Source: Limimonas halophila
GTDB lineage: Bacteria > Pseudomonadota > Alphaproteobacteria > Kiloniellales > Rhodovibrionaceae
Assembly: GCF_900100655.1 (NCBI RefSeq)
Contig: NZ_FNCE01000006.1
Span: forward strand, 124,001-188,000
Direction: 5' to 3'
DNA length: 64,000 bases
Shown in pieces: positions 1-64,000 of this stretch; the first letter of the stretch is position 1, and the number at the start of each line of letters is the position of its first letter. The notes under the pieces were generated by a model. That model saw only the letters and a program-made list of their open reading frames with translations. It searched no databases and had not been told where the DNA came from. The position numbers were made by a program, and so were the translations under genes.

Positions 1-2
1 AC

Positions 3-1046
3 CCACTGCTGATGCTGGACGCGCGCGGGCGCATCGCCGCCACCAACCCGGCCGCGCGCCAGCTGTTCGGCGACAACCTCGCCGGGCGCACGCTGCCCAG
101 CGTGCTGCGCAACCCCGACCTGTTGAGCGCCGTGGACGCCGTGCTGCGCGACGGCGAGGCGGGGCAGAACGTCGAATTCAACGTCCACGGCTCGGTCGAG
201 CGCACCTTCGCCACGCGCGTGGAACCGCTGCCCTCACCCGGCCCCGACGGCAGCGCCGCCATCGTCTCGCTGCACGACGTCACCGCCATCCGCCGCGCCG
301 AGCGCATGCGCGCCGATTTCGTCGCCAACGCCAGCCACGAGCTGCGCACGCCATTGTCCAGCCTCGTGGGCTTCGTGGAAACGCTGGAAGGCCCCGCGCG
401 CGGCGACGCCGAGGCGATGGAGCGCTTCCTGCCCATCATGCGCGAGCAGGCGGAGCGCATGTCCAACCTCGTCGAGGACCTGCTCTCCCTCTCCCGCATC
501 GAGCTGGACGAGCACGCCGTGCCCGAAACCACGGCGGAGCTGGGCCCGCTCCTGGGCCGCGTGGTCGAGGGGCTGGCGCTGAAGGCTCAGGACAAGGACA
601 TGGCCATCGAACTGTCGGGCGCGGACGCCCTGCCGCCCGTGCAAGGGGATTCGAGCCAGCTCACCCAGGTGTTCCAGAACCTGATCGACAACGCGCTCAA
701 GTACGGCCGCCCGGGTACGAGCGTCGCGGTGCGCGCGGAAACGCCGGACAACGGCCGCGCTGTGGGCCGCCACGGGCAGACGCGCGCCGTGGCCGTCAGT
801 GTGATCGACACCGGCGAGGGCATCCCGCGCGAGCACATCCCGCGCCTGACGGAGCGCTTCTACCGCGTGGACAAGGCGCGCTCGCGCGAAATGGGGGGCA
901 CCGGCCTGGGGCTGGCGATCGTCAAGCACATCGTCTCGCGCCACCGCGGGCGGCTGGAGATCGCCAGCGAGGAAGGCCGGGGCAGCCGCTTCACCGTCTA
1001 CCTGCCCCGCGCCGAGGGGGCGCAGACGGGGCGCGCGGCGGCGTAA
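3..1046 (+). CDS. phoR: Phosphate regulon sensor histidine kinase PhoR (5' partial)
   Basis: Membrane sensor kinase that controls PhoB according to Pst transporter activity. The reading frame is open to the window edge, so the N-terminal membrane part is missing; the first in-frame ATG is at 12. Counting from that ATG, a PAS-like segment covers about 1-92. The dimerisation/phosphoacceptor box ASHELRTPL has its His at 109. The ATPase domain follows, with the N box (QNLIDNALKYG), G1 (DTGEGIP) and G2 (GTGLGLAIVKH). It lies directly upstream of a Pho box and pstSCAB-phoU-phoB, which separates PhoR from other PAS kinases. In E. coli phoR is paired with phoB; here the two lie at opposite ends of the cluster, as is common in alphaproteobacteria. 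Identification is firm; the true start is outside the window. Confidence 0.93.
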   Translation, partial: PLLMLDARGRIAATNPAARQLFGDNLAGRTLPSVLRNPDLLSAVDAVLRDGEAGQNVEFNVHGSVERTFATRVEPLPSPGPDGSAAIVSLHDVTAIRRAERMRADFVANASHELRTPLSSLVGFVETLEGPARGDAEAMERFLPIMREQAERMSNLVEDLLSLSRIELDEHAVPETTAELGPLLGRVVEGLALKAQDKDMAIELSGADALPPVQGDSSQLTQVFQNLIDNALKYGRPGTSVAVRAETPDNGRAVGRHGQTRAVAVSVIDTGEGIPREHIPRLTERFYRVDKARSREMGGTGLGLAIVKHIVSRHRGRLEIASEEGRGSRFTVYLPRAEGAQTGRAAA

Positions 1047-1099
1047 CCCACTGCCGGGCGCGGGGTCCGCTCTGTGGATGGTTTTTCCCGCCACGCCCC

Positions 1100-1132
1100 T
1101 TTCATCAAAGTGTCATCAAGGTGTCGTAAAAC
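1100..1132 (+). promoter_or_regulatory. Pho box: three tandem 11-bp repeats upstream of pstS
   Basis: Three directly repeated 11-mers abut each other: TTTCATCAAAG (1100-1110), TGTCATCAAGG (1111-1121) and TGTCGTAAAAC (1122-1132). The TGTCAT half-sites at 11-bp spacing match the PhoB-binding Pho box, which is two or more TGTCA-type direct repeats. It lies about 140 bp before pstS, and PhoB is encoded in the same cluster, so autoregulation under phosphate starvation is expected. PhoB binding itself is inferred. Confidence 0.8.
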
Positions 1133-1269
1133 CACAGCCACCGCCGCGTAGGGCTTGGGCTGCCGCCGCCAGGGTGTTCGACAAGCGCCGGCCGGCGGCT
1201 TTCGCAAGCGTGAGGCTTGCGTTCAACAACCGGAACGCGACCACGCCAAATCATCGAGGTGCAACCGTG

Positions 1270-2316
1270 ATGAAACACACGCTCAGCGTCGCCGCCGTGG
1301 CGGCTGTCGCGGTCGCCGGGGCGCAGCCCGCCGCGGCTCAGGCGCGCGACCAGATCCAGATCGTCGGCTCGTCGACCGTTTTCCCCTTCGCCAGCGCGGT
1401 GGTCGAGAAGTTCGGCCGGACCACCGAGTTCAACACCCCCGTCATCGAGTCCACGGGCTCCGGCGGCGGCCTTCAGCTCTTCTGCAAGGGCGTCGGCGCG
1501 CAGCATCCCGACATCACCAACGCCTCGCGGCGCATCAAGCCGTCCGAGGTGAAGAAGTGCATGGACAACGGCGTCAAGAAGATCACCGAGGTCAAGATCG
1601 GCTCGGACGGGATCGTCTTCGCCAACCACGTCGACGCGCCACAGGCCGACCTGACGACCAAGCAGATCTGGCTGGCCCTGGCGAAAAAGGTGCCGAACGG
1701 CGAGGGTGAGCTGGTCGAGAACCCGAACGAAACCTGGTCCGACATCGACTCCGACCTGCCGGATCAGAAGATCGAGGTGATGGGGCCGCCGCCGACCTCC
1801 GGCACGCGCGACGCCTGGAACGAGCTGGCGATGCTCGACGGCTGCAAGCACTTCGACATGATCAAGAGCATGTCGGAGAGCAAGCGGCACGAGGTGTGCT
1901 TCTCCTACCGCGCCGACGGTGCCTGGATCGAGGCCGGCGAGAACGACAACCTCATCGTCCAGAAGCTGGTTTCCAACAAGAACCGCTTCGGCATCTTCGG
2001 CTTCAGCTTCTACGACACCAACCGCAACAAGATCCAGGCGGCCTCCATCAACGGCGCCATGCCGACCGTCGACAACATCTCCGAGGAGAAGTACCCCGTC
2101 TCCCGGTCGCTGTGGTTCTACGTCAAGAACGCCCACGTCGGTGTCATCCCGGGCATCGAGGAGTACGTGAACCTGTTCATGCAGGACAGCTCCATCGGCC
2201 CGAACGGCTTCCTGATCGAGAAGGGCCTGATCCCGCTGCCGGAGAGCAAGCGCGAGAAGTGGGCCGAGAAGGCCACCAGCTTCGAGCCGCTCAACCCCGA
2301 GGACTGGCTCGGCTAA
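1270..2316 (+). CDS. pstS: Phosphate ABC transporter periplasmic binding protein PstS
   Basis: High-affinity periplasmic phosphate-binding protein, 348 aa from ATG 1270. GAGGT at 1256-1260 is the ribosome-binding site; a GTG at 1267 is an alternative start, and an open frame back to 1078 lacks a site and crosses the Pho box. Residues 1-25 form a signal peptide (hydrophobic AAVAAVAVAG, cleavage near AQA). The phosphate-binding loop GSSTVFPF is at 33-40, followed by a glycine-rich STGSGGG loop and the later SGTRDAW motif, all typical of PstS. It is first in the pst operon. A strong stem-loop lies just after its stop, probably making its mRNA more abundant than that of the downstream permeases. 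Confidence 0.95.
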   Translation: MKHTLSVAAVAAVAVAGAQPAAAQARDQIQIVGSSTVFPFASAVVEKFGRTTEFNTPVIESTGSGGGLQLFCKGVGAQHPDITNASRRIKPSEVKKCMDNGVKKITEVKIGSDGIVFANHVDAPQADLTTKQIWLALAKKVPNGEGELVENPNETWSDIDSDLPDQKIEVMGPPPTSGTRDAWNELAMLDGCKHFDMIKSMSESKRHEVCFSYRADGAWIEAGENDNLIVQKLVSNKNRFGIFGFSFYDTNRNKIQAASINGAMPTVDNISEEKYPVSRSLWFYVKNAHVGVIPGIEEYVNLFMQDSSIGPNGFLIEKGLIPLPESKREKWAEKATSFEPLNPEDWLG

Positions 2317-2331
2317 GCGGCGCTCGGCGCC

Positions 2332-2363
2332 GGCGGCCGGGGCGTGGCCCCGGCCGCCATTTT
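2332..2363 (+). terminator. Stem-loop after pstS (intra-operon attenuator)
   Basis: A perfect 12-bp GC stem (GGCGGCCGGGGC, loop GTG, complementary arm) ends at 2358 and is followed by ATTTT. It sits 16 nt after the pstS stop and about 115 bp before pstC. The short T run suggests partial termination or 3'-end stabilisation, a usual arrangement between a binding protein and its permeases. Confidence 0.65.
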
Positions 2364-2477
2364 GCCGGGCGGCCGATATTCGTTTGGTGCATTCATTTGA
2401 GAATTGCGTTTGAAGCCGCTTTCTGCTGACCGTCTGCGGCGGTCATACCCACGGGCGAGACGGGGCGTGCGACGGCC

Positions 2478-3860
2478 ATGCTAACGTGGATCTACCTCAT
2501 CACCCTGATGGCGCTGATCCTCTTCGGCTACTGGCTGGGCCAGCGCCGCGCTGTCCGGGCCAGCGGCGGCCGTCCCGTCCACCTGCATTCCCTGCCGAGC
2601 TACTACGGCCTCTACGTCGCGCTCTGGGCGGGCCTGCCGAGCGCCGCGCTGGCGATCGCCTGGATAATCGCCGAGCCGCACATCGCCGAGTGGGCGATGC
2701 TGCAGCAGCTTCCCGCCGAGAAGCGCAACATGACGGGCGAGGATCTTCAGTTCCTCGTCATCGCCATCAAGAAGGTCGCCGCCGGCTACGAGGTGATCCG
2801 CGAGGTCACGCCGGCGATGAAGGACGCCGCCGCGGCCTACAACCGCGTCAACGAGATGGGGCAGATCATCGCCCTGGCGGCCGCCATCGGGCTGGCCGTC
2901 GTCGGACTTGGCGTGGGGCATCGCTTCGTCACCCCGCACCTGCCCGCCCGCAACCGCGTGGAGCGCGTCATCACCCTGGTGATGATCGCCGCCTCCACGA
3001 TCGCGATCCTGACCACCGCGGGCATCGTGCTCTCGCTGCTGTTCGAGGCGGTGCGCTTCTTCGGCCGCGTCTCGCCTCTCGAGTTCTTCACCGCGCTGAG
3101 CTGGAACCCGCAGACCGCCATTCGCGAGGGCCAGGTCGCCGCCGAGGGGTCGTTCGGCTTCGTGCCGCTGTTCGCGGGCACGATGCTGATCACCGTGGTG
3201 GCGATGCTGGTGGCCACGCCCATCGGGCTGTTCTCGGCCGTCTATTTGTCGGACTACGCACCCAAGCGCATGCGCGCGCTGGTGAAGCCCATCATGGAGG
3301 TGCTGGCGGGCGTGCCCACCGTGGTCTACGGCTTCTTCGCCGCGCTGACGGTGGCGCCGCTGGTGCGCGACACGGCCGCCGACATCGGCCTCAACGCCTC
3401 CTCGGAATCCGCGCTGGCCGCCGGGCTGGTGATGGGGATCATGATCATCCCCTTCGTGTCCTCGCTCTCGGACGACGTGATGAACGCCGTGCCGCAAGCG
3501 CTGCGCGACGGCGCCTACGCGATGGGGGCCACGCAGGCGGAGACCATCAAGCAGGTGGTCTTCCCCGCCGCTCTGCCCGGCATCGTGGGCGCACTGCTGC
3601 TGGCGATCTCGCGCGCCATCGGCGAGACGATGATCGTCGTCATGGCCGCCGGGCTCGCCGCCAACCTGACCGCCAACCCGCTCAACGCCGTCACCACGGT
3701 CACCGTGCAGATTGTGGCGCTCCTGACCGGCGACCAGGCTTTCGACAGCGCCAAGACGCTTTCCGCCTTCGCGCTCGGCATCACGCTGTTCGCCGTGACC
3801 TTGCTGCTGAACGTGATCGCGCTCAACGTGGTCCGGAGGTACCGCGAGAAATATGAGTAA
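2478..3860 (+). CDS. pstC: Phosphate ABC transporter permease PstC
   Basis: Inner-membrane permease subunit of the Pst phosphate importer, 460 aa. The first ~190 residues are an N-terminal extension, with membrane segments near 1-20, 45-65 and 130-150, that is absent from the ~320-aa E. coli protein but typical of alphaproteobacterial PstC. The canonical BPD permease domain follows from about 240, with the EAA-like cytoplasmic loop (DGAYAMGATQAETIKQVVFP) near 345. Its 3' end overlaps pstA by 8 nt (ATG at 3853), indicating translational coupling. Confidence 0.93.
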   Translation: MLTWIYLITLMALILFGYWLGQRRAVRASGGRPVHLHSLPSYYGLYVALWAGLPSAALAIAWIIAEPHIAEWAMLQQLPAEKRNMTGEDLQFLVIAIKKVAAGYEVIREVTPAMKDAAAAYNRVNEMGQIIALAAAIGLAVVGLGVGHRFVTPHLPARNRVERVITLVMIAASTIAILTTAGIVLSLLFEAVRFFGRVSPLEFFTALSWNPQTAIREGQVAAEGSFGFVPLFAGTMLITVVAMLVATPIGLFSAVYLSDYAPKRMRALVKPIMEVLAGVPTVVYGFFAALTVAPLVRDTAADIGLNASSESALAAGLVMGIMIIPFVSSLSDDVMNAVPQALRDGAYAMGATQAETIKQVVFPAALPGIVGALLLAISRAIGETMIVVMAAGLAANLTANPLNAVTTVTVQIVALLTGDQAFDSAKTLSAFALGITLFAVTLLLNVIALNVVRRYREKYE

Positions 3861-5175
3861 CGCTGTGTCGAGCGCCGAGCCCGCCGCCGGGACAACGAGC
3901 GCCAACGGGCCAGACCTGTCCGCGGCGCGGCTGCGCAAGCGCTATGCCGCCGAAAAGCGCTTCCGCCTCTACGGCATCACGGCCGTGCTGATCGCGGTGG
4001 CGATGCTCGCGGTGCTGCTCGGCGACATCGTGCTCAAAGGCTATTCGGCGTTCTGGCAGACCCATATCCAGCTGGACGTCACCTTCACGGAATCCGTCGT
4101 CGATCCCGAGGGCACGCGCGATCCCGAGCAGATCAAGCGCGCCAACTACAACCAGCTGGTCTACGATTCGCTCTTCGCCAGCTTCCCGCAGCTCGACAAC
4201 GAGCGCCAGCGCGAGGACCTGCGCCGCATCCCCAGCGGCCAGGCGGGCAGCCAGTTGCGCAGCATGGTGGTCAACAACCCGGATCTCGTGGGCACGACCC
4301 AGCAGGTGTGGGTGAAGACCGACGATCTGGTGGACATGCTCCACAAGGGCTACGTCGACATGGACGCGCCGGACGAGCGCCGCATGGTCGATGCGCGCCT
4401 GATCGAGGTCTACGAGGAGCTGGCCGAAGCGGGGCGCGTGGAATCCCAGTTCAACGTCGGCTTCTTCACCGGCGGCGACAGCCGCGAGCCCGAAATGGCC
4501 GGCATCCTGGGCGCGACCGTGGGCTCCTTCCTCACGCTGGCGGTGACGCTGGTGCTGAGCTTCCCCATCGCTGTGCTGGCCGCCGTCTACCTGGAAGAGT
4601 TCGCGCCCAAGAACAAGTTCACCGACTTTATCGAAATCAACATCAACAACCTGGCGGCCGTGCCCTCGATCGTCTTCGGCCTGCTGGGGCTGGCGGTGTT
4701 CATCAACTTCTTCGGCCTGCCGCGCTCCGCGCCGCTGGTGGGCGGCATGGTGCTCACGCTGATGACGCTGCCGACGATCATCATCTCCTCGCGCTCGGCG
4801 CTGAAGGCGGTGCCGCCGTCGATCCGCGAGGGCGCGCTGGCGGTGGGCGCCTCGCGCATCCAGACGATCACGCACCACGTGCTGCCGCTGGCGATGCCGG
4901 GCATGCTGACGGGCACGATCATCGGCATGGCGCAGGCGCTGGGCGAGACGGCGCCGCTGCTGCTGATCGGCATGGTGGCCTTCATCACGGGCACGCCGTC
5001 CGGCTTCACCGACGCCTCCACGGTGCTGCCCGTGCAGGTCTTCCTGTGGGCGAGCAGCCCGGAGCGGGCCTTCATCGAGAAGACCTCCGCGGCGATCATG
5101 GTGCTGCTGGCCTTCCTGATCGTCATGAACCTGACCGCCGTGATCCTGCGCAAGCGCTTCGAGCGCCGCTGGTAA
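3853..5175 (+). CDS. pstA: Phosphate ABC transporter permease PstA
   Basis: Second permease of the Pst importer, 440 aa. An N-terminal DUF3333-like part (about 30-210) starts with the basic [14 protein letters not shown] segment, then a membrane helix and a long periplasmic loop; the BPD permease domain follows from about 215. The EAA-type loop ([21 protein letters not shown]) lies near 325-345 and would contact PstB. This extended architecture is the alphaproteobacterial form; E. coli PstA is about 300 aa. It overlaps pstC by 8 nt and is 22 nt from pstB. Confidence 0.93.
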
Positions 5176-5197
5176 GCACGCAAGGGAGACACGCCCG

Positions 5198-6040
5198 ATG
5201 GCCCAGATGCAGACCGCCGCCACGGCCGACCGCGCCGACACCCGCGGGGAAACCGGCTCCGGCCCGTCCGCCGGAACGCGCAAGCGCGCCAAGATGGCGA
5301 CGCGCAACCTGAACGTTTATTACGGCGACAATCACGCCATTCAGGACGTCAGCCTCGACATCGGCAACAACGAAGTCACGGCGCTGATCGGCCCTTCGGG
5401 CTGCGGCAAGTCCACCTTTCTGCGGTGCCTGAACCGCATGAACGACGTCATCGACACCTGCCGCATCACCGGCGACATCACGTTGGACGACGTCGACGTC
5501 TACGACCCCAACCTGGACGTCGTGCAGCTGCGCGCGCGGGTGGGCATGGTCTTCCAGAAGCCCAACCCCTTCCCCAAATCGGTGTTCGACAACATCGCCT
5601 ACGGCCCGCGCATCCACGGCGTCACAAACACGCGCGACGAGCTGGAGGAGCTGGTCGAGCGCTCGCTGCGCCGCGCCGGCCTGTGGGACGAGGTGAAGGA
5701 CCGCCTGGACCTGCCGGGCTCGGGCCTGTCGGGCGGCCAGCAGCAGCGCCTGTGCATCGCGCGCGCCATCGCGGTGAACCCCGAGGTCATCCTGATGGAC
5801 GAGCCGTGCTCGGCCCTCGACCCCATCGCCACGGCGACGATCGAGGAGTTGATCGACGAGCTGCGCGACAACTACACGATCGTCATTGTGACGCATAACA
5901 TGCAGCAGGCAGCCCGCGTCTCCCAGCGCACGGCCTTCTTCCACCTGGGCGAGATGGTCGAAGCCGGCGAGACCGAGGCCCTGTTCACCAACCCGCGCGA
6001 CGACCGGACGCTCGGTTACATCACCGGGCGCTTCGGGTAA
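5198..6040 (+). CDS. pstB: Phosphate ABC transporter ATP-binding protein PstB
   Basis: ATPase that powers phosphate import, 280 aa. Walker [10 protein letters not shown] is at 65-73, the ABC signature LSGGQQQR starts near 177, and Walker B with the PstB-typical [10 protein letters not shown] follows near 195-207. The H-loop lies in [11 protein letters not shown]. The first ~30 residues are a poorly conserved hydrophilic leader ([17 protein letters not shown]). AAGGGAGA upstream of ATG 5198 is a good ribosome-binding site. Co-transcribed with pstA and phoU. Confidence 0.96.
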
Positions 6041-6070
6041 GCGGGACGCAGGCCAGCGAGCGAGGGTGCC

Positions 6071-6840
6071 GTGACCGGCGAAACGCACAGCCACATCGTG
6101 AAGTCCTTCGACGAGGAGTTGAAGCACCTCAACCAGACCATCGCGCGCATGGGCGGGATGGCCGAAAGCCAGCTCGCCTCGGCGATGGAGTCCCTGGTCA
6201 AGCGCGACAGCGACCTGGCCTCGCGCGTGGTCAGCGCCGACCCCGACCTGGACCAGCTGGAACAGGAGGTGGAGAACGCGGCCGTGCGTGTGCTGGCGCT
6301 GCGCCAGCCCGTCGCCACGGACCTGCGCGAGATCGTCTCCGCCTTCAAGATCGCCTCGGACACCGAGCGCATCGGCGACTACGCGGTCAACATCGCCAAG
6401 CGCGCGCTGGCGCTGAACCAGATGCAGCCGCCGGGCGCATTCAACGCCCTGCCGCGCATGTCGCGCCTGGCGCAGTCGATCGTGAAGGACACCTTCGACG
6501 CCTACAGCGAGCGCGACGCCGACAAGGCGGTGGACGTCTGGCACCGCGACGCGGAGGTGGACGAGATGTACACCTCCCTCTTCCGCGAGCTGCTGACCTA
6601 CATGATGGAGGATCCGCGCTCGATCACCGCCGGCACGCACCTGATGTTCTGCGCCAAGAACATCGAGCGCATCGGCGACCTCTCCACCAACGTGGCCGAG
6701 ACGGTCTACTACCTGGTGACGGGCGCCTACCTGGACGGCAACCGGCCCAAGGGCGACACCACCTCCTACACAGTCGTGCGCAACACCGAAGCGACCGGCC
6801 AGGGCGACACGGACCAGAACGGTGGCGGGGAGGACTCGGC

Positions 6841-6844
<4 letters not shown>
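6071..6844 (+). CDS. phoU: Phosphate signalling regulator PhoU
   Basis: Negative regulator linking PstB to PhoR signalling, 257 aa, GTG start at 6071 preceded by GAGGG. Two PhoU helical repeats are visible, each with the metal-binding type E/D-rxGDya/lxxn pattern: SDTERIGDYAVNIAK around 115-130 and CAKNIERIGDLSTNVAE around 195-212. The last ~35 residues are polar and variable. The stop overlaps the phoB start (ATGA at 6841-6844), so the two are translationally coupled. Confidence 0.95.
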
Positions 6845-7569
<725 letters not shown>

Positions 7570-7593
7570 CGCCCGCGCGGCCCCGCCACGAAA

Positions 7594-7630
7594 CGGCGCC
7601 GCACCGGCGTCATGCCGGGGGGCGGCGCCG
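7594..7630 (+). terminator. Stem-loop after phoB (possible terminator)
   Basis: Nested inverted repeats: outer arms CGGCGCCGC (7594-7602) and GCGGCGCCG (7622-7630), inner arms CCGGC and GCCGG around GTCAT. It lies 25 nt after phoB. No T run follows, so termination is inferred from stability and position only. Confidence 0.45.
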
Positions 7631-7700
7631 GGTCGCTCCCCCAAAAGAAACCCCTTGACCGGTATTGCAAACAAACCCGTGGCGGGCGTGCAACCGAAAA

Positions 7701-7716
7701 ATCACACAAATGTGAT
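7701..7716. promoter_or_regulatory. Perfect palindrome ATCACA-N4-TGTGAT upstream of glnD
   Basis: ATCACACAAATGTGAT forms a 6-4-6 perfect dyad in an AT-rich patch about 100 bp before glnD. Its half-sites resemble those of CRP/FNR-family sites but in inverted orientation (TCACA..TGTGA rather than TGTGA..TCACA). The cognate factor is unknown. Confidence 0.4.
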
Positions 7717-7816
7717 ATTCGGGTGAGCTGTGGCGCCAAATCGCCACACCGCGTCGACCGCGCTTCTGTGCGGCCGGCGGCTTGCATTCGCCGGGCGTGA
7801 CCGCGATCTAGGGACC

Positions 7817-10627
7817 ATGGACACGGGCGTGCTGGATCCGGGCGCCGCGCACGCGGTGGCGCGGCCGGAAAACATCTTCGATCGCGGGGCAGCGCAGGCG
7901 GAGCTGGCCGAGATCACGGCGGCCGGCGACGGCGGCGTGCGGGCGCGCGCGCTTCAGGCCCTGCGGGCGCGGCTGGACGCCGGGCGGCGCGAGATCCGCC
8001 GCCGATTCGAGACGGAGCGCGAACCCGGCAGCAGCCTGATGCGGGCCACCGCTTTCCTCGTCGACGAAGTGGTGCGCACGCTCTACGCCTACGCCGTGGA
8101 GGATCTGCGCCCCGCCGGCACGCCGTCCACGGGCGAGCGCATCGCGCTCGTGGCCACCGGGGGCTACGGGCGCGGCGAGCTGGCGCCGCATTCCGACATC
8201 GATCTGCTGTTCCTGGCGCCCTACAAGCTCACCCCGCACAACGAGCAGGTTGTGGAGGAAATCCTCTACCTGCTGTGGGACCTGGGCTTCCGCGTGGGCC
8301 ACGCCACGCGCTCGCTGGACGAGTGCGTCCGCCACGCGCGCGGCGACGTCACCATCCGCACCAGCCTGCTGGAAGCCCGCCACGTCGCCGGCGACGCCGA
8401 GCTGACGGAGCAACTCAACCAGCGCTTCGCGCGCGAGGTCCAGGCGGGCACGGCCGCGCGCTTCATCGAGGCCAAGCTCAAGGAGCGCGACGCCCGGCAC
8501 AAGCGCATGGGCGATTCGCGCTACCAGCTCGAACCCAACATCAAGGAGGGCAAGGGCGGCCTGCGCGACCTGAACACGCTGTTCTGGATCGCCAAGGACG
8601 TCTACCGCGTGGCGGGCACCGACGCGCTGGTGCGGCGCGGCGTCTTCACCGAGGGCGAGGCGAAACGCTTCGCCAAGGCGCAGACCTTCCTGTGGACGGT
8701 GCGCTTTCACCTGCACGAGCTGACGGGCCGCGCGGAAGAGCGGCTGACCTTCGACCTGCAGAAGGAGATCGCGCCGCGCATGGGCTATCTCGACCACGCG
8801 GGCGCGAGCGCGGTCGAGCGCTTCATGAAGCACTACTACCTGGTTGCCAAGGACGTGGGCGACCTGACGCGCATCCTGTGCGCGCACCTGGAAACCCACC
8901 ACGGCCGGCGCTCGCGCTTCCGCCCGGCGGAACTGCTGCCGCGGCGCTCGGTGGACGGCTTCCAGGTGAAGGGCGACCGGCTGAGCGTGCGCGGGCCGCA
9001 CGTCTTCCGCGATCAGCCGGCGGAAATGCTGCGCATCTTCGCCGTCGCCCACGCGCGCGATCTGGACATCCATCCAACGGCACTGCGCTGGATCCGCCAG
9101 CACCGCAAGCAGCTGGGTGGGCCGGTGCGCCGCGATCCCACGGCCAACGGGTATGTCCGCGACCTCATCTGCGCCCACAAGGACCCGGCCTCCATTCTTC
9201 GCCGCATGAACGAGGCGGGCGTGCTGGGCCGCTTCCTGCCCGAGTTCGGGCGCGTCGTGGCGCAGATGCAGTACAACATGTACCACCACTACACCGTGGA
9301 CGAGCACACGCTGTTCGCGCTGAGCGAGCTGAACCGCATCGAGCGCGGCGAGCTGGCGGAGATCGCGCCCATCGCGACCGAGGTGATCCACAAGGTGCAC
9401 TCACGCCGGGCGCTCTACATCGCGGTGTTCCTGCACGACCTGGGCAAGAGCTACCCCGGCGACCACAGCGAGGTGGGCGCGCGCCTCGCCCGCCGCATGG
9501 GCCCGCGCCTGGGCCTGACGGCCGAGGAAACGGAGACGGTCGCCTGGCTGGTCGAGCATCACCTCGACATGCCGCAGGTGGCCTTCAAGCGCGACCTGGA
9601 AGAGCCCCAGACCATCCGCGACTTCGCCGCCACGGTGCAGTCGCTGGAGCGCCTGCGCCTGCTGGTGTGCCTGACGGTCGCCGACATCCGCGCGGTGGGG
9701 CCGAACGTCTGGACCGACTGGAAGGCGGCGCTGCTGCGCGACCTCTTCTGGAACACCGAGGACGAGCTCAGCGGCGGCTTCCGCGCGGAAAGCCGCGACA
9801 CGCGCGTGCGCCACGCCAAGGACGATTTGACCGCGCGCCTGAGCGACTGGAGCCCGGATGCCCTCGCCGCGCACCTCAGCCGCCCCTACCCGGCCTACTG
9901 GCTCGCCTGGGACGCGGAGACCCACGAGCGCCACGCCCGCCTGGTGCACGAGGCCGATGCGTCCGGCCGCCACCTGACCGTGGACACGCGCGTGGACGGC
10001 TACCGCGGCGTTACCGAGGTCACGGTCTACACGGCCGACCATCCGGGGCTGTTCTCGCGCATCGCGGGCGCGTTGGCGGTGGCGGGCGCGAGCATCACGG
10101 GCGCGCGTATCTTCACGCTGACGACGGGCATGGCGCTGGACACGTTGTGGGTAACCGACGCCAACGGCGGGCCCTTCGACGACCCGGAGAAGCTGGCGGC
10201 CCTGCCCGAGACGGTCGAGCGCACGCTCGCCGGGCGCATCAAGCCCATGCAGGAGCTGGCGGCCCGGCGCACCGGCATCCCCAGCCGCTACGCCGTGTTC
10301 ACGGTTCCCCCGCGCGTCTTCGTCGACAACAACCTGGCCCCGCGCCACACCGTCATCGAGGTGGACGGCCGCGACCGCCCCGGCCTGCTGCACGAGCTGA
10401 CGCAGACGCTGACGCGCTTGAACCTGATGATCCATCAGGCGCGCATCGCCACCTACGGCGAGCGCGTGGTGGACGTCTTCTACGTCGAGGACGTGCTGGG
10501 CGGGCAGGTCAGCCACGACAGCAAGATCAAGCGCATCCGCGAGCGCCTGATCGCCGTGCTGGAAGGCGACGGCGCCTCCGACGGCCGGCGCGGCCAGGGC
10601 CGCGTCGTCGTTCCCATCGAAACGTGA
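7817..10627 (+). CDS. glnD: PII uridylyltransferase / uridylyl-removing enzyme GlnD
   Basis: Bifunctional nitrogen sensor that adds UMP to PII proteins and removes it according to glutamine level; 936 aa from ATG 7817 (the frame is open back to 7730, but AGGGA precedes 7817). The nucleotidyltransferase motif GGYGRGELAPHSDIDLL begins near residue 115. An HD hydrolase domain follows (about 450-620), with FLHDLGKS near 538. Two C-terminal ACT domains start near 733 (ADHPGLFSRIAGAL) and 845 (RDRPGLLHELTQTL) for glutamine binding. Length and domain order match full-length GlnD. Monocistronic by appearance. Confidence 0.96.
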   Translation: MDTGVLDPGAAHAVARPENIFDRGAAQAELAEITAAGDGGVRARALQALRARLDAGRREIRRRFETEREPGSSLMRATAFLVDEVVRTLYAYAVEDLRPAGTPSTGERIALVATGGYGRGELAPHSDIDLLFLAPYKLTPHNEQVVEEILYLLWDLGFRVGHATRSLDECVRHARGDVTIRTSLLEARHVAGDAELTEQLNQRFAREVQAGTAARFIEAKLKERDARHKRMGDSRYQLEPNIKEGKGGLRDLNTLFWIAKDVYRVAGTDALVRRGVFTEGEAKRFAKAQTFLWTVRFHLHELTGRAEERLTFDLQKEIAPRMGYLDHAGASAVERFMKHYYLVAKDVGDLTRILCAHLETHHGRRSRFRPAELLPRRSVDGFQVKGDRLSVRGPHVFRDQPAEMLRIFAVAHARDLDIHPTALRWIRQHRKQLGGPVRRDPTANGYVRDLICAHKDPASILRRMNEAGVLGRFLPEFGRVVAQMQYNMYHHYTVDEHTLFALSELNRIERGELAEIAPIATEVIHKVHSRRALYIAVFLHDLGKSYPGDHSEVGARLARRMGPRLGLTAEETETVAWLVEHHLDMPQVAFKRDLEEPQTIRDFAATVQSLERLRLLVCLTVADIRAVGPNVWTDWKAALLRDLFWNTEDELSGGFRAESRDTRVRHAKDDLTARLSDWSPDALAAHLSRPYPAYWLAWDAETHERHARLVHEADASGRHLTVDTRVDGYRGVTEVTVYTADHPGLFSRIAGALAVAGASITGARIFTLTTGMALDTLWVTDANGGPFDDPEKLAALPETVERTLAGRIKPMQELAARRTGIPSRYAVFTVPPRVFVDNNLAPRHTVIEVDGRDRPGLLHELTQTLTRLNLMIHQARIATYGERVVDVFYVEDVLGGQVSHDSKIKRIRERLIAVLEGDGASDGRRGQGRVVVPIET

Positions 10628-10700
10628 ACGCCCACCGCTTCCGGCACCGCCTGCGCGCTCCTATGCTCCGCCGCCCCCAACGATTGCCGCGAGGCGCACG

Positions 10701-11558
10701 ATGACCGTCGCCCTGATTCAGCTCCCCTACGATTCGGGCCACCGCGAGACGCGCATGGGCCGCGGGCCGGGGCATCTCGTCGCCGCCGGCGCGCCCGAGC
10801 GCATCCGCGCCGCGGGCGAAGAGCCGGTGCCGGCAGCGATCCACAGCGACCACTGCCTGACGGCCGAGATCGCCACCGGTTTCGAACTCGCCGGCAAGCT
10901 CGCGGGCGAGGTGACGCGCGCGCGCCGCGACGGCGCCTGGCCGCTGGTGCTGGCGGGCAATTGCCTGTCCGCCGTGGGCGCGGTGGCGGGGCTGCACGAG
11001 GTGCCGCGCCTGGGCGTGATCTGGCTGGACGCGCACGGCGACCTGAACACGCCCGAAACCACGCTCACGGGCTTTCTCGACGGCATGGCGCTGGGCGTGA
11101 CGGTCGGATGGTGTTTCCGCGCCCTGGCGAAGACGGTTCCGGGCTTCGAGGCGGTGGAAGCGGACCGCATCCTGCACGCGGGCGGGCGCGCCTGGGACGC
11201 CGGGGAGCGCGCGCTGTTCACGAACAGCGGGATGGGCGAGGTGCCGGGCCGGGAATGGGCCGAGCGCGGGCTGCTGGCGATGGAACCGCCGCTTTCGGCG
11301 CTGGCGCGGCAGGTGGACGCCGTTTATCTGCACATCGACATGGACGTGCACGACGCGGGCGCGCTGCGCGCCAACCCCTTCGCCAGCGCGGGCGGCCCCT
11401 CAGCGGCCCAGGTGCGGACGGGCGTGCAGCGCATCGCCGAGCAGGTGCCCATCGTGGGTGCGGGGATCACCGCGCTCGACCCGGCGTGCGACACCGACGG
11501 CGCGGCGAGCGAGGCGGCCCTGGAGTTGATCGGGATGCTCGCCACCCGCCGGGCGTAA
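10701..11558 (+). CDS. Arginase/ureohydrolase-fold protein with altered metal site
   Basis: Member of the ureohydrolase superfamily (arginase, agmatinase, formimidoylglutamase), 285 aa. The second metal motif DAHGDLN (110-116) and the third, HIDMDVHD (211-218, Asp213 and Asp215), are intact. The first motif, normally GGDHS with a metal-binding His, is replaced by GNCLS at 86-90, so one of the usual manganese ligands is missing. Activity may be mononuclear, altered or absent; the substrate cannot be named. It follows glnD by 73 nt on the same strand and is convergent with an XRE regulator. Fold assignment is firm; arginase activity is doubtful. Confidence 0.8.
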   Translation: MTVALIQLPYDSGHRETRMGRGPGHLVAAGAPERIRAAGEEPVPAAIHSDHCLTAEIATGFELAGKLAGEVTRARRDGAWPLVLAGNCLSAVGAVAGLHEVPRLGVIWLDAHGDLNTPETTLTGFLDGMALGVTVGWCFRALAKTVPGFEAVEADRILHAGGRAWDAGERALFTNSGMGEVPGREWAERGLLAMEPPLSALARQVDAVYLHIDMDVHDAGALRANPFASAGGPSAAQVRTGVQRIAEQVPIVGAGITALDPACDTDGAASEAALELIGMLATRRA

Positions 11559-11596
11559 GGCAGCAAGCGGCGCACGCGGTTCCAGCGCGGGCCGGG

Positions 11597-12352
11597 TTAC
11601 AGCGCCGGCGGGCCCATGCGGTCGGGGAGCACCATGACGACCTTGTGCAGGTCGGAGACGCGGACGTTCTCGCCCACAGTGCCGGCGACGCCGTGCTCGT
11701 CCAGCAGCACCAGGCGCCCGCTTTCATCGCGCGCGGTCGTGCCGACGAGCGGCGCCCAGCCGAAGGGATTCACCGCCGGGTCGCCGAGGACGCAGCGCGC
11801 TTCCGGGTCCACCACCGCGACCATGGTGTGGTAGCTGTTGGCGAAGCAGGCGCCGGCGGGCAGGCGCACGCCGTAGGCCGTGGGGCCGAGGTCGGCGACC
11901 TCGGGCAGCGGCATGTCCGTGCGGTGGCTCGGGCTGGGGCCCTGCGCCTGCAGTTCGCGGCCGCCGTAGCAGGGCAGCGGGCGCGTGCGCGGGCTCGCCG
12001 CCGGCTCGGTGATCTGGAAGACGGCCGTTTCGGCGCGCGGGTCATGCTCCAGCAGCGTGCGCAGGTGGGCGAAGCCGACGCCGTAGGCTTCGGCCGCGCG
12101 GGCCATGTGCTTGCCCGTGATGTCGCGGATGCCGTTCTCGACGCGGCTGAGCTCCGCCTTGGAAATGCCCATCGTCTCGGCCGCGCCGGTGAGGGACAGG
12201 CCCGCGCGCTCGCGCAGCCACGCCAGCCGTTCGCCGCGTGTGCGGATGCACGCCTCGTCGAGGCCGGCTTTGTCCGTCGAGATGCCGTCGCCCGGCTGCT
12301 CCGCGATCTCGGCGCGCATGTTCGTCTTCGTTAGCTGCCCACGCTCAGCCAT
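11597..12352 (-). CDS. XRE-family transcriptional regulator with C-terminal sensor region
   Basis: A 251-aa protein. ATG 12352 is chosen because AGGAG lies nine bases before it; the open frame extends 37 codons further without a site. A helix-turn-helix of the Cro/CI type lies at about 40-95 (LAWLRERAGLSLTGAAETMG and SKAELSRVENG). The C-terminal half (about 120-251) has no motif I recognise. It is divergent from nothing close by: its 3' end faces the arginase-fold gene, and its upstream side is an AT-rich gap with a GTTTATAAAC palindrome. Target genes are unknown. Confidence 0.75.
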   Translation of the reverse strand: MAERGQLTKTNMRAEIAEQPGDGISTDKAGLDEACIRTRGERLAWLRERAGLSLTGAAETMGISKAELSRVENGIRDITGKHMARAAEAYGVGFAHLRTLLEHDPRAETAVFQITEPAASPRTRPLPCYGGRELQAQGPSPSHRTDMPLPEVADLGPTAYGVRLPAGACFANSYHTMVAVVDPEARCVLGDPAVNPFGWAPLVGTTARDESGRLVLLDEHGVAGTVGENVRVSDLHKVVMVLPDRMGPPAL

Positions 12353-12723
12353 GAGCCCCGCTCCTGCTGCCACGGTTATGATATGGGCAGCGTACGTATC
12401 CCTTGCAGCCGCGAAAAACGACCGAACGATATAGATGCAGCAACGCGTTTCTGACGATATCATTGAAAAAAGTTTATAAACATTACTTTTGGGCCGAAAA
12501 GCAGCAGGTGCCCGACGCGATCAGCCGCTGTCGCGCCCGCGCCAGCACGCGGCGGGATAGCGGATCCCTTCGCGGTGAGCCCGCGTGCATGGCGAGCAGC
12601 CGAAATTCGTCGCGTCGGATGCGGGATGCGTGCGCCCGGGAACGAGGGCGGCCCACGTGATCCGATGTGGCGCTTTCGGAGTATCCCGCCGCGCGCGCCG
12701 GGCGCGTGCCACCGGCACCACCG
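12353..12723. other. Non-coding gap upstream of the XRE regulator
   Basis: About 370 bp without a convincing gene. The stretch 12,360-12,490 is unusually AT-rich for this window and holds the perfect palindrome GTTTATAAAC at 12472-12481, next to a run of A (GAAAAAAG). It probably contains the promoter and operator of the XRE regulator. The rest is GC-rich with no evident signal. Confidence 0.5.
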
Positions 12724-13476
12724 TCAGGCAGCATCAATCAAGGCGAAGTGCATCGCGCGCACGGCCGCGTGCGCCCGGGTCGGCGTTTGAAGTTTGCGCC
12801 GGACGTTGGCGATGTGCTGGCCGACCGTGCCCTCGGCGATGCCGAGGATGTCGCCGATCTCGCCACTCGTCTTGCCGGCCGCCACCCAGCGCAGACACTC
12901 GCGCTCACGCTCGGTGAGCACGGCGTCGTCGGTCAAGCCGGCGCCGCCCGTGGCTTCGAGCACGTTGGACGCCCGTTCGTGGACGTGCAGCGCCAGACTG
13001 GTGACGGCGTCGCGTGTGTAGGTCAGAATTTCCTCACGTTCCCGCGGCGAGCCATCCGCGATGGCCGTCACCAACGCGAACGTGTCGGGGCCGTGCACCG
13101 GAATCGCCACCCCGTCCCGGATCCCGTAATCCTGGGCCTCACTGAAGACCTGCGCGCTTCGCGCGGGAATGTGCCCCTTGCTTCGCGGCATCCACGTAAA
13201 GGGCAGCACGGAACGCCGCGCGTTTACGTGTAACAGGTCGTCGCAAACATAGTTCTTTTCCAGGTATCGCGTAATCCACCGCCTGTCGAAATTGGAAAAG
13301 TACCCTTCGAGACGCTCGCCATGCGGCCGGCGGCGGGCCATGTAATAACTGTATTGCTTGAATCCGATATCGTTGAGGAAATCGGCGGCAATCCGCTCGA
13401 TCTCCGTCAAAGTCGGGGCCGACTCGAGATCCGTCACCACGCGTTCGGGCAACCGGACGCCCAGTTGCGGCTCCAT
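12724..13476 (-). CDS. LuxR-type quorum-sensing transcriptional regulator
   Basis: Acyl-homoserine-lactone receptor and transcription factor, 250 aa, ATG 13476 with GGAGG nine bases upstream. The N-terminal autoinducer-binding domain (about 15-165) keeps the residues that line the TraR/LuxR ligand pocket: W67, Y71, D80, W95 and the glycine in GIRDGVAIP (G122), with the W-x3-Y-x8-D spacing exact. The residue after D80, normally Pro, is Leu81. The C-terminal LuxR helix-turn-helix starts at LTERERECLRWVAAGKTSGE (187) and includes GTVGQHIANVRRKL. It is divergent from the P450-LuxI fusion with 146 bp between starts, so it is almost certainly that gene's partner regulator. Confidence 0.92.
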   Translation of the reverse strand: MEPQLGVRLPERVVTDLESAPTLTEIERIAADFLNDIGFKQYSYYMARRRPHGERLEGYFSNFDRRWITRYLEKNYVCDDLLHVNARRSVLPFTWMPRSKGHIPARSAQVFSEAQDYGIRDGVAIPVHGPDTFALVTAIADGSPREREEILTYTRDAVTSLALHVHERASNVLEATGGAGLTDDAVLTERERECLRWVAAGKTSGEIGDILGIAEGTVGQHIANVRRKLQTPTRAHAAVRAMHFALIDAA

Positions 13477-13531
13477 CCGTCGGCACCTCCGTGATCGCCT
13501 CTCGCCGCTTCCGTTTCACACGGCAACATCG

Positions 13532-13545
13532 AGAAACTTGTTTCT
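13532..13545. promoter_or_regulatory. Dyad AGAAAC-TT-GTTTCT between luxR and P450-luxI (lux-box candidate)
   Basis: A perfect 6-2-6 inverted repeat lies in the AT-rich middle of the 146-bp divergent intergenic region, about 55 bp from the luxR start and 78 bp from the P450-luxI start. On the luxR strand TATACT (13554 to 13549) right beside it could be a -10 element. Position suits a LuxR-family operator. The sequence differs from the Vibrio lux box, so the assignment is inference. Confidence 0.4.
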
Positions 13546-13622
13546 AAAAGTATACCATACACGAGATAGGTTTCGGAAGCGTCCACAGCCAGGCTTCCCC
13601 TATACAACCGAAAGGGGGAAAC

Positions 13623-15620
13623 ATGGCTGCCGAACTTACGCATTCCGCTATCGACGATGGTGCCAACGCCGAGCACACACCCGGGACCACCATCAAGGGA
13701 TGGCCGTTTCTGGGCGTTGCGCCCCAGCTGAAACAGGACGCCCCCAATTTCCTCCTCCAGTGTGCGCGGAAGCACGGCGGCATCACAACGATGCGCGTAG
13801 CGGGGATGCGGTGTCATCTGCTCGCGGACCCGAATGCCGTGGATCACGTGCTCCGCCGACACAATGGAAACTACCACAAGCAGCATTTCGTCGAGAAGCT
13901 CAAGCCCATCCTCGGCGACGGACTCGTCACCTCCAACGGGGAACGGTGGTCCGCAAGCCGTCGGATCATCCAGGCCATGTTCACGGCGCGCAGCGTGGAC
14001 CGCCTGTTGGCGGACATGGACCACGAGATTTCCAAGACCGCCGACGACTGGACCAGGACCACGCAGGTTCGCGACATGGTTTCGGAGCCGTGCGGGCTGA
14101 GCCTGCGTGTGCTCGCGCGCACGATGTTCGGCGACCTGGACGGCCAGCGCGTGGAGCAGGTCGTTTCCGCTGTGTCCGACATTCAAAAGTATCTGCGGGA
14201 CCGGATGTGGTCGTCCGTGCCCTATCCCGAGTTCCTGCCAACGCCCGCCAACAAGAGCTTCAAGCAAGCCCGACGGACGGTGGCCTCCGTCCTCGAGGAG
14301 TTGATTTCGCGGCTGCGCGCGAACGGCGAACAAGGCCGCGACCTCGTGAGCACCCTGACCCACGCGGTCGATCCCTCCAGTGGCCAGAAGCTTTCCGAGC
14401 GCCAGCTGCGCCACGAGGCCATGACGATCTTCTTCGCCGGCCACGAGACGACCGGGAACGCGCTGTCGTGGGTCTTCTACCTGCTTTCCCAGCACCCCGA
14501 GGTGCAGGAAAAGGTGCGGCAAGAGGTCCTCGAACACGTGCCGCACGACGAAACGCCGTCGGTCCATCTGCTCAAGAACCTCCCCTACACGCGCGCGGTG
14601 CTCGAGGAGACCCTGCGGCTGTATCCGCCGGCCTTCTGGTTCGCGCGCACGTGCTCGCGGGACGACGTCATTCTGGGCCGGTCGATCAAGAAGGGGGACG
14701 TCATGATCATGGCGCCCTACGTCACCCAGCGCCTGGAGGACCTGTGGCCGGACCCCGACACCTTCCGCCCCGAACGCTTCCTGGAGGGTAGCCCGCGGCA
14801 CCGCTACGCCTACTTCCCGTTCGGCGGCGGGCCGCGAACCTGCCCGGGCGGCCACTTCGCCATGGCCGAGATGACGCTCATCATGGCCCGGGTGCTCCAG
14901 CGCGCGACGGTGGAACCCGCCGCCCCGGCAACCGGGGAGCAGGAGGCGCTCGTCACGCTCCGGCCGAAGGACGGGCTGCCGGTTCGCCTGCAGCCCTGCA
15001 CGCGGACGATCCACGTCGAGGACACCCATCCCGGCGAGAACGCCCTGGTCGACGCCGCGCTGCGGCTGCGCAAGCGGGTGTTCGTGGACCTCAAGGGCTG
15101 GCCGGTGAACACGGACGAGCAGGGCCGCGAACACGACCAGTTCGACACGCGCCACACCCGCCACATCGTCACGGTGGACCGGGGCCGCGTCGTGGCGGCG
15201 GCCCGGGCGATGCCGCTCGATCAGCCCTCGTTGCTGATGGACGTCTTCCCCTGGCTGATCCAGGGCGAGCGCGACGCCTACAAGACGCGCGACTACTGGG
15301 AAGGCGCGCGGCTGGTGGCCGACCCGGAGCTGTCCGCCCACGACAGCCGGCACTACCTCGCCAAGCTGCTGTACGACACGATCAGCCGGTTCCACGCCGA
15401 GGGAGTCACGGCGTTGCTGACGGTCTCCGACCCCGTGATGGAACGCGTGCTCAAGCGCGTGGGGGCAAACCCGCAGCGTCTGGGGCCGGTGAAGCGCGAC
15501 GATCACGGCTTCCCGGTGCTCGCGCTCTACCTGCCGTGCAACCAGACCACGCTGGATCAGCTGGCGGGCCGCGCCGCGCCGGACCGCCAGCCCGTCGAGG
15601 CGCCCGCCGCGGCGGCGTGA
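13623..15620 (+). CDS. Cytochrome P450 fused to LuxI-type acyl-homoserine-lactone synthase
   Basis: One 665-aa ORF, ATG 13623 with AAGGGGG upstream. Residues about 20-459 are a complete P450: I-helix AGHETT (272-277), ExxR (E329-R332), FRPERF (381-386), and heme loop FPFGGGPRTCPGG with ligand Cys407. No reductase or ferredoxin domain is present. Residues about 462-645 are a complete LuxI-family synthase that keeps all eight residues invariant in LuxI/EsaI: R483, F487, W493, D505, D508, R528, E560, R563. The P450 ends in a normal C-terminus and the synthase begins almost at once, so neither half is truncated. LuxI enzymes make AHLs from acyl-ACP and S-adenosylmethionine. Some P450s (BioI) oxidise acyl-ACP, so the fusion may oxidise the acyl chain before or after lactone transfer; that step is inference. 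Confidence 0.9.
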   Translation: MAAELTHSAIDDGANAEHTPGTTIKGWPFLGVAPQLKQDAPNFLLQCARKHGGITTMRVAGMRCHLLADPNAVDHVLRRHNGNYHKQHFVEKLKPILGDGLVTSNGERWSASRRIIQAMFTARSVDRLLADMDHEISKTADDWTRTTQVRDMVSEPCGLSLRVLARTMFGDLDGQRVEQVVSAVSDIQKYLRDRMWSSVPYPEFLPTPANKSFKQARRTVASVLEELISRLRANGEQGRDLVSTLTHAVDPSSGQKLSERQLRHEAMTIFFAGHETTGNALSWVFYLLSQHPEVQEKVRQEVLEHVPHDETPSVHLLKNLPYTRAVLEETLRLYPPAFWFARTCSRDDVILGRSIKKGDVMIMAPYVTQRLEDLWPDPDTFRPERFLEGSPRHRYAYFPFGGGPRTCPGGHFAMAEMTLIMARVLQRATVEPAAPATGEQEALVTLRPKDGLPVRLQPCTRTIHVEDTHPGENALVDAALRLRKRVFVDLKGWPVNTDEQGREHDQFDTRHTRHIVTVDRGRVVAAARAMPLDQPSLLMDVFPWLIQGERDAYKTRDYWEGARLVADPELSAHDSRHYLAKLLYDTISRFHAEGVTALLTVSDPVMERVLKRVGANPQRLGPVKRDDHGFPVLALYLPCNQTTLDQLAGRAAPDRQPVEAPAAAA

Positions 15621-15628
15621 TGGACCCG

Positions 15629-15652
15629 CGGGCCGGGGCATGCCCCGGCCCG
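15629..15652. terminator. Perfect 24-bp palindromic stem after P450-luxI
   Basis: The arms CGGGCCGGGGCA and TGCCCCGGCCCG meet with no spacer, 8 nt after the stop codon, followed by CGTGTTT. A terminator is likely although the T run is short. The locus faces a convergent gene ending at 15713. Confidence 0.6.
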
Positions 15653-15683
15653 TGTTTCCCAAGCAGCCTATGCACGACACGGC

Positions 15684-15708
15684 GGTGGCGGCCGATGCGG
15701 CCGCCACC
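15684..15708 (-). terminator. Stem-loop after the DUF4402-like gene
   Basis: GGTGGCGGCC (15684-15693), loop GATGC, GGCCGCCACC (15699-15708): a perfect 10-bp stem immediately beyond the stop codon of the minus-strand gene at 15713. No T run is present, so its role is inferred from position. Confidence 0.45.
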
Positions 15709-15712
15709 TGCC

Positions 15713-16264
15713 CTATTCAAATCCGACGAGCTTCGGTTCCGGCGCCGACCGATCCACGGTCAGCTCGGCGCGATAGACGCCGGGCTCGGCGCCAGCCGGC
15801 ACCACGAAGGTCGCGCCCACGACGACCGGGCGGCGGTCTTCCGCGGCCCTGACCCGCACCGTCAGGCTGGCGCCGTCCGTGCTGGTCGCGTCCACGCGCC
15901 CCCGCACCTCCATCGCAACCGGCACGAGCGCGCGGTCTGCGTCGCCCCGCCGGGCGGGTTCGACCGTGATCGTCACGGGTCCGCCGCCGGCGGGGGCGAG
16001 CGCGCCCGGGCGGCTGGCGTCGGGATCAACGTCGGCGCCGCCGCGGGCAGTCACGGTGTTCGCGGCGCGCACCGCGACGGCACCGGGTTTGGCGGCTTTG
16101 TCGGCGAGCACGATCTCAACGGCCCCGTTCGCCAGGTCCGCGGGATCGAGGCTCACGATCCGCGCCGTGGCATTGCTCACCGCGCCCGCCGCCGCTGCCG
16201 GGCCGGCAGGCAACACGCTGGCGACCACCAGACTTCCGACAATGCCTTTCAGCGCGCGAATCAC
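15713..16264 (-). CDS. Exported DUF4402-like protein (second of a pair)
   Basis: Small secreted protein, 183 aa from GTG 16264. The frame is open to 16321, but GGGAGA eight bases before 16264 favours this start. Residues 1-27 look like a signal peptide (IRALKGIVGSLVVASVLPAG, then PAAAAG). The mature part is Ala/Val/Gly-rich beta-type sequence ending in GATFVVPAGAEPGVYRAEL, which resembles the C-terminal VPAGAxxGxYxGxLTV signature of DUF4402 proteins. Function is unknown; the family is often cell-surface or periplasmic. It lies 90 bp downstream of a paralog (16355-16876), probably one operon. Confidence 0.65.
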   Translation of the reverse strand: MIRALKGIVGSLVVASVLPAGPAAAAGAVSNATARIVSLDPADLANGAVEIVLADKAAKPGAVAVRAANTVTARGGADVDPDASRPGALAPAGGGPVTITVEPARRGDADRALVPVAMEVRGRVDATSTDGASLTVRVRAAEDRRPVVVGATFVVPAGAEPGVYRAELTVDRSAPEPKLVGFE

Positions 16265-16354
16265 CGCCACTCTCCCGCCGTTACTGGTGATCAGGGTGAT
16301 GCGAACACGTTTCTGGATCAAATCTTTGATATCGTCTTGAATTCGATCGATGGC

Positions 16355-16876
16355 TCAGCCGCCGCTGTCCACCCTGACCTCGGCCCGGTAAACGTCCGCC
16401 TCGGCCCCCAGCGGAACAGCGAAGGTGGCGCCCACGCGGATGCTGACGGCGCGCGGGCCGGGCGGCGGGACCAGGGTGAGCGTGGCATCGCCGTCGGACG
16501 CCGCGCCCCAGGACGCCCGCGCCGTCACCCCCAGCGGCACCAGCTGCGCACCCTGCGTTCCGTGAGCGTGCCCCACCCGGAGCGTCAGCCGCCGCATCCT
16601 GTCGACGCGCAGCCGGCCGGGGTCGCACCCCGCGGGCACCGGGCGCGCGCCGCCGCGCGCGACGACCTCGCCCGTTGTGTGCACAGCCACGGCGCCCGGT
16701 TGCCGCGCCGGCCGGGCGAGCACGACGGCGATGCCGGCCCGCGTCGAGGTATCCACCGCGCCGACGACATGGGCGGTCGCCTGTGCCGTCGCGCTGCCGG
16801 CCGCACCGAATTCGGGCGTCATGGCCGCGCCCGCCGCCACCACGGCCCATCCCGCCATCGCCGCTTTGCCGCGCAT
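16355..16876 (-). CDS. Exported DUF4402-like protein (first of a pair)
   Basis: Small secreted protein, 173 aa from ATG 16876, which AGGGGG precedes by four bases; a GTG at 16879 is an alternative. It has an N-terminal signal peptide (RGKAAMAGWAVVAAGAAM) and the same overall layout as its neighbour at 15713-16264, including a late GATFAVPLGAEADVYRAEV motif. The two are diverged tandem paralogs; both match the weak DUF4402 pattern. The body contains two cysteine-poor beta-rich blocks. Function unknown. Confidence 0.65.
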   Translation of the reverse strand: MRGKAAMAGWAVVAAGAAMTPEFGAAGSATAQATAHVVGAVDTSTRAGIAVVLARPARQPGAVAVHTTGEVVARGGARPVPAGCDPGRLRVDRMRRLTLRVGHAHGTQGAQLVPLGVTARASWGAASDGDATLTLVPPPGPRAVSIRVGATFAVPLGAEADVYRAEVRVDSGG

Positions 16877-17033
16877 CACGCCCCCTGCCGAAACCACGAC
16901 CAGGGTAGGCGGCTGTTGTTTCGATTCCGATTTGTCTGAGTGGTGTAACCGGGAATGGGAAGTGCGCCCCGCGCGCGGCCGGCGACGCGCGGCCTTCCCC
17001 CGCCCGGCGGCGGTACGCTACACGGACCCGGTC

Positions 17034-18599
17034 ATGGCACTGCTGCGCCACTTCGCCACCGTCGGCGGGCTGACCGGCATCAGCCGCCTCCTGGGCTTCG
17101 CGCGCGACGTCCTGATGGCGGCGGTGCTCGGCACGGGGCCGGTGGCGGACGCCTTCTTCGTCGCCTTCCGCCTGCCCAACGTCTTCCGCCGCCTGGTCGC
17201 CGAGGGCGCGTTCAACGCCGCCTTCGTGCCCGTCTTCGCGCGCACGCTGGAAGCGGACGGGCGGCCGCCCGCGTGCCGGCTGGCCGAAGAGGTGCTGGCG
17301 GTGCTGCTGGCCGCGGTGGCGGCGCTGACGCTGGCGGCCGTGGCCGGCATGCCGTGGCTGATGCAAGTGCTGGCGCCGGGCTTCGCGGACGACCCGGCCA
17401 AGTTCGACACGGCCGTGCTGCTCACGCGCCTGACGTTCCCGTATCTGCTGTTCATGGCGCTGGTGATGCTCTACGGCGGCATCCTGAATTCGCTGTACCG
17501 CTACGCCGCCTTCGCCGCCGCGCCCATCGTGCTGAACGTGTGCTTCCTCGTGGCGCTGGCGGCCGTGGTGCCCGTCGTGGGCGATGCCGGCCCCGTGCTG
17601 GCGTGGACGGTGACGCTGGCGGGCATCGCGCAGTTCGTCCTGCTGGTGGCGGTGTGCCACCGGGCGGGGATCCGCCTGCACCTGCCACTCCCGCGCGTGA
17701 CCGAGGGCGTGCGCCGGACGCTGCGCCTGATGGGGCCGGGCGTTCTTTCGGCCGGCGCGCTGCAGCTCAACCTGCTGGTGGGGACGATGATCGCCTCCCT
17801 CCAAGCGGGGGCGGTGAGCTACCTCTACTACGCGGACCGGGTGTACCAGCTTCCCCTCGGCCTCATCGGCATCGCGCTGGGCGTGGTGCTGCTGCCCGAC
17901 CTCTCGCGCACGCTGCGCGCGGGCGACGCCGAGGGTGCGCGCGACCGCCTGAACCGCGGGCTGGAGCTGGCGATGCTGCTGGGCCTGCCCGCGGCCGCGG
18001 CGCTGATCGCCGTGCCCACGCCCATCGTTGGCGTGCTGTTCGAGCGCGGCGCCTTCGCGGGCGAAGCAACGCAGGCGACGGCGGCGGCGCTGATGGCGTT
18101 CGCGGTGGGCGTGCCCGCCTTCATCGGGGTGAAGATCCTCCAGCCCGCCTTTTTCGCGCGCGAGGACACGATGTCCCCCTTCAAGGCCGCAGCCGCCGGC
18201 TCGGCCACCAACATCGCGCTGGCGATCGGGCTGTTTTCCGCCATCGGGCACGAAGGCATCGCGCTCGCCACCGCGCTCGCCTCCTGGCTGGAAAGCGCGC
18301 TGCTGGCGGCGTGGCTGTACCGCGCCGGCCACCTGCGCCCGGACGCGCGGCTGAAGGCGCGGCTGCCGCGGATGCTCCTGGCAACCCTTGGCATGGCAGG
18401 CACGGTTTCAGGGGCAGCGAGCCTACTCGCCCCGTTGCTCACGGCCGGGCCCGCGCGGGCGGTACCGGCGCTGGCGGCGTTGGTGCTGGCGGGGATGGCC
18501 GTCTACGGCGGGCTGGCGCTGGCGCTCGGCGCGGCGCGGATGGGCGAGCTGCGCGGGCTGCTGCGTCGGCGGGCGGCGGCGGACACCGGCCCGGCTTGA
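17034..18599 (+). CDS. murJ: Lipid II flippase MurJ
   Basis: Peptidoglycan precursor flippase of the MOP superfamily, 521 aa from ATG 17034; upstream in-frame sequence belongs to a spurious extension. The start [29 protein letters not shown] is the MurJ signature, followed by the [22 protein letters not shown] motif near 38-60. About fourteen hydrophobic segments span the protein. It ends 59 bp before trpS on the same strand; in many alphaproteobacteria murJ and trpS are neighbours, often near glnD as here (glnD lies 6 kb upstream). Confidence 0.93.
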
Positions 18600-18658
18600 C
18601 CACCCGCCGGGCGCTCGCCATAACCCTGCCCGTCGCCAGCCAAGACGCGGGACCGGCC

Positions 18659-19684
18659 ATGCAGCGCATCTTCTCCGGCGTGCAGCCCACGGGCGCGCTT
18701 CACCTGGGCAACTACCTGGGCGCCATCCGCAACTTCGTCCGCTTGCAGGACGACTTCGAGGCGATCTACTGCGTCGTCGACCTGCACGCGGTCACGGTGT
18801 GGCAGGAGCCGGCGCAGCTCGCCCCCAACACGCGCGAGGTGACGGCCGCCTACCTCGCCGCCGGGATCGACCCCAGGCAGTCGATCATCTTCAACCAGTC
18901 GCGCGTGCCCGCGCACGCCGAGCTGGCGTGGCTGTTCAACTGCGTCGCCCGCATCGGCTGGCTGAACCGCATGACGCAGTTCAAGGAAAAGGCCGGCAAG
19001 CACAAGGAAAAGGCCTCGGCGGGGCTGTACGTCTACCCCGCGCTCATGGCCGCCGACATCCTGGGCTACAAGGCCACACACGTGCCCGTGGGCGAGGACC
19101 AGAAGCAGCACCTGGAATTCGCCCGCAACACGGCCGAGAAGTTCAACTACGACTACGATCGCGAGGTCTTCCCCGTGCCCGAGCCGCTGATCCTGGGCGC
19201 GGCGGCGCGCGTGATGTCCCTGCGCGACGGGACGAAGAAGATGTCCAAGTCGGAAGGCAGCGACAACGCGCGCATCAACCTCGCCGACGACGCCGATACC
19301 ATCGCCAACAAGATCCGCCGCGCCACCACCGATCCCGAGGCCCTGCCCGGCCCGGCCGTGCTGGACGCCGACGGCAACCTGCCCACCGAAACGCGCTGGG
19401 AGCGCCCGGCGTGCTACAACCTGCTAGGCATCTACGCCGCGCTGGCCGACGAAAGCTGGCACGCCGTGCTCACGCGCTTCGAGGGCCAGGGCTTCGCCGA
19501 CTTCAAGACACACCTCACCGAGCTGGCCGTCGAGAAGCTCGGCCCCATGGGCGCGGAAATGGCCCGCCTGCGCAACGACCCCACCGAGATCGACCGCATC
19601 CTCGCCGACGGCGCCGACCGCGCCAACGCCATCATCGAGCCCGTCAAGCAAGAGGCGATGGAGGCAATGGGGTTTCTAAACTGA
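18659..19684 (+). CDS. trpS: Tryptophanyl-tRNA synthetase
   Basis: Charges tRNA-Trp; class I synthetase, 341 aa from ATG 18659. The HIGH-type motif lies in [13 protein letters not shown] (10-22) and the KMSKS loop is intact (KKMSKSEG near 195). The [19 protein letters not shown] segment that lines the ATP/tryptophan pocket is present. Length and motif spacing match bacterial TrpS. The longer open frame reaching back to 16955 is a shadow through murJ. GC content drops sharply just after this gene. Confidence 0.96.
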
Positions 19685-19693
19685 AGCCAGTTT
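19678..19693 (+). terminator. Short hairpin overlapping the trpS stop codon
   Basis: AAACTG, loop AAGC, CAGTTT: a perfect 6-bp stem that includes the TGA stop codon (19682-19684). No clear T tract follows. A weak terminator or a chance palindrome. Confidence 0.3.
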
Positions 19694-19877
19694 AATCGCA
19701 CCTGTCAGGCGGATGGACGCCCGTGTAACGCGCTGTTTGCGTCAATCTTGGGGAAGGGTGCCTTATCAGCTCGCCAAATTCATCGCTTCCATGTCTCTAC
19801 GCACCGATGTCCAGCACCGTGCCATTAGATTCTAAGCCCCTTTTTACACAAATCCACACCCACCACCGGCCTGTATT

Positions 19878-21683
19878 TCAAGGCAGGTCCCAATTGCTCT
19901 CCGAAAGCCATTCAACAAAACTATTAACTTCTTCCCAGTAATTAACATATTGTTTCCAGTTTTCCGTCCGCTCAACGGCGTACGCGAACTCCTCCCAAGC
20001 AGCTTCATCTTTCTTATTAAGATTTAATACTACCTCAATATCGCCATACCGCCAGAACCATATCCCATTTTGCTTATGAACATCACGCAACCTATCAAGC
20101 GCGCTAGAACAATCCCCCCTTAATGCCAAATATTTAACAGCCTCTCGCTGAGTTAAACCTTGTTCCCCACTTCTCGGATTTCGCGGCCTCCCAGCCTCAT
20201 TTAATTGTACTGGGTAGGTGTCCATGCTAATATCAACAAACCCCTGCAAACATCTTTGCAAATTTTCATCGTTTTCAGCAATGATCCCACGTTTTACTGA
20301 TGCATCGAATATGTGGTCAAGATCGGTTATCCCACGCGCCGCTATACCCATGTCGCTCAGTAGATCTTTTGCAAGTCCCATAGACCCTTTTCCGCTATGC
20401 ACGATTGAAATGCCACAATCTTCTAGCGTAAATCCAGTAATCTTTTCGTACAAAGCAGGCAATACCACCAGTTCTGTTTTTCCTTCAACTAACAAAACCT
20501 TATCCGAAAACAGCCATTTGCTGGAATTTTTTAGTTCCATAAGAACTTTTTGCAAAGTCATATTCGGGTCACTAGCCTGCTCTTCAAGACTTTTAGCTAG
20601 GTTGTTTGCAATAAACGTTCTCCCCGGCTCGCTCTTTCGAACGACTGCAGTATACGGTATATGGGTTCGTGAGATCATCATTGGCGAATGCGTTGCAAAA
20701 ATTACCTGATATGACGATCTCGAAAGACGGTATAAGGCGACTCTAACTTTTTCTACTGCCTGAGGATGCAGATATAACTCTGGCTCCTCGACAAGCAAAA
20801 CTTGCCGCCTGCTATCTGACGCAATTTGCGATCTGATCTCTGAAAAATATCTTATTAGAGCAATTTGGATGGACCTCTGTGACCCGTGGCCGAGGTCCGC
20901 CATGTCTGATTGCACGCCAAAATGGGGCTCGCGAACTTTAACTGTTCCTGATTGAAATAACTTTCTTGCGTCTGGAACAGGAACGTGCAACTGGACATTC
21001 ACCCCAGGAAAAAACTCAGATAAAATACGATCAACATTTTTATCAAAGTCTTTGAGTATTTCTGGTCTGCTATCTCCATCCTGATTTATTAGTCTGTCAA
21101 TTTCTTGCAGTTTATTTCCAACGACTTGTCCATATTGTTCGTGCAGCGGATCGATAAATAGCCCTAACAACCGTCCAATTGTGGTTCCTGCCTTGGCCTT
21201 TGTACTGTCCTCAGTTGCATCTTCCATAGCTCCTATATCGATTGGCTCCGGAAACAACGCCTCTATTGCTTGACGTATGCCGCTTGGGTTTTTGTTCCAT
21301 TCACCAGAGGAACCTTGATGTGGCTTGTAGATTTCTAAATTTATATCGCTTTTCTTCTGGCCGGGTGTGTTCTGACGCTGCCGTATCCATATTTGTTCGT
21401 TGCTCACGAACTCCTGTATTTTTGCTTGATGGCGAGATTGTAAAGAGTTTAAAATATCGTCAGAAACCCCTTCAATTAATGCAGTTACACAAATAGGATT
21501 TTGTTCATCATAGAAGTCAGACGACTGTAACGAGTATGGACTTAAAATCCATTTTATTGCAAAAAGTATATTTGATTTTCCAGCGTTGTTGTAACCTACT
21601 AGAGGCGTGAAAGAATTAACCCATAATGACACGTTTTCGCAGGAACGAAAATTGTGGATCTCAACATATTTTAATGAATGCAT
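19878..21683 (-). CDS. OLD-family ATP-dependent endonuclease (ATPase plus TOPRIM)
   Basis: A 601-aa ATPase-nuclease, ATG 21683 with AGGGGGAG upstream. The ABC/SMC-type ATPase begins IHNFRSCENV, with Walker A GYNNAGKSN at 30-38, an ABC-like signature (LGHGSQRS), Walker B LLVEEPELYLHPQ near 297 and switch histidine in FATHSPMM. A TOPRIM nuclease domain follows: VLLVEGKTELVV near 395 and GITDLD near 454. This is the OLD/GajA architecture. No UvrD-like helicase partner lies beside it, so a class 1 single-gene OLD nuclease fits better than a Gabija system. The gene is visibly AT-rich (two sampled 60-base lines are 47% and 38% GC) in a very GC-rich chromosome, with A/T-ending codons: clear horizontal transfer. 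A phage-defence role is likely but inferred. Confidence 0.85.
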   Translation of the reverse strand: MHSLKYVEIHNFRSCENVSLWVNSFTPLVGYNNAGKSNILFAIKWILSPYSLQSSDFYDEQNPICVTALIEGVSDDILNSLQSRHQAKIQEFVSNEQIWIRQRQNTPGQKKSDINLEIYKPHQGSSGEWNKNPSGIRQAIEALFPEPIDIGAMEDATEDSTKAKAGTTIGRLLGLFIDPLHEQYGQVVGNKLQEIDRLINQDGDSRPEILKDFDKNVDRILSEFFPGVNVQLHVPVPDARKLFQSGTVKVREPHFGVQSDMADLGHGSQRSIQIALIRYFSEIRSQIASDSRRQVLLVEEPELYLHPQAVEKVRVALYRLSRSSYQVIFATHSPMMISRTHIPYTAVVRKSEPGRTFIANNLAKSLEEQASDPNMTLQKVLMELKNSSKWLFSDKVLLVEGKTELVVLPALYEKITGFTLEDCGISIVHSGKGSMGLAKDLLSDMGIAARGITDLDHIFDASVKRGIIAENDENLQRCLQGFVDISMDTYPVQLNEAGRPRNPRSGEQGLTQREAVKYLALRGDCSSALDRLRDVHKQNGIWFWRYGDIEVVLNLNKKDEAAWEEFAYAVERTENWKQYVNYWEEVNSFVEWLSESNWDLP

Positions 21684-22042
21684 GGCTCCCCCTGTCGATA
21701 CCGAAAGTTGCACTATGATCCGATGGTGCAACTGTGTAAGCGCTCGGTGCAGGCTAGTCAACTATTCTAGACGTTGTCGCACGGCGGCGGACATGCCGTG
21801 ATCGCGGAGCTGACTCTCCCGAGGCGCGAGAAAGAGGAGTTATTGTGGGCTTACGGCCGATGCGGCCCGCTTGGCCCAGCCGCTTGCGTCGGCACTCTGA
21901 TAATTGATGCCGCCGACGGCGTTTGTCGTGTCGACAGGCGCGTTACGCGAGATGGGGCGCGCCCCGCGGTAGCGGGCATGGTTGCGATGTCCGATTAACT
22001 GTGGGCGGTATTGGGGTTCCGGCTCTCGGCCGTCCACAGGCT
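21684..22042. other. Non-coding gap beyond the AT-rich islet
   Basis: About 360 bp where composition returns from AT-rich to the genome norm near 21,780, marking the right edge of the transferred segment. A perfect GGGGCGCGCCCC palindrome lies at 21954-21965. A 74-codon open frame at 21774-21998 has no ribosome-binding site and ordinary shadow-like composition. No integrase, tRNA or obvious flanking direct repeat was found by eye. Confidence 0.45.
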
Positions 22043-22432
22043 CTAGCTCTCGTCTGCGGCGGCGACGGCGAGGCGGTCGTAGAGGGGTGTAGTCTCGTCG
22101 GCGAAGGGCGGGGCGTGGATGTAGCCGAAGATGCGGAACTTGGCGTCCATCCCGGCGGCCGTGTCAGCGGGGGTGGCGATCATGGCGCGGGCGATGGCGG
22201 TCTGGCGCGCCTCGCGCGCGGCGCAGCGAGAGGCCAGCGGCCCGTCCTCGGGATCGCAGCCCCAGCGCCGCCCGCTGACGCGCACGATGCGCGCGATCTC
22301 GCCCTCCAGCATCAGCCACTCGTCCGCCAGCCGGCGCAGGTAGATGTCGTTCGGCCGTGACTCCACCGGCACTGCAACCGCCAGCGCGCCGAATCCGATC
22401 CCGAAAAACCGCCGCCGTGTCGTGTGGGGCAT
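22043..22432 (-). CDS. Hypothetical protein with twin-arginine-type signal
   Basis: A 129-aa protein; ATG 22432 is chosen for the strong GGAGAGGGAG before it, though ATG 22462 (adding MKKEVNGEGA) is possible. The N-terminus MPHTTRRRFFGIGFGALAVAV fits a Tat signal (T-R-R-x-F-F). The rest is helical and charged, with no recognised domain (DEWLMLEGEIARIVRV, AREARQTAIARAMI). It is divergent from two HTH genes across a region with inverted repeats, so it may be controlled by them. Function unknown. Confidence 0.55.
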   Translation of the reverse strand: MPHTTRRRFFGIGFGALAVAVPVESRPNDIYLRRLADEWLMLEGEIARIVRVSGRRWGCDPEDGPLASRCAAREARQTAIARAMIATPADTAAGMDAKFRIFGYIHAPPFADETTPLYDRLAVAAADES

Positions 22433-22463
22433 GGCTCCCTCTCCGTTGACCTCTTTCTTCATA

Positions 22464-22484
22464 TCCTGCCCGTTTTGGGCAGGA
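22464..22484. promoter_or_regulatory. Inverted repeat TCCTGCCC-N5-GGGCAGGA
   Basis: A perfect 8-5-8 dyad (centre GTTTT), flanked by ATA and TAT, at the 5' end of the Tat-signal protein gene and about 90 bp before the first HTH gene. The TGGGCAG core recurs at 22549-22555 and in looser form nearby (CTGGGCGG, CTGGGTAA). This looks like an operator cluster for the adjacent HTH proteins. Confidence 0.5.
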
Positions 22485-22513
22485 ATATGGCCATTCTGGG
22501 TAAACAATGCGTA

Positions 22514-22547
22514 CTGGTCAACCCACACTGGGCGGCAAATTGACCAG
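22514..22547. promoter_or_regulatory. Inverted repeat CTGGTCAA-N18-TTGACCAG
   Basis: Perfect 8-bp arms at 22514-22521 and 22540-22547, 18 nt apart, just before the first HTH gene (start 22576). TTGACC could also act as a -35 element. A second candidate operator in the same divergent region; the factor is unproven. Confidence 0.4.
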
Positions 22548-22575
22548 ATTGGGCAGCCCTCGCTACCGTGCGGGC

Positions 22576-22833
22576 ATGGCGGGTGTGAACGTGGTTCTCG
22601 GCGCACAGTTGAAGGCGGCGCGGGCCTTGGCCGGCTGGTCGCAGGGCGATCTGGCCGAGCGGTCGGGCGTCGGCCGAAGCACGATCCGCAATTTCGAGGC
22701 GGGTCAGAGCACGCCGCAGCTCGCCAATCTGCAAACGCTTCAGCGCACACTGGAAGCTGCCGGCGTCGAATTCACCAATGGCGACGCACCCGGCGTGCGC
22801 TACCTTGGGCCGCCCCGTGACACCACAGCCTAA
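22576..22833 (+). CDS. Small XRE-family HTH protein (copy 1)
   Basis: An 85-aa DNA-binding protein of Cro/CI type from ATG 22576. The HTH spans about 10-65 (LKAARALAGWSQGDLAERSG, then STIRNFEAGQSTP). It ends with the tail LEAAGVEFTNGDAPGVRYLGPP, the tail typical of short XRE regulators related to phage or toxin-antitoxin repressors. The next gene repeats this layout and tail, so the two are a tandem duplication. Its stop overlaps the next gene by 17 nt, implying coupling. It may repress the divergent Tat-signal gene through the inverted repeats. Confidence 0.75.
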   Translation: MAGVNVVLGAQLKAARALAGWSQGDLAERSGVGRSTIRNFEAGQSTPQLANLQTLQRTLEAAGVEFTNGDAPGVRYLGPPRDTTA

Positions 22834-23056
22834 ACAAATCCGTGGGGCGCGCGGTCTGCTGGGCTGGCATCAACAAGATCTGGCGCGGCAAGCGGGCGTG
22901 CAGTTGCGCACCGTGCAGAACGTGGAAACAGGCGCGCACAAACCGTCCAAAAGCACGCTGGCGAAGCTGAAAGCGGCTCTCGAAGCGGCGGGTATCGAAT
23001 TCACCAACGGCGACGCGCCGGGCGTGCGCTACGTCGGCCCACCGGCTGACACCTGA
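22817..23056 (+). CDS. Small XRE-family HTH protein (copy 2)
   Basis: A 79-aa paralog of the preceding gene from GTG 22817; an ATG at 22778 in the same frame is possible but lies deeper inside the upstream gene. The HTH reads IRGARGLLGWHQQDLARQAG, then RTVQNVETGAHKPSKST, and the C-terminal tail is nearly identical to copy 1 (EFTNGDAPGVRY, GPP). The duplicated tail and diverged HTH suggest duplication followed by altered DNA specificity. Confidence 0.7.
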   Translation: MTPQPKQIRGARGLLGWHQQDLARQAGVQLRTVQNVETGAHKPSKSTLAKLKAALEAAGIEFTNGDAPGVRYVGPPADT

Positions 23057-23191
23057 TGCCGGCGAGCCACGACAAACCCGCGCCGATCCGGTATTCCCTT
23101 CACGGAAATAGCGCGTGGCGGTGAGCCATCTCGGGCGTCACGGCACCCCGGCTGACCTAGCCGCTCAGAACCTCGTACAGATGGGATTAAA

Positions 23192-23929
23192 CTACCCTAG
23201 TTTACCCCAGGCGGCGCGGATGAAGCTGACGGCGACGAAGTAGGCGGACAGGGGGATGAAGGCCCACAGCAGGGCGGGATGGCTGTCCCACAGGCCGCCG
23301 CCGGGCGTTTGCAGGATCGTCGCGGCCAGGGTCACGGCGGACCACGCGGCCGTCAGCGTCAGCGTCAGCGGGCGCAGCGCCTTCACCCGGAAGGGGTGGA
23401 TGAAGGTGATGGGCACGAAGGTCAGCACCGCGCACACCACCACGGTCGCGATCGTGAGCCATCCCGGCGGCTGCAGCAGGAAGAAGCACAGCACGATCAG
23501 GTTCCACGCGGCGGGAAAACCGGCGAAGAAGTTGTCCTTCGTCTTGGCGTCGCGGTTGGCGAAGCAGTACAGCGAGGTCGTCATGATGACCGCGGCGCCG
23601 ATCAGGTTCAGCCCGTCCGGCAGGAATTCGAACTGATACAGGAAGAGCGCCGGGATCACGGCGTAGGTCATGTAGTCGATCACGTGATCGAGCACCACGC
23701 CGTCCACGCGCGGCAGCGCGTCGGTGATCTCGAAGTAGCGGGCCAGGGGCCCGTCCAGCCCGTCGATCACCATGCTGACGCCCAGCCAGATCAACGCGGC
23801 CGTCGGCCGCCCCTCGGCCGCGGCGGCCAGCGCGAGAAATCCGGTGACCGCGCCCAGCGCGGTGAAGATGTGGATGGCCCAGGCGCGAAGCTGTTCGCGA
23901 CGGGGCGCCGATGCTGCCTGCTCGCTCAT
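23192..23929 (-). CDS. pcs: Phosphatidylcholine synthase
   Basis: CDP-alcohol phosphatidyltransferase that joins CDP-diacylglycerol to choline, 245 aa from ATG 23929. The CDP-OH-P motif is present as DGLDGPLARYF near 66-76, with the later DGVVLDHVIDYM part. About eight membrane helices follow. The motif environment (VSMVIDGLDGPLAR; ALFLYQFEFLPDG) and the stretch GFPAAWNLIVLCFF are those of the Pcs family rather than PgsA or PssA. Pcs is typical of alphaproteobacteria with phosphatidylcholine membranes. Transcribed alone. Confidence 0.88.
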   Translation of the reverse strand: MSEQAASAPRREQLRAWAIHIFTALGAVTGFLALAAAAEGRPTAALIWLGVSMVIDGLDGPLARYFEITDALPRVDGVVLDHVIDYMTYAVIPALFLYQFEFLPDGLNLIGAAVIMTTSLYCFANRDAKTKDNFFAGFPAAWNLIVLCFFLLQPPGWLTIATVVVCAVLTFVPITFIHPFRVKALRPLTLTLTAAWSAVTLAATILQTPGGGLWDSHPALLWAFIPLSAYFVAVSFIRAAWGKLG

Positions 23930-24037
23930 GCGCCGGATGTAACAACAATGCCACCCGGATGACAGCACCGATCGACGCTCGCAGGCTCAACAGCGCGCAC
24001 CGACCATCGCATGCCCGGCTGGCACCGGGCCTCGGCC

Positions 24038-24256
24038 CTACGAGCCGCGCCCGCGCAGGTGCCGACTCGCCAGCGTCAGGTACATCAGCACCAGATAGAT
24101 ACCGGGCACCAGCACGAGCACCATGAACTCGGGAAACCACGGGGCCGGGCAGGAGGTGGCGAACATGCGCCAAGCGATGTAGGCGTCCACCAGCAGAATC
24201 AGAACCAGCCCGATCGCCCACGCGACCGGTAGAGTCCAGTGCCGTTCCGTCGCCAT
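24038..24256 (-). CDS. Small two-helix membrane protein
   Basis: A 72-aa hypothetical protein from ATG 24256. Two hydrophobic segments are evident: LPVAWAIGLVLILLVDAYIAW (about 8-28) and FMVLVLVPGIYLVLMYLTLA (about 43-62), joined by a loop with CPAPWFPE. The C-terminus is basic. No family recognised. A plausible gene on composition and start, with no functional clue from its neighbours (pcs downstream, MAPEG upstream). Confidence 0.5.
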   Translation of the reverse strand: MATERHWTLPVAWAIGLVLILLVDAYIAWRMFATSCPAPWFPEFMVLVLVPGIYLVLMYLTLASRHLRGRGS

Positions 24257-24431
24257 GCGGGCCGCGCCTCCGCCCCGGCTGTCATCAACCGGCGCCAGCG
24301 TAGCCGCGCCCACCGTCCCGCACGATCACGCATGCGGATGGAAGACGCCGCGACAGCTTGCCCCCGTCAATGACACCCGAAGACCGCCTCCTCACCCATC
24401 GCCGCGCAGCGCCCGGGGTCGGCCGCCGCGC

Positions 24432-24941
24432 TCACGCAACGACGATCGCGGTGACGAGGGCGACGACGTTGACGGCGAGGGTGGCGCCCATGCCGGGCGC
24501 GCGGGCCTGGGGCGCGATGAGGTAGCCGATCCAGAAGGCCAGCCGTGCGGCGAGGAAGGTGATGGCGAGCGCGGGCACGAGGTCGCGCAGCGCCGGCCCG
24601 GTGTTGAGCGCGATCACGACCGTGGCGGGAACGAAGATGGCGCTCTGCTCCAGGGTGTTCGTGAGCACGCGCCCCGTCACCTGCACCGCGCGGGGCTCGC
24701 GCCCGGCCGTGGGATCGAAGGTGCGCGTGTGCATGCGCGCGGCCATCGTCGCCAGCACGAAGAGGAAGACGAGCGAGGCGGGCACCAGCAGCGCCCAGGC
24801 CACGGCGCCCATGATTTCGGGCGCGCCGGAGAGCCAGAACAGCACGGCCAGCGCCAGCAGCGCGGTGCCCATGCCGATGGTGCCGCCGGCCAGCGAGCGC
24901 TGGCGGTCGGCGGTGAGCCAGGACGAAACGCCGAGGGTCAT
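24432..24941 (-). CDS. MAPEG-family membrane protein
   Basis: A 169-aa protein with four hydrophobic segments. The MAPEG pattern is visible: RVLTNTLEQSAIFVPATVVIAL (about 90-110) and LAARLAFWIGYLIAP near 130-145. The family includes glutathione transferases and other eicosanoid/glutathione membrane enzymes; bacterial members are mostly uncharacterised. It begins four bases after the accA stop on the same strand, so it is co-transcribed with accA. Confidence 0.75.
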   Translation of the reverse strand: MTLGVSSWLTADRQRSLAGGTIGMGTALLALAVLFWLSGAPEIMGAVAWALLVPASLVFLFVLATMAARMHTRTFDPTAGREPRAVQVTGRVLTNTLEQSAIFVPATVVIALNTGPALRDLVPALAITFLAARLAFWIGYLIAPQARAPGMGATLAVNVVALVTAIVVA

Positions 24942-24944
24942 CGC

Positions 24945-25898
24945 TTACTGCAGCCCGTGTTGGCCCATGTTGAGGAACTTCTCGCGGCGCATGCGCCGCA
25001 GCGCCTCGCCCTCGTGCTGGCGCAGCGCGTGGAACTCGCGCTCCATGCGGGCACCGACGGCGTCGATCGTCTTGCGCTGGTCGCGGTGCGCGCCGCCCAG
25101 CGGCTCGTCGATCGCCTCGTCGATGACCTCCAGCTTGGCGAGGTCCTGGGCCGTCAGCTTGAGCTGTTCGGCGGCGTCCTTGGCGTGTTCGCCGGTGCGC
25201 CAGAGGATGGAGGCGCACCCCTCGGGCGAGATCACGGAATAGATCGCGTGCTCCAGCATGAAGACGGCGTTGGCGGCGGCCAGCGCGATGGCGCCGCCGG
25301 AGCCGCCCTCGCCCACGACCGTGGTGACGACCGGCACGCGCAGGTCGAGCGTGGTTTCGATGGAGCTGGCGATGGCCTCGGCCTGGCCGCGCTCCTCGGC
25401 GCCGATGCCGGGATAGGCGCCCGGCGTGTCGACCAGGGTGAAGACGGGCACGTCGAAGCGCTCGGCCATGCGCATCAGGCGCTGCGCCTTGCGGTAGCCC
25501 TCGGGGTTGGCCATGCCGAAGTTGTGGCGCACGCGCGTGGTGGTGTCGTGGCCCTTCTCGTGGCCGATCCACACGCTGGTGTAGCCGCGAAAGCGCCCGA
25601 TGCCGCCGATGACCGCCGGGTCGTCGCCGTAGCGCCGGTCGCCGGCGAGCGGCGTGAAGTCGTCCACCAGGCGGTGGATGTAGTCGCTCACGTGCGGGCG
25701 GTCGGGGTGGCGGGCCACCTGCGTCTTCTGCCAGGGCGTCAGCCGCGCGTAGGTCTGGCGCAGCATGCGCTCGGCCTTGGCCTGGAGCTTCGCCACCTCC
25801 TCGGCGATGTTCATCTCGCCGGTGTCGGAGAGATGGCGCAGTTCCTCGATCTTGCCTTCCAGATCGGCGATCGGTTTTTCGAAGTCGAGGAAATGCAT
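24945..25898 (-). CDS. accA: Acetyl-CoA carboxylase carboxyltransferase subunit alpha
   Basis: Alpha half of the carboxyltransferase that makes malonyl-CoA for fatty acid synthesis, 317 aa from ATG 25898 (a GTG one codon earlier is possible). The start MHFLDFEKPIADLEGKIEEL is the family signature. The crotonase-fold region contains GHEKGHDT (with the conserved N-terminal KARxx helices before it), TLVDTPGAYPGIGAEERGQAE and VVGEGGSGGALALA-like sequence (GEGGSGGAIALAAAN). Length matches the family. The MAPEG gene follows closely. Confidence 0.96.
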   Translation of the reverse strand: MHFLDFEKPIADLEGKIEELRHLSDTGEMNIAEEVAKLQAKAERMLRQTYARLTPWQKTQVARHPDRPHVSDYIHRLVDDFTPLAGDRRYGDDPAVIGGIGRFRGYTSVWIGHEKGHDTTTRVRHNFGMANPEGYRKAQRLMRMAERFDVPVFTLVDTPGAYPGIGAEERGQAEAIASSIETTLDLRVPVVTTVVGEGGSGGAIALAAANAVFMLEHAIYSVISPEGCASILWRTGEHAKDAAEQLKLTAQDLAKLEVIDEAIDEPLGGAHRDQRKTIDAVGARMEREFHALRQHEGEALRRMRREKFLNMGQHGLQ

Positions 25899-25995
25899 CA
25901 CACGCCCACCCGCTGCCGATTCACATGCGCGCGGACGCTAGCGATCCGGAAATGGGGAAACAAGTGCGCGCCGGGGAAGCGCGCGAGGCGGCGGA

Positions 25996-26184
25996 TCAGT
26001 GGCCGTGCCCCACCTTCGCGCCGTCCTTCAGCACGAAGCGGCGGCTGCAATAGGGGCAGTCCACCAAGCCGTCCTCCGTGTTCATGTTCAGGAAGACGCG
26101 CGGATGGCCCAGCGACGGGTCGGTGCCGCCGTCGCACGCGATGACTTCCCGATCGACGTAGACGACCTCGGTTGGCTCCGCCAT
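25996..26184 (-). CDS. Zinc-finger CHCC domain protein
   Basis: A 62-aa protein with the CHCC zinc site: C17, H27, C43 and C46 (IACDGG, GHPRVFL, CPYCSRRF). This is the zf-CHCC family, whose mitochondrial member is the NDUFS6 subunit of respiratory complex I; small bacterial members are common in alphaproteobacteria, with unsettled function. It is upstream of accA on the same strand, 97 nt away, perhaps separately transcribed. Confidence 0.85.
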   Translation of the reverse strand: MAEPTEVVYVDREVIACDGGTDPSLGHPRVFLNMNTEDGLVDCPYCSRRFVLKDGAKVGHGH

Positions 26185-26290
26185 GGCTCCCGCGCCCCTT
26201 TGACCCGCATGGCCCCGGATGCTACCGGAACCCGCCCGAATTTCGCGCCGCCACCTTGAAGCGCGCGCCAGAACGGCCAGCTAGAACGGC

Positions 26291-27298
26291 ATGCCACGCG
26301 ACGACATCAGCCCCAGCCAAAGCGCGCCGTTCGCGGCGCATGACCTGCCCCAACACGCCGTCCGGGTCAAGGGCCTGGAGAAGACGTACGGCGGCCGCGG
26401 CCGCACGCCGGCCAAGCATGCGCTGAAGGCCGTGGACCTGGCTATCCCGCGCGGCTCGCTGTTCGGGCTGCTCGGCCCCAACGGCGCCGGCAAGTCCACG
26501 ATGATCAACATCTTCGCCGGGCTGGTGCACAAGACCGGCGGCACGGTCGAGCTGTGGGACACCGACATCGACCGCTCGCCGCGCCAGGCGCGCGCGTCCA
26601 TCGGCGTGGTGCCGCAGGAGCTGAACATCGACCCCTTCTTCACCCCGCGTGCGCTGTTGGAGATGCAGGCGGGGCTGTACGGGGTGCCCCCGCGCGAGCG
26701 CCGCACGGACGAGCTGCTCGCGACGATGAGCCTTACCGACAAGGCGGACGCCTACGCCCGCTCGCTGTCGGGCGGCATGCGGCGGCGGCTGATGGTTGCC
26801 AAGGCCATGGTGCACGACCCGCCGATCCTGGTGCTGGACGAGCCCACGGCGGGCGTGGACGTAGAGCTGCGCCGCCAGCTCTGGGAGCACGTCCAAGCGC
26901 TCAACGCGCGCGGCACCACGATCCTGCTGACGACGCACTACCTCCACGAGGCGGAGGCGCTGTGCGACGAGATCGCCATCATCAACCACGGCGACATCGT
27001 GGCCTGCGACACCACGCCCAACATGCTGCGGCGGCTGGACAGCAAGACCATCATCCTGAACGTGCAGGAAGCACTGACGGCGGTGCCGGCCACGCTGACA
27101 CCCTACGATGCGGAGCTGCTGGACGCGCACCGCATCGCCATCCAGTACCACCGCAGCACCAGCCCGGTCGCCGGCATCCTGGAAGCCGTGGGCGCCGCCG
27201 GGCTCAGCATCGCCGACGTCTCCACGCGCGAGGCCGCGTTGGAAGACATCTTTCTACAGATTACTGCCGAGCCCGACGCCGCCACCGCGGCGGCGTGA
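26291..27298 (+). CDS. ABC transporter ATP-binding protein (no adjacent permease)
   Basis: A 335-aa ABC-2/drug-type ATPase. Walker A GPNGAGKST is at 62-70, signature LSGGMRRR near 157, Walker B ILVLDEPTAGVD near 175-186, and the H-loop lies in LLTTHYLHEAE. A C-terminal extension (about 235-320) resembles the regulatory tail of YadG/CcmA-type exporters. No permease gene follows: the next gene, two bases after the stop, is a hydrolase. The partner permease must lie elsewhere. Substrate unknown. Confidence 0.85.
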   Translation: MPRDDISPSQSAPFAAHDLPQHAVRVKGLEKTYGGRGRTPAKHALKAVDLAIPRGSLFGLLGPNGAGKSTMINIFAGLVHKTGGTVELWDTDIDRSPRQARASIGVVPQELNIDPFFTPRALLEMQAGLYGVPPRERRTDELLATMSLTDKADAYARSLSGGMRRRLMVAKAMVHDPPILVLDEPTAGVDVELRRQLWEHVQALNARGTTILLTTHYLHEAEALCDEIAIINHGDIVACDTTPNMLRRLDSKTIILNVQEALTAVPATLTPYDAELLDAHRIAIQYHRSTSPVAGILEAVGAAGLSIADVSTREAALEDIFLQITAEPDAATAAA

Positions 27299-27300
27299 GC

Positions 27301-28320
27301 ATGTCCGTGCGGGTCGCGGCCGCCCTCGCGCTCGCCCTTGCCTTGCTGACCGGCGCGGCCTGTGCGCCGCGCGTGGCGGTCCCCGACAACGCTGTGCGCG
27401 GCGAACCCGTGATCACCGAAAACACGCTGCGCATGCCGGACGGGGCGCGGCTGCCGCTGTACCGCTGGCTGCCGCGTGACGGCGAACCGCGGGCCGTGAT
27501 CCTGGGCGTGCACGGCTTCGGCGACACCGGCATGGCCTTCGACATCCCGGCGTCCTGGTTCGCCGCCAACGGCTTCGCCGTGTACGCGTACGATCAGCGC
27601 GGCTTCGGCGCCAACCCGAACGCCGGCATCTGGCCGGGGACGGACACGCTCGTCGGCGACCTCGACACGGCCGTGCGGCTGATCGACGACCGCCATCCCG
27701 AGACGCCGGTGTACGTGCTGGGCGCGTCCATGGGCGGCGCCGTGGTGCTGACGGCGGCAGCGCAGAACGAGCTGCCCGCGGTCGACGGCGCGATCCTGGC
27801 GGCCCCGGCCGTGTGGGCGCGCAGCACGATGCCCTTCTACCAACGCTGGGCGCTGTGGCTGGGCGCGCGCTTGGTGCCCTGGCTGAAGGTCTCGGGAACG
27901 GATCTGGGCATCCGCGCCAGCGACAACGACGCGGCGCTGTACGCGCTCGGCCGCGACCCGCACGTGATCGTGGAAACGCGCGTGGACGCGCTGCACGGCC
28001 TGACCAACCTGATGGACGCAGCGCTTGCCGCCGGGGACGACGCGCCCACGCCGCTGTTGAGCGTCTACGGCGTCAACGACGCCATCGTGCCGGCGCAGCC
28101 CATGCTGAAGCTCTGGCACAAGCTGCCCGAGCATGGCGCCACGCCGGCGCTCTACCGGGACGGCTGGCACATGCTCCTGCGCGACGTGCACGCCCACCGC
28201 GTCTGGCACGACATCGAGGCCTGGATCGCCGCCGGCGGCGCCAACCCCCTGCCGTCCGACGCCGACGACGCGGCCCGGCGGGCCATCGAGGCCGGCCGTA
28301 TCCCGGCCGCCGAAGAATGA
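27301..28320 (+). CDS. Alpha/beta hydrolase, lysophospholipase-like, exported
   Basis: Serine hydrolase of the Hydrolase_4/monoacylglycerol-lipase type, 339 aa from ATG 27301. A hydrophobic leader (VAAALALALALLTGAAC, residues 4-20) ends in a Cys that could be lipidated, but glycine at -3 is unusual for a lipobox. The oxyanion segment VHGFGDTG (near 65) and nucleophile elbow GASMGG (Ser143) are clear. A late Asp (NDAIVP) and His (DGWHMLLRD) complete the likely triad. It starts two bases after the ABC ATPase stop, so the pair is an operon. Membrane-lipid turnover is a reasonable guess. Confidence 0.8.
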   Translation: MSVRVAAALALALALLTGAACAPRVAVPDNAVRGEPVITENTLRMPDGARLPLYRWLPRDGEPRAVILGVHGFGDTGMAFDIPASWFAANGFAVYAYDQRGFGANPNAGIWPGTDTLVGDLDTAVRLIDDRHPETPVYVLGASMGGAVVLTAAAQNELPAVDGAILAAPAVWARSTMPFYQRWALWLGARLVPWLKVSGTDLGIRASDNDAALYALGRDPHVIVETRVDALHGLTNLMDAALAAGDDAPTPLLSVYGVNDAIVPAQPMLKLWHKLPEHGATPALYRDGWHMLLRDVHAHRVWHDIEAWIAAGGANPLPSDADDAARRAIEAGRIPAAEE

Positions 28321-28402
28321 CGGACCCAAAAACGGATCAGCCCCACCCGCCTCGAGCGCGGATGGGGCCACCCCGTCGTGCCGGGGGATCGGCGTGGCGG
28401 TT

Positions 28403-29611
28403 TTACTCCGCCGCGTCGGCGTGAGGCGTCAGGTGGTGGGCCGCGTGCTCGAAGCCGGCGAGGACGGTTTCGAGCTGCTCGCGCGTGTGCTCGGCGCACA
28501 CCGAGCAGCGCAGCAGGCAGGTGTCGCGCGGCGTCGCCGGCGGCAGCGCCAGGTTCACGTAGACGCCGTTTTCCAGCAGCGTCTGCCACACGCGCAAGCC
28601 GGTCTGCATCTCGGGCATCATCACGCCGATCACCGGCGTCTTGTCCGGCCCGACGTCGAAGCCCAGGCGCACCAGGCCGTCGTAGACGATGTCGGTGTTC
28701 GCCCACAACTTCTCCCGCTGGGCGGGATCCCGTTCAATGCGCCCCAGGGTCGTGCTGGCGGCGGCCACCACCGCCGGCGGCAGCGAGGCGGTGAAGAGGT
28801 AGGACCGCGCGGAGACGCGGATGGCTTCCAGCTCCGGATGGTTGGAGACGCAGAAGCCGCCGATGGTGCCGACGCTCTTGGAGAAGGTGCCGATGATGAA
28901 GTCGACCTCCTTCTCCAGGCCCAGCTCGTGCGTCAGCCCCTCCCCGTTGGGGCCGAAGACGCCCAGCGAATGCGCCTCGTCGACGACGATGTAGGCGTTG
29001 TGCGCCTTCGCGACCTCGACCAGTTCGGCAAGCGGCGCGCGGTCGCCGCGCATGGAATAGATACCCTCGACGACGACCAGCTTGTTGCTGCCCTCGCCCA
29101 GCCGGCGCAGGCGCCGGTCCAGGTCGCGCGGGTCGTTGTGCTTGAAGCGCATGACCGTGGCGTCGCCGAGCTTGCAGCCGTCGTAGATGCTGGCGTGGCT
29201 GTCGGCGTCGATCAGGATGGTGTCGTCGCGCCCGGCCACCGCCGAGAGGAAGCCCACGTTCGCCTGATAGCCCGTGGTGAAGAGGATGGCGTGGCTGTAG
29301 CCATAGAAGGCGGCCAGCTGACGCTCCAGGTCCTGGTGGCTGGCGTAGCTGCCGTTGGCCACGCGCGAGCCCGTGGTGCCCGTGCCCGCCTCCTGGACCG
29401 CGCGGCTCGCGGCCTCGAGCGCGTCGGAATCGAAGGTCAGGCCCAGATAGTTGTTCGAGCCCAGAAGGACGCAGCGCCGGCCACCCACCTGGGCCTCGGT
29501 GGGCGAAAAGATGCGCTCCACACGCACCGAAAGCGGATCCGTGCCCGCGGCGGCCACGAGGTCGGCGTACTGGCGCTCCAGCGGGCGGAACTTGTCGAAA
29601 AGGTCGGTCAT
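28403..29611 (-). CDS. spt: Serine palmitoyltransferase
   Basis: PLP enzyme of the alpha-oxoamine synthase family that condenses serine with an acyl thioester to 3-ketosphinganine, 402 aa from ATG 29611. Key sites: VVDEAHSLGVFG (209-220) and PLP lysine K245 in GTFSKSVGTIGGF. The substrate loop GSNNYLGL is at 51-58 and the GTGTTGSRVANG stretch follows. KBL and BioF share the fold; the immediate neighbours (a dedicated ACP, a reductase and an acyl-AMP ligase) match the Caulobacter sphingolipid cluster and decide for Spt. Seven bases separate it from the acp gene. Confidence 0.88.
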   Translation of the reverse strand: MTDLFDKFRPLERQYADLVAAAGTDPLSVRVERIFSPTEAQVGGRRCVLLGSNNYLGLTFDSDALEAASRAVQEAGTGTTGSRVANGSYASHQDLERQLAAFYGYSHAILFTTGYQANVGFLSAVAGRDDTILIDADSHASIYDGCKLGDATVMRFKHNDPRDLDRRLRRLGEGSNKLVVVEGIYSMRGDRAPLAELVEVAKAHNAYIVVDEAHSLGVFGPNGEGLTHELGLEKEVDFIIGTFSKSVGTIGGFCVSNHPELEAIRVSARSYLFTASLPPAVVAAASTTLGRIERDPAQREKLWANTDIVYDGLVRLGFDVGPDKTPVIGVMMPEMQTGLRVWQTLLENGVYVNLALPPATPRDTCLLRCSVCAEHTREQLETVLAGFEHAAHHLTPHADAAE

Positions 29612-29618
29612 GGCGCGC

Positions 29619-29894
29619 TCACTCCCCGGCAGCGATGCGTTGAACGAGGCGGGCGAGTTCGCCCACGGTGCGCACATCGCCGAGCGCGTTCAACGGGATC
29701 GAGATATCGTACGTCTCTTCCAGCTCGAACATCAAATCCATGACGGCCACGGAATCGATGTTCAGCTCGGTCGTCATATCGGTCTCTTCGCCGATCTGCG
29801 CCTCGGTGGTGTTCACTTTGGCGAGTTCCGCGCACACGACCTCGACGACCTCGTGGTATGCCGGCCCCGCTCCGGCATTGGCCGTCTGTGACAT
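29619..29894 (-). CDS. Acyl carrier protein of sphingolipid synthesis
   Basis: A 91-aa ACP. The phosphopantetheine site is S48 in ELNIDSVAVMDL, followed by the usual acidic helix II (ELEETYDI). It diverges from housekeeping AcpP (Asp-Ser-Val rather than Asp-Ser-Leu) and has an N-terminal extension of about ten residues. It precedes spt by seven bases. In Caulobacter an ACP in the same place (AcpR) delivers the acyl chain to Spt; the same role is inferred here. Confidence 0.88.
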   Translation of the reverse strand: MSQTANAGAGPAYHEVVEVVCAELAKVNTTEAQIGEETDMTTELNIDSVAVMDLMFELEETYDISIPLNALGDVRTVGELARLVQRIAAGE

Positions 29895-30084
29895 GCCGAC
29901 TGCCCTCCCTTCACTCCGTCCCGGTGCGTCCGCGCGCGTCCCATGCGCGGCGAACCGCCACGGCCCGCGCTAACTCCCCCGGGCGGGCGTGGCCCTCTGA
30001 GTCGCGCATCATGCCGCAGCATTGTCCAGATGTCGCCACCCACACGGGCTGCGCGTGCCGGTGCACAGCCCACGCGGGGCGGCG

Positions 30085-31011
30085 TTAGAGCCACCCCTTG
30101 GCCCGGTACCACGCCAGCGTTTCGCGCAGCCCCTCGCCCAGGGGCACACGCGGCCGCCAGCCCGTGCGGCCGCGGAAACGGTCGTCATGGCAGACCCAGT
30201 CATCGTGGCGCAGCTCGCGCAGCTTATCCGGCGAGAGGAAAGCCACCCGGCCGAGCAGCCGCGCGCCGCCGTGAACCACGTAGGTCAGCGCCTTCAGCGC
30301 CGCCGCGGGCGGGCGAATGTACCACGGATGGACCGTGAGCTCCCGCGCCGCCGCATCGATGATGGTGCGCCACGCATAGCCGCCGCGCCGGCCGTCGCCC
30401 AGCTCGTAGACCGCGCCCACGGGCTCGGGCCCGGTCAGCCACGCTTCCATCGCCCCGACCAGGTCGTCGACGTGGATCAGCGAGACGCGCGCGCGATCGC
30501 CCGCCGGCAGCAGGCCGATGCCGTGCTTCACCAAGCGCGCAAACACCAGCACCTGCTGGTCGCCGGGCCCGTAGACGGCCGGCGGGCGCAGCGCGTCCCA
30601 CGCCAGGCCGTCGATGGCGGCCAGCGCGTCCTCGCCCGCCCGCTTGCTCGCCGCGTAGGCGGACAGCTCCGGCTGGCGCGCCGCCAGGCTGGAGACGAAG
30701 AGAAACCGCTGCACGCCCGCGTGCGCGGCGGCTTCGCCCAGCCGGCGCGTCCCCTCGGCGTTGACGCGGTGGAAGGTGGCATCGTCGGCGGCGGCGACAA
30801 CCCCGCCGCAGTGGATCACGGCGTCGGCACCGGCCACGAAGCACGCGAGCGCATCGTCGTCGTGGAGGCCGCCGTCGACGACGTCGGCGTCCGCCGGCAC
30901 CGGCACGGCCGAGCGGTGGCGCAGCACGGTCAGCGCGTGGCCGGCTTCGTGCAGCCGCTCCAGCAGGCGTGCGCCGACGAAGCCGGACGCACCCGTCACA
31001 GCGACCCGCAT
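30085..31011 (-). CDS. cerR: NAD-dependent epimerase/dehydratase, ceramide reductase type (CerR)
   Basis: Short-chain dehydrogenase of the extended family, 308 aa. The Rossmann motif is TGASGFVGA (6-14); the catalytic pair Y119 and K123 lies in SAYAASKRAG, with serines at 107-108. The context (Spt, ACP, acyl-AMP ligase) matches the Caulobacter cluster, where CerR reduces the keto group of the sphingoid base or oxidised ceramide. The symbol rests on synteny and family; no substrate residue can be read directly. It ends 190 bp before acp and starts eight bases after the ligase stop. Confidence 0.75.
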   Translation of the reverse strand: MRVAVTGASGFVGARLLERLHEAGHALTVLRHRSAVPVPADADVVDGGLHDDDALACFVAGADAVIHCGGVVAAADDATFHRVNAEGTRRLGEAAAHAGVQRFLFVSSLAARQPELSAYAASKRAGEDALAAIDGLAWDALRPPAVYGPGDQQVLVFARLVKHGIGLLPAGDRARVSLIHVDDLVGAMEAWLTGPEPVGAVYELGDGRRGGYAWRTIIDAAARELTVHPWYIRPPAAALKALTYVVHGGARLLGRVAFLSPDKLRELRHDDWVCHDDRFRGRTGWRPRVPLGEGLRETLAWYRAKGWL

Positions 31012-31019
31012 GAGGGAGC

Positions 31020-33029
31020 TTACTCCGTGGCCGTGCGCGGCCGGTCCGCCGCCGACGCGGCCACGTGCGGCGCCGCCATGTCCGCCATCACGTCAGCGAT
31101 CCGCCCCTCCAGATAGCCCTGCCGGGCCTTCGCGCGCGACAGCTTGCCGGAGGTCGTGAACGGCAGGCTGCGCGGCGGCACCATCACCACGCGGCAATCG
31201 ATGCCGGTGTTGCGGAACACCTCGGCGTGCACGCGCGTGCGCATGCGCTCCACGGCCGCCTGCTCCTGGGTGCGGCACTGGACCAGCAGCACGGCGACCT
31301 CGCGGCCGCCGTCGTCGGTGACGGCGAAGGCGGCGGAATCGCGGCTGCGCAGCTCATCCAGCGCGGCCTCGGCGTGCCACTCCAGGTCCTGCGGCCAGAT
31401 GTTGCGGCCGTTGACGATGATGAGGTCCTTGCGGCGGCCGGTGATCACCAGCTTGCCGTCGACCATGTAGCCCATGTCGCCGGTGTCGAGCCAGCCGTCC
31501 TCCATCGCCCGGGACGTGGCCTCGGGGTTGTGGTCGTAGCCGTCCATGAGGCTCGGGCCCTTGATGAGGACGCGGCCGATGTGCCGCTCCGCCAGGTCCG
31601 CGCCCTCGTCGTCACGGATGGCGACCTCGAAGCCCTGCATGGGCACGCCGCACATCGCGAACAGCCGGCCGCCGTGGTCGTCGGTGTGGCCCTGTGCGCT
31701 CTGCGCCGTCGCGCCGGCGTGGCCGTTCGCCCCGTGACCGTTCGCGCCCTGGCCGTTCACGCCAGCCTTGGCGGCATGGCCGTTGCCGTTGATCTTGGTC
31801 GCATGCGCGTCGACGGTGCCCTGCGCCTCGCCCTCGTGCGCCTTGCCGTTGGTGCGCACGGGCCAGGCAACGTTCTTGGCGACCAGCGCCTCCTTGTCCA
31901 CGAGGTCGACGCTGACGCCCGTGTTCAGCGGCGCGAAGCTGACCGCCAGCGTGGCCTCGGCCAGGCCGTAGCTCGGCACGAAGGCCTCCGGGCGGAAGCC
32001 GTGGCGGGCGAAGGTGCGGGCGAACTCGTCCAGTGGCTCGGGGCGCACCATCTCGCCGCCGATGCCCGCGACGCGCCAGCACGACAGGTCCAGGTCCAGG
32101 TCCGCCTTCTTGGCGGCGCGGCGCACGCACAACTCGTAGCCGAAGGTGGGGCTGAAGGCGAGCGTGCAGCGGTTGTCCGAAATCAGCTGCAGCCACTGCA
32201 ACGGCCGGCGGGCGAAGCCGTCCGTGTGCATGTAGTCCACGGAAATCTGGCAGGTCAGCGGGATCAGCAGGAAGCCGATCAGCCCCATGTCGTGGTAGAA
32301 CGGGAGCCAGGAGGCGGCGCGCTCCACCTCGCTCATCTGCAGGCCGTCGCGCGCGACCGAGGCCGCGTTGCTCATCAACGCGCGCTGGCCGATGCGGATG
32401 CCGAGCGGGTAGCGCGTGCTGCCCGAGGAATACTGAACGTGGCTGATCTCGTCCCCGGCCAACGGGCTCAGCGGGCCGTCCGCGGGCGCCTGCTCGCCCA
32501 GGTCGGACACCGTCATCACCCGCGCCAGCCCGAGCGGCGCGGCGGCGTTGTGGACGGGCTCCAGCAGGCCCTCGCGCGTCAGCGCCACCTTGGCGCGGCA
32601 GTTCTGGAGGACGCGCTGAAGCTGCGCCTCGTAGCCCTCGCGCCCGCCCAGCGCCGTGGGCACGGGCAGCGGGACCGCGACGAGCCCGGCGTACTGGCAG
32701 GCGAAGAAGCCCCGGACGAAGTCGGGGTGCATGTCGGCCACCACGCCCACGCGATCCCCGCGTTCCAGGCCCAGGGCCATCAGCCGACGCCCGAGCGCGA
32801 TCGCATCCTCGCGCAGCCGGGCGTAGGTCAGGGTCTCCTCGAGCTGGCCGCGCGAACTGTAGAAGTTCAGCCCCGACCGCCCCGTCGCCGCGTAGTCCAG
32901 CGCGGCGGTCAGGCTGTCGAAGTCCGCACGCCGGAACGGCACGTCCGGATCGGTGTTGGGCGTCGGGCCGCGGCCGCGCCGCGCCGAATCGCCGGGTGCG
33001 TCCACCTGCGCCTCCCGCTGTGCCCGCAT
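31020..33029 (-). CDS. Fatty acyl-AMP ligase / acyl-ACP synthetase of sphingolipid synthesis
   Basis: ANL-superfamily ligase that activates a fatty acid with ATP and should load it onto the neighbouring ACP, 669 aa from ATG 33029 (the open frame to 33389 has no ribosome-binding site). Core motifs: YSSGSTRYP (200-208), SYGLAEATLAVSF, GWLDTGDMGYM, and GRRKDLIIVNGRNIWP. Its closest architecture is the FAAL group (PFRRADFDSL start). Between residues about 392 and 452 there is a low-complexity insertion rich in Asn, Gly and His (repeated NGHGANGH). In Caulobacter the equivalent gene is AasR. Synteny with cerR, acp and spt supports the role. Confidence 0.82.
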   Translation of the reverse strand: MRAQREAQVDAPGDSARRGRGPTPNTDPDVPFRRADFDSLTAALDYAATGRSGLNFYSSRGQLEETLTYARLREDAIALGRRLMALGLERGDRVGVVADMHPDFVRGFFACQYAGLVAVPLPVPTALGGREGYEAQLQRVLQNCRAKVALTREGLLEPVHNAAAPLGLARVMTVSDLGEQAPADGPLSPLAGDEISHVQYSSGSTRYPLGIRIGQRALMSNAASVARDGLQMSEVERAASWLPFYHDMGLIGFLLIPLTCQISVDYMHTDGFARRPLQWLQLISDNRCTLAFSPTFGYELCVRRAAKKADLDLDLSCWRVAGIGGEMVRPEPLDEFARTFARHGFRPEAFVPSYGLAEATLAVSFAPLNTGVSVDLVDKEALVAKNVAWPVRTNGKAHEGEAQGTVDAHATKINGNGHAAKAGVNGQGANGHGANGHAGATAQSAQGHTDDHGGRLFAMCGVPMQGFEVAIRDDEGADLAERHIGRVLIKGPSLMDGYDHNPEATSRAMEDGWLDTGDMGYMVDGKLVITGRRKDLIIVNGRNIWPQDLEWHAEAALDELRSRDSAAFAVTDDGGREVAVLLVQCRTQEQAAVERMRTRVHAEVFRNTGIDCRVVMVPPRSLPFTTSGKLSRAKARQGYLEGRIADVMADMAAPHVAASAADRPRTATE

Positions 33030-33458
33030 GATTGAATCGCGAATGTTCGGTTCGTGCTCCGCCCTGTCGTGGTGCATACGGGCCTGGCCCTGTCGTTTTA
33101 TGCCCACAGACCGTGCCGCCGATGCAGCCTGGCCCGTTTCCGGCGCATCTGCACACGAAGCGGCGTTGCGCCCACCACCGGGCCGACCGCGTCGGGCGCG
33201 GAAGCATACGCCCAAGACACCGGCCTGCCGACCCCCCTGGTGGCACGATGCCCTTCGCGTAACAGAGTTTCGCAAAACCTTAAAGGGCCGATCTCCCTCG
33301 ATATGCGTACACACGATGGCCGACCGCCGCGGTGGACGACCGTGCGGCGGACGGGTGAGAATATCGGAAGCGGGGCGGGGTGCGTCCAATCGCGAGTGCG
33401 TGAACGCCCGTGCAGTTGGACCCGTCGCCCACCTGCCGAAGCGGCGGAAACCTCCGGT
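33030..33458. other. Non-coding gap upstream of the sphingolipid cluster
   Basis: About 430 bp with no supported gene; open frames here are shadows without ribosome-binding sites. The more AT-rich stretch near 33,255-33,300 (CGTAACAGAGTTTCGC, then AAAACCTTAAAGG) is the likeliest promoter zone for the minus-strand sphingolipid operon. Nothing else recognisable. Confidence 0.4.
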
Positions 33459-33605
33459 TCAGCCGATCAACAGGCTGTACAGGAAGCCGCCGAAAACCAG
33501 GGTGACGATGCCGCCCAGCGCGATGAAGACGAGATAGACCAGGAGGTACAGAAGGCTGGAGATGCCCTGTTCGGCCCAGTCCAGCATTTTCAGGCGGTCC
33601 ATCAT
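33459..33605 (-). CDS. Small membrane protein (48 aa)
   Basis: A short gene read directly from the sequence: MMDRLKMLDWAEQGISSLLY, followed by a hydrophobic run to the C-terminus (LLVYLVFIALGGIVTLVFGG, then FLYSLLIG). ATG 33605 is followed by a second ATG at 33602; GGAGAGG lies upstream at good spacing. One or two membrane helices fill most of the protein. It is upstream of the sphingolipid operon on the same strand and divergent from another small membrane ORF. No family recognised. Confidence 0.6.
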   Translation of the reverse strand: MMDRLKMLDWAEQGISSLLYLLVYLVFIALGGIVTLVFGGFLYSLLIG

Positions 33606-33676
33606 GGCTTACCACCTCTCCCCGTTGCGCGGCCCACACCCTGCCTGCTTCCGGCTCTCAGTGCTATGACAGTGCA

Positions 33677-33880
33677 ATGACACATCGCCTCCTTCGCGCC
33701 GCTCTCGTGCTGCTGATCCTCGCCGCGCTCGTGGTGGCGGCGGGCTGGACCGTCGCGACCGTGCCGGTCGTGCGCGATCACCTGGCCGAGGGGTTCAACG
33801 CAGCCGGCGAAGCCTACATCCGCTTCGTCTTCCGGCTGTATCAGCTCGTCTCCGGCCGCGGCGACGGCCCCGAGGGTTAA
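33677..33880 (+). CDS. Small hypothetical protein with N-terminal membrane helix
   Basis: A 67-aa ORF with a clear helix (LLRAALVLLILAALVVAAGW) and a soluble tail. It is divergent from the 48-aa membrane protein and its last four bases overlap the end of the polyamine permease gene on the other strand. The hydrophobic N-terminus and good start favour a real gene, but conservation cannot be judged here. Confidence 0.5.
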   Translation: MTHRLLRAALVLLILAALVVAAGWTVATVPVVRDHLAEGFNAAGEAYIRFVFRLYQLVSGRGDGPEG

Positions 33881-34716
33881 CCGCCACCCCGCAGCGCCCG
33901 CTGGACCTCGGCGTTGCGCCGGCGCTCCTGGCGCGCCATCAGAATGCCCGTGATCATCACCGCGATGGTCACGAGGGCGACGATGATCGTCGCCAGCGCG
34001 TTGATCATGGGGCTCACGCCCATGCGCACCTTGGAGAACACCACGATCGGCAGGGTCGAGGCGCCCGGCCCCGAGACGAACGAGGCGATCACCAGATCGT
34101 CCAGCGACAGCGTGAACGACAGCAGCCACCCCGCGATCAGCGCCGGCGCGATGATGGGCAGCGTCACCGTGACAAAGACCTTGCCCGGCGGCGCGCCCAG
34201 GTCCTGCGCCGCCTCCTCCACCGAGCGGTCCATGCTCGACAGACGCGACTGCACCACCACCGCCACATAGGCCAGGCAGAAGGTGGCGTGGGCAATCACA
34301 ATCGTGTTCACGCCGCGGCTTGCCGGAATGCCGATGGCTTGCGCCGCGCTGACGAAGAGCAGCAACATGGACAGCCCGATGACAATGTCCGGCATCACCA
34401 GCGGCCCCGTGATGAGGGCGGTGAACAGCGTGCGCCCCTTGAAGCGGCCGTAGCGCGCCAGCGCCATCCCCGCCAGCGTGCCCAGCACCACCGCGATGCA
34501 GGCGGTGATCACCGCCACCTGAAGGCTGGTGTAGGCCGCCGACAGGATCTGGTCGTCCTGGAGCAGGCGCGCATACCACTTGGTGGAGAAGCCGGTCCAC
34601 ACCGTCACCAGGTCGGAGGCGTTGAAGGAGTACACGATGAGGAAGACGATCGGCCCGTAGAGGAAGGCGAAGCCGAACGCCAGCCAGGTGATCAGCAGGG
34701 GCGAGCGCTTGCGCAT
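33877..34716 (-). CDS. potI: Polyamine ABC transporter permease PotI
   Basis: Second permease of a spermidine/putrescine importer, 279 aa, six membrane helices. The start KRSPLLITWLAFGFAFLYGPIV and the motif YSFNASDLVTVWTGFSTKWY are typical of PotC/PotI. The EAA loop is EEAAQDLGAPPGKVFVTVTLP near 165-185. Four-gene order (binding protein, ATPase, PotH, PotI) matches E. coli potFGHI. It ends in a basic tail. 19 bp separate it from potH. Confidence 0.88.
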   Translation of the reverse strand: MRKRSPLLITWLAFGFAFLYGPIVFLIVYSFNASDLVTVWTGFSTKWYARLLQDDQILSAAYTSLQVAVITACIAVVLGTLAGMALARYGRFKGRTLFTALITGPLVMPDIVIGLSMLLLFVSAAQAIGIPASRGVNTIVIAHATFCLAYVAVVVQSRLSSMDRSVEEAAQDLGAPPGKVFVTVTLPIIAPALIAGWLLSFTLSLDDLVIASFVSGPGASTLPIVVFSKVRMGVSPMINALATIIVALVTIAVMITGILMARQERRRNAEVQRALRGGG

Positions 34717-34735
34717 CAGGTTACCGCGTCCCCTG

Positions 34736-35695
34736 TCACGACACCGCTTCCGAGACGCGCAGCTGCTGGCGCTGGAAAAGCACGATCGGCACCACCAGCA
34801 CCACGATGAGCACGATCGCCACCGCCGAGGCCACCGGCCAGTCGCGGTTGGAGAAGAACTCGTCCCAGAGCACGTGGCCGATCATCAGCGTCTCCGGCCC
34901 GCCCAGCAGCGCCGGGATGACGAACTCGCCCACCGCCGGGATGAAGACCAGCAGCGAGCCCGCCAGGATGCCGGGCAGGGAGAGCGGCAGCGTCACGGTG
35001 ACAAAGGCCTTCCACGGACGCGCGCCCAGGTCCGTCGCAGCCTCCAGAAGCTCGCGGTTGAGCTTCTCCAGCGTGGCGTAGAGCGGCAGGATCATGAACG
35101 GCAGGTAGCTGTAGACGATGCCGATGTAGACGGCCGTGTTCGAGTGCAGGATGCTCAGCGGCTGGTCGATGATGCCCGTCGCCAGCAGCGCCGCGTTGAG
35201 CAGCCCCTTGTTCTTCAGGATGCCGATCCAGGCGTAGACGCGCAGCAGAAACGACGTCCAGAACGGCAGCACCACCATCAGCAGCAGCAGGGTGCGCGCC
35301 GTCGGGCGGGCGCGCGCGATGCCGTAGGCCATGGGGTAGCCGATGATCAGGCACCCGGCCGTGGACAGCAGCGCGATCTTCACCGAGCTAAGGTAGGCGA
35401 TCCAGTACAGCGGATCCTGGAACAGCCACGCGTAATTGGTCAGGTACGCTTGGATCTCGGGCAGCAGCCCCTCGCCCCAGACGAAGAAGTCGGTGTAGGG
35501 CGGCTGGGCGATCACCATCTTCGAGAAGCTGATCTTCAGCACCACGACGAAGGGCACCAGGAAGAACAGCAGCAGCCACAGATAGGGCGCGGCGATCGCC
35601 AGGGTGCGCCCGGACGGCAGCCGGCGGCGCAGCGGCGCCAGGCGCTGCGCGATCCGAGCCGGAGCGTCGGTTCGTCCGGGCGTCAGCGCCGTCAT
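34736..35695 (-). CDS. potH: Polyamine ABC transporter permease PotH
   Basis: First permease of the polyamine importer, 319 aa. An N-terminal basic segment precedes about six membrane helices; LLLFFLVPFVVVLKISFSK and PPYTDFF are family hallmarks. The EAA loop reads EAATDLGARPWKAFVTVTLP near 225-245. It interacts with PotG (ATPase) and PotI. 13 bp from potG. The specific polyamine cannot be told from sequence. Confidence 0.88.
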   Translation of the reverse strand: MTALTPGRTDAPARIAQRLAPLRRRLPSGRTLAIAAPYLWLLLFFLVPFVVVLKISFSKMVIAQPPYTDFFVWGEGLLPEIQAYLTNYAWLFQDPLYWIAYLSSVKIALLSTAGCLIIGYPMAYGIARARPTARTLLLLMVVLPFWTSFLLRVYAWIGILKNKGLLNAALLATGIIDQPLSILHSNTAVYIGIVYSYLPFMILPLYATLEKLNRELLEAATDLGARPWKAFVTVTLPLSLPGILAGSLLVFIPAVGEFVIPALLGGPETLMIGHVLWDEFFSNRDWPVASAVAIVLIVVLVVPIVLFQRQQLRVSEAVS

Positions 35696-35708
35696 GCCGT
35701 CGGCCCCC

Positions 35709-36911
35709 TCACGCCGTCAGCACCAGCGCGGCTTGCGGCGACCAGGACAGGAGGACGGGATCGTCCCAGTCGATCTCGCGCTCAAGCGAGCGCAGGACGT
35801 TGGGGTGGGTGACCTCGATCAGCCGCTCGCCGCCCACGTCCACGCGGTAGACCGAGGAATCGCCCAGGTAGCCCACGTCGCGCACCTGCCCGCGCAGGGT
35901 GTTGCGCCCCGGCGCCGTGGGGCCGCCGGTGTCGTCGCGCTCGGCCGCGATCTTCTCGGGGCGCACGGCGACCCAGGCCTCCTGTCCGGCCGTCAGCGGC
36001 GTGCCGTGGTGGGCCACCGCCAGCTCGCACGCCAGTTCCGGGCTTTCCAGGATGGCGGTGTCGCCCTCCACGCGCAGCACCCGCGCGCGCACCATGTTGA
36101 TCGAGCCGATGAAGTCGGCGGTGAAGCGGTTGGCGGGGAACTCGTAGATGCTGGTGGGCGTGCCCACCTGCATGACGCGGCCCTGGTCCATCACGGCCAT
36201 GCGCGTGGACAGCGTCATGGCCTCTTCCTGGTCGTGGGTGACGACGACGAAGGTGACGCCGACCTCGTCCTGAATGTTCATCAGCTCGAACTGCGTTTGC
36301 TCGCGCAGCTTCTTGTCCAGCGCGGCGAGCGGCTCGTCGAGCAGCAGCAGCTTGGGGCGCTTGACCAGCGCGCGGGCGAGCGCGACGCGCTGCCGCTGCC
36401 CGCCGGAGAGCTGGTGGGGCTTGCGCTTGGCCCAGGCGCCCAGCTGGACCAGTTCCAGCATGCTGTCCACGCGCTTGCGGATCTCCGCGCGCGGCACGCC
36501 GTCCTGCTTCAGGCCGTAGGCCACGTTCTGCGCCACCGTCATGTGCGGGAAGAGCGCGTAGCTCTGGAACATCATGTTCACGGGCCGCGCGTGCGGCGGC
36601 AGCGCCGTCATGTCCTGGCCGTCGAGCAGGATGCGCCCCTCGCTGGGCTGCTCGAAGCCCGCCAGCATGCGCAGCAGCGTGGTCTTGCCGCAGCCCGACG
36701 CGCCCAGCAGCGCGAACAGCTCGCTGCGGTAGATGTTCAGGTCCACGCCGTCCACGGCCGCGAAGGTGCCGAACCGCTTGGTCACGCCCTCTATGCGCAC
36801 ATAGGGCTCGGCGTTCGGGTCCTCCCAGGGTTCGAGGACCGCGCCGTGGCGCGCGGGGGCGGGACGCGGTCGGGGCGTTTCGCCGCGCGGGCGCGGGGGC
36901 GCCTCGGGCAT
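35709..36911 (-). CDS. potG: Polyamine ABC transporter ATP-binding protein PotG
   Basis: ATPase of the polyamine importer, 400 aa. AAGGAG sits directly against an ATG at 36920 and nine bases before the ATG at 36911, so the second ATG is the true start. A ~40-residue Pro/Arg-rich leader precedes the ABC domain: Walker A GASGCGKTT, signature LSGGQRQR, Walker B LLLLDEPLAALDKK, and a C-terminal TOBE domain (about 290-400). The MalK/PotA class is clear; PotG follows from operon order. Confidence 0.9.
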   Translation of the reverse strand: MPEAPPRPRGETPRPRPAPARHGAVLEPWEDPNAEPYVRIEGVTKRFGTFAAVDGVDLNIYRSELFALLGASGCGKTTLLRMLAGFEQPSEGRILLDGQDMTALPPHARPVNMMFQSYALFPHMTVAQNVAYGLKQDGVPRAEIRKRVDSMLELVQLGAWAKRKPHQLSGGQRQRVALARALVKRPKLLLLDEPLAALDKKLREQTQFELMNIQDEVGVTFVVVTHDQEEAMTLSTRMAVMDQGRVMQVGTPTSIYEFPANRFTADFIGSINMVRARVLRVEGDTAILESPELACELAVAHHGTPLTAGQEAWVAVRPEKIAAERDDTGGPTAPGRNTLRGQVRDVGYLGDSSVYRVDVGGERLIEVTHPNVLRSLEREIDWDDPVLLSWSPQAALVLTA

Positions 36912-36935
36912 GAACGACATCTCCTTCGCCGCGAA

Positions 36936-36977
36936 CGGACAAACCCGCCGGGGCGATACGCCCCGGCGGGTGTCCGG
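36936..36977 (-). terminator. Strong hairpin between potF and potG
   Basis: A perfect 12-bp stem (CCCGCCGGGGCG, loop ATA, complementary arm; 36944-36970) is extended by CGGACA/TGTCCG outside a 2-nt bulge. No T tract follows on either strand. It lies within the potFGHI operon just after potF; such a structure would let the binding-protein mRNA exceed that of the membrane parts. Confidence 0.6.
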
Positions 36978-37022
36978 TTCAAGTCCCGTCGCGTCGCGGG
37001 GCGGCGCATTGGCGCCGCCGTG

Positions 37023-38138
37023 TCAAAAGCCGGTCTTCACCTTCTGCCAGGCCCGCGTCTCCTTGCGGGCGAACTCGGGCGGACGCTTCTCGTCCACGTA
37101 GAGGTTCGCCTTGACGTCCTTCGGCGGATAGATGGACGGATTGTTTTTGATCGTCGGCTTGATGTACTCGAGCGCGTCCGCGTTCGCCGTCGGGTACCAG
37201 ACGTAGTTCACGTTCTGCGCCGCGATCTTGGGGCGCATGTTGAAGTTCAGCCACTTGTGCGCGGCGTCCGGGTGCGGCGCATCCTTCGGGATCGCCATGA
37301 TGTCGAACCAGATCAACGTCCCTTCCTCGGGGATCGTGTAGTCGATCGTGATGTCCTTTTCCGAGGCCGCCGCGCGGTCGCGGGCGATGTAGACGTCGCC
37401 CGACCAGCCCATGGCGACGCAGATGTCGCCGTTGGCGAGGTCGTTGATGTACTGCGAGCTGTGGAAGTACTTCACGTGCGGGCGCACCTTCTCCAGCTGC
37501 GCCACCGCCTTCTCCAGGTCCTCGGGGTCGCTGGAGTTCTGACCCAGGCCCAGGTAGTTGCGCACGTGCTCCAGCACCTCGGTCGGCGCGTCGAGCATGG
37601 CGATGCCGCAGTCTTGGAGTTGCTTCGTGTACTTGGGATTGAACAGCAGCTCCCAGGAATTCGTGGGTGCTTCGCCGTCGATGTGCTTGTCCACCATCTC
37701 GGGATTGTAGCCGATCCCGGTGGTGCCCCACATGTACGGCACACCGTACTGATTGTCCGGGTCGAAGTTCTCCACGCGCTCCAGGATCTGCTGGTCCAGG
37801 TGCTCCCAGTTGTCCAGCTTGCTCTTGTCCAGCTTCTGGTAGATGCCTGCTTCGATCTGGCGGCGGAAGAAGCTGCCGGACGGCACGACGACGTCGTAGC
37901 CCGATCCCCCGGCCATGAGCTTGCCTTCCAGCGCCTCGTTGGAGGAGTAGACGTCGTAGTTGACGTCGATGCCGAACTCCTCCTCGAACATCGGCACGGT
38001 GTCTTCGTGGATGTAGTCCGACCAGTTATAGATGTTCAGCGTGTCCTCGGCAGCCTGCGCCGCCGGCGCCGCCGTCAGCGACAGGCCGGCCAGGGACGCG
38101 ATGGCCCCCAGCGCCGCGTTCCGGATCGCGTTGCTCAT
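37023..38138 (-). CDS. potF: Polyamine ABC transporter periplasmic binding protein PotF
   Basis: Periplasmic putrescine/spermidine-binding protein, 371 aa from ATG 38138, AGGA upstream. Signal peptide 1-30 (AALGAIASLAGLSLTAAPAAQAA), then the family start DTLNIYNWSDYIHEDTV. Aromatic and acidic pocket residues typical of PotF/PotD appear in NWSDYI, VPSGSFF, YMWGTTGIGYN and AMGWSGDVYI. First gene of the operon, with a candidate promoter upstream. Later genes follow a strong hairpin. Confidence 0.92.
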   Translation of the reverse strand: MSNAIRNAALGAIASLAGLSLTAAPAAQAAEDTLNIYNWSDYIHEDTVPMFEEEFGIDVNYDVYSSNEALEGKLMAGGSGYDVVVPSGSFFRRQIEAGIYQKLDKSKLDNWEHLDQQILERVENFDPDNQYGVPYMWGTTGIGYNPEMVDKHIDGEAPTNSWELLFNPKYTKQLQDCGIAMLDAPTEVLEHVRNYLGLGQNSSDPEDLEKAVAQLEKVRPHVKYFHSSQYINDLANGDICVAMGWSGDVYIARDRAAASEKDITIDYTIPEEGTLIWFDIMAIPKDAPHPDAAHKWLNFNMRPKIAAQNVNYVWYPTANADALEYIKPTIKNNPSIYPPKDVKANLYVDEKRPPEFARKETRAWQKVKTGF

Positions 38139-38214
38139 CGTCCTGCGTGAACTCCCTGCGCCGTCTTGTCCGCACGCGGCCGGCACCGCGGCGGCCGTGG
38201 TGAAACCGGCCGAT

Positions 38215-38245
38215 TATCTAGGGCGCGCGGGGGTGACATTGTCAA
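38215..38245 (-). promoter_or_regulatory. Candidate sigma-70 promoter for potF with a TGACA-T-TGTCA dyad
   Basis: On the minus strand TTGACA (38245 to 38240) is followed after 19 bp by TAGATA (38220 to 38215). The -35 matches the consensus exactly; the spacing is slightly long. The -35 overlaps the perfect dyad TGACA-T-TGTCA, a possible operator. The potF start lies about 77 bp downstream. Confidence 0.5.
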
Positions 38246-38279
38246 TCGCACACGGCGAACCGTTGTTTGGGCCGCGCCG

Positions 38280-39068
38280 TCACTGTGTCAGCGACGGCGG
38301 CCAGACCGGCGCCTTCCGGCCGGGAACCGGCGGTGTCAGGAAGATGGCCACGCGGCGGTTGCGCGCCCGCCCCGCCGCGGTGGCGTTGTCCCCGATGGGC
38401 CGTTCCGGGCCGTAGCCCACGGCGGCGAGGCGGTCGCCCGCCACGCCGGCGCGCTTCAACGCCTTCACCACAGCAATCGCGCGCGCCGCCGACAGCTCCC
38501 AGTTGGAGGGATACCGGGCGGTTTCGATCGGCACGTCGTCAGTATGCCCCTCCACCCGGATGCGTCCGTGCAGATCTTTCAACAGCGGCGCCAGGCGGTC
38601 GAGCAGCGCGCGGCCGTCACCGCGCAGCCCGGCCTCGCCGCTGGGAAACAGCAGGCGGTCGGCGACGCGCAGGCGCACCCCGGCCTCGGTGCGCCGAAGC
38701 TCGACGCGCCCGCTCAACCCCCGGTCGGTCAGATAGCCGCGCGCGCGACGGGTCAGGCGGTCGACGCGCTGGTCCCAGACGCGCGCGGCCGCACGCTCGC
38801 TGCCGCTGCCATCGTCGGGCGCGGCGATCCGGCCGCCCGAGAGCAACCCCTGCCCCGTCCCGGTGGTGTCCTCGGGCGGATCGAGGATGGTGGTGAAGAT
38901 GACGAAGAAGATCAGCAGCAGCGTGACGATGTCGGTGAAGGGCATGAGCCACGAGCCCCCGGCCGCCGCCGAGGGCGGGTCCGGCGTCCCGTCGTCGGCC
39001 CCGCGCTGAAAGGGCTCGCGCCGGCGCCCAGTCGGGCGAGGCTGCTGCTGCTCCGGCTCATCCGGCAT
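38280..39068 (-). CDS. motB: Flagellar motor stator protein MotB
   Basis: Peptidoglycan-anchored stator subunit, 262 aa from ATG 39068 (a further 14 codons are open upstream). The single membrane helix carries the proton/sodium-binding Asp in PFTDIVTLLLIFFVIFT (about 41-57). The OmpA-like domain follows (about 150-250), with VEGHTDDVPI and SARAI. The N-terminus is polar and Pro/Arg-rich. Its start overlaps the end of motA by 11 nt, the usual stator-pair coupling. Whether the motor is proton- or sodium-driven cannot be told. Confidence 0.88.
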   Translation of the reverse strand: MPDEPEQQQPRPTGRRREPFQRGADDGTPDPPSAAAGGSWLMPFTDIVTLLLIFFVIFTTILDPPEDTTGTGQGLLSGGRIAAPDDGSGSERAAARVWDQRVDRLTRRARGYLTDRGLSGRVELRRTEAGVRLRVADRLLFPSGEAGLRGDGRALLDRLAPLLKDLHGRIRVEGHTDDVPIETARYPSNWELSAARAIAVVKALKRAGVAGDRLAAVGYGPERPIGDNATAAGRARNRRVAIFLTPPVPGRKAPVWPPSLTQ

Positions 39069-39882
39069 GGCCGGGCGCCCCGCCGTGGCCTGCCGCGCGG
39101 CTGCCGCCACCGGCCGCCGCGTCGTCGCCGCCGCCCACGTCCAGGTAGGATTGCAGCGCGTAGCGGATCTGCCCCGGCCCGTGGTCCTCGCTGACCAGGA
39201 TGATCGCTTCCTTGACCAGTTGGAGGAGCTGCACGCGGTCCTGGGTGCGCCGGCGCAGCTTCACGGCCATGGGCCGGAAGACGGCGTTGGCGAGCACGAT
39301 GCCGTAGAAGGTCGTCACCAGCGCCACGGCCAGATGCACGGCGATGTTGCTGACCGCCGCGCCTTCCAGCTCGTTGAGCAGGTTCACCACCCCCAGCAGC
39401 GTGCCCACCATGCCGAAGGCCGGAGCGTAGCCCGCCATGGCCTCGAAGACGTCCGCCTCGGCGGTTTCGCGCGCCTTCAGCCGGGCGATGCGCCAGTCCA
39501 GCACACTCAGGATCTCGTCGAGCGGCATGGTGTCCAGCACCATCTGCAGCCCCGTGCGCAGGAAGGGGGAATCGATCTGCTGGACGATGCGGTCGGCCCC
39601 GTGCACGTCGCCCTGATGCCAGCTGCGCGCCACCTTGACGATCTCGTCCAGGTCGCGGCGCTTGTAGCGTTCCTCGGTGCGCAGCGTGACCGTGAACGCC
39701 TTGAAGGCCTGGGCGATCTCGGCGATCGAATAGCTCATCAGCGTCGCGGCGAAGGTGCCGCCGAGCACCACGACCGCTCCGGGGCCGTTGAGGAAGAGCC
39801 CGGGCTCGTCCGCCGTCGCCAGCACGGCCCCGACCAGCAGTGCCAGGCCCAGCGCCATGCCGAGGAGGGTCATCAGCCGCAT
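39058..39882 (-). CDS. motA: Flagellar motor stator protein MotA
   Basis: Ion-channel stator subunit, 274 aa, GGAG eight bases before ATG 39882. Four membrane helices; the PomA/MotA motif GYAPAFGMVGTLLGVVNLL (about 150-170) is intact, and the cytoplasmic loop has basic RYKRRDLDEI and acidic patches that contact FliG. A Gly/Ala-rich tail of about 30 residues (GGGDDAAAGGGSRAAGHGG) is unusual. No other flagellar genes lie in the window. Confidence 0.88.
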   Translation of the reverse strand: MRLMTLLGMALGLALLVGAVLATADEPGLFLNGPGAVVVLGGTFAATLMSYSIAEIAQAFKAFTVTLRTEERYKRRDLDEIVKVARSWHQGDVHGADRIVQQIDSPFLRTGLQMVLDTMPLDEILSVLDWRIARLKARETAEADVFEAMAGYAPAFGMVGTLLGVVNLLNELEGAAVSNIAVHLAVALVTTFYGIVLANAVFRPMAVKLRRRTQDRVQLLQLVKEAIILVSEDHGPGQIRYALQSYLDVGGGDDAAAGGGSRAAGHGGAPGHAG

Positions 39883-39919
39883 CGCGCCGGCTCCGCGTCC
39901 GTGGCGTCGGAAGACAAGG

Positions 39920-41029
39920 TCAGCTCACCTGGCGCGCCGCGCCGCCCTGGACGTAGGGCACGCCGCATGCGCGCGCCGCGGCCAGCTCGGCCTCGGTGCT
40001 GACGCCGTCCGCGACCACGGCGAGCTTGCCGGCGGCCCGCACGGCCTCGGTGACCTGCTGCTGCACGGTGTCGTCCAGCATGCGCTCGCCGCGCACGTCG
40101 ACCTTGAGCATGTCGCACAGGCCCGCGGATTCGAGCGCCGTCTGCGCGGCGTCCGGCGGCACGCGGTCGAGGGCTAGGCGGAAGCGGTCGTGGTGCACGG
40201 TGTCGAGGGCGGTGCGCGCCGCTTCCGGCCGCTCGATTACGGTGCGATACGGAATCTCGAAGGTGATGGACTCCGCCTCGCGCATCTCGGTCGCCGCGCG
40301 GAAGCGCTGATAGGCGCTGCTCTCCACCGTCTCCGGCGTCAGGTCGAGGTTGAGCCGGCGCACCCCGCCGTGCGGCTCGCGCAGCACGTGCATCAGGATG
40401 CGCCCGTCCAGAATGGGCTCCAGGTGACGGGTGAGCCACGGATCGTCGGTGATGGGAACGTCGATCGTGCGCTCGATCTCCGCGAGGTTGGGGACCAGTT
40501 CGTGGGCGTGGACGCGCGCGGTCGCTTCCCGCACGGCCACGATGGGGCTTTCGTGCAGGAAGGGGCTGATGTCCGCGCGCGAGAGCATGCGCGTGGCCTC
40601 GGCCAGCCGCGCCAGCCGGCGCCCGGCCGTGTCGGTTTCGCTGCCGGGCGCGGCGGTGTGGTCGGCGTCCGCCGCCTCGCGGCAGAAGGCCAGGAAGGCG
40701 CGGCTGTCCTGCGGCAGGCGGTAGTGCTGGGCGGTGATCGCGCCCAGATGCGCCTCGGCCAGCCGCTCGCCCAGCGCGCTCACCGTGGCGTCCAGCCGCT
40801 GGCCCGCCCCCGGCGAGCTGACGACGACCAGGCGGTGGCCGGGCAGCCGGAACGACTCCTCCATCGTCCCGGCGACGTGCTCGCGCAGGATGTCCACCAG
40901 CGCGCGCTGGAAGCCCGTCTCGTCGGCATGGGGCAGCTGCGAGAGGTCCAGCACCTCGACCCAGCGCGGGGTCGCGGTGCTCACCGCCTCGCGCGCCCAG
41001 TCCAGGAGCCTCGCCGCATCGCTCGTCAT
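39920..41029 (-). CDS. Degenerate EAL-like protein next to motAB
   Basis: A 369-aa protein from ATG 41029; not a recognised family as a whole. The N-terminal half begins LLDWAREAVSTATPRWVEVLDL and is helical. The C-terminal third (DMLKVDVRGERMLDD, VTEAVRAAGKLAVVADGVS, ACGVPYVQGGAA) follows the fold pattern of EAL domains, but the EAL, DDFG and catalytic Lys/Glu motifs are missing. Probably catalytically dead and perhaps a ligand-binding or protein-binding domain. It precedes motA and lies beside a PAS-GGDEF-EAL protein, so a motility role is likely. Inferred. Confidence 0.55.
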   Translation of the reverse strand: MTSDAARLLDWAREAVSTATPRWVEVLDLSQLPHADETGFQRALVDILREHVAGTMEESFRLPGHRLVVVSSPGAGQRLDATVSALGERLAEAHLGAITAQHYRLPQDSRAFLAFCREAADADHTAAPGSETDTAGRRLARLAEATRMLSRADISPFLHESPIVAVREATARVHAHELVPNLAEIERTIDVPITDDPWLTRHLEPILDGRILMHVLREPHGGVRRLNLDLTPETVESSAYQRFRAATEMREAESITFEIPYRTVIERPEAARTALDTVHHDRFRLALDRVPPDAAQTALESAGLCDMLKVDVRGERMLDDTVQQQVTEAVRAAGKLAVVADGVSTEAELAAARACGVPYVQGGAARQVS

Positions 41030-41123
41030 CGGGGGGTCCGGTGTGTCCGTGGAGGGGTCGGGCTGGCGGGAGGATGGCGGACTCGCCCTTGTCGCGAGGT
41101 TAACGCCCCGGACTGGCACGGCC

Positions 41124-42851
41124 TCACCCGGTGTCGGTGTCGACGGCCGCGACGGCGCCCGCGCCGGCGTCGCCGGGGAAATCCGTCGCGGGCAGCGGCC
41201 GCGCGAAGAGAAACCCCTGCCCGTAATCGCAGCCGAGGTCGCGCAGGAAGGCGCGCTGCTCTTCGGTTTCCACACCCTCCGCGACCACGTCCAGGCCCAG
41301 CTCCTGCGCCATGCGCAATGAGGCCTGCACCAGCTTGCGCGCCGTGGCGTTGGTCATGCTGTCCTGCACGAAGGTCTTGTCGATCTTCAGCGTGTGGAAG
41401 GGGTGGTCGTAGAGGTAGCTGAGGCAGGCGTAGCCCGTTCCGAAGTCGTCCAGCGCCAGCCGCACGCCCAGGTTGCTCAACTTGGTCAGCGTCTGGTTCA
41501 CGGTCGCGCTTTCGTGCAGCAGCACGGTTTCGGTCACCTCGATCTCCAGCGCCGAGGCGGGCAGGCCCGCGGCCGCCAGCGCGCGCGTGACCGTCGCCAC
41601 GAAGTCGGGCACCAGGAACTGCTGCGGCGAGACGTTGACCGAGATGCGCAACGCCGGGTCGATCTCGGCGCGCCAGCGCGCGCACGCCGCCGTGGCGCGC
41701 TGAAGCACCGTGCGGCCGATGTCGACGATTGTGCCGTTGTTCTCCGCCGCCTCGATGAACTCGTCCGGCCGCACCCGTCCCAGGCTGGCACTGTCCCAGC
41801 GCACCAGGGCTTCGCCGCCGGCCGGGCGGTTGTCGCTGAGCCGGACGATGGGCTGGTAACATACCCGGAATTCGGCGTTCGCCACGGCCTCGTGCAGGGC
41901 GGCCTCAATGTTGATGCGGCGCACCAGGGCGGCGTTCATGCCGGCGGTGAAGCAGCGGTAGCCGTTGCCGGCCGCCCGCCGCGACCAGTTGAGCGCGATC
42001 TCGCCGCAGGTCAGGAGGTCGCCGGCCGTGTCGGCGTCCCGCGGATAGAACGCGAGGCCGAGGTTCGCGGAGAGCACCAAGCGGCGCCCGCCGATGACGA
42101 ACGCCTCGTCGAAGCGGGCGAGGATGCGCTCGGCGAGGCTCGTGGCCACGGCCTGGCGATGAATCGCGCTCAGCAGGATAACGAACTCGTGCCCGCCGAG
42201 CCGGGCCACGGTGTCGTTCGCGCCGACCATCTCCCGCAGCGTGCGCGCGGTCTGTTGAAGAATCTGGTCGCCTGTGTCGTGGCCCAGCGCGTCGTTGATT
42301 TCCTTGAAGTCCGTCAGGTCCACGCACACCACCGCGCTGTGCGTGCCGTCCAGCGCGGAGGCTTCGATGCTCTGCGCGATGCGCTTTTTGAGCAGCGCCG
42401 TGTTCGCGAGATCCGTGAGGTGGTCGCGGTAGGCGAGCGTATGGATGCGCTCGCGCTGCGTCTTTTCGCGCGTGATATCCTCTTCCACGGCGGCGTAGTA
42501 GGTCGCCTGCCCGTCGCCGTCGGTGATGGGCATGATGTGCGCGCGCACATCCAGCCGCTCGCCGTGCTTGGTCCGGTTGACCAGCTCCCCGTGCCACACG
42601 TGGCCGGCCGAGACGGTCCACCACATGTCGCGGTAGACGTGCAGCGGCGTTTCCCCGGACTTGAGCATGCCGGGCGTGCGCCCCACGGCCTCGCCGGCCG
42701 TGTAGCCCGTGATCTCCTCGAACGCCGCGTTGACGTAGACGATGCGGCCTTCGCGGTCGGTGATGATGACGGCCGACGGGGTCTGCTGCACGACGCGCGA
42801 TAGCAACTTTTGCGCCGCGGTCCCGCCGCGCTGGATGGGAAGCTCGCTCAT
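41124..42851 (-). CDS. PAS-GGDEF-EAL cyclic-di-GMP protein with a degenerate GGDEF
   Basis: A 575-aa signalling protein from ATG 42851 (the open frame to 42974 lacks a ribosome-binding site). PAS domain about 15-135 ([17 protein letters not shown]); GGDEF-like domain about 140-310, whose signature is GGHEF (Asp to His), so cyclase activity is unlikely; EAL domain about 315-565 with intact [25 protein letters not shown] and AEGVET. Expected activity is c-di-GMP phosphodiesterase, possibly controlled by PAS and the inactive GGDEF. Close to motA/motB on the same strand; a motility link is inferred. Confidence 0.9.
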
Positions 42852-42918
42852 GGTGGGACCTGTATCGCTGTCGAAAGCAGCCCCAGGCCAACAAACACGG
42901 GTTAAAGAAGTCTGGAGA

Positions 42919-43602
42919 TCACCCGAACCGCCCGCCGCTGGCCCCGGCAAGCAGCGGAACGGCGCCGAGCGCATCCGCGATTGAGGAAACCGTGCGCACA
43001 GTGTAGCCCGTGCCCGCTTCCGCCAGGGCCGCGCGGCGCTCGTCGTCGCCCTGGCCGAAGCCCGTGGCGACGTGCACCCCGCCCGCCAGGCCCGCGCGCC
43101 GGCCCGCGGATATATCCAGGCCGCGGTCGCCGACGATCCACGACCCGGCCAGCGCCACGCCGAGCCGATCGCGTGCCGCGAGCAGCATGCCGGGGTTGGG
43201 CTTGCGGCAGGGATGGTCGGGGTGGACGTAGGGGCCGTCGCCGCCGGGCGTGTAGGGACAGGCGATCACGGCGTCCACGCGCGCCCGGCCGTGCGCCCAC
43301 AGCTCCGCCTCGATGCAGGCCTGGGTGGTGGCGAAGTCGGCCCAGCCGTAGTAGCCGCGCCCCACGCCCGGCTGGTTGGTGACGATGACGACGGGCACGC
43401 CGGCGGCGTTCGCGGCGGCGACCGTGTCCGCCGCGCCCGGGATCAGGGCCACCTCCTCGGGCCGGTGCAGGTAGATGACCTCCTCCACGATGACGCCGTC
43501 GCGGTCGAGGAAGAGCGCGGCGCGCCCGCCGCCGTCGGCGCCCGGCTTGACCTCCACCCACTCGCCGCCCGGCGTCAGCGGCCACGCCGATGCCGCCGTC
43601 AC
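42919..43602 (-). CDS. HAD phosphatase, GmhB/HisB-N type
   Basis: A 227-aa HAD-IIIA phosphatase from GTG 43602 (GGGAG nine bases upstream). Nucleophile motif [14 protein letters not shown], motif [14 protein letters not shown] and the lysine in CRKPNPG are intact. The zinc-loop of GmhB (C-x-H...C-x-C) appears here as CPYTPGG...HPCRKP, so two of four ligands differ. The usual substrate is heptose bisphosphate for LPS core synthesis; histidinol phosphatase is the alternative. It starts six bases after the lptE stop, same strand: co-transcribed. Confidence 0.75.
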
Positions 43603-43607
43603 GCCTG

Positions 43608-44093
43608 TCAGCTCCCGAGCTTGCTGGTGACGTCGCGGGCGATGCGCTCGGCGATGCCGCGGGCGCCGCGAGCGCGCGCGTCCCGGCGCATGACGCGCGT
43701 GGCGTAGGGCTGGTCGAGCACGTTGGTGCTGGTCGTGACCTCGGTGTCGCCCTTCAGCACGGTCTCCCGCGTGTCCGCGCGGCGCAGCACGTAGCTCGCC
43801 GTCAGGCGGATGTTGCGCCGCGTCTCGCTTTCGTCGCGGCGGAAGCCGGTCTGGGTGATGCGCTCGTCCACGCTGACGTCGAGCAGGAAGGCGGGGTCGC
43901 GCGGCTCGGCCCCGGCGTGCAGGCGGTTCACCAGCTCGGCGCGGAGCAACTGCCCCACCCGCTCCGGGATGGGCTGGACGCGCACCGACGCCGGCGCGCC
44001 CGCGCCGTCCCCCGAGGGCTGCGGCGCGTTCGCGGGGCGGAAGCCGCACCCCGCGGCCACGAGCGTGCAGATCACCAGCGCCGCGATGCGCAT
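43608..44093 (-). CDS. lptE: LPS assembly lipoprotein LptE
   Basis: Outer-membrane lipoprotein that plugs LptD during LPS insertion, 161 aa from ATG 44093. Signal peptide and lipobox lead to Cys17 in LVAAGCGFRP, the family hallmark. The rest follows the LptE pattern: VRVQPIPERVGQLLRAELVNRL, then FLLDVSVDERITQTGF and the RRNIRLTASYVL strand. In other alphaproteobacteria lptE sits between leuS and holA; here it is followed by a GmhB-type phosphatase. Confidence 0.8.
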   Translation of the reverse strand: MRIAALVICTLVAAGCGFRPANAPQPSGDGAGAPASVRVQPIPERVGQLLRAELVNRLHAGAEPRDPAFLLDVSVDERITQTGFRRDESETRRNIRLTASYVLRRADTRETVLKGDTEVTTSTNVLDQPYATRVMRRDARARGARGIAERIARDVTSKLGS

Positions 44094-44254
44094 GCCGTCC
44101 TCCCGCTGTCGAGCGCCCGGTGAAGAGACAGCGGCGCCCGTGCCCGCGTCAAGCATCGGGGCGGGGCGCGCCCCTGAACGAGGCGCGGGCGCACACGCAG
44201 GCTTGAACGCCGCGTGATTGGCGCGCGCCAGCGATCGGGCGCATCCTTGGCGGC

Positions 44255-45268
44255 ATGATGACGCGCGGTGGATCCTGGCTCGGCCTCGCGGCCGGCTGCG
44301 CGGCGTGGCTGGCGGTCGCGGCCACGGCGTCGGCGGCGGACGTTCCCGGTTCGTGGGCGGACGCCTTCCCGGAGACGAACTTCGACAAGCACGCGGTGGC
44401 CTACGACACCATCATCTCCGGCGGCGTGCCCAAGGACGGCATCCCCTCGATCGACGAGCCGACCTTCGAGCCCGTCGACAAACGCGCCGACTGGCTGGCG
44501 CCCAAGGAACCGGTGATCGGGCTGAGCGTCGACGGCGACGCGCGCGCCTATCCGCTGCGGATCATGACGTACCACGAGATCGTCAACGACCGCATCGGCG
44601 GTAAGCCCGTGGCCGTCACCTACTGCCCGCTGTGCAACACCGCCATCGCCTTCGAGGCGACCTTCGAGGGCCAGCGCCTGACCTTCGGCACCACGGGCAA
44701 GCTGCGCTATTCCGATCTGGTCATGTACGACCGCCAGACCGGCACCTGGTGGCAGCAGTTCACCGGGCGCGGCATCGTGGGCGAGCACAGCGGCAAGAAG
44801 CTGGAGATGCTGCCGGCGCGCCTCATGGCCTGGCAGGACTTCCGCGAGCAGCACCCGGACGGCCGCGTGCTCGTGCCCACGAACCCGCACGCGCGCCCCT
44901 ACGGCCGCAACCCCTACGCCGGCTACGACAGTTCCAAGAAGCCCTTCCTCTACGACGGCGAGCTGCCGGAGAAGGTTCCGGCCATGGCGCGCGTGGCCGC
45001 GGTCGGCGATCAGGCGTGGAGCTTCGAGCTGCTGCGCGAGAAGGGCACGATCGAACGCGGCGACCTCGTGATCTCGTGGGAGCCGGGGCAGCGCTCCGCC
45101 CTGGACGCGCGCGAGGTATCCAAGGGCCGCGAGGTGGGCAGCGTGGTGGCGCAGCGGCGCCAGGATGACGGCACCATGAAAGACGTGCCCGTGCACGTGA
45201 CCTTCGGCTTCGCCTTCCACGCCTTCCATCCCGAGGGCACGATCCATGTCCTCGAGGACGCCGGCTGA
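44255..45268 (+). CDS. DUF3179 domain protein, exported
   Basis: A 337-aa protein with a signal peptide (about 1-28, WLAVAATASAA). It contains the DUF3179 signature: TYHEIVND, then VTYCPLCNTAIAFEA (about 115-130) with the CPLC cysteine pair, and later TGTWWQQFTGRGIVGEH. The family is periplasmic and uncharacterised; the CxxC suggests redox or metal binding. Two ATGs at 44255 and 44258 are both possible starts. Single gene on this strand between minus-strand neighbours. Confidence 0.85.
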   Translation: MMTRGGSWLGLAAGCAAWLAVAATASAADVPGSWADAFPETNFDKHAVAYDTIISGGVPKDGIPSIDEPTFEPVDKRADWLAPKEPVIGLSVDGDARAYPLRIMTYHEIVNDRIGGKPVAVTYCPLCNTAIAFEATFEGQRLTFGTTGKLRYSDLVMYDRQTGTWWQQFTGRGIVGEHSGKKLEMLPARLMAWQDFREQHPDGRVLVPTNPHARPYGRNPYAGYDSSKKPFLYDGELPEKVPAMARVAAVGDQAWSFELLREKGTIERGDLVISWEPGQRSALDAREVSKGREVGSVVAQRRQDDGTMKDVPVHVTFGFAFHAFHPEGTIHVLEDAG

Positions 45269-45283
45269 CCCGGCGCGGGCGCG

Positions 45284-46411
45284 TCAGGCGCCCGCGTCGA
45301 AGCGGTCCGGCCGCAGATCGGCCAGCGGGATGTCGGGCATGGATACCTCGCGCCCGGCCAGCAGGTCGGCGGAAATGCGCGACACGGCGGGGGCGGTCTG
45401 GATGCCGTAGCCGCCCTGTCCCGCCAGCCAGAAAAAGCCCGGCTCGCGCGGGTCGGCGCCGATCACGGGGGTGTGGTCGGGCGCGAAGGTGCGCTGGCCC
45501 GCCCAGCTCTGCGCGATGCGGCGCACGCTGAGCGCGGTGTGGCGCTCCAGGCGGTCGGCGGCGACGGCGACGTCCAGCTCGTCGGGGCGCACGTCGCCCG
45601 GATCGGTGGGCGTGGCGTCCGCCGGGGATACGAGCAGGTGGCCGGACTCCGGCTTGAAGTAGAAGGTGCCCGAGATGTCGAGCACCATGGGCCAGCCGGC
45701 GCTGTCCATCTCCGGCGTGGTGTCCGCCAGGATCGCCGAGCGCTGCTTGGGCGTGAAGCCGAGCTGCCGCACGCCGGCCATGCGCGCGATCGCATCCACC
45801 CAGGCGCCGGCCGCGTTCACCAGCGTCGCCGCAGTCCACGTGGCGGCGTCCGTGCGCACCCGCCACGTGCCGCCCGCGCGCTCGATCGTCTCGATCTCCG
45901 CGCCGGTCACGGCCTCACCGCCCAGCTTCTTGAACTGGGCCAAGTAGCCCTGGTGCAGCGCCGCGACGTCGATCTCCTCGGCGGCATCGGCGGCGGCCGC
46001 ACGGCCCACCACCTCGCGCTTCAGCACGGGGCAACGCGCCAGCGCCTCGTCCACGGAGATCTCGCTGAGCGTGAGGCTCTGGGCCAACTCCTGCTCGAAG
46101 GCCGCATCCTCGCCCGGCACGGCGAAGGAGAGCAGCCCGCGCGGCGTCAGCAGCGGCTTGTCGCTGAAGCCGGCCGGCGGATCGCGGAAGAAGGCGCCGC
46201 TGGCCTGTGTCAGCGCGCGGATGACGGGCGGGCCGTAGTCGACGATGTACATGGCCGCCGAGCGGCCGGTGGCGTGGTAGCCCGGCTGGCGCTCGCCTTC
46301 CAGCACGACGATCCCGCCCCCGTCGCCGCGATCCGCCGCCAGGGTGGCCGCGAGCGAGGCGCCGGCGATGCCGCCGCCCACGATCAGGATGTCCGCCTCG
46401 CGGTCCGCCAT
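45284..46411 (-). CDS. FAD-dependent oxidoreductase, D-amino-acid-oxidase family
   Basis: A 375-aa DAO-family flavoprotein, ATG 46411 with GGGAGG upstream. The ADP-binding motif is ILIVGGGIAGASLAATLA (9-26). Typical family blocks follow: GYHATGRSAAM, VNAAGAWVDAIARMAG, and the C-terminal GQGGYGIQTAPA, which holds the flavin. Likely substrates are amino or hydroxy acids (GlcD/LhgO-like members occur), but no specific residue fixes this. Divergent from the DUF1127 gene. Confidence 0.82.
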   Translation of the reverse strand: MADREADILIVGGGIAGASLAATLAADRGDGGGIVVLEGERQPGYHATGRSAAMYIVDYGPPVIRALTQASGAFFRDPPAGFSDKPLLTPRGLLSFAVPGEDAAFEQELAQSLTLSEISVDEALARCPVLKREVVGRAAAADAAEEIDVAALHQGYLAQFKKLGGEAVTGAEIETIERAGGTWRVRTDAATWTAATLVNAAGAWVDAIARMAGVRQLGFTPKQRSAILADTTPEMDSAGWPMVLDISGTFYFKPESGHLLVSPADATPTDPGDVRPDELDVAVAADRLERHTALSVRRIAQSWAGQRTFAPDHTPVIGADPREPGFFWLAGQGGYGIQTAPAVSRISADLLAGREVSMPDIPLADLRPDRFDAGA

Positions 46412-46622
46412 TCGTCGCCTCCCTCAACCCGGTGCGGGGCGCACGCTGCCAGCTCGGTGGGGCCGGCGGCCACGCATTCTTACGCGATCGCCCGGCCGCG
46501 GCTTCGCGCAGCCTGAACGCGGCTCAAGCCGGCTTGCACCCTTGTCGCTGGTGCGCACTCCGGCTGAGCGGGACACTCGATCCAGGACCTTCGGGTTCCC
46601 AAGCTCAGCTGGAGGAAACGCC

Positions 46623-46883
46623 ATGACCGCCCATCATCTGCCGACCGCCACCCGCCCCAACGCTTCCACCGGCTTCGGCATCCGCCTCGCGGCCCGGGTC
46701 GCGGCCGTCCTCGATGCCGGGGCGCGGCGCCGGCGCATCGCCCGCACGGTGCGCGCCCTGGAGCGCATGGACGACCGCAGCCTGACCGACATTGGCGTGC
46801 GCCGCCAGGACATCCGCTCGGTGGCCCGGCGCGTCGAGGACACGGGCGGGGACCTGCACGACGCGCTGCCCCCGCACGATTGA
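46623..46883 (+). CDS. DUF1127 domain protein
   Basis: A small 86-aa protein from ATG 46623, with GGAGG seven bases upstream. The C-terminal half carries the DUF1127 (YjiS-like) signature: RTVRALERMDDRSLTDIGVR followed by RQDIRSVAR. The N-terminal 35 residues are a poorly conserved Ala/Arg-rich leader. The family is abundant in alphaproteobacteria; some members bind RNA or regulate phosphate and carbon genes. Role here unknown. Divergent from the FAD oxidoreductase. Confidence 0.85.
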   Translation: MTAHHLPTATRPNASTGFGIRLAARVAAVLDAGARRRRIARTVRALERMDDRSLTDIGVRRQDIRSVARRVEDTGGDLHDALPPHD

Positions 46884-46942
46884 ACCGGACGCCGCCCCAC
46901 GCTCGCGCAACCCGGGCGGGCGCGACGTGCATCCGGCAGCCG

Positions 46943-47860
46943 TCAGCCGCCCGGCGCCGGTTCCCGGTCGGCGGCGAGCTGCCGGATCCAGCGCATGACG
47001 CGGCGCGCCGCCGCCGTCGGGGTGACGTCCGCGGGCGTGCACAGGTAGTAGCCGGCTTGCGTGGTGTGGCCGGTGCCGAAGGGGGTCACCAGGGCGCCCT
47101 TGGCCAGGTGCTCGTCCACCAGCGGGCGCCGGCCCATGGCGATGCCCAGGCCGTGCTCGGCGCCCTCCAGCACCTGCCCGGGGCCGTTGAGCACCATCGC
47201 CCCGTGCGTGGACGGCGGCGTCAGCCCTTGGGCGCGCGTCCACTCCGTCCACTCCTCCGGGTGCAGATCGCTGACGATCAGGCGCGCGCGGGCGAGCGCC
47301 GCCTCGGGGGCGCTTGCCGCGTCGGCGTCGAGATAGCCGGGGCTGCACACGGGAAAGCTCTGCTGCTCGAAGAGGAAGGCGCTGTCGAGGCCCGGCCAGC
47401 CGCCCTGCCCGTGCCGGATGGCCAGGTCGATCTGGTCGCGGCGCAGGTCGCACAGCCGCGCGGTGGTGACGAACTTGAGGTCGATGCCCGGGCAGTGCTC
47501 CTCGAACGAGGTCATGTTCGGGATGAGCCACAGGCTCGCCAGGGAGGGCGGCACGGTCAGCGCGACCTGCGCCCGGTCGGGCGGGCCCAGCAGGTCGGCC
47601 GTGGCCTCGCGGATGCGTGCCACCGCCGGATCCACGGCGTCGAAGTAGCGCCGGCCGGCGTCGGTGAGGTCCAGGCGCGGGCCGCTGCGGTCGAACAGCG
47701 CCACGCCCAGGAAGTCCTCCAGGCGGCGCACCTGGTGGCTGACCGCGGATTCGGTGACGCCCAGATCCTCGGCCGCATCCTTCAGCTTGCCGCGCCGCGC
47801 GGCGGCGTGGAAGGCGCGCAGACCGGCGAAGGGCGGAAGCGGGCTCGCGGGCTCGGGCAT
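46943..47860 (-). CDS. LysR-family transcriptional regulator (GcvA-like)
   Basis: A 305-aa regulator; ATG 47860 is chosen over an in-frame extension to 47974. The winged HTH (about 12-70) reads LRAFHAAARRGKLKDAAEDL, then TESAVSHQVRRLEDFLG. The effector-binding domain follows (about 95-300) and resembles GcvA/AmpR (VALTVPPSLASLWLIPNM; GLGIAMGRRPLV). Divergent from the EamA transporter with 134 bp between starts, so it likely controls that gene. Confidence 0.85.
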   Translation of the reverse strand: MPEPASPLPPFAGLRAFHAAARRGKLKDAAEDLGVTESAVSHQVRRLEDFLGVALFDRSGPRLDLTDAGRRYFDAVDPAVARIREATADLLGPPDRAQVALTVPPSLASLWLIPNMTSFEEHCPGIDLKFVTTARLCDLRRDQIDLAIRHGQGGWPGLDSAFLFEQQSFPVCSPGYLDADAASAPEAALARARLIVSDLHPEEWTEWTRAQGLTPPSTHGAMVLNGPGQVLEGAEHGLGIAMGRRPLVDEHLAKGALVTPFGTGHTTQAGYYLCTPADVTPTAAARRVMRWIRQLAADREPAPGG

Positions 47861-47994
47861 GGCGGGAAAATACCGCCGTTCACGCACCCGCGTCGAGCGG
47901 ACACGGCAACCGCAGGCTCGGATCACCCCGGCGAGGCTGGTATAGCGGCCCGCGCTGCCCATGCGCATGCCCATCAGCTCCCCCTGGAGGCCGC

Positions 47995-48921
47995 GTGAAG
48001 ATCGTCATCCTGCTTGCGCTGGTCACGCTCGCCGAGGCGACCATCGGCGTCTTCGTCAAGCTGACGGCGGGCGCGATCCCGATCCAGACGCTGAACTTCT
48101 ACGCGCTGGCGTTCGCGGCGCTCTTCCTGCGGGTCGGCCTGCCGCCGGCGACCGGCCTTCCCGTGCGCTTTCCCTGGAACAACCTGCGCGACACCGTCAT
48201 CGTCGGGGCGCTGATCGCGGCGCAGATCAGCGTCTTCAACTTCGCCATGACCAGGGCCCCGATCGCCAACGTCGTCGTTTTCTGGAGCGTGGCGCCCTTC
48301 TTCGTCTTCATCTTCTCGGCGCTCTTCCTGGGCGAGCGGCCCCGGCGCGTGCACATCCTCATCTTCCTACTGGCGCTGGCCGGGATCTACGTGGCCAAGC
48401 CGCTGGAAGGCGGGCACATGGTGGGCAACCTCGTCGCGCTCGCCGACGGCGCGGTTTACGCCGCGATGGTCGTCTACCTGCGCTCGGAGGGCAAAACGGA
48501 AACCAGCAACGACATCCTCTGGTTCATGACGGCGGCGGCGATCTTCCTCTCCCCCGCGCTGGCGATCTTCGGGCCAGGGGACGTCACGCGCCTGCTCGCC
48601 TACGACGCGCTCCCGGTGGACCTGCCGGTGATGCTGTGGGCTGCCTGCCTGGGCGTGATCTCCACGGGCGTGGCCTACCTGTGCATCAGCATCGTGCTGC
48701 GGCGCATCAACGCGAACGTCTATTCGCTGGTGGACATCATCGTCTCGCCCATCGTGGCGGCGATCCTGGGCTACCTCGTCTTCGGCGAGGTGCCGGCGAG
48801 CAGCGTGGTGCTGGGCGGGGCGCTGCTGCTCGGCTCGGGCTTCTGGCTGACGTACGAGATGTCGAAGACGGGGACGCCGCAGCGCCGCGACACCGTCGCC
48901 GCGCGCCGGCGCAAGGCGTAA
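47995..48921 (+). CDS. EamA/DMT-family transporter
   Basis: A 308-aa membrane protein with two EamA repeats and about ten hydrophobic helices, GTG start at 47995 with GGAGG upstream. Repeat 1 begins LVTLAEATIGVFVKLTAGA, repeat 2 near 150 (GNLVALADGAVYAAMVVYL). The family exports amino acids and metabolites. Divergent from a LysR-type regulator; substrate unknown. Confidence 0.85.
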   Translation: MKIVILLALVTLAEATIGVFVKLTAGAIPIQTLNFYALAFAALFLRVGLPPATGLPVRFPWNNLRDTVIVGALIAAQISVFNFAMTRAPIANVVVFWSVAPFFVFIFSALFLGERPRRVHILIFLLALAGIYVAKPLEGGHMVGNLVALADGAVYAAMVVYLRSEGKTETSNDILWFMTAAAIFLSPALAIFGPGDVTRLLAYDALPVDLPVMLWAACLGVISTGVAYLCISIVLRRINANVYSLVDIIVSPIVAAILGYLVFGEVPASSVVLGGALLLGSGFWLTYEMSKTGTPQRRDTVAARRRKA

Positions 48922-48979
48922 GCTCCCCCAAACCCCACCCGCGTGGCGCATCCGCGCCGATCGACCCCGGACGGACCCC

Positions 48980-49993
48980 ATGCCCACCTTCACCTACGAC
49001 GAGCAGATCGCATCCCAGCCCGCCGCCGTGCGGGACGCGCTCGGCAGCATCGCCGCCCCCGCCCTCGACCCCGCGCGGCCGGTCGTCTTCACCGGCATCG
49101 GCACCTCGCTGCACGCCTGCCGCATCGCCGCGCGGTGGACGGCCGCGCTCACCGACGGCGCCATCCGCCCGCACGCGGTCGAAGCGCACGAGCTGGCCGG
49201 GCAGGCGCCGCTGCGCGCCGACGATCAGGTGGTCGTGGTCAGCCACCGCGGCAGCAAGCGCTTCCCCAACGCGGTGCTCCAGCGGGCGCGCGACGTGGGC
49301 GCGCGCACGGTCGCGGTCACGGGCGACGGCCCGCACGAACCCGACGCGGACACCGTGCTGCGCACTTGCGCGGGCGAGCGCGCGGCCACCCACACCGTCT
49401 CCTACCTGACGGCGCTGGCGGCGCTGGGGCGGCTGGTCGCCGGGCTGCTGGGCGAGGCGGCGGCGCGGCCGCTGACGGCGGCGCTCGCCGCCGTGCCCGA
49501 GCATCTCCAGCAGGCGGTGGACGCCCCCGCGCCCGTCGCGGCCGCCGAGCAGCTGGCGGCGCGATCGCCGCTCGTGATGGCGGGCTTCGGCCTGGACGCC
49601 GTGACGGCCGGCGAAGCGGCGCTCAAGATCAAGGAAGGCGCCTACCTGTGGGCCGAGGGCATGTCCGTGGAAGCGGCGCTGCACGGCCCGGCCGCGGTGT
49701 ACCAGGAGCCGGCGGCCATGGTGACGATCGCGCCCGCGGGTGACGACGGTGGGCGCATCGGCCAGCTTCAGCAGCTCGGCCGCGACCTGGGGCTGCCGGT
49801 CGTCACCTGTGCCAGCGAACCGGAGGCCGACCTCTGGTTCCCGGAAGCCCCCGCGATGGTGCAGCCCATGCTGTCCATCGTGCCGCTGCAACGCCTCGTC
49901 GCCGAACTGGCGCGCCTTCGGGGCACCAACCCGGACACGATCCGCACCGACGAAGAGCCCTGGGCCTCGGCGATGAAGCGCGTCAGGCTGTAG
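48980..49993 (+). CDS. SIS-domain sugar-phosphate isomerase-like protein
   Basis: A 337-aa protein with two SIS domains as in the isomerase half of GlmS or in AgaS/FrlB-type deglycases. The first binding loop is FTGIGTSLHACRIAARW and VVVSHRGSKRFPN; the second includes LVMAGFGLDAVTAGEAALKIKE and AAAYxEP-like AALHGPAAVYQEP. No glutaminase domain is present, so this is not GlmS. The substrate is probably an amino-sugar or glycated amino-acid phosphate. Confidence 0.75.
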   Translation: MPTFTYDEQIASQPAAVRDALGSIAAPALDPARPVVFTGIGTSLHACRIAARWTAALTDGAIRPHAVEAHELAGQAPLRADDQVVVVSHRGSKRFPNAVLQRARDVGARTVAVTGDGPHEPDADTVLRTCAGERAATHTVSYLTALAALGRLVAGLLGEAAARPLTAALAAVPEHLQQAVDAPAPVAAAEQLAARSPLVMAGFGLDAVTAGEAALKIKEGAYLWAEGMSVEAALHGPAAVYQEPAAMVTIAPAGDDGGRIGQLQQLGRDLGLPVVTCASEPEADLWFPEAPAMVQPMLSIVPLQRLVAELARLRGTNPDTIRTDEEPWASAMKRVRL

Positions 49994-50027
49994 GCCGTCC
50001 ATGCACGCCACGGCGCGGGAGACGGCG

Positions 50028-50663
50028 ATGCGGCTGGTGATCGGGAACAAGAATTATTCCTCGTGGTCGCTGCGGGCGTGGCTGGCGCTGGTGCAGACCG
50101 GCCTGCCCTTCGACGAGGTCGTCATCCCGCTGGACCGCGCGGACACGGCGGCGGCGATCCGCGCGTATTCGCCGGCCGGCAAGGTGCCCGTGCTGCTGGA
50201 CGGCGGGCTGACGGTCTGGGACAGCCTCGCCATCGGGGAATACCTGGCCGAGCAGGCGCCGGCCGCCGGGCTGTGGCCCGCCGACCCCGAGGCCCGCGCG
50301 GTCGCGCGCGCTGTGGCGGCGGAAATGCACAGCGGTTTCGCCGCCCTGCGCCGCGAGATGCCCATGGACGTGCGCACGCGCGCGCCCAAGACGCCGGACG
50401 CGGCCGTGCGGGCGGACATCGACCGCATCGTCGCGATCTGGGACGATTGCCGCGCCCGCTTCGGCGCGGGCGGGCCCTTCCTCTTCGGGCCCTTCACCCT
50501 GGCCGACGCCGCGTATGCGCCCGTGGCCTCGCGCTTCGTCACCTACGAGGTGGCGCTGCCGGCGACCGCGCGCGCCTATGTGGATGCCGTGATGGCGCAT
50601 CCGCCCATGCGCGACTGGGTCGCGGCCGCCGCCGAGGAACCCTGGGTCATCGACGATCCGTGA
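50028..50663 (+). CDS. Glutathione S-transferase family protein
   Basis: A 211-aa GST; GGGAG before ATG 50028 decides this start over ATG 50001. The thioredoxin-fold N-terminus reads LVIGNKNYSSWSLRAWLALV with the glutathione loop GKVPVLLDGGLTVWDSLAI (about 48-66). The helical C-terminal domain follows. The NKNYSSWSLR start marks a bacterial GST subgroup close to YfcF/maleylacetoacetate isomerase-like proteins. Substrate unknown. Confidence 0.85.
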   Translation: MRLVIGNKNYSSWSLRAWLALVQTGLPFDEVVIPLDRADTAAAIRAYSPAGKVPVLLDGGLTVWDSLAIGEYLAEQAPAAGLWPADPEARAVARAVAAEMHSGFAALRREMPMDVRTRAPKTPDAAVRADIDRIVAIWDDCRARFGAGGPFLFGPFTLADAAYAPVASRFVTYEVALPATARAYVDAVMAHPPMRDWVAAAAEEPWVIDDP

Positions 50664-50693
50664 TCACCAGCCGAGCGACCCGACGCACCCACC

Positions 50694-51326
50694 ATGCCGC
50701 TGCTGCCCGCTTGGGAGCTGCTGGCTCCCTTCCTCGTCGCCGCGCTGGCGCTCAACCTGACGCCGGGCGCGGACATGACCTACACCATCGCGCGCACGGC
50801 CGCGCAGGGGCGCGCCGCCGGCTTCGCCTCGGCCGCGGGCATCCTCGCCGGCGTCGGGCTGCACACCGTGGCCGCCGCCGCGGGGCTGTCGGCGCTGCTG
50901 CGCGCCTCGCCCGAGGCTTTCATCGCCGTGAAGTGGGCCGGCGCGGCGTATCTGTTCTACCTGGCCGCGCGCATGCTGCTGTCGAAACCGGACACGGGCG
51001 GCCCCGCCATGGCAGACGCGCGGCTGCGCCGCGTGTTCGGGCAGGCCGTGGTGGTCAACGTGCTGAATCCCAAGGTGGCGCTGTTCGTGCTGGCGTTCCT
51101 GCCGCAGTTCATCGCCCCGGACGCCGCCTACCCGGCGGCGCAAATCCTGGTGCTGGGCACGATCTTCAACCTGGGCGGCTTCGCCGTGAACGCGGCCGTG
51201 GCGGCGCTGGTGGGCGCCGGCGCCGCGCGGCTGCGCACCAGCCAGCGCTTCGCCACCTGGATGACGCGGCTGTCCGGCACCGTCCTGGCGGGGCTCGCCG
51301 TCCGGCTCGTGCTGGTCGAGCGGTAG
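50694..51326 (+). CDS. LysE/RhtB-family exporter
   Basis: A 210-aa membrane protein with about six helices. The LysE/RhtB signature is visible in ALNLTPGADMTYTIARTAAQGRAAGFASAAGI (about 14-45) and VNVLNPKVALFVLAFLPQFI (near 115-135). The family exports amino acids or homoserine lactones. Follows the GST gene by 30 bp, same strand. No substrate can be assigned. Confidence 0.88.
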   Translation: MPLLPAWELLAPFLVAALALNLTPGADMTYTIARTAAQGRAAGFASAAGILAGVGLHTVAAAAGLSALLRASPEAFIAVKWAGAAYLFYLAARMLLSKPDTGGPAMADARLRRVFGQAVVVNVLNPKVALFVLAFLPQFIAPDAAYPAAQILVLGTIFNLGGFAVNAAVAALVGAGAARLRTSQRFATWMTRLSGTVLAGLAVRLVLVER

Positions 51327-51375
51327 CGACCCCGAACCGTGGGCCGGGCGCGGATCGGCGCCGCCAAACATAAAA

Positions 51376-51404
51376 CGGCCGGACGGCATCACGCCGCCCG
51401 GCCG
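51376..51404 (-). terminator. Rho-independent terminator of the type I secretion operon
   Basis: CGGCCGG (51376-51382) pairs with CCGGCCG (51398-51404) around a smaller CGGC/GCCG stem. Read on the minus strand the hairpin is followed by TTTTATGTTT, a good U tract. It terminates the adaptor/ATPase operon and may also stop the convergent exporter gene. Confidence 0.75.
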
Positions 51405-51456
51405 CGTGTCTCCCCGGCATGGGGCGCCATGCCAGTGCCTGTCAGCCCCGTCGGGG

Positions 51457-52821
51457 TCAGCTCTTGAAGGCGGTGGACATCGCCTCGGTGAGCGGGTTGA
51501 TGAGATATTCAAGCATCGTCCGCTCGCCGGTCTTGATAAAGACCTGGGCGGGCATCCCGGCCTGAAGCTTCTTGCCGCCGAGCTTTTCCAGCTCCTCCGA
51601 CCCGATCTTCACGCGCGCCTTGTAGAAGGACTTGTTGTTTTCCTCCCGCACGATGCGGTCGGCGGAAACCGTCTTCACCTTGCCGAAAAGAACCGGGGTG
51701 GTGCGCATGTCGAAGGCGCTCAGGCGGACCTCGGCCTTCTGGCCTTCCTTGACCTGGTCGATGTCGCGCGGCTTGACCTCCGCCTCGACGATCAGCTCGT
51801 CGTCCGTCGGGATGATCTGCATGATCTTCTGGCCGGGCCGCACCACCGCACTGTCCTCGGTGTGGATCTTCATGTTCTGCACCACGCCGGCCTGGGGCGC
51901 GCTGATCGTGGTCCGGGCCAACTTTTCGTTCGCCATGACCAGCTGCTTGCGCAACTCGGTGACGCGGTCCTCGACCTTGCGCAGCTCGCTGACGACCTTT
52001 TCCTGAAACTCCTGGCGCACCTGTTCGATCTGCAACTCGGCCTTGCTGATCTGCGCCTGGGCGCGCGCGATCGAGGCCTGGTCGGCGCCGATGTCCCCTT
52101 CAAGCTGGGCGAGCTGACGCTCGCGCTGGAGCACACGCGTTTTCGGGAAGAGCCCCTGCTCGTGCAGCTTGCGCAGGCTCTTGAGTTCGTTGGTGAGGAT
52201 ATCGGTCTGGCGCCGCTTGCTGGCCAGCTGCGCCCGCACGCCGCCGATTTCCTGTTCCAGCCGCTGGATCTTCTGCTTCTGGATCGCGACCTGCCCCTCG
52301 CGCGTGCGCTGGCGCTCGGCGAAGCTGCTGCGCTCACCCGCCATGATCGCGCGGACCTGGGGCTGATCGCGGCGGCGCGTCAGCTCCTCGGGAAAGTCGA
52401 TCGACGCCTTGCCGTCGCGTTCCGCGAGCAGGCGCGCCCGGCGGGCCAGCGCCGAGTCCAGCTTGGCACGCACGGATTCCACCTGGGCCTTGGCCTCGGT
52501 GCCGTCGAGCTGGACAAGCACCTCGCCGCGCTTCACGGCGTCGCCGTTCTGGACGAGGATGTTCTTGATGACGCCGCCGTCCAGGTGCTGGACCGTCTTG
52601 CGGTTGCTTTCCACCACGACCGTCCCCGGCGCCACGGAGGCGCTGTCCAGCGGTGCCATCGCCGCCCAGGTGCCGAAGCCCGCGAACGCCACCATGATGA
52701 TGGCGATGCCGATGAGGACGGCCTTGTTCGGCCCGCTCGGCTGATAGGGGCGGTCGTCGCGCTCCTGGCTGTCGCCGGCGCTGGGGAGCTGAACGACGTT
52801 GGGCTGTTCCTCGGAGGACAT
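51457..52821 (-). CDS. Type I secretion periplasmic adaptor (HlyD/PrsE family)
   Basis: Membrane-fusion protein that joins an inner-membrane ABC exporter to TolC, 454 aa. One membrane helix near 33-52 (KAVLIGIAIIMVAFAGFGTW), a lipoyl/beta-barrel part (VVESNRKTVQHLDGGVIKNI), a long coiled coil (about 115-300) and a conserved C-terminal segment (GMPAQVFIKTGERTMLEYLI). This is the HlyD_D/PrsE type used for RTX proteins. Encoded just after its ATPase; no RTX substrate gene was found in the window. Confidence 0.9.
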   Translation of the reverse strand: MSSEEQPNVVQLPSAGDSQERDDRPYQPSGPNKAVLIGIAIIMVAFAGFGTWAAMAPLDSASVAPGTVVVESNRKTVQHLDGGVIKNILVQNGDAVKRGEVLVQLDGTEAKAQVESVRAKLDSALARRARLLAERDGKASIDFPEELTRRRDQPQVRAIMAGERSSFAERQRTREGQVAIQKQKIQRLEQEIGGVRAQLASKRRQTDILTNELKSLRKLHEQGLFPKTRVLQRERQLAQLEGDIGADQASIARAQAQISKAELQIEQVRQEFQEKVVSELRKVEDRVTELRKQLVMANEKLARTTISAPQAGVVQNMKIHTEDSAVVRPGQKIMQIIPTDDELIVEAEVKPRDIDQVKEGQKAEVRLSAFDMRTTPVLFGKVKTVSADRIVREENNKSFYKARVKIGSEELEKLGGKKLQAGMPAQVFIKTGERTMLEYLINPLTEAMSTAFKS

Positions 52822-52847
52822 GGTTCAGGCTACCTCGAAAACGGGGA

Positions 52848-54749
52848 TCACCGGGAAAACGGCGTCACGGTGGTGGCCTTGCCGGTGCGCTGCTCGCCGG
52901 AGGCGGCCTGCGACTCGTCGCCGTCCTCGCCGCCGGACTGGCCCTGCTCACCGTCGCCGCCCTGGTCGCTCGCCTGGGCGGGCTCACCGGCGGGAGCCTG
53001 GCCGCTCTGGCCCCCGGAAACCTGCTGCTGGCGGTTGCCGCCGCTGACCGCGGCGGGGCGCGTGTACTTCTGCAGGACTTCCTGGCGCGGACCAAAGGCC
53101 TGGACCTGCCCGTTGTCCAGGGCGAGCACCTTGTCCGCCGTGCCGAGCAGCGGCGGCCGGTGGGTGATCATGATGACGCTGACGCCCTCTTTCTTGATCT
53201 CGGCCAGGGCGTTGAGCAGCGCCTTCTCGCCCGCGGTGTCCAGGTTGGCGTTGGGCTCGTCCAGCAGCACCACGCGCACGTCGTTGTAGAGCGCGCGCGC
53301 CAGGCCGACGCGCTGGCGCTGCCCGCCGGACAGGCTCTGCCCGCTGGCGCCGATCTCGGTGTCGTAGCCGTCGGGCAGGCGCAGGATCATTTCGTGCGCG
53401 CCGGCCCGCTTGGCCGCGCGCACCACCTCGTCCGGGTCGACCTCGCGGAAGCGGGCGATGTTCTCGGCGACCGTGCCCTCGAACAGCTCAACGTCCTGCG
53501 GCAGGTAGCCCAGATAGGGGCCGAGCTGCGTCTTGTCCCAGTCGTGGATGTCCGCGCCGTCCAGCCGGATGCTGCCGGAAGCGACGGGCCAGATGCCCAT
53601 GAGCGCGCGCGCCAGCGAGGACTTGCCGGCGCCCGACGGGCCGATCACGCCCAGCGTCTCGCCCGGATCGATCTTGAAGCGCACCCCGCGCAGCACCGGC
53701 GTGCGCGTGCCCGGCGGCACGACCACGGCGTTCTCCGCGCTGACCTCGCCCTTGGGGGCGGGCAGCGGCATGGGGTCGCGGTCGTCCTCCTGGTTGAGCA
53801 ACACGTCGTTCAGGCGGTTGAAGGCGCTGCGCGCCTTGATGAAACCGCGCCACTGCCCGACCGCGCTCTCCACGGGCGCGAGCGCGCGGCCCATGAGGAT
53901 GGAAGCGGCGATCATCGTGCCGGGCGTGATCTCGCGCTGAAGCGCCAGAAAGGCGCCGGTGCCGAGCACGCCGACCTGGAGCATCATGCGCACCGCCTTG
54001 GACGTGGCGAGGATCGCGCCCGCCCGGTCGCTGGCGAGCGATTGGCGCGAGAGAACGTCCGCGTGCTTCTTGCGCCAGCGCTGCAGGATGCCGGGCATCA
54101 TGCCCATCGCCTGCACGGCCTCGGCGTTGCGCAGGCTGGTGGTGACGAAGCCGTCCGCGGACACCGATTCCTTGGACGCCTCGGCCAGCGGTTTGCGCGT
54201 GGCGAACTCGTTCGACAGCGCGAGCGCGAAAATAATGACCGCGCCGATCGTGGCCGCGAAGCCGAGCAGCGGGTGGAACATGTAGATCACCGCCAGGAAG
54301 ACCGGCACCCACGGCGCGTCGCAGAACGCGATCAGGCCCTGGCCGGTCAGGAACTCGCGCACGCTGTCCAGATCGCGCAGCGCCTGGGAGTTGCCGCCCC
54401 CACCCTTCATCACGCTGCGCGCGAACACGGCCTTGAAGACGTCGGCGTTGAGCTTTTCGTCCAGCTTCCAGCCGATGCGCACCAGCACGCGCGAGCGCAC
54501 CAGCTCCAGCAGGCCGAACACCACCAGCAGGCCGCCGGCGATGATGGTCAGCATGATGAGCGTGGTCTCGTTGCGGCTGGACAGCACCCGGTCGTAGACC
54601 TGGAGCATGTACATCGGCGCGACCAGCATCAGCAGGTTGATGAAGAAGCTGAACACGATGGTCGCGCTGAACGGCCCGCTCAGGGAGCGGAAAGCGCCCG
54701 CGAGCTTGCGGGAGCGCTGCTGCTGTTGGTTGGCCTTGGCTCGTTTCAC
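52848..54749 (-). CDS. Type I secretion ABC transporter ATPase/permease (PrsD family)
   Basis: Fused membrane/ATPase exporter, 633 aa from GTG 54749 (the frame is open to 54902). The membrane domain lies at about 20-300; Walker A GPSGAGKSS near 367, signature LSGGQRQR near 471 and Walker B VVLLDEPNANLD near 493. The sequence VEESAVGQW and QEDDRDPMPLP regions are PrsD/AprD-like. A C-terminal extension from about 563 is low-complexity Gly/Gln/Glu/Asp-rich (GGNRQQQVSGGQSGQ) with no counterpart in typical PrsD. First gene of the operon, 26 bp from the adaptor. Confidence 0.9.
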   Translation of the reverse strand: MKRAKANQQQQRSRKLAGAFRSLSGPFSATIVFSFFINLLMLVAPMYMLQVYDRVLSSRNETTLIMLTIIAGGLLVVFGLLELVRSRVLVRIGWKLDEKLNADVFKAVFARSVMKGGGGNSQALRDLDSVREFLTGQGLIAFCDAPWVPVFLAVIYMFHPLLGFAATIGAVIIFALALSNEFATRKPLAEASKESVSADGFVTTSLRNAEAVQAMGMMPGILQRWRKKHADVLSRQSLASDRAGAILATSKAVRMMLQVGVLGTGAFLALQREITPGTMIAASILMGRALAPVESAVGQWRGFIKARSAFNRLNDVLLNQEDDRDPMPLPAPKGEVSAENAVVVPPGTRTPVLRGVRFKIDPGETLGVIGPSGAGKSSLARALMGIWPVASGSIRLDGADIHDWDKTQLGPYLGYLPQDVELFEGTVAENIARFREVDPDEVVRAAKRAGAHEMILRLPDGYDTEIGASGQSLSGGQRQRVGLARALYNDVRVVLLDEPNANLDTAGEKALLNALAEIKKEGVSVIMITHRPPLLGTADKVLALDNGQVQAFGPRQEVLQKYTRPAAVSGGNRQQQVSGGQSGQAPAGEPAQASDQGGDGEQGQSGGEDGDESQAASGEQRTGKATTVTPFSR

Positions 54750-55189
54750 TGTCGCCGCTCGCCGAATCCCAGGATGCGGTTGGCGTACGGGGCGGACTCG
54801 TCCCCGGCGCGACGGCGCACACCGGTATCTCCCATACGCCAGCCGCGCACAGGACTGTGTATACGCCTTCGGGTGCCGGCAGCAAACCGCGGACCGCCAC
54901 AACGCCCCACGGTTGCACGCAGCGCGCGAAACCGTCGGCGACCCGGTCCGGTGAACACAGGGCCAGCAACGGGAACGCGGGCGCGCTTGACCGGCTATTG
55001 AGTAACTGTCTAACAGGGATGCGGTTCACGGCCAAGCGGCGATTCGCACCGCCGCGGGGCCGCACATCCAATCTGGCTTGGATTGCCCAGGGGGCGCCCG
55101 GCTTGCCAGGCCGGGGCGGCCTCGTCAGAGTGCCGGCGTCCGGTTGACCGTCGGCCAGCCGCTTCCGTCCGCGTTCGGAGGTCCGAGAC
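54750..55189. other. Divergent regulatory gap between prsD-type and tolC-type genes
   Basis: About 440 bp without a gene. A candidate plus-strand promoter is TTGACC (54987-54992), 16 bp, TCTAAC (55009-55014), giving a long leader of roughly 170 nt before tolC. No further signal was recognised. Small open frames here have no ribosome-binding site. Confidence 0.4.
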
Positions 55190-56611
55190 GTGCACATGCG
55201 ACCCGCCCACTTTGCGCTGGCGCTCGGCGCCATCGCCGCCGCCGCGCCGACGGCCGCCGCAGCCGAGAGCATCCAGGACGCCCTGGGCCAGACCTACCGC
55301 ACCAATCCGGACATTCAGGCGGCGCGCGCGCGTGTGCGCCAGACGAACGAGCGGGTGCCGCAGGCCTACGGCAACTGGAAGCCCAGCGTGTCCGTCAGCG
55401 CCTCCACGGGGATCGAGAACCAGGAGGAGGATCAGGTCAGTGGCTTAACGGGCACCGCCACGACGACCAACGAAACCCTCACGCCCGACACGGCCACGCT
55501 GCAGGTGCAGCAGCCGCTCTACCGCGGCGGCAGCAACTTCGCCCAGCTCAACCGCGCGAAACGCCGGGTGGCGGCGGAGCGCAACCGCATGGACGCGACG
55601 ACGCAGCAGACGCTCCTGCGCGGCGCGCGGGCGTACCTGGACGTCTGGCGCGACCAGCAGTTGCTCGAATTCAGTCAGGGCAACGTGGAGGCGCTCAAGG
55701 ATCTGCTGGATGCGGCGCGCAAGCGCTTCGACCGGGGCGTGAACACGCGAACGGACGTGGTGCAGGCACGCTCGCGCCTGGCCGGCGGCCGACGCCAGCT
55801 GGAGAACTTCCGCGGACAGCTGCGGCAGAGCCGCGCCGTGTATCGCGAGGTCGTGGGGACCCGTCCGGAGAACTTGGAATACCCCGAGCTCATCGAGCAA
55901 CTGCCGCAAAGCCGAAGCGAAGCCGCGTCGATGGCGGCGGAAAGCAGCCCAAGCGTGCAGGCCGCCGAGCAGTCCGCCCGCGCGGCCGAGCAGGACATCC
56001 GCCAGACCGCCGGCCAGCTCCTGCCCACGGTGTCGATCCAGGGCAACGCCAGCCGGCGGACCGACACCGACCAGAGCATCCCGCGCACACGCCGCGCCTC
56101 GGTGACGATCAACGTCCAGGTGCCGCTCTACCAGCAGGGCATCGTCACCAGCCAGGTGCGCCAGGCCAAGCAGACCGCCAACGAGCGCCAGCTCACCGCG
56201 ATGTCCACCACGCGCCAGGCCAAGCAGCGCGCGCGCAGCGCCTGGGCCCAACTGGAAGCCGCGCGCCAGCGCGTGGAGACGGCCCGCGTCGAGGTGGATA
56301 CCGCCCAGGAAACGCTGGAGGGCCTGCGCGAGGAGAACCGCGTGGGCACGCGCACGGTGCAGGACGTGCTGGACGGCCAGCGCGACCTCTTCCAGGCAAA
56401 GATCGCCCTGGCCCGCGCCCGCCGGGACCTTGCCCTGGCGCGCTTCCGTCTGCTCGAATCCGTGGGCCAACTCACGCCCTCGCGCCTGGAGCTTGGCGTG
56501 GAGTCCTACAACCCGGCGCCGGCCTACGGCGAGGTGCGCGACGAATGGTGGTCGCTCACCGCCCCCGAGACGGACGTCGAGATCCCGGCCGTCTTCCCCT
56601 TCAACGACTGA
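55190..56611 (+). CDS. TolC-family outer membrane efflux protein
   Basis: Outer-membrane channel of the type I exporter, 473 aa. GTG 55190 lies eight bases after GGAGG (55177-55181) and is preferred to ATG 55196. Signal peptide about 1-26 (LALGAIAAAAPTAAAAES). Two OEP repeats with long coiled coils: SIQDALGQTYRTNPDIQAAR at the start and DQQLLEFSQGNVEALKDLL mid-protein; LEVGV-like GTRTVQDVLDGQRDLFQAK in the second repeat matches TolC-type NVLDAQ. Divergent from the ATPase and adaptor genes that it should complete. Confidence 0.9.
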   Translation: MHMRPAHFALALGAIAAAAPTAAAAESIQDALGQTYRTNPDIQAARARVRQTNERVPQAYGNWKPSVSVSASTGIENQEEDQVSGLTGTATTTNETLTPDTATLQVQQPLYRGGSNFAQLNRAKRRVAAERNRMDATTQQTLLRGARAYLDVWRDQQLLEFSQGNVEALKDLLDAARKRFDRGVNTRTDVVQARSRLAGGRRQLENFRGQLRQSRAVYREVVGTRPENLEYPELIEQLPQSRSEAASMAAESSPSVQAAEQSARAAEQDIRQTAGQLLPTVSIQGNASRRTDTDQSIPRTRRASVTINVQVPLYQQGIVTSQVRQAKQTANERQLTAMSTTRQAKQRARSAWAQLEAARQRVETARVEVDTAQETLEGLREENRVGTRTVQDVLDGQRDLFQAKIALARARRDLALARFRLLESVGQLTPSRLELGVESYNPAPAYGEVRDEWWSLTAPETDVEIPAVFPFND

Positions 56612-57272
56612 GCCGGGTCGCGCCGTCGGCGTGCTGGCGATCGAAGCCGCGGCGGGCGGAGCGCGTCGGGTGCGCGGGCGTCCGTGCATCCGCCGGCCCG
56701 CCGCGAGCCGCATGGCACGCTCGCACAGGGCGTGGCCCTTTCCCGTTCCGCCCAGCCGAATCAGCTGAGACGCCGCCGGCGCGTCCTGCCAGGCGCATAC
56801 GGCTTGCCGGACCGGCAAACCCGCGCGCCAGCCTTTGGACGGCCAAGCCGCGCGTGTCGATGCGTCCCTGTCGCCGGGGCGCCCCAACGGCCCAAGGCGA
56901 CCCCGGTCCCCTCGATCGCGCCGCTTTCGGGTGCGTGGCGACGTCCGGCGGAACCCGATTCGCGGCTACGGCCTTCCCACAGGGAATCGGACGGGACAGC
57001 GGCATGGATGCAACGCCGGCGGGGAAAGCGCACAAGAAATGGCGGGGTACGTCGCTCTCGGCAAAGACGACGGCGATCATTCAAAAATGTGTCAAGCCAC
57101 GCTGAATACCAGATGTGCCGCGCCTTTGGCGGAATGATCCCCTCTGGCGTTCCGGGAGCAGTCGTGACAGAGATTGGGTCGCGGTTCGCCCGGCGGGTCC
57201 CGGTGCCGGCGCCCGCGAAACGACCCGCCGGGTTCACGCCCCCCAATCATGCGTTCAAGAGGAAACGAGGCC
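56612..57272. other. Non-coding gap before the GcvT-type gene
   Basis: A 660-bp stretch with no gene I can support; open frames on both strands lack ribosome-binding sites. The last ~230 bp (from about 57,060, ATTCAAAAATGTGTCAAGCC onward) become less GC-rich and probably hold the promoter of the following gene. I looked for the glycine, SAM and SAH riboswitch cores, which would suit a GcvT-type enzyme, and did not see them. Confidence 0.45.
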
Positions 57273-58523
57273 ATGCCGCAGACGAAACAGCGGAAGGTGC
57301 CGGTCAACCTGCGTCAAAGCGGTGACCACGACGTCAAGATGTTGATCGGTACGCGCGTGCGCAAGTCGTGCTACTGGCACAAGTCGGTCGAGCACGGCGT
57401 TCGCGCGGTGACCGTTTACAACCGCATGTACCACCCCCGGCTGTACTTCTCCGACGAGCAGAACAGCCTCATGGGTGAGTACTACTTCCTCACCAACTAC
57501 GTGACGCTGTGGAACGTCGCCGTTGAGCGGCAGATCATGGTCAAGGGCCCGGACGCGATGGAGTTCGTCAATCGCGTCGTGACCCGCGACATGAAGAAGA
57601 AGATGCCGGTCAACAAGGGCCGCTACGTCATCCTCTGCGACCAGGAGGGTGGCATCATCAACGACCCCGTTCTTCTGCGCGTGGCCGAGGACGAGTTCTG
57701 GTTCTCCATCTCCGACAGCGACCTTCAGCTGTGGTTCAAGGGTCTGAACCAGGGCTGGAACCTGGACGTGGAGATCGCCGAGATCGACGTCTCGCCGGTG
57801 CAGGTCCAGGGCCCGTACGCCCAGCCGCTGATGGCCAAGCTCTTCGGCGAGCAGATCAAGGAGATGGGCTACTACTGGCTGTGGCAGACCGAGCTGAACG
57901 GCATGCAGGTGGTGATCTCCCGCACCGGCTTCTCCGGTGAGGTCGGCTACGAGGTCTACCTGCGCAACTCCATGCGCGATGCCGACCAGCTCTGGGACAC
58001 CATCGTCGAGGCCGGTCAGGAGTACAACCTGCGCGTCATCGCGCCGGGCCACATCCGCCGCATCGAGGCCGGCATCCTGTCCTACGGCCAGGACATGGAC
58101 CTCGAGACCAACCCCTTCGAGGTTCCGCTGGAGTGGCAGTACGACGGTGAGAAGGAAGACTGGTACGTCGGCAAGGAGGCGCTCGACCGCATCGCCAGCG
58201 AGGGGGTCGAGCGCAAGCTCGTCGGCCTCGTCATGGGTGGCCCGCCGGTGCGCTGGTACAACACCGACTTCTGGCTGGTCTACGACGAGACCGGCGAGAA
58301 CGGCGTCGGCTACGTCACCAGCGCGTTCTACTCCCCGAAGATGGAGACGAACATCGCGCTGGCCTTCGTGCCGAAGAAGTACGCCGAGCTGGGCACCGCG
58401 CTGTCCGTCGGCCTGCCGGCCGAGGCCACGCCGGTGAACGCCACCGTCCACCAGGTGCCGTTCTTCGACGCGAACAAGGAGTTGCCGCGCGGCGGCCAGC
58501 CCGGTCAGCAGCTCAAGGGATAA
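57273..58523 (+). CDS. GcvT/DmdA-superfamily aminomethyltransferase-like protein
   Basis: A 416-aa folate-dependent methyl/aminomethyltransferase-fold protein from ATG 57273 (GAGG upstream). Recognisable blocks: AVTVYNRMYHPRLYF near 45, TLWNVAVERQIMVKGPDAMEF near 80, then GGIINDPVLLRVAEDEFWFSISDSDL and SPVQVQGPYAQPLMAKLFG. This set resembles dimethylsulfoniopropionate demethylase (DmdA) and related GcvT paralogs more than true GcvT, but DmdA activity is not provable here. No gcvH or gcvP is nearby. Codons are strongly biased, including GGT and CGT, suggesting high expression. It ends in strong terminators. Confidence 0.7.
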   Translation: MPQTKQRKVPVNLRQSGDHDVKMLIGTRVRKSCYWHKSVEHGVRAVTVYNRMYHPRLYFSDEQNSLMGEYYFLTNYVTLWNVAVERQIMVKGPDAMEFVNRVVTRDMKKKMPVNKGRYVILCDQEGGIINDPVLLRVAEDEFWFSISDSDLQLWFKGLNQGWNLDVEIAEIDVSPVQVQGPYAQPLMAKLFGEQIKEMGYYWLWQTELNGMQVVISRTGFSGEVGYEVYLRNSMRDADQLWDTIVEAGQEYNLRVIAPGHIRRIEAGILSYGQDMDLETNPFEVPLEWQYDGEKEDWYVGKEALDRIASEGVERKLVGLVMGGPPVRWYNTDFWLVYDETGENGVGYVTSAFYSPKMETNIALAFVPKKYAELGTALSVGLPAEATPVNATVHQVPFFDANKELPRGGQPGQQLKG

Positions 58524-58535
58524 GGCTGACAGGCT

Positions 58536-58557
58536 GGCGCGTGCGCCGGCACGCGCC
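58536..58557 (+). terminator. Hairpin just after the GcvT-type gene
   Basis: GGCGCGTG (58536-58543), loop CGCCGG, CACGCGCC (58550-58557): perfect 8-bp stem 12 nt after the stop. No T run; likely an mRNA 3' stabiliser upstream of the true terminators at 58637 and 58706. Confidence 0.45.
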
Positions 58558-58636
58558 GGCCGAACGGCCCGGCTATCGTGGTCGGGGCCGCGGCGAACCG
58601 CGGTCCCCGGCCCCGCAAAAAACGCCGATGCCCACA

Positions 58637-58672
58637 AGCCCCCGATGCACCTGCATCGGGGGCTTTCTTTTT
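58637..58672 (+). terminator. Rho-independent terminator (copy 1)
   Basis: AGCCCCCGATGC, loop ACCT, GCATCGGGGGCT, then TTCTTTTT. A textbook intrinsic terminator on the plus strand, about 115 nt after the GcvT-type gene. The same stem is repeated 69 bp downstream. Confidence 0.85.
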
Positions 58673-58769
58673 GTCGCCGCGGCGCGTCCAAGGGCGCGCC
58701 TGTGGGCCCCCCGATCCACCTGCATCGGGGGCTTTCTTTTTGACACGGCGGCGCGTCCAAGGGCGCGCC
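58638..58769 (+). repeat. Tandem 69-bp repeat carrying two terminators
   Basis: Two copies at 69-bp offset (58638-58700 and 58707-58769). Each has the terminator stem and CTTTCTTTTTG tail followed by the inverted repeat GGCGCG-TCCAAGGG-CGCGCC. Copies are near-identical, with a G to C change at position 58716 relative to 58647 that shortens the second stem. Confidence 0.85.
58706..58741 (+). terminator. Rho-independent terminator (copy 2)
   Basis: Second copy of the stem, CCCCCGAT pairing with ATCGGGGG, followed by CTTTCTTTTT. The apical part of the stem is broken by one G to C change, leaving an 8-nt loop. Together with copy 1 it gives a double stop before the convergent epimerase gene. Confidence 0.8.
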
Positions 58770-58822
58770 CCACCGGGGGTCCAGGTGTTCGCGGTGCGCT
58801 GACCGGGTGCCGTGGGCGGCGG

Positions 58823-59794
58823 TTACAGCCCGTGGTACCAGCGGTACCAGGCGACAAAGGCAGGCAGGCCGGTGTCGATGCTCACCGTGGGACGGTAGCC
58901 CAATTCCGCTTCCACGCGCGTCAAATGCGCCGCCGTGTAGGGAACGTCCCCGGGTGGCAGATCCGCGTAGCGCTTGTCCGCCTCGCGGCCGCACGCCGCT
59001 TCCAGCACGGCGACGAAGCGGCTCACGGGTTCGGCGTGGCTGTTGCCCAGGTTGTAGACGCGGTGCGGCACGGGCCCCTCGGGCGGCCGGTCCAGGGCGG
59101 CCAGGATGCCGGCGACGATGTCGTCGATGTGGGTGAAATCGCGCCGCGCGCGGCCGTGGCCGTAGAGCGTCAGCGGCCGGCCGCTGAGGATGGCGTCGGT
59201 GAAGGTCGAATACGCCATGTCGGGCCGCCCCCAGGGTCCGTAGACCGTAAAGAAGCGCAGGCCGGTCATCGGGGTTGGGTAGAGCTGGGCGTAGGTCTGC
59301 GCCATCAGCTCGCCCGCGCGCTTCGTGGCGCCGTAGACGGATTCCTGGGCATCGGCCCGGTCGTCCTCGCGGAACGCGGTCGCCGTGGAGCGCCCGTAGA
59401 CCGAGGACGAGCTGGCGTAGACGATGTGGCGCACCCGCGCCAGCCGGCGCGCGGCTTCCAGCACGGCCACCTGACCGCGCACGTTGGCGTCGACGAAACG
59501 CAGCGGCTCGGCGATGGACTCGCGAACGCCCGCTCGCGCGGCCAGATGCACGATCCGGTCGATATCCGGGTGCGCGGCGACGACCTCGGCAAGCTCGGCG
59601 CTGTCCGCCACGTCCCCCCGGTGGAAATCGAAGCCGTCGCGCTGGCGCAACGGCGCCAGCCGGTCGTGCTTGAGCGCCAGCGCGCCGTCGTCGGTAAGCG
59701 CGTCCAGCCCCACCACGCGTTCGCCCCGATCCAGCAGCGCGCGCGCCAGATGGCTGCCGATGAAGCCCGCAACGCCGGTTATCAGTACGGCCAT
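58823..59794 (-). CDS. NAD-dependent sugar-nucleotide epimerase (UDP-glucuronate 4-epimerase type)
   Basis: Extended SDR, 323 aa from ATG 59794 (AAGGGGAGGG upstream). Rossmann motif TGVAGFIGSHLA (6-17), catalytic Y154 and K158 in SVYGATKRAGE, and the family block LAARAGVRESI near 84-94, typical of UDP-GlcA 4-epimerases. DFTHIDDIVAGI is also present. It makes a sugar nucleotide for the polysaccharide locus that follows. Transcribed with the sulfotransferase gene (gap 16 bp). Confidence 0.85.
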   Translation of the reverse strand: MAVLITGVAGFIGSHLARALLDRGERVVGLDALTDDGALALKHDRLAPLRQRDGFDFHRGDVADSAELAEVVAAHPDIDRIVHLAARAGVRESIAEPLRFVDANVRGQVAVLEAARRLARVRHIVYASSSSVYGRSTATAFREDDRADAQESVYGATKRAGELMAQTYAQLYPTPMTGLRFFTVYGPWGRPDMAYSTFTDAILSGRPLTLYGHGRARRDFTHIDDIVAGILAALDRPPEGPVPHRVYNLGNSHAEPVSRFVAVLEAACGREADKRYADLPPGDVPYTAAHLTRVEAELGYRPTVSIDTGLPAFVAWYRWYHGL

Positions 59795-59810
59795 GACGAC
59801 GCCCTCCCCT

Positions 59811-60788
59811 TCAGCGCCGGCCGAGCTTCTGGCGCAGAACGTCGCGCGCCGCGCGCACACCGCCCACGATGCCCTGGCTCATCTCCGCTTCCAGCGCGTC
59901 AATGTGCCGGAGGGCGGGCGCCATCTCGGCGTGCGTGCGGTCGATGCGGTCCCACTCTGCCCAGAACGCGGGGGAGTCGAGCGACCACTCGCCGCTCGCC
60001 AAGCGCCGGAGCGCCAGATAGGCATCCCGCGTCAGCGGGCTCAGCCGCGGGTGCGCGCGCAGCTCGGCCTCGCTGGCGGCGTTGCGACGCAGCCCCTGGC
60101 TGAGGAAGTCGGTGGCGTAGGCGTCCAGGTTGCGCTCGACCGCGTCCGTGACCGGCAGGCCGAGCGTGTCCGCCGCGCGCATCAGCTCACCCTTGGCGTC
60201 GCCGAGCAGGCGGTCGTACTCCAGCACCGCCAGCGGATGCTGGGCCGCCCGGCGGAAGTTGGGCACCAGGCGCGCCAGGATTTCCAGGTCGCTGTTTTCC
60301 TGCACGCCCCGGCGCAGGCTGGCCTTGGTGCGCGACTTGGCGACGCTGATGGGGTTGCGCAGCGCGACGACGTAGCTCGGCTCGCAGCCCACGCGCGCGA
60401 AGACGCGTTCCCAGAACGGCAGGAAACTCAGCACGCCGCCGGCCTTGAAACCCCACACCGGGCTGTCGCCGAAGCGCGCGTGGATGACCTCGGCGGCGCG
60501 CTCGACCAGGGGCTCCAGGTCCGCCCCCTCGACCTCTTCGGCGCTCAGGCGCGTGACGCCCGCCCCCGAGCGCTTGAAGCCGAAGGTGCGGCGCAGGTCG
60601 TAGTTGACCCGGATCAGATCCCAGTCCTCGAAGAAGCCTTTCGGGTTCTTCGCGGTGCCGGCCTTGAGGTTGTCGCCCAGGTCCACGCCCAGCGCGGCGA
60701 CGCCGCGGGTGACGGCGCTGGTGCCGCTGCGCCCGGCGCCGACCACCACGACGGCGCGCTGCCGGTGGGTGGCGTCTGCGGTGCTCAC
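59811..60788 (-). CDS. Sulfotransferase-family protein
   Basis: A 325-aa PAPS-dependent sulfotransferase-like protein. The 5'-phosphosulfate loop is VVVVGAGRSGTSAVTRG (13-29), and the 3'-phosphate-binding region contains YVVALRNPISVAKSRTKAS (about 138-156). The family usually sulfates carbohydrates or lipids. Placed between a sugar epimerase and a 2OG oxygenase in a surface-polysaccharide locus, it may sulfate the polymer; that target is inferred. Confidence 0.75.
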   Translation of the reverse strand: MSTADATHRQRAVVVVGAGRSGTSAVTRGVAALGVDLGDNLKAGTAKNPKGFFEDWDLIRVNYDLRRTFGFKRSGAGVTRLSAEEVEGADLEPLVERAAEVIHARFGDSPVWGFKAGGVLSFLPFWERVFARVGCEPSYVVALRNPISVAKSRTKASLRRGVQENSDLEILARLVPNFRRAAQHPLAVLEYDRLLGDAKGELMRAADTLGLPVTDAVERNLDAYATDFLSQGLRRNAASEAELRAHPRLSPLTRDAYLALRRLASGEWSLDSPAFWAEWDRIDRTHAEMAPALRHIDALEAEMSQGIVGGVRAARDVLRQKLGRR

Positions 60789-60831
60789 GGTGCTGCGGTC
60801 CGCTTGCCTTGGCGGGTGCGGCGTGATCGGG

Positions 60832-61530
60832 TCACGCCGCGATCAGGCGCTTGAAGCGCTCGATCATGCCCTGGCGCTTGATGACGATCAGGAAGACCTT
60901 GCGCAGGTAGCCCTCGGGGCAGGCGATCTCGCGCACACCGTGCCAGGAGTTCTGATTGCGGATGAAGAGCAGGCTGCGGTTGCCGAGTGATTCGGCCCCG
61001 TAGGCGCGGTCGAAGTCCGCGAAGGCGGGCGCGGATTTGTGGCTGAAGCGCCCGTTGTCGTCGAGGATGACCGTCTCGCCGCCCCAGCTGGGATCCCAGT
61101 CGTCCGCGGTGTTGAAGTAGAGCAGGTGGGAGCCGAGCTTCCACGCCGCGTCGCAGTGCGGCGACACCGAGCAGCCCTGGGGCGTGTAGTGCCACTGGCA
61201 GCTGATCTCGAAGTTGTCGTTGCCGATCATTCGGGCGAGGAACGTGCGGTATTCGGGCCCGTGCACTTCGGCGACGAAGTCGTGCCACGCCTGCGAGATG
61301 GGCAGATCCGGGCTGTAGGGAAGCTTGTAGCGGTCGTGCGGGGCCTGCCCGTGCCGCCGCGGCTTGCCGAACGAGGTCTCGAAGATCTCGACCGGCGGAA
61401 GCTCCGCGCGCAGGGTTTCGTAGGCCTCCTGGCGCAGGACGCCCGCCGGGTTCACCCACGGGTAGGGGTGGGCGTTCTGGAACGCCGACTCGTCGAGCTC
61501 GGCCATTCGGTCATCGTCGAAGAACTTCAC
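60832..61530 (-). CDS. 2-oxoglutarate/Fe(II)-dependent oxygenase family protein
   Basis: A 232-aa protein from GTG 61530 (GAGGAGAGG upstream). The iron-binding triad is H125, D127 and H197 (SPHCDAAW, NSWHGVRE), with R210 placed to bind 2-oxoglutarate. The WGGETVILDD segment is the double-stranded beta-helix core. Such proteins often hydroxylate sugars, lipids or protein side chains. Upstream of the sulfotransferase on the same strand; likely the same pathway. Confidence 0.75.
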   Translation of the reverse strand: MKFFDDDRMAELDESAFQNAHPYPWVNPAGVLRQEAYETLRAELPPVEIFETSFGKPRRHGQAPHDRYKLPYSPDLPISQAWHDFVAEVHGPEYRTFLARMIGNDNFEISCQWHYTPQGCSVSPHCDAAWKLGSHLLYFNTADDWDPSWGGETVILDDNGRFSHKSAPAFADFDRAYGAESLGNRSLLFIRNQNSWHGVREIACPEGYLRKVFLIVIKRQGMIERFKRLIAA

Positions 61531-61656
61531 GGCACCTCTCCTCGCCGCACAATCCGTCTGCCCGAAACTCGCCCGCACCGGCGGGGTTTTTCACATTGCC
61601 GGCGCCCAATCAAGTGCACCGCGGCGGCCCCTGGGCCGGCGACAGCATGGTCAAAA

Positions 61657-61667
61657 CGTGTAACACG
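61657..61667. promoter_or_regulatory. Palindrome CGTGT-A-ACACG in the divergent gap
   Basis: A perfect 11-bp dyad lies between the 2OG oxygenase and ELM1-type genes. A related GTGTCGTAACAC sequence lies about 60 bp away (61716-61727, within TGTTA-N8-TAACA). The pair could be binding sites for one regulator of both operons. Low confidence. Confidence 0.3.
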
Positions 61668-61798
61668 CTTGTGAAATGAAGCCGCGGCAGCGCGTCGCGA
61701 TGGTCTCCTGTTATCGTGTCGTAACACAGGCGCGCTACCCTGCGGCCGATGCGGCCAGGGCCGCGCCAGAGAGCGCCCCCAGGGCAAGCGGTGGGTTC

Positions 61799-62902
61799 AT
61801 GACGCAGCAGACCCCGCACGCCGTGCTCCTCCAGGAGGGCCGCCGGGGCGACGACGCGCAGCTCCAGGCGCTCGCCGACGCCCTGGGCTGGCCGCACACA
61901 CGCGTCCGCGTCCGCCGAAGCCTGGTCCGGGTCGCCCTGGACCGCCTGACGGCCAGCCTGGGTCTCCCCGGAGACCGCGAGGCCGTGGCGCGGGTCGGCC
62001 CGCCCTGGCCGGACGCGGTGTTCGTCATCGGCGGGCGGTCCATCGGCCTGGCGCGGCACGTCCGCCGCCGCTCGGGCGGGCGCACGCGCATCGTCGCCCT
62101 CGGGCGTCCCTGGGCGCCCCTGGACCAGCCCGACCTCGTCATCACCACGCCGCAGTACAAGCTGCCGGCCGACGCCAACGTCGTGCACAACCACCTGCCG
62201 CTGAACACCCTGGATCCGGCGCGCCTGGCCGCCGGCGCGGCGGCGTGGCGCCCGCGCGTGGCGGACCTGCCCGGCCCCTGCGTGACCGTCCTGCTGGGCG
62301 GCAACAGCAGCACGCACGTCTTCGACGCGGCCACCGCCCGGCGACTCGCCGCCCTGGCGAGCGAGCGCGCTGGCGAGTTGGGCGGGTCGGTCCTCGCCTG
62401 CGGCAGCCCGCGCACCCCGGCCGCCGCCGTCGAAGCCTTCGCGGCGGCGCTGACGGTGCCCAACCGGGTCATCCCGTGGCGGCCGGACGCGGCGGACAAC
62501 CCCTTGGCCGGCTTCGTCGCGCTGGGCGAGCGCCTGCTGGTGACCGGCGAAAGCGCCTCGATGGTCGCGGAAACCCTGCGCACCGGCAAACCGGTGGAAA
62601 CCGTGGAGCTGCCGCTGCGCCGGCGGGCGGCCGTGGTGACCAAACACCTCCCCCACGTGATCGAACGGCTCGGGCTGGGTCGGCCCTGCGCGGGCCTGTC
62701 GGCGGCGCTGACCCGCCGCGGCCTCTGGGTGCCGCCGCGCGATCTCGGCCGCGTCCACGAAGCCCTCGCCGCCGCCGGCGGCCCGACCGCCGAGGTGCCC
62801 GCCGAGGACGTGGCGCGGGCATGCGCCGCCGTGCGCGCCCTGATCGCCGCGCCGCGGGAAGCCGCCGGGCCGGCGGACGCCTCCGTGCGCCCCGCGGCCT
62901 GA
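61799..62902 (+). CDS. ELM1/GtrOC1-family protein (mitochondrial fission ELM1-like)
   Basis: A 367-aa glycosyltransferase-fold protein of the ELM1 (DUF1022) family from ATG 61799. Family blocks are LLQEGRRGDDAQLQALADALG, DAVFVIGGRSIGLARHVRRRSGG, and VTVLLGGNSSTHVFD. The C-terminal part has LLVTGESASMVAETLRTGKPVETVEL. Bacterial members are associated with LPS or capsule synthesis; the enzyme activity is unsettled. The ribosome-binding site is weak. It heads a plus-strand pair with a flippase. Confidence 0.8.
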   Translation: MTQQTPHAVLLQEGRRGDDAQLQALADALGWPHTRVRVRRSLVRVALDRLTASLGLPGDREAVARVGPPWPDAVFVIGGRSIGLARHVRRRSGGRTRIVALGRPWAPLDQPDLVITTPQYKLPADANVVHNHLPLNTLDPARLAAGAAAWRPRVADLPGPCVTVLLGGNSSTHVFDAATARRLAALASERAGELGGSVLACGSPRTPAAAVEAFAAALTVPNRVIPWRPDAADNPLAGFVALGERLLVTGESASMVAETLRTGKPVETVELPLRRRAAVVTKHLPHVIERLGLGRPCAGLSAALTRRGLWVPPRDLGRVHEALAAAGGPTAEVPAEDVARACAAVRALIAAPREAAGPADASVRPAA

Positions 62903-63019
62903 ACGCCCCGCCGGCGACGGCACGGCTTGCCGTCCGGCTGCCGTGGCGCCAAACTCCGGCCCCGTCCGGCCTAGGCGGCCGGGTGCACGTCCTGTCCGGC
63001 GCCACCTTCGTTCCGCGCG

Positions 63020-64000
63020 ATGCCCCTCGCCGACACGCTCACCGACAACCGCGCCGTGCGCGGGCTGCGCGCGCTTGGCGGCCACATCCGCGCGAAGCCG
63101 TGGCTGCGCCCCGTCCGCAATGCGGGCACGCTGCTGATCGGGCGCACCGCCCAGGCCGTGCTCGGCCTGGTGGCCATGGCGCTGGCGGCGCGAGCCCTGG
63201 GCACCGAAGCGTTCGGCATCCTGGCGGTGCTGGAAAGCCTGGTGATCGCGACCGGGAAGCTGACGCGGCTGAACGCGCAGCACGCCATCCTGCGCCACGG
63301 CGCGGAGGCGCTACAGGCCGACCGTCCGCGCCACCTGCAGCGGCTGATCCAGTACGGCGTGACAGTCAACGCGCTCAGCGCGGCGGTCGCCCTGACGATT
63401 GTGATGGTGGCGCTGGGTCCGGCGGGCGACGCCTTCGGGCTGCCGCCGGACGCGGCCCCGATGGCGCGGGTCTACGGCACGCTCGTCGTCTTCATCATGT
63501 TCGTGGACACGCCGCGCGGCGTGCTGCAGCTCTTCGACCGCTGGCGGCTGCTGTCGCTGCAATCCGCCGTGGCGCCGTTCCTGCGCGTGCTGACGGGCGC
63601 GGGGATGCTGCTCGCTGGCGCGGGGCTGCCGGCGTTCCTGCTTGCGTGGTTCGCGGCGCGCGCCTTCGCCCGCATGGTGATGATGGCGATGGCGCTGCGC
63701 ACGCTGCGCGAGCGCGGCCTGCTGCGCGGCCTGGCGCGGCCCGCCCGGCGCTTCTGGCGGCCCGAGCCGGGCATCTGGCGCTACGTGGGCGGCATCCAGG
63801 TGACGCGCGGGCTGATGACGCTGCGCGAGGACGCCGCGGTCATCGCGGTGGGCTGGCTGCTCGGCCCCGGCGGCGCTGGCCTCTTCCGCGTGGCGGATAA
63901 ACTGGGCCAGGTGGTGGAGAAGCCGGTGAGCAAGCTGCTCACGCCCACGATCCTGCCCGAACTGACCCATCAGGCGGCGCGCGGCCACACCCGCGACCGG
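63020..64000 (+). CDS. Polysaccharide flippase, Wzx-type (3' partial)
   Basis: A multi-span MOP-superfamily protein, read from ATG 63020 to the window end with no stop (327 codons seen). The start is MPLADTLTDNRAVRGLRALG, followed by helices beginning NAGTLLIGRTAQAVLGLVAM, MARVYGTLVVFIMFVDTPRG and FLRVLTGAGMLLAGAGLPAF. It resembles Wzx/RfbX lipid-linked oligosaccharide exporters. It belongs with the epimerase, sulfotransferase and oxygenase genes as an export step. The C-terminal third is outside the window. Confidence 0.82.
   Translation, partial: MPLADTLTDNRAVRGLRALGGHIRAKPWLRPVRNAGTLLIGRTAQAVLGLVAMALAARALGTEAFGILAVLESLVIATGKLTRLNAQHAILRHGAEALQADRPRHLQRLIQYGVTVNALSAAVALTIVMVALGPAGDAFGLPPDAAPMARVYGTLVVFIMFVDTPRGVLQLFDRWRLLSLQSAVAPFLRVLTGAGMLLAGAGLPAFLLAWFAARAFARMVMMAMALRTLRERGLLRGLARPARRFWRPEPGIWRYVGGIQVTRGLMTLREDAAVIAVGWLLGPGGAGLFRVADKLGQVVEKPVSKLLTPTILPELTHQAARGHTRDR

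Follow-up and report, generated by a model that had tools for sequence, protein, structure and literature searches.

In the usual view, the acyl donor accepted by the LuxI synthase determines the chemistry of N-acyl-homoserine lactone (AHL) signals. The locus described here resembles those of LuxI-family AHL synthases in having a full-length synthase domain, the eight invariant residues of the family and a luxR neighbour, and differs from them in that the synthase sits behind a cytochrome P450 and carries Ala in place of Ser/Thr between its catalytic Glu and Arg. The P450 part shares its fold and motifs with CYP184A1 and with the heme domain of BM3 (CYP102A1), relatives that bind fatty acyl chains. 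It differs from BM3 in being joined to a signal synthase and in lacking the C-terminal fused reductase domain by which CYP102 enzymes are recognised. According to an excerpt of PMC3355433, CYP102A1 adds hydroxyl groups to C12-C20 AHLs near the chain end, at positions w-1 to w-3. Poly-hydroxylated AHLs, the kind of product predicted for the fusion, are made by the marine alphaproteobacterium MOLA 401, and in the excerpt of PMC5479921 the authors suggest a P450 as their source; there the P450 is a hypothesis, and the word "fusion" is absent from the excerpted text. A passage of PMC4886583 was rejected as containing a primer name, not an enzyme. Both domains thus belong to known families; their combination and the signal it implies are undescribed in the literature searched, which comprised titles and the starts of abstracts, with most subscription journals outside the search.

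We propose that the fusion is probably a bifunctional synthase of a chain-oxidised AHL. Physical linkage of a P450 to LuxI would bring an oxidation step of its own into the making of the signal, open hydroxylated AHLs to genetic study and allow the type of signal to be predicted from genomes. The fusion, present in two lineages, would also serve as an existing enzyme for producing oxidised lactones in two steps.

The fused gene and its recurrence

The window, the whole 64,000-nucleotide stretch of Limimonas halophila DNA that was analysed, contains a frame of 665 codons plus stop at 13623-15620 (+), which translates into 665 aa without an internal stop. Its P450 half (residues 1-458; 13623-14996, +) matches PF00067 at residues 25-433 (295.9 bits, E 6.6e-88), and its LuxI half (residues 459-665; 14997-15617, +) matches PF00765 at residues 473-646 (84.8 bits, cut-off 24, E 7.3e-24), the alignment covering model positions 7-182 of 183. 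The only other Pfam model to match the fusion is that of FeeM (PF21926). The P450-like part stops at about residue 457 and the first invariant Arg of LuxI is residue 483, so the N-terminus of the LuxI domain is normal and a linker is almost absent. GC content at third codon positions is 0.90-0.97 across residues 401-640, unbroken at the junction of the two halves, and therefore gives no sign of a frameshift there. The translation and the Pfam matches bear out the original prediction of a single 665-codon frame with a full P450 and a full LuxI domain, both of normal length with almost no linker between them, and all of the P450 and LuxI residues it named were found where it had placed them. It had also raised the possibility of a frameshift or assembly join at about residues 455-465, against which the third-position GC content and the homologous fusions speak. 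An assembly artefact was likewise rejected, since the same fusion occurs at 46% identity in two genomes of another family, which is evidence against an assembly join. The P450-LuxI fusion in the window is confirmed as genuine.

The scanned genes around the fusion include chromosomal housekeeping genes (MurJ, 16677-18599; AccA, 24945-25901). Behind the fusion lies a small ORF (15713-16321, -) whose match to DUF4402 is sub-threshold (22.9 vs 25.2 bits), next to another small ORF (16355-16897, -) with no Pfam match. An OLD-family-like gene at 19878-21761 (-), encoding an AAA ATPase and an OLD-like TOPRIM domain, is a possible defence gene.

A PF00765 survey of 385 genomes of the class found 59 with a match and, besides the window, one frame of nearly 700 codons. 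This second fusion, in genome G207, encodes 686 aa (JANQIX010000006.1; L054:8667-10727, -; stretches L054 and L061 are on the same contig) and is 46% identical to the window protein across window residues 37-650. A third, with likewise about 46% identity to the protein of the window, surfaced in genome G808 in a search of the 17 genomes of G207's family (JANQQD010000106.1; L062:2614-4674, +). When the LuxI parts of two fusions were compared with the contigs of 84,980 species, seven loci were returned, two of which were the G207 and G808 fusions; the whole window protein as query found no match in the same contigs. No further full-length fusion was present in 98 relatives or 61 genomes of the order (the window genome being counted in both), nor any further fusion in the 17 genomes of G207's order, which are the same 17 as its family. 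The same was true of 369 genomes from a different class within the phylum and of the 385 class genomes on rescanning, with at most three candidates scored per genome in both scans. In a survey of the phylum (398 genomes, at least 108 with a match), only the window's frame exceeds 500 aa among the matches listed.

Other long frames around LuxI matches, among those listed, measured 358 aa (G545 and G688) and 407 aa (G730). Two further candidates, open frames of 459 aa (G317) and 427 aa (G017), were rejected as luxR-like and luxI ORFs lying in different overlapping frames with no P450 seen, and the stretches L055 and L056 contain no P450. Phage records (five matches) and plasmids (781 matches) held no full-length fusion, none of the matches covering 80%, and viral contigs held no relative of it. 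Two unannotated phage records contain stretches resembling one half each, P450-like in OQ572403.1 (Pseudomonas phage Y1) and LuxI-like in OQ572407.1 (Pseudomonas phage Y5); either could be host DNA.

The G207 and G808 fusions are 96-97% identical to each other, and as their genomes are close kin, the three genomes represent only two lineages with the fusion. Between these two genes, the P450 half differs at 150 nucleotides and 19 residues in 464 codons (dN/dS 0.0223/0.505) and the LuxI half at 72 nucleotides and nine residues in 221 codons (0.0216/0.490). Both ratios are about 0.044; judged from these substitution rates, both halves are shown to be under purifying selection. The presence of the same fusion in distant relatives suggests that its product is probably an oxidised signal not described so far. 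By their record names, the two genomes are PL24a_bin.80 (G207) and IP29b_bin.19 (G808). IP29b relates to the coral palifera, and the samples PL23a, PL25a and PL25b come from P. lutea, according to an excerpt of PMC9868349; the source of PL24a we infer from its naming style, which matches that of the latter three. This lineage apparently lives in coral skeletons. The L062 record is titled Anaerolineae and that of G207 Alphaproteobacteria, with the former genome placed in G207's genus, probably a mislabel by the submitter.

The two catalytic halves and the proposed product

In the proposed mechanism, the N-terminal P450 would obtain electrons from a separate ferredoxin and reductase and hydroxylate the fatty chain, possibly to the keto form, and the C-terminal LuxI domain would couple a fatty-acyl group to SAM and release the AHL. 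As substrate of the P450, a completed AHL or a precursor with a long chain is more likely than an acyl chain cleaved in the manner of BioI. Being fused would hold the two steps stoichiometric and close, so that the exported signal would be mainly the oxidised form, and the product of the divergent luxR gene would be the receptor that senses it and switches the locus. Enzymatic activity, product identity, step order, redox partner and receptor pairing are the parts of this proposal that we infer. The original prediction, that the fusion could channel an oxidised acyl chain into a homoserine lactone, holds up in that the fusion is real and recurrent, has luxR beside it and keeps its catalytic residues: loss of either catalytic set in homologues, which it had named as contrary evidence, is not seen, both sets being intact in 3/3 fusions. 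Its comparison with BioI is not supported, as described below.

The I-helix motif AGHETT (residues 272-277; 14436-14453, +), ExxR (E329/R332; 14607-14618, +), PERF (residues 383-386) and the heme Cys407 (14841-14843, +) of the P450 half are intact in all three fusions, and by the combination of heme Cys, ExxR and I-helix [AG]Gx[DE]T[TS] all three belong to the P450 family. Among the best 60 of 479 sequence matches to solved chains, the nearest is CYP184A1 (7wzl/7wzm, E 2.9e-61), one entry of which (7wzm) contains oleic acid; it is followed by 3dbg (a putative P450, 6.5e-45), LUT5 and BM3-type chains, and LUT5, a plant carotenoid P450, is joined high in these 60 by cholesterol 24-hydroxylase. 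By fold, BM3 heme domains come behind CYP184A1 among the 50 matches listed, which derive from a weak model, and three of the 50 are engineered BM3 variants with N-decanoyl-homoserine lactone. That AlphaFold model (pLDDT 61.5, pTM 0.46) is uninformative on domain geometry. The nearest NCBIfam P450 model is albaflavenone monooxygenase/terpene synthase (223 bits vs a cut-off of 700), and the pentalenene oxygenase model scores 205 bits vs 800. Given the terpene-oxidase models, LUT5 and cholesterol 24-hydroxylase, a fatty-chain substrate is not fixed by sequence. The substrate argument leans mostly on the fusion to LuxI and on the gene pairs described below, sequence alone being insufficient.

BioI is absent among the best 60 of 479 sequence matches and the 50 fold matches listed, with CYP184A1 at the top and BM3 heme domains high, and the comparison with BioI is not supported. 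This bears on a different order of events, in which the P450 would work on acyl-ACP or acyl-CoA before LuxI takes up the product, perhaps with BioI-like cleavage or shortening of the chain. The P450 being the N-terminal half fits such an order; domain order is, however, no firm guide to reaction order, and among the matches listed sequence and fold favour CYP184A1 and BM3, not BioI. We consider this order unlikely. No redox partner was found at the fusion locus; the four PF00111 matches of the window genome could include one, and 0/4 are on the window's contig.

The fused P450 is the sole PF00067 match in the window genome (completeness given as 100), and G207 and G808 have three and five matches. 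The subfamily to which it belongs is not tied to luxI. It is matched at E<=1e-75 in 25/385 genomes of the class, including the G207 fusion, and only six of the other 24 have luxI beside the match; it is also matched in 8/369 genomes from the other class of this phylum that was scanned. Close P450 relatives away from luxI in so many genomes, and best NCBIfam models that are terpene oxidases, would be in keeping with two enzymes of different pathways whose fusion serves only joint expression controlled by quorum sensing. We regard such a union as improbable, because luxI-P450 pairing recurs in several families and the equal constraint on both halves argues for a single pathway.

All eight residues that the original prediction names as invariant in LuxI enzymes (R483, F487, W493, D505, D508, R528, E560 and R563) are present in the window protein and retained in 3/3 fusions. 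Position 562 (15306-15308, +) in the LuxI alignment is Ala in 3/3 fusions and Ser/Thr in 68/68 other rows, one gene (L055/L120) being counted twice. At this position the fusions depart from E-x-[ST]-R, with Ser/Thr between the catalytic Glu and Arg, a pattern that is not among the eight invariants; the substitution, adjacent to the catalytic E..R, might make LuxI less active. It also raises the question whether the LuxI half makes some other N-acylated compound, such as a FeeM-like N-acyl amino acid, and the window protein does weakly pass the FeeM model (32.3 vs 27 bits). That the product is not an AHL nevertheless seems very improbable: the PF00765 score is far above that of FeeM, the eight AHL-synthase invariants are all there, the window LuxR has an autoinducer-binding domain and homologues of it stand beside the other two fusions, and the best solved match of the LuxI half is 3p2f, an "AHL synthase", followed by 6wn0, a 4-coumaroyl-HSL synthase. 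Identity as a PEP-CTERM/exosortase acyltransferase was rejected; TIGR03694 has no match in the window at E<=0.001 and reaches 17.4 bits on the G207 fusion, below its cut-off of 111.95.

The fused AHL synthase domain is the sole PF00765 match in G207 and in G808. The window genome has a second, separate luxI that adjoins a LuxR-like ORF on contig C7 (L048:9129-9884 and 9901-10815, -), and no P450 lies within 19 kb around this second luxI.

The luxR and XRE genes beside the fusion

Divergent from the fusion is a luxR gene (12724-13476, -) whose product matches the autoinducer-binding domain PF03472 (84.7 bits) and the HTH domain PF00196 (64.4 bits), both over cut-off, and behind it on the same strand lies a gene for an XRE-type HTH regulator (11597-12463, -). 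The arrangement is the same at all three fusion loci: at G207 the LuxR and XRE proteins are 43% and 37% identical to the window's, and G808 also carries the divergent luxR and the XRE gene. Repeated fusions with luxR neighbours, which had been named in advance, together with an oxidised AHL, as support for the original prediction, have thus been found in the window, G207 and G808, with a divergent luxR at each.

In TraR numbering, the window LuxR keeps 5/6 conserved positions and has Leu in place of Pro71. Leu is found there in 3/3 fusion-linked LuxRs and Pro in 61/63 others (one gene, L055/L120, being doubled), and single conserved positions vary in other LuxRs of the set too. If LuxI position 562 and LuxR position 71 have the roles presumed for them, the changes of S/T to A in the synthase and P71 to L in the receptor are suggestive of a changed signal. 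Seen in three fusions from two lineages, this joint change of synthase and receptor is the sequence evidence nearest to an altered ligand, and is only suggestive. We find the case evenly balanced that one polypeptide makes a new class of signal, the chain-oxidised AHLs, with synthase and receptor co-adapted through these two changes.

The same change of receptor is relevant to the opposite role for the P450, namely that it attenuates the signal by turning the AHL made by the attached LuxI half into a weaker, oxidised molecule and so acts as a timer or self-quencher. An excerpt of PMC3355433 reports that oxidation by CYP102A1 lowers but does not abolish AHL activity in a bioassay. A synthase and an inactivator in a fixed 1:1 ratio would, however, presumably waste signal, the changed conserved position of LuxR at all three fusions reads more easily as adaptation to the product, and in the gene pairs the P450 comes after luxI, as the gene of a tailoring enzyme would. 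Attenuation is therefore, in our view, a doubtful reading next to synthesis of an oxidised signal.

The intergenic region between luxR and the fusion (13477-13622) holds a candidate operator, the perfect 6-bp inverted repeat AGAAAC-TT-GTTTCT at 13532-13545, which is absent at the other two fusion loci. No lux box or promoter element common to the three loci was found by eye or by a simple palindrome scan.

Separate luxI-P450 gene pairs and the origin of the fusion

At 20 loci in relatives (12 in relatives from the order, six from the class and phylum, and the loci L060 and L066), luxI is followed by a P450 gene on the same strand, with gaps of 3 to 496 nt as measured with start codons chosen by rule. 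The 12 loci of the order were selected because their P450 match had a LuxI match nearby. Among 40 luxI loci taken from the class (39) and phylum (1) lists, a P450 is next to luxI in six; one of the 40 lacked a luxI match at the chosen threshold, and some of the stretches ended close to luxI. The pairs are like the fusion in that the same two enzyme families adjoin; they differ in being two proteins with luxI first and, in 16/20, a small ORF between them, whereas in the fusion the P450 comes first and there is none. They constitute an independently seen functional link between luxI and P450.

Eleven of the 12 loci in the order have a luxR of the same cluster, 11 have a gene of an AMP-binding-ligase cluster nearby and ten one of an MFS cluster, the ligase and MFS clusters being named from their members at L027. 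The single ligase scanned most resembles long-chain fatty-acyl-CoA ligases, with scores under each of the curated cut-offs listed. A ligase-like gene at 11/12 of these loci makes acyl thioesters plausible substrates and in this respect counts towards a P450 that acts before LuxI, the order judged unlikely above. If the fusion does make a chain-oxidised AHL, the luxI-P450 pairs would suggest that P450-tailored AHLs are a widespread and overlooked class of signal in Alphaproteobacteria.

Whether the fusion arose from such a pair was addressed with trees of both domains. The fusions form one clade in each (support 99/99 for P450 and 100/100 for LuxI). The P450 half falls weakly beside three P450s of the pairs (81/78), and the LuxI half weakly beside four LuxIs with no P450 in the stretch covered (81/90), not with the LuxIs of the pairs. 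Forcing fusions and pairs together was not rejected (p-AU 0.074 for P450, 0.162 and 0.277 for LuxI). With the LuxI half grouping apart and the AU tests not rejecting a common group, these trees do not prove that the fusion descends from a gene pair; origin from a pair and a separate origin are neither shown nor rejected.

The small ORF between luxI and P450 (about 60-110 aa) was found in 16/20 pair loci with E below 1e-15 in a search for which 12/13 seeds came from pair loci, so that only 4/16 positives are non-seeds. No match to it was found at E<=1 in the window, L054, L061 or L062. The copy at L029 (L029:9592-9867, +) has no Pfam or NCBIfam match and that at L086 (L086:5308-5739, +) no NCBIfam match. 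It also occurs at a few luxI loci that have no P450 in the stretch covered. At L024-L029 and L032-L034, luxR, luxI, the small ORF, the P450, an MFS transporter and the fatty-acyl-CoA-ligase-like gene stand in an operon-like block, which gives the impression of a pathway dedicated to a signal or a metabolite.
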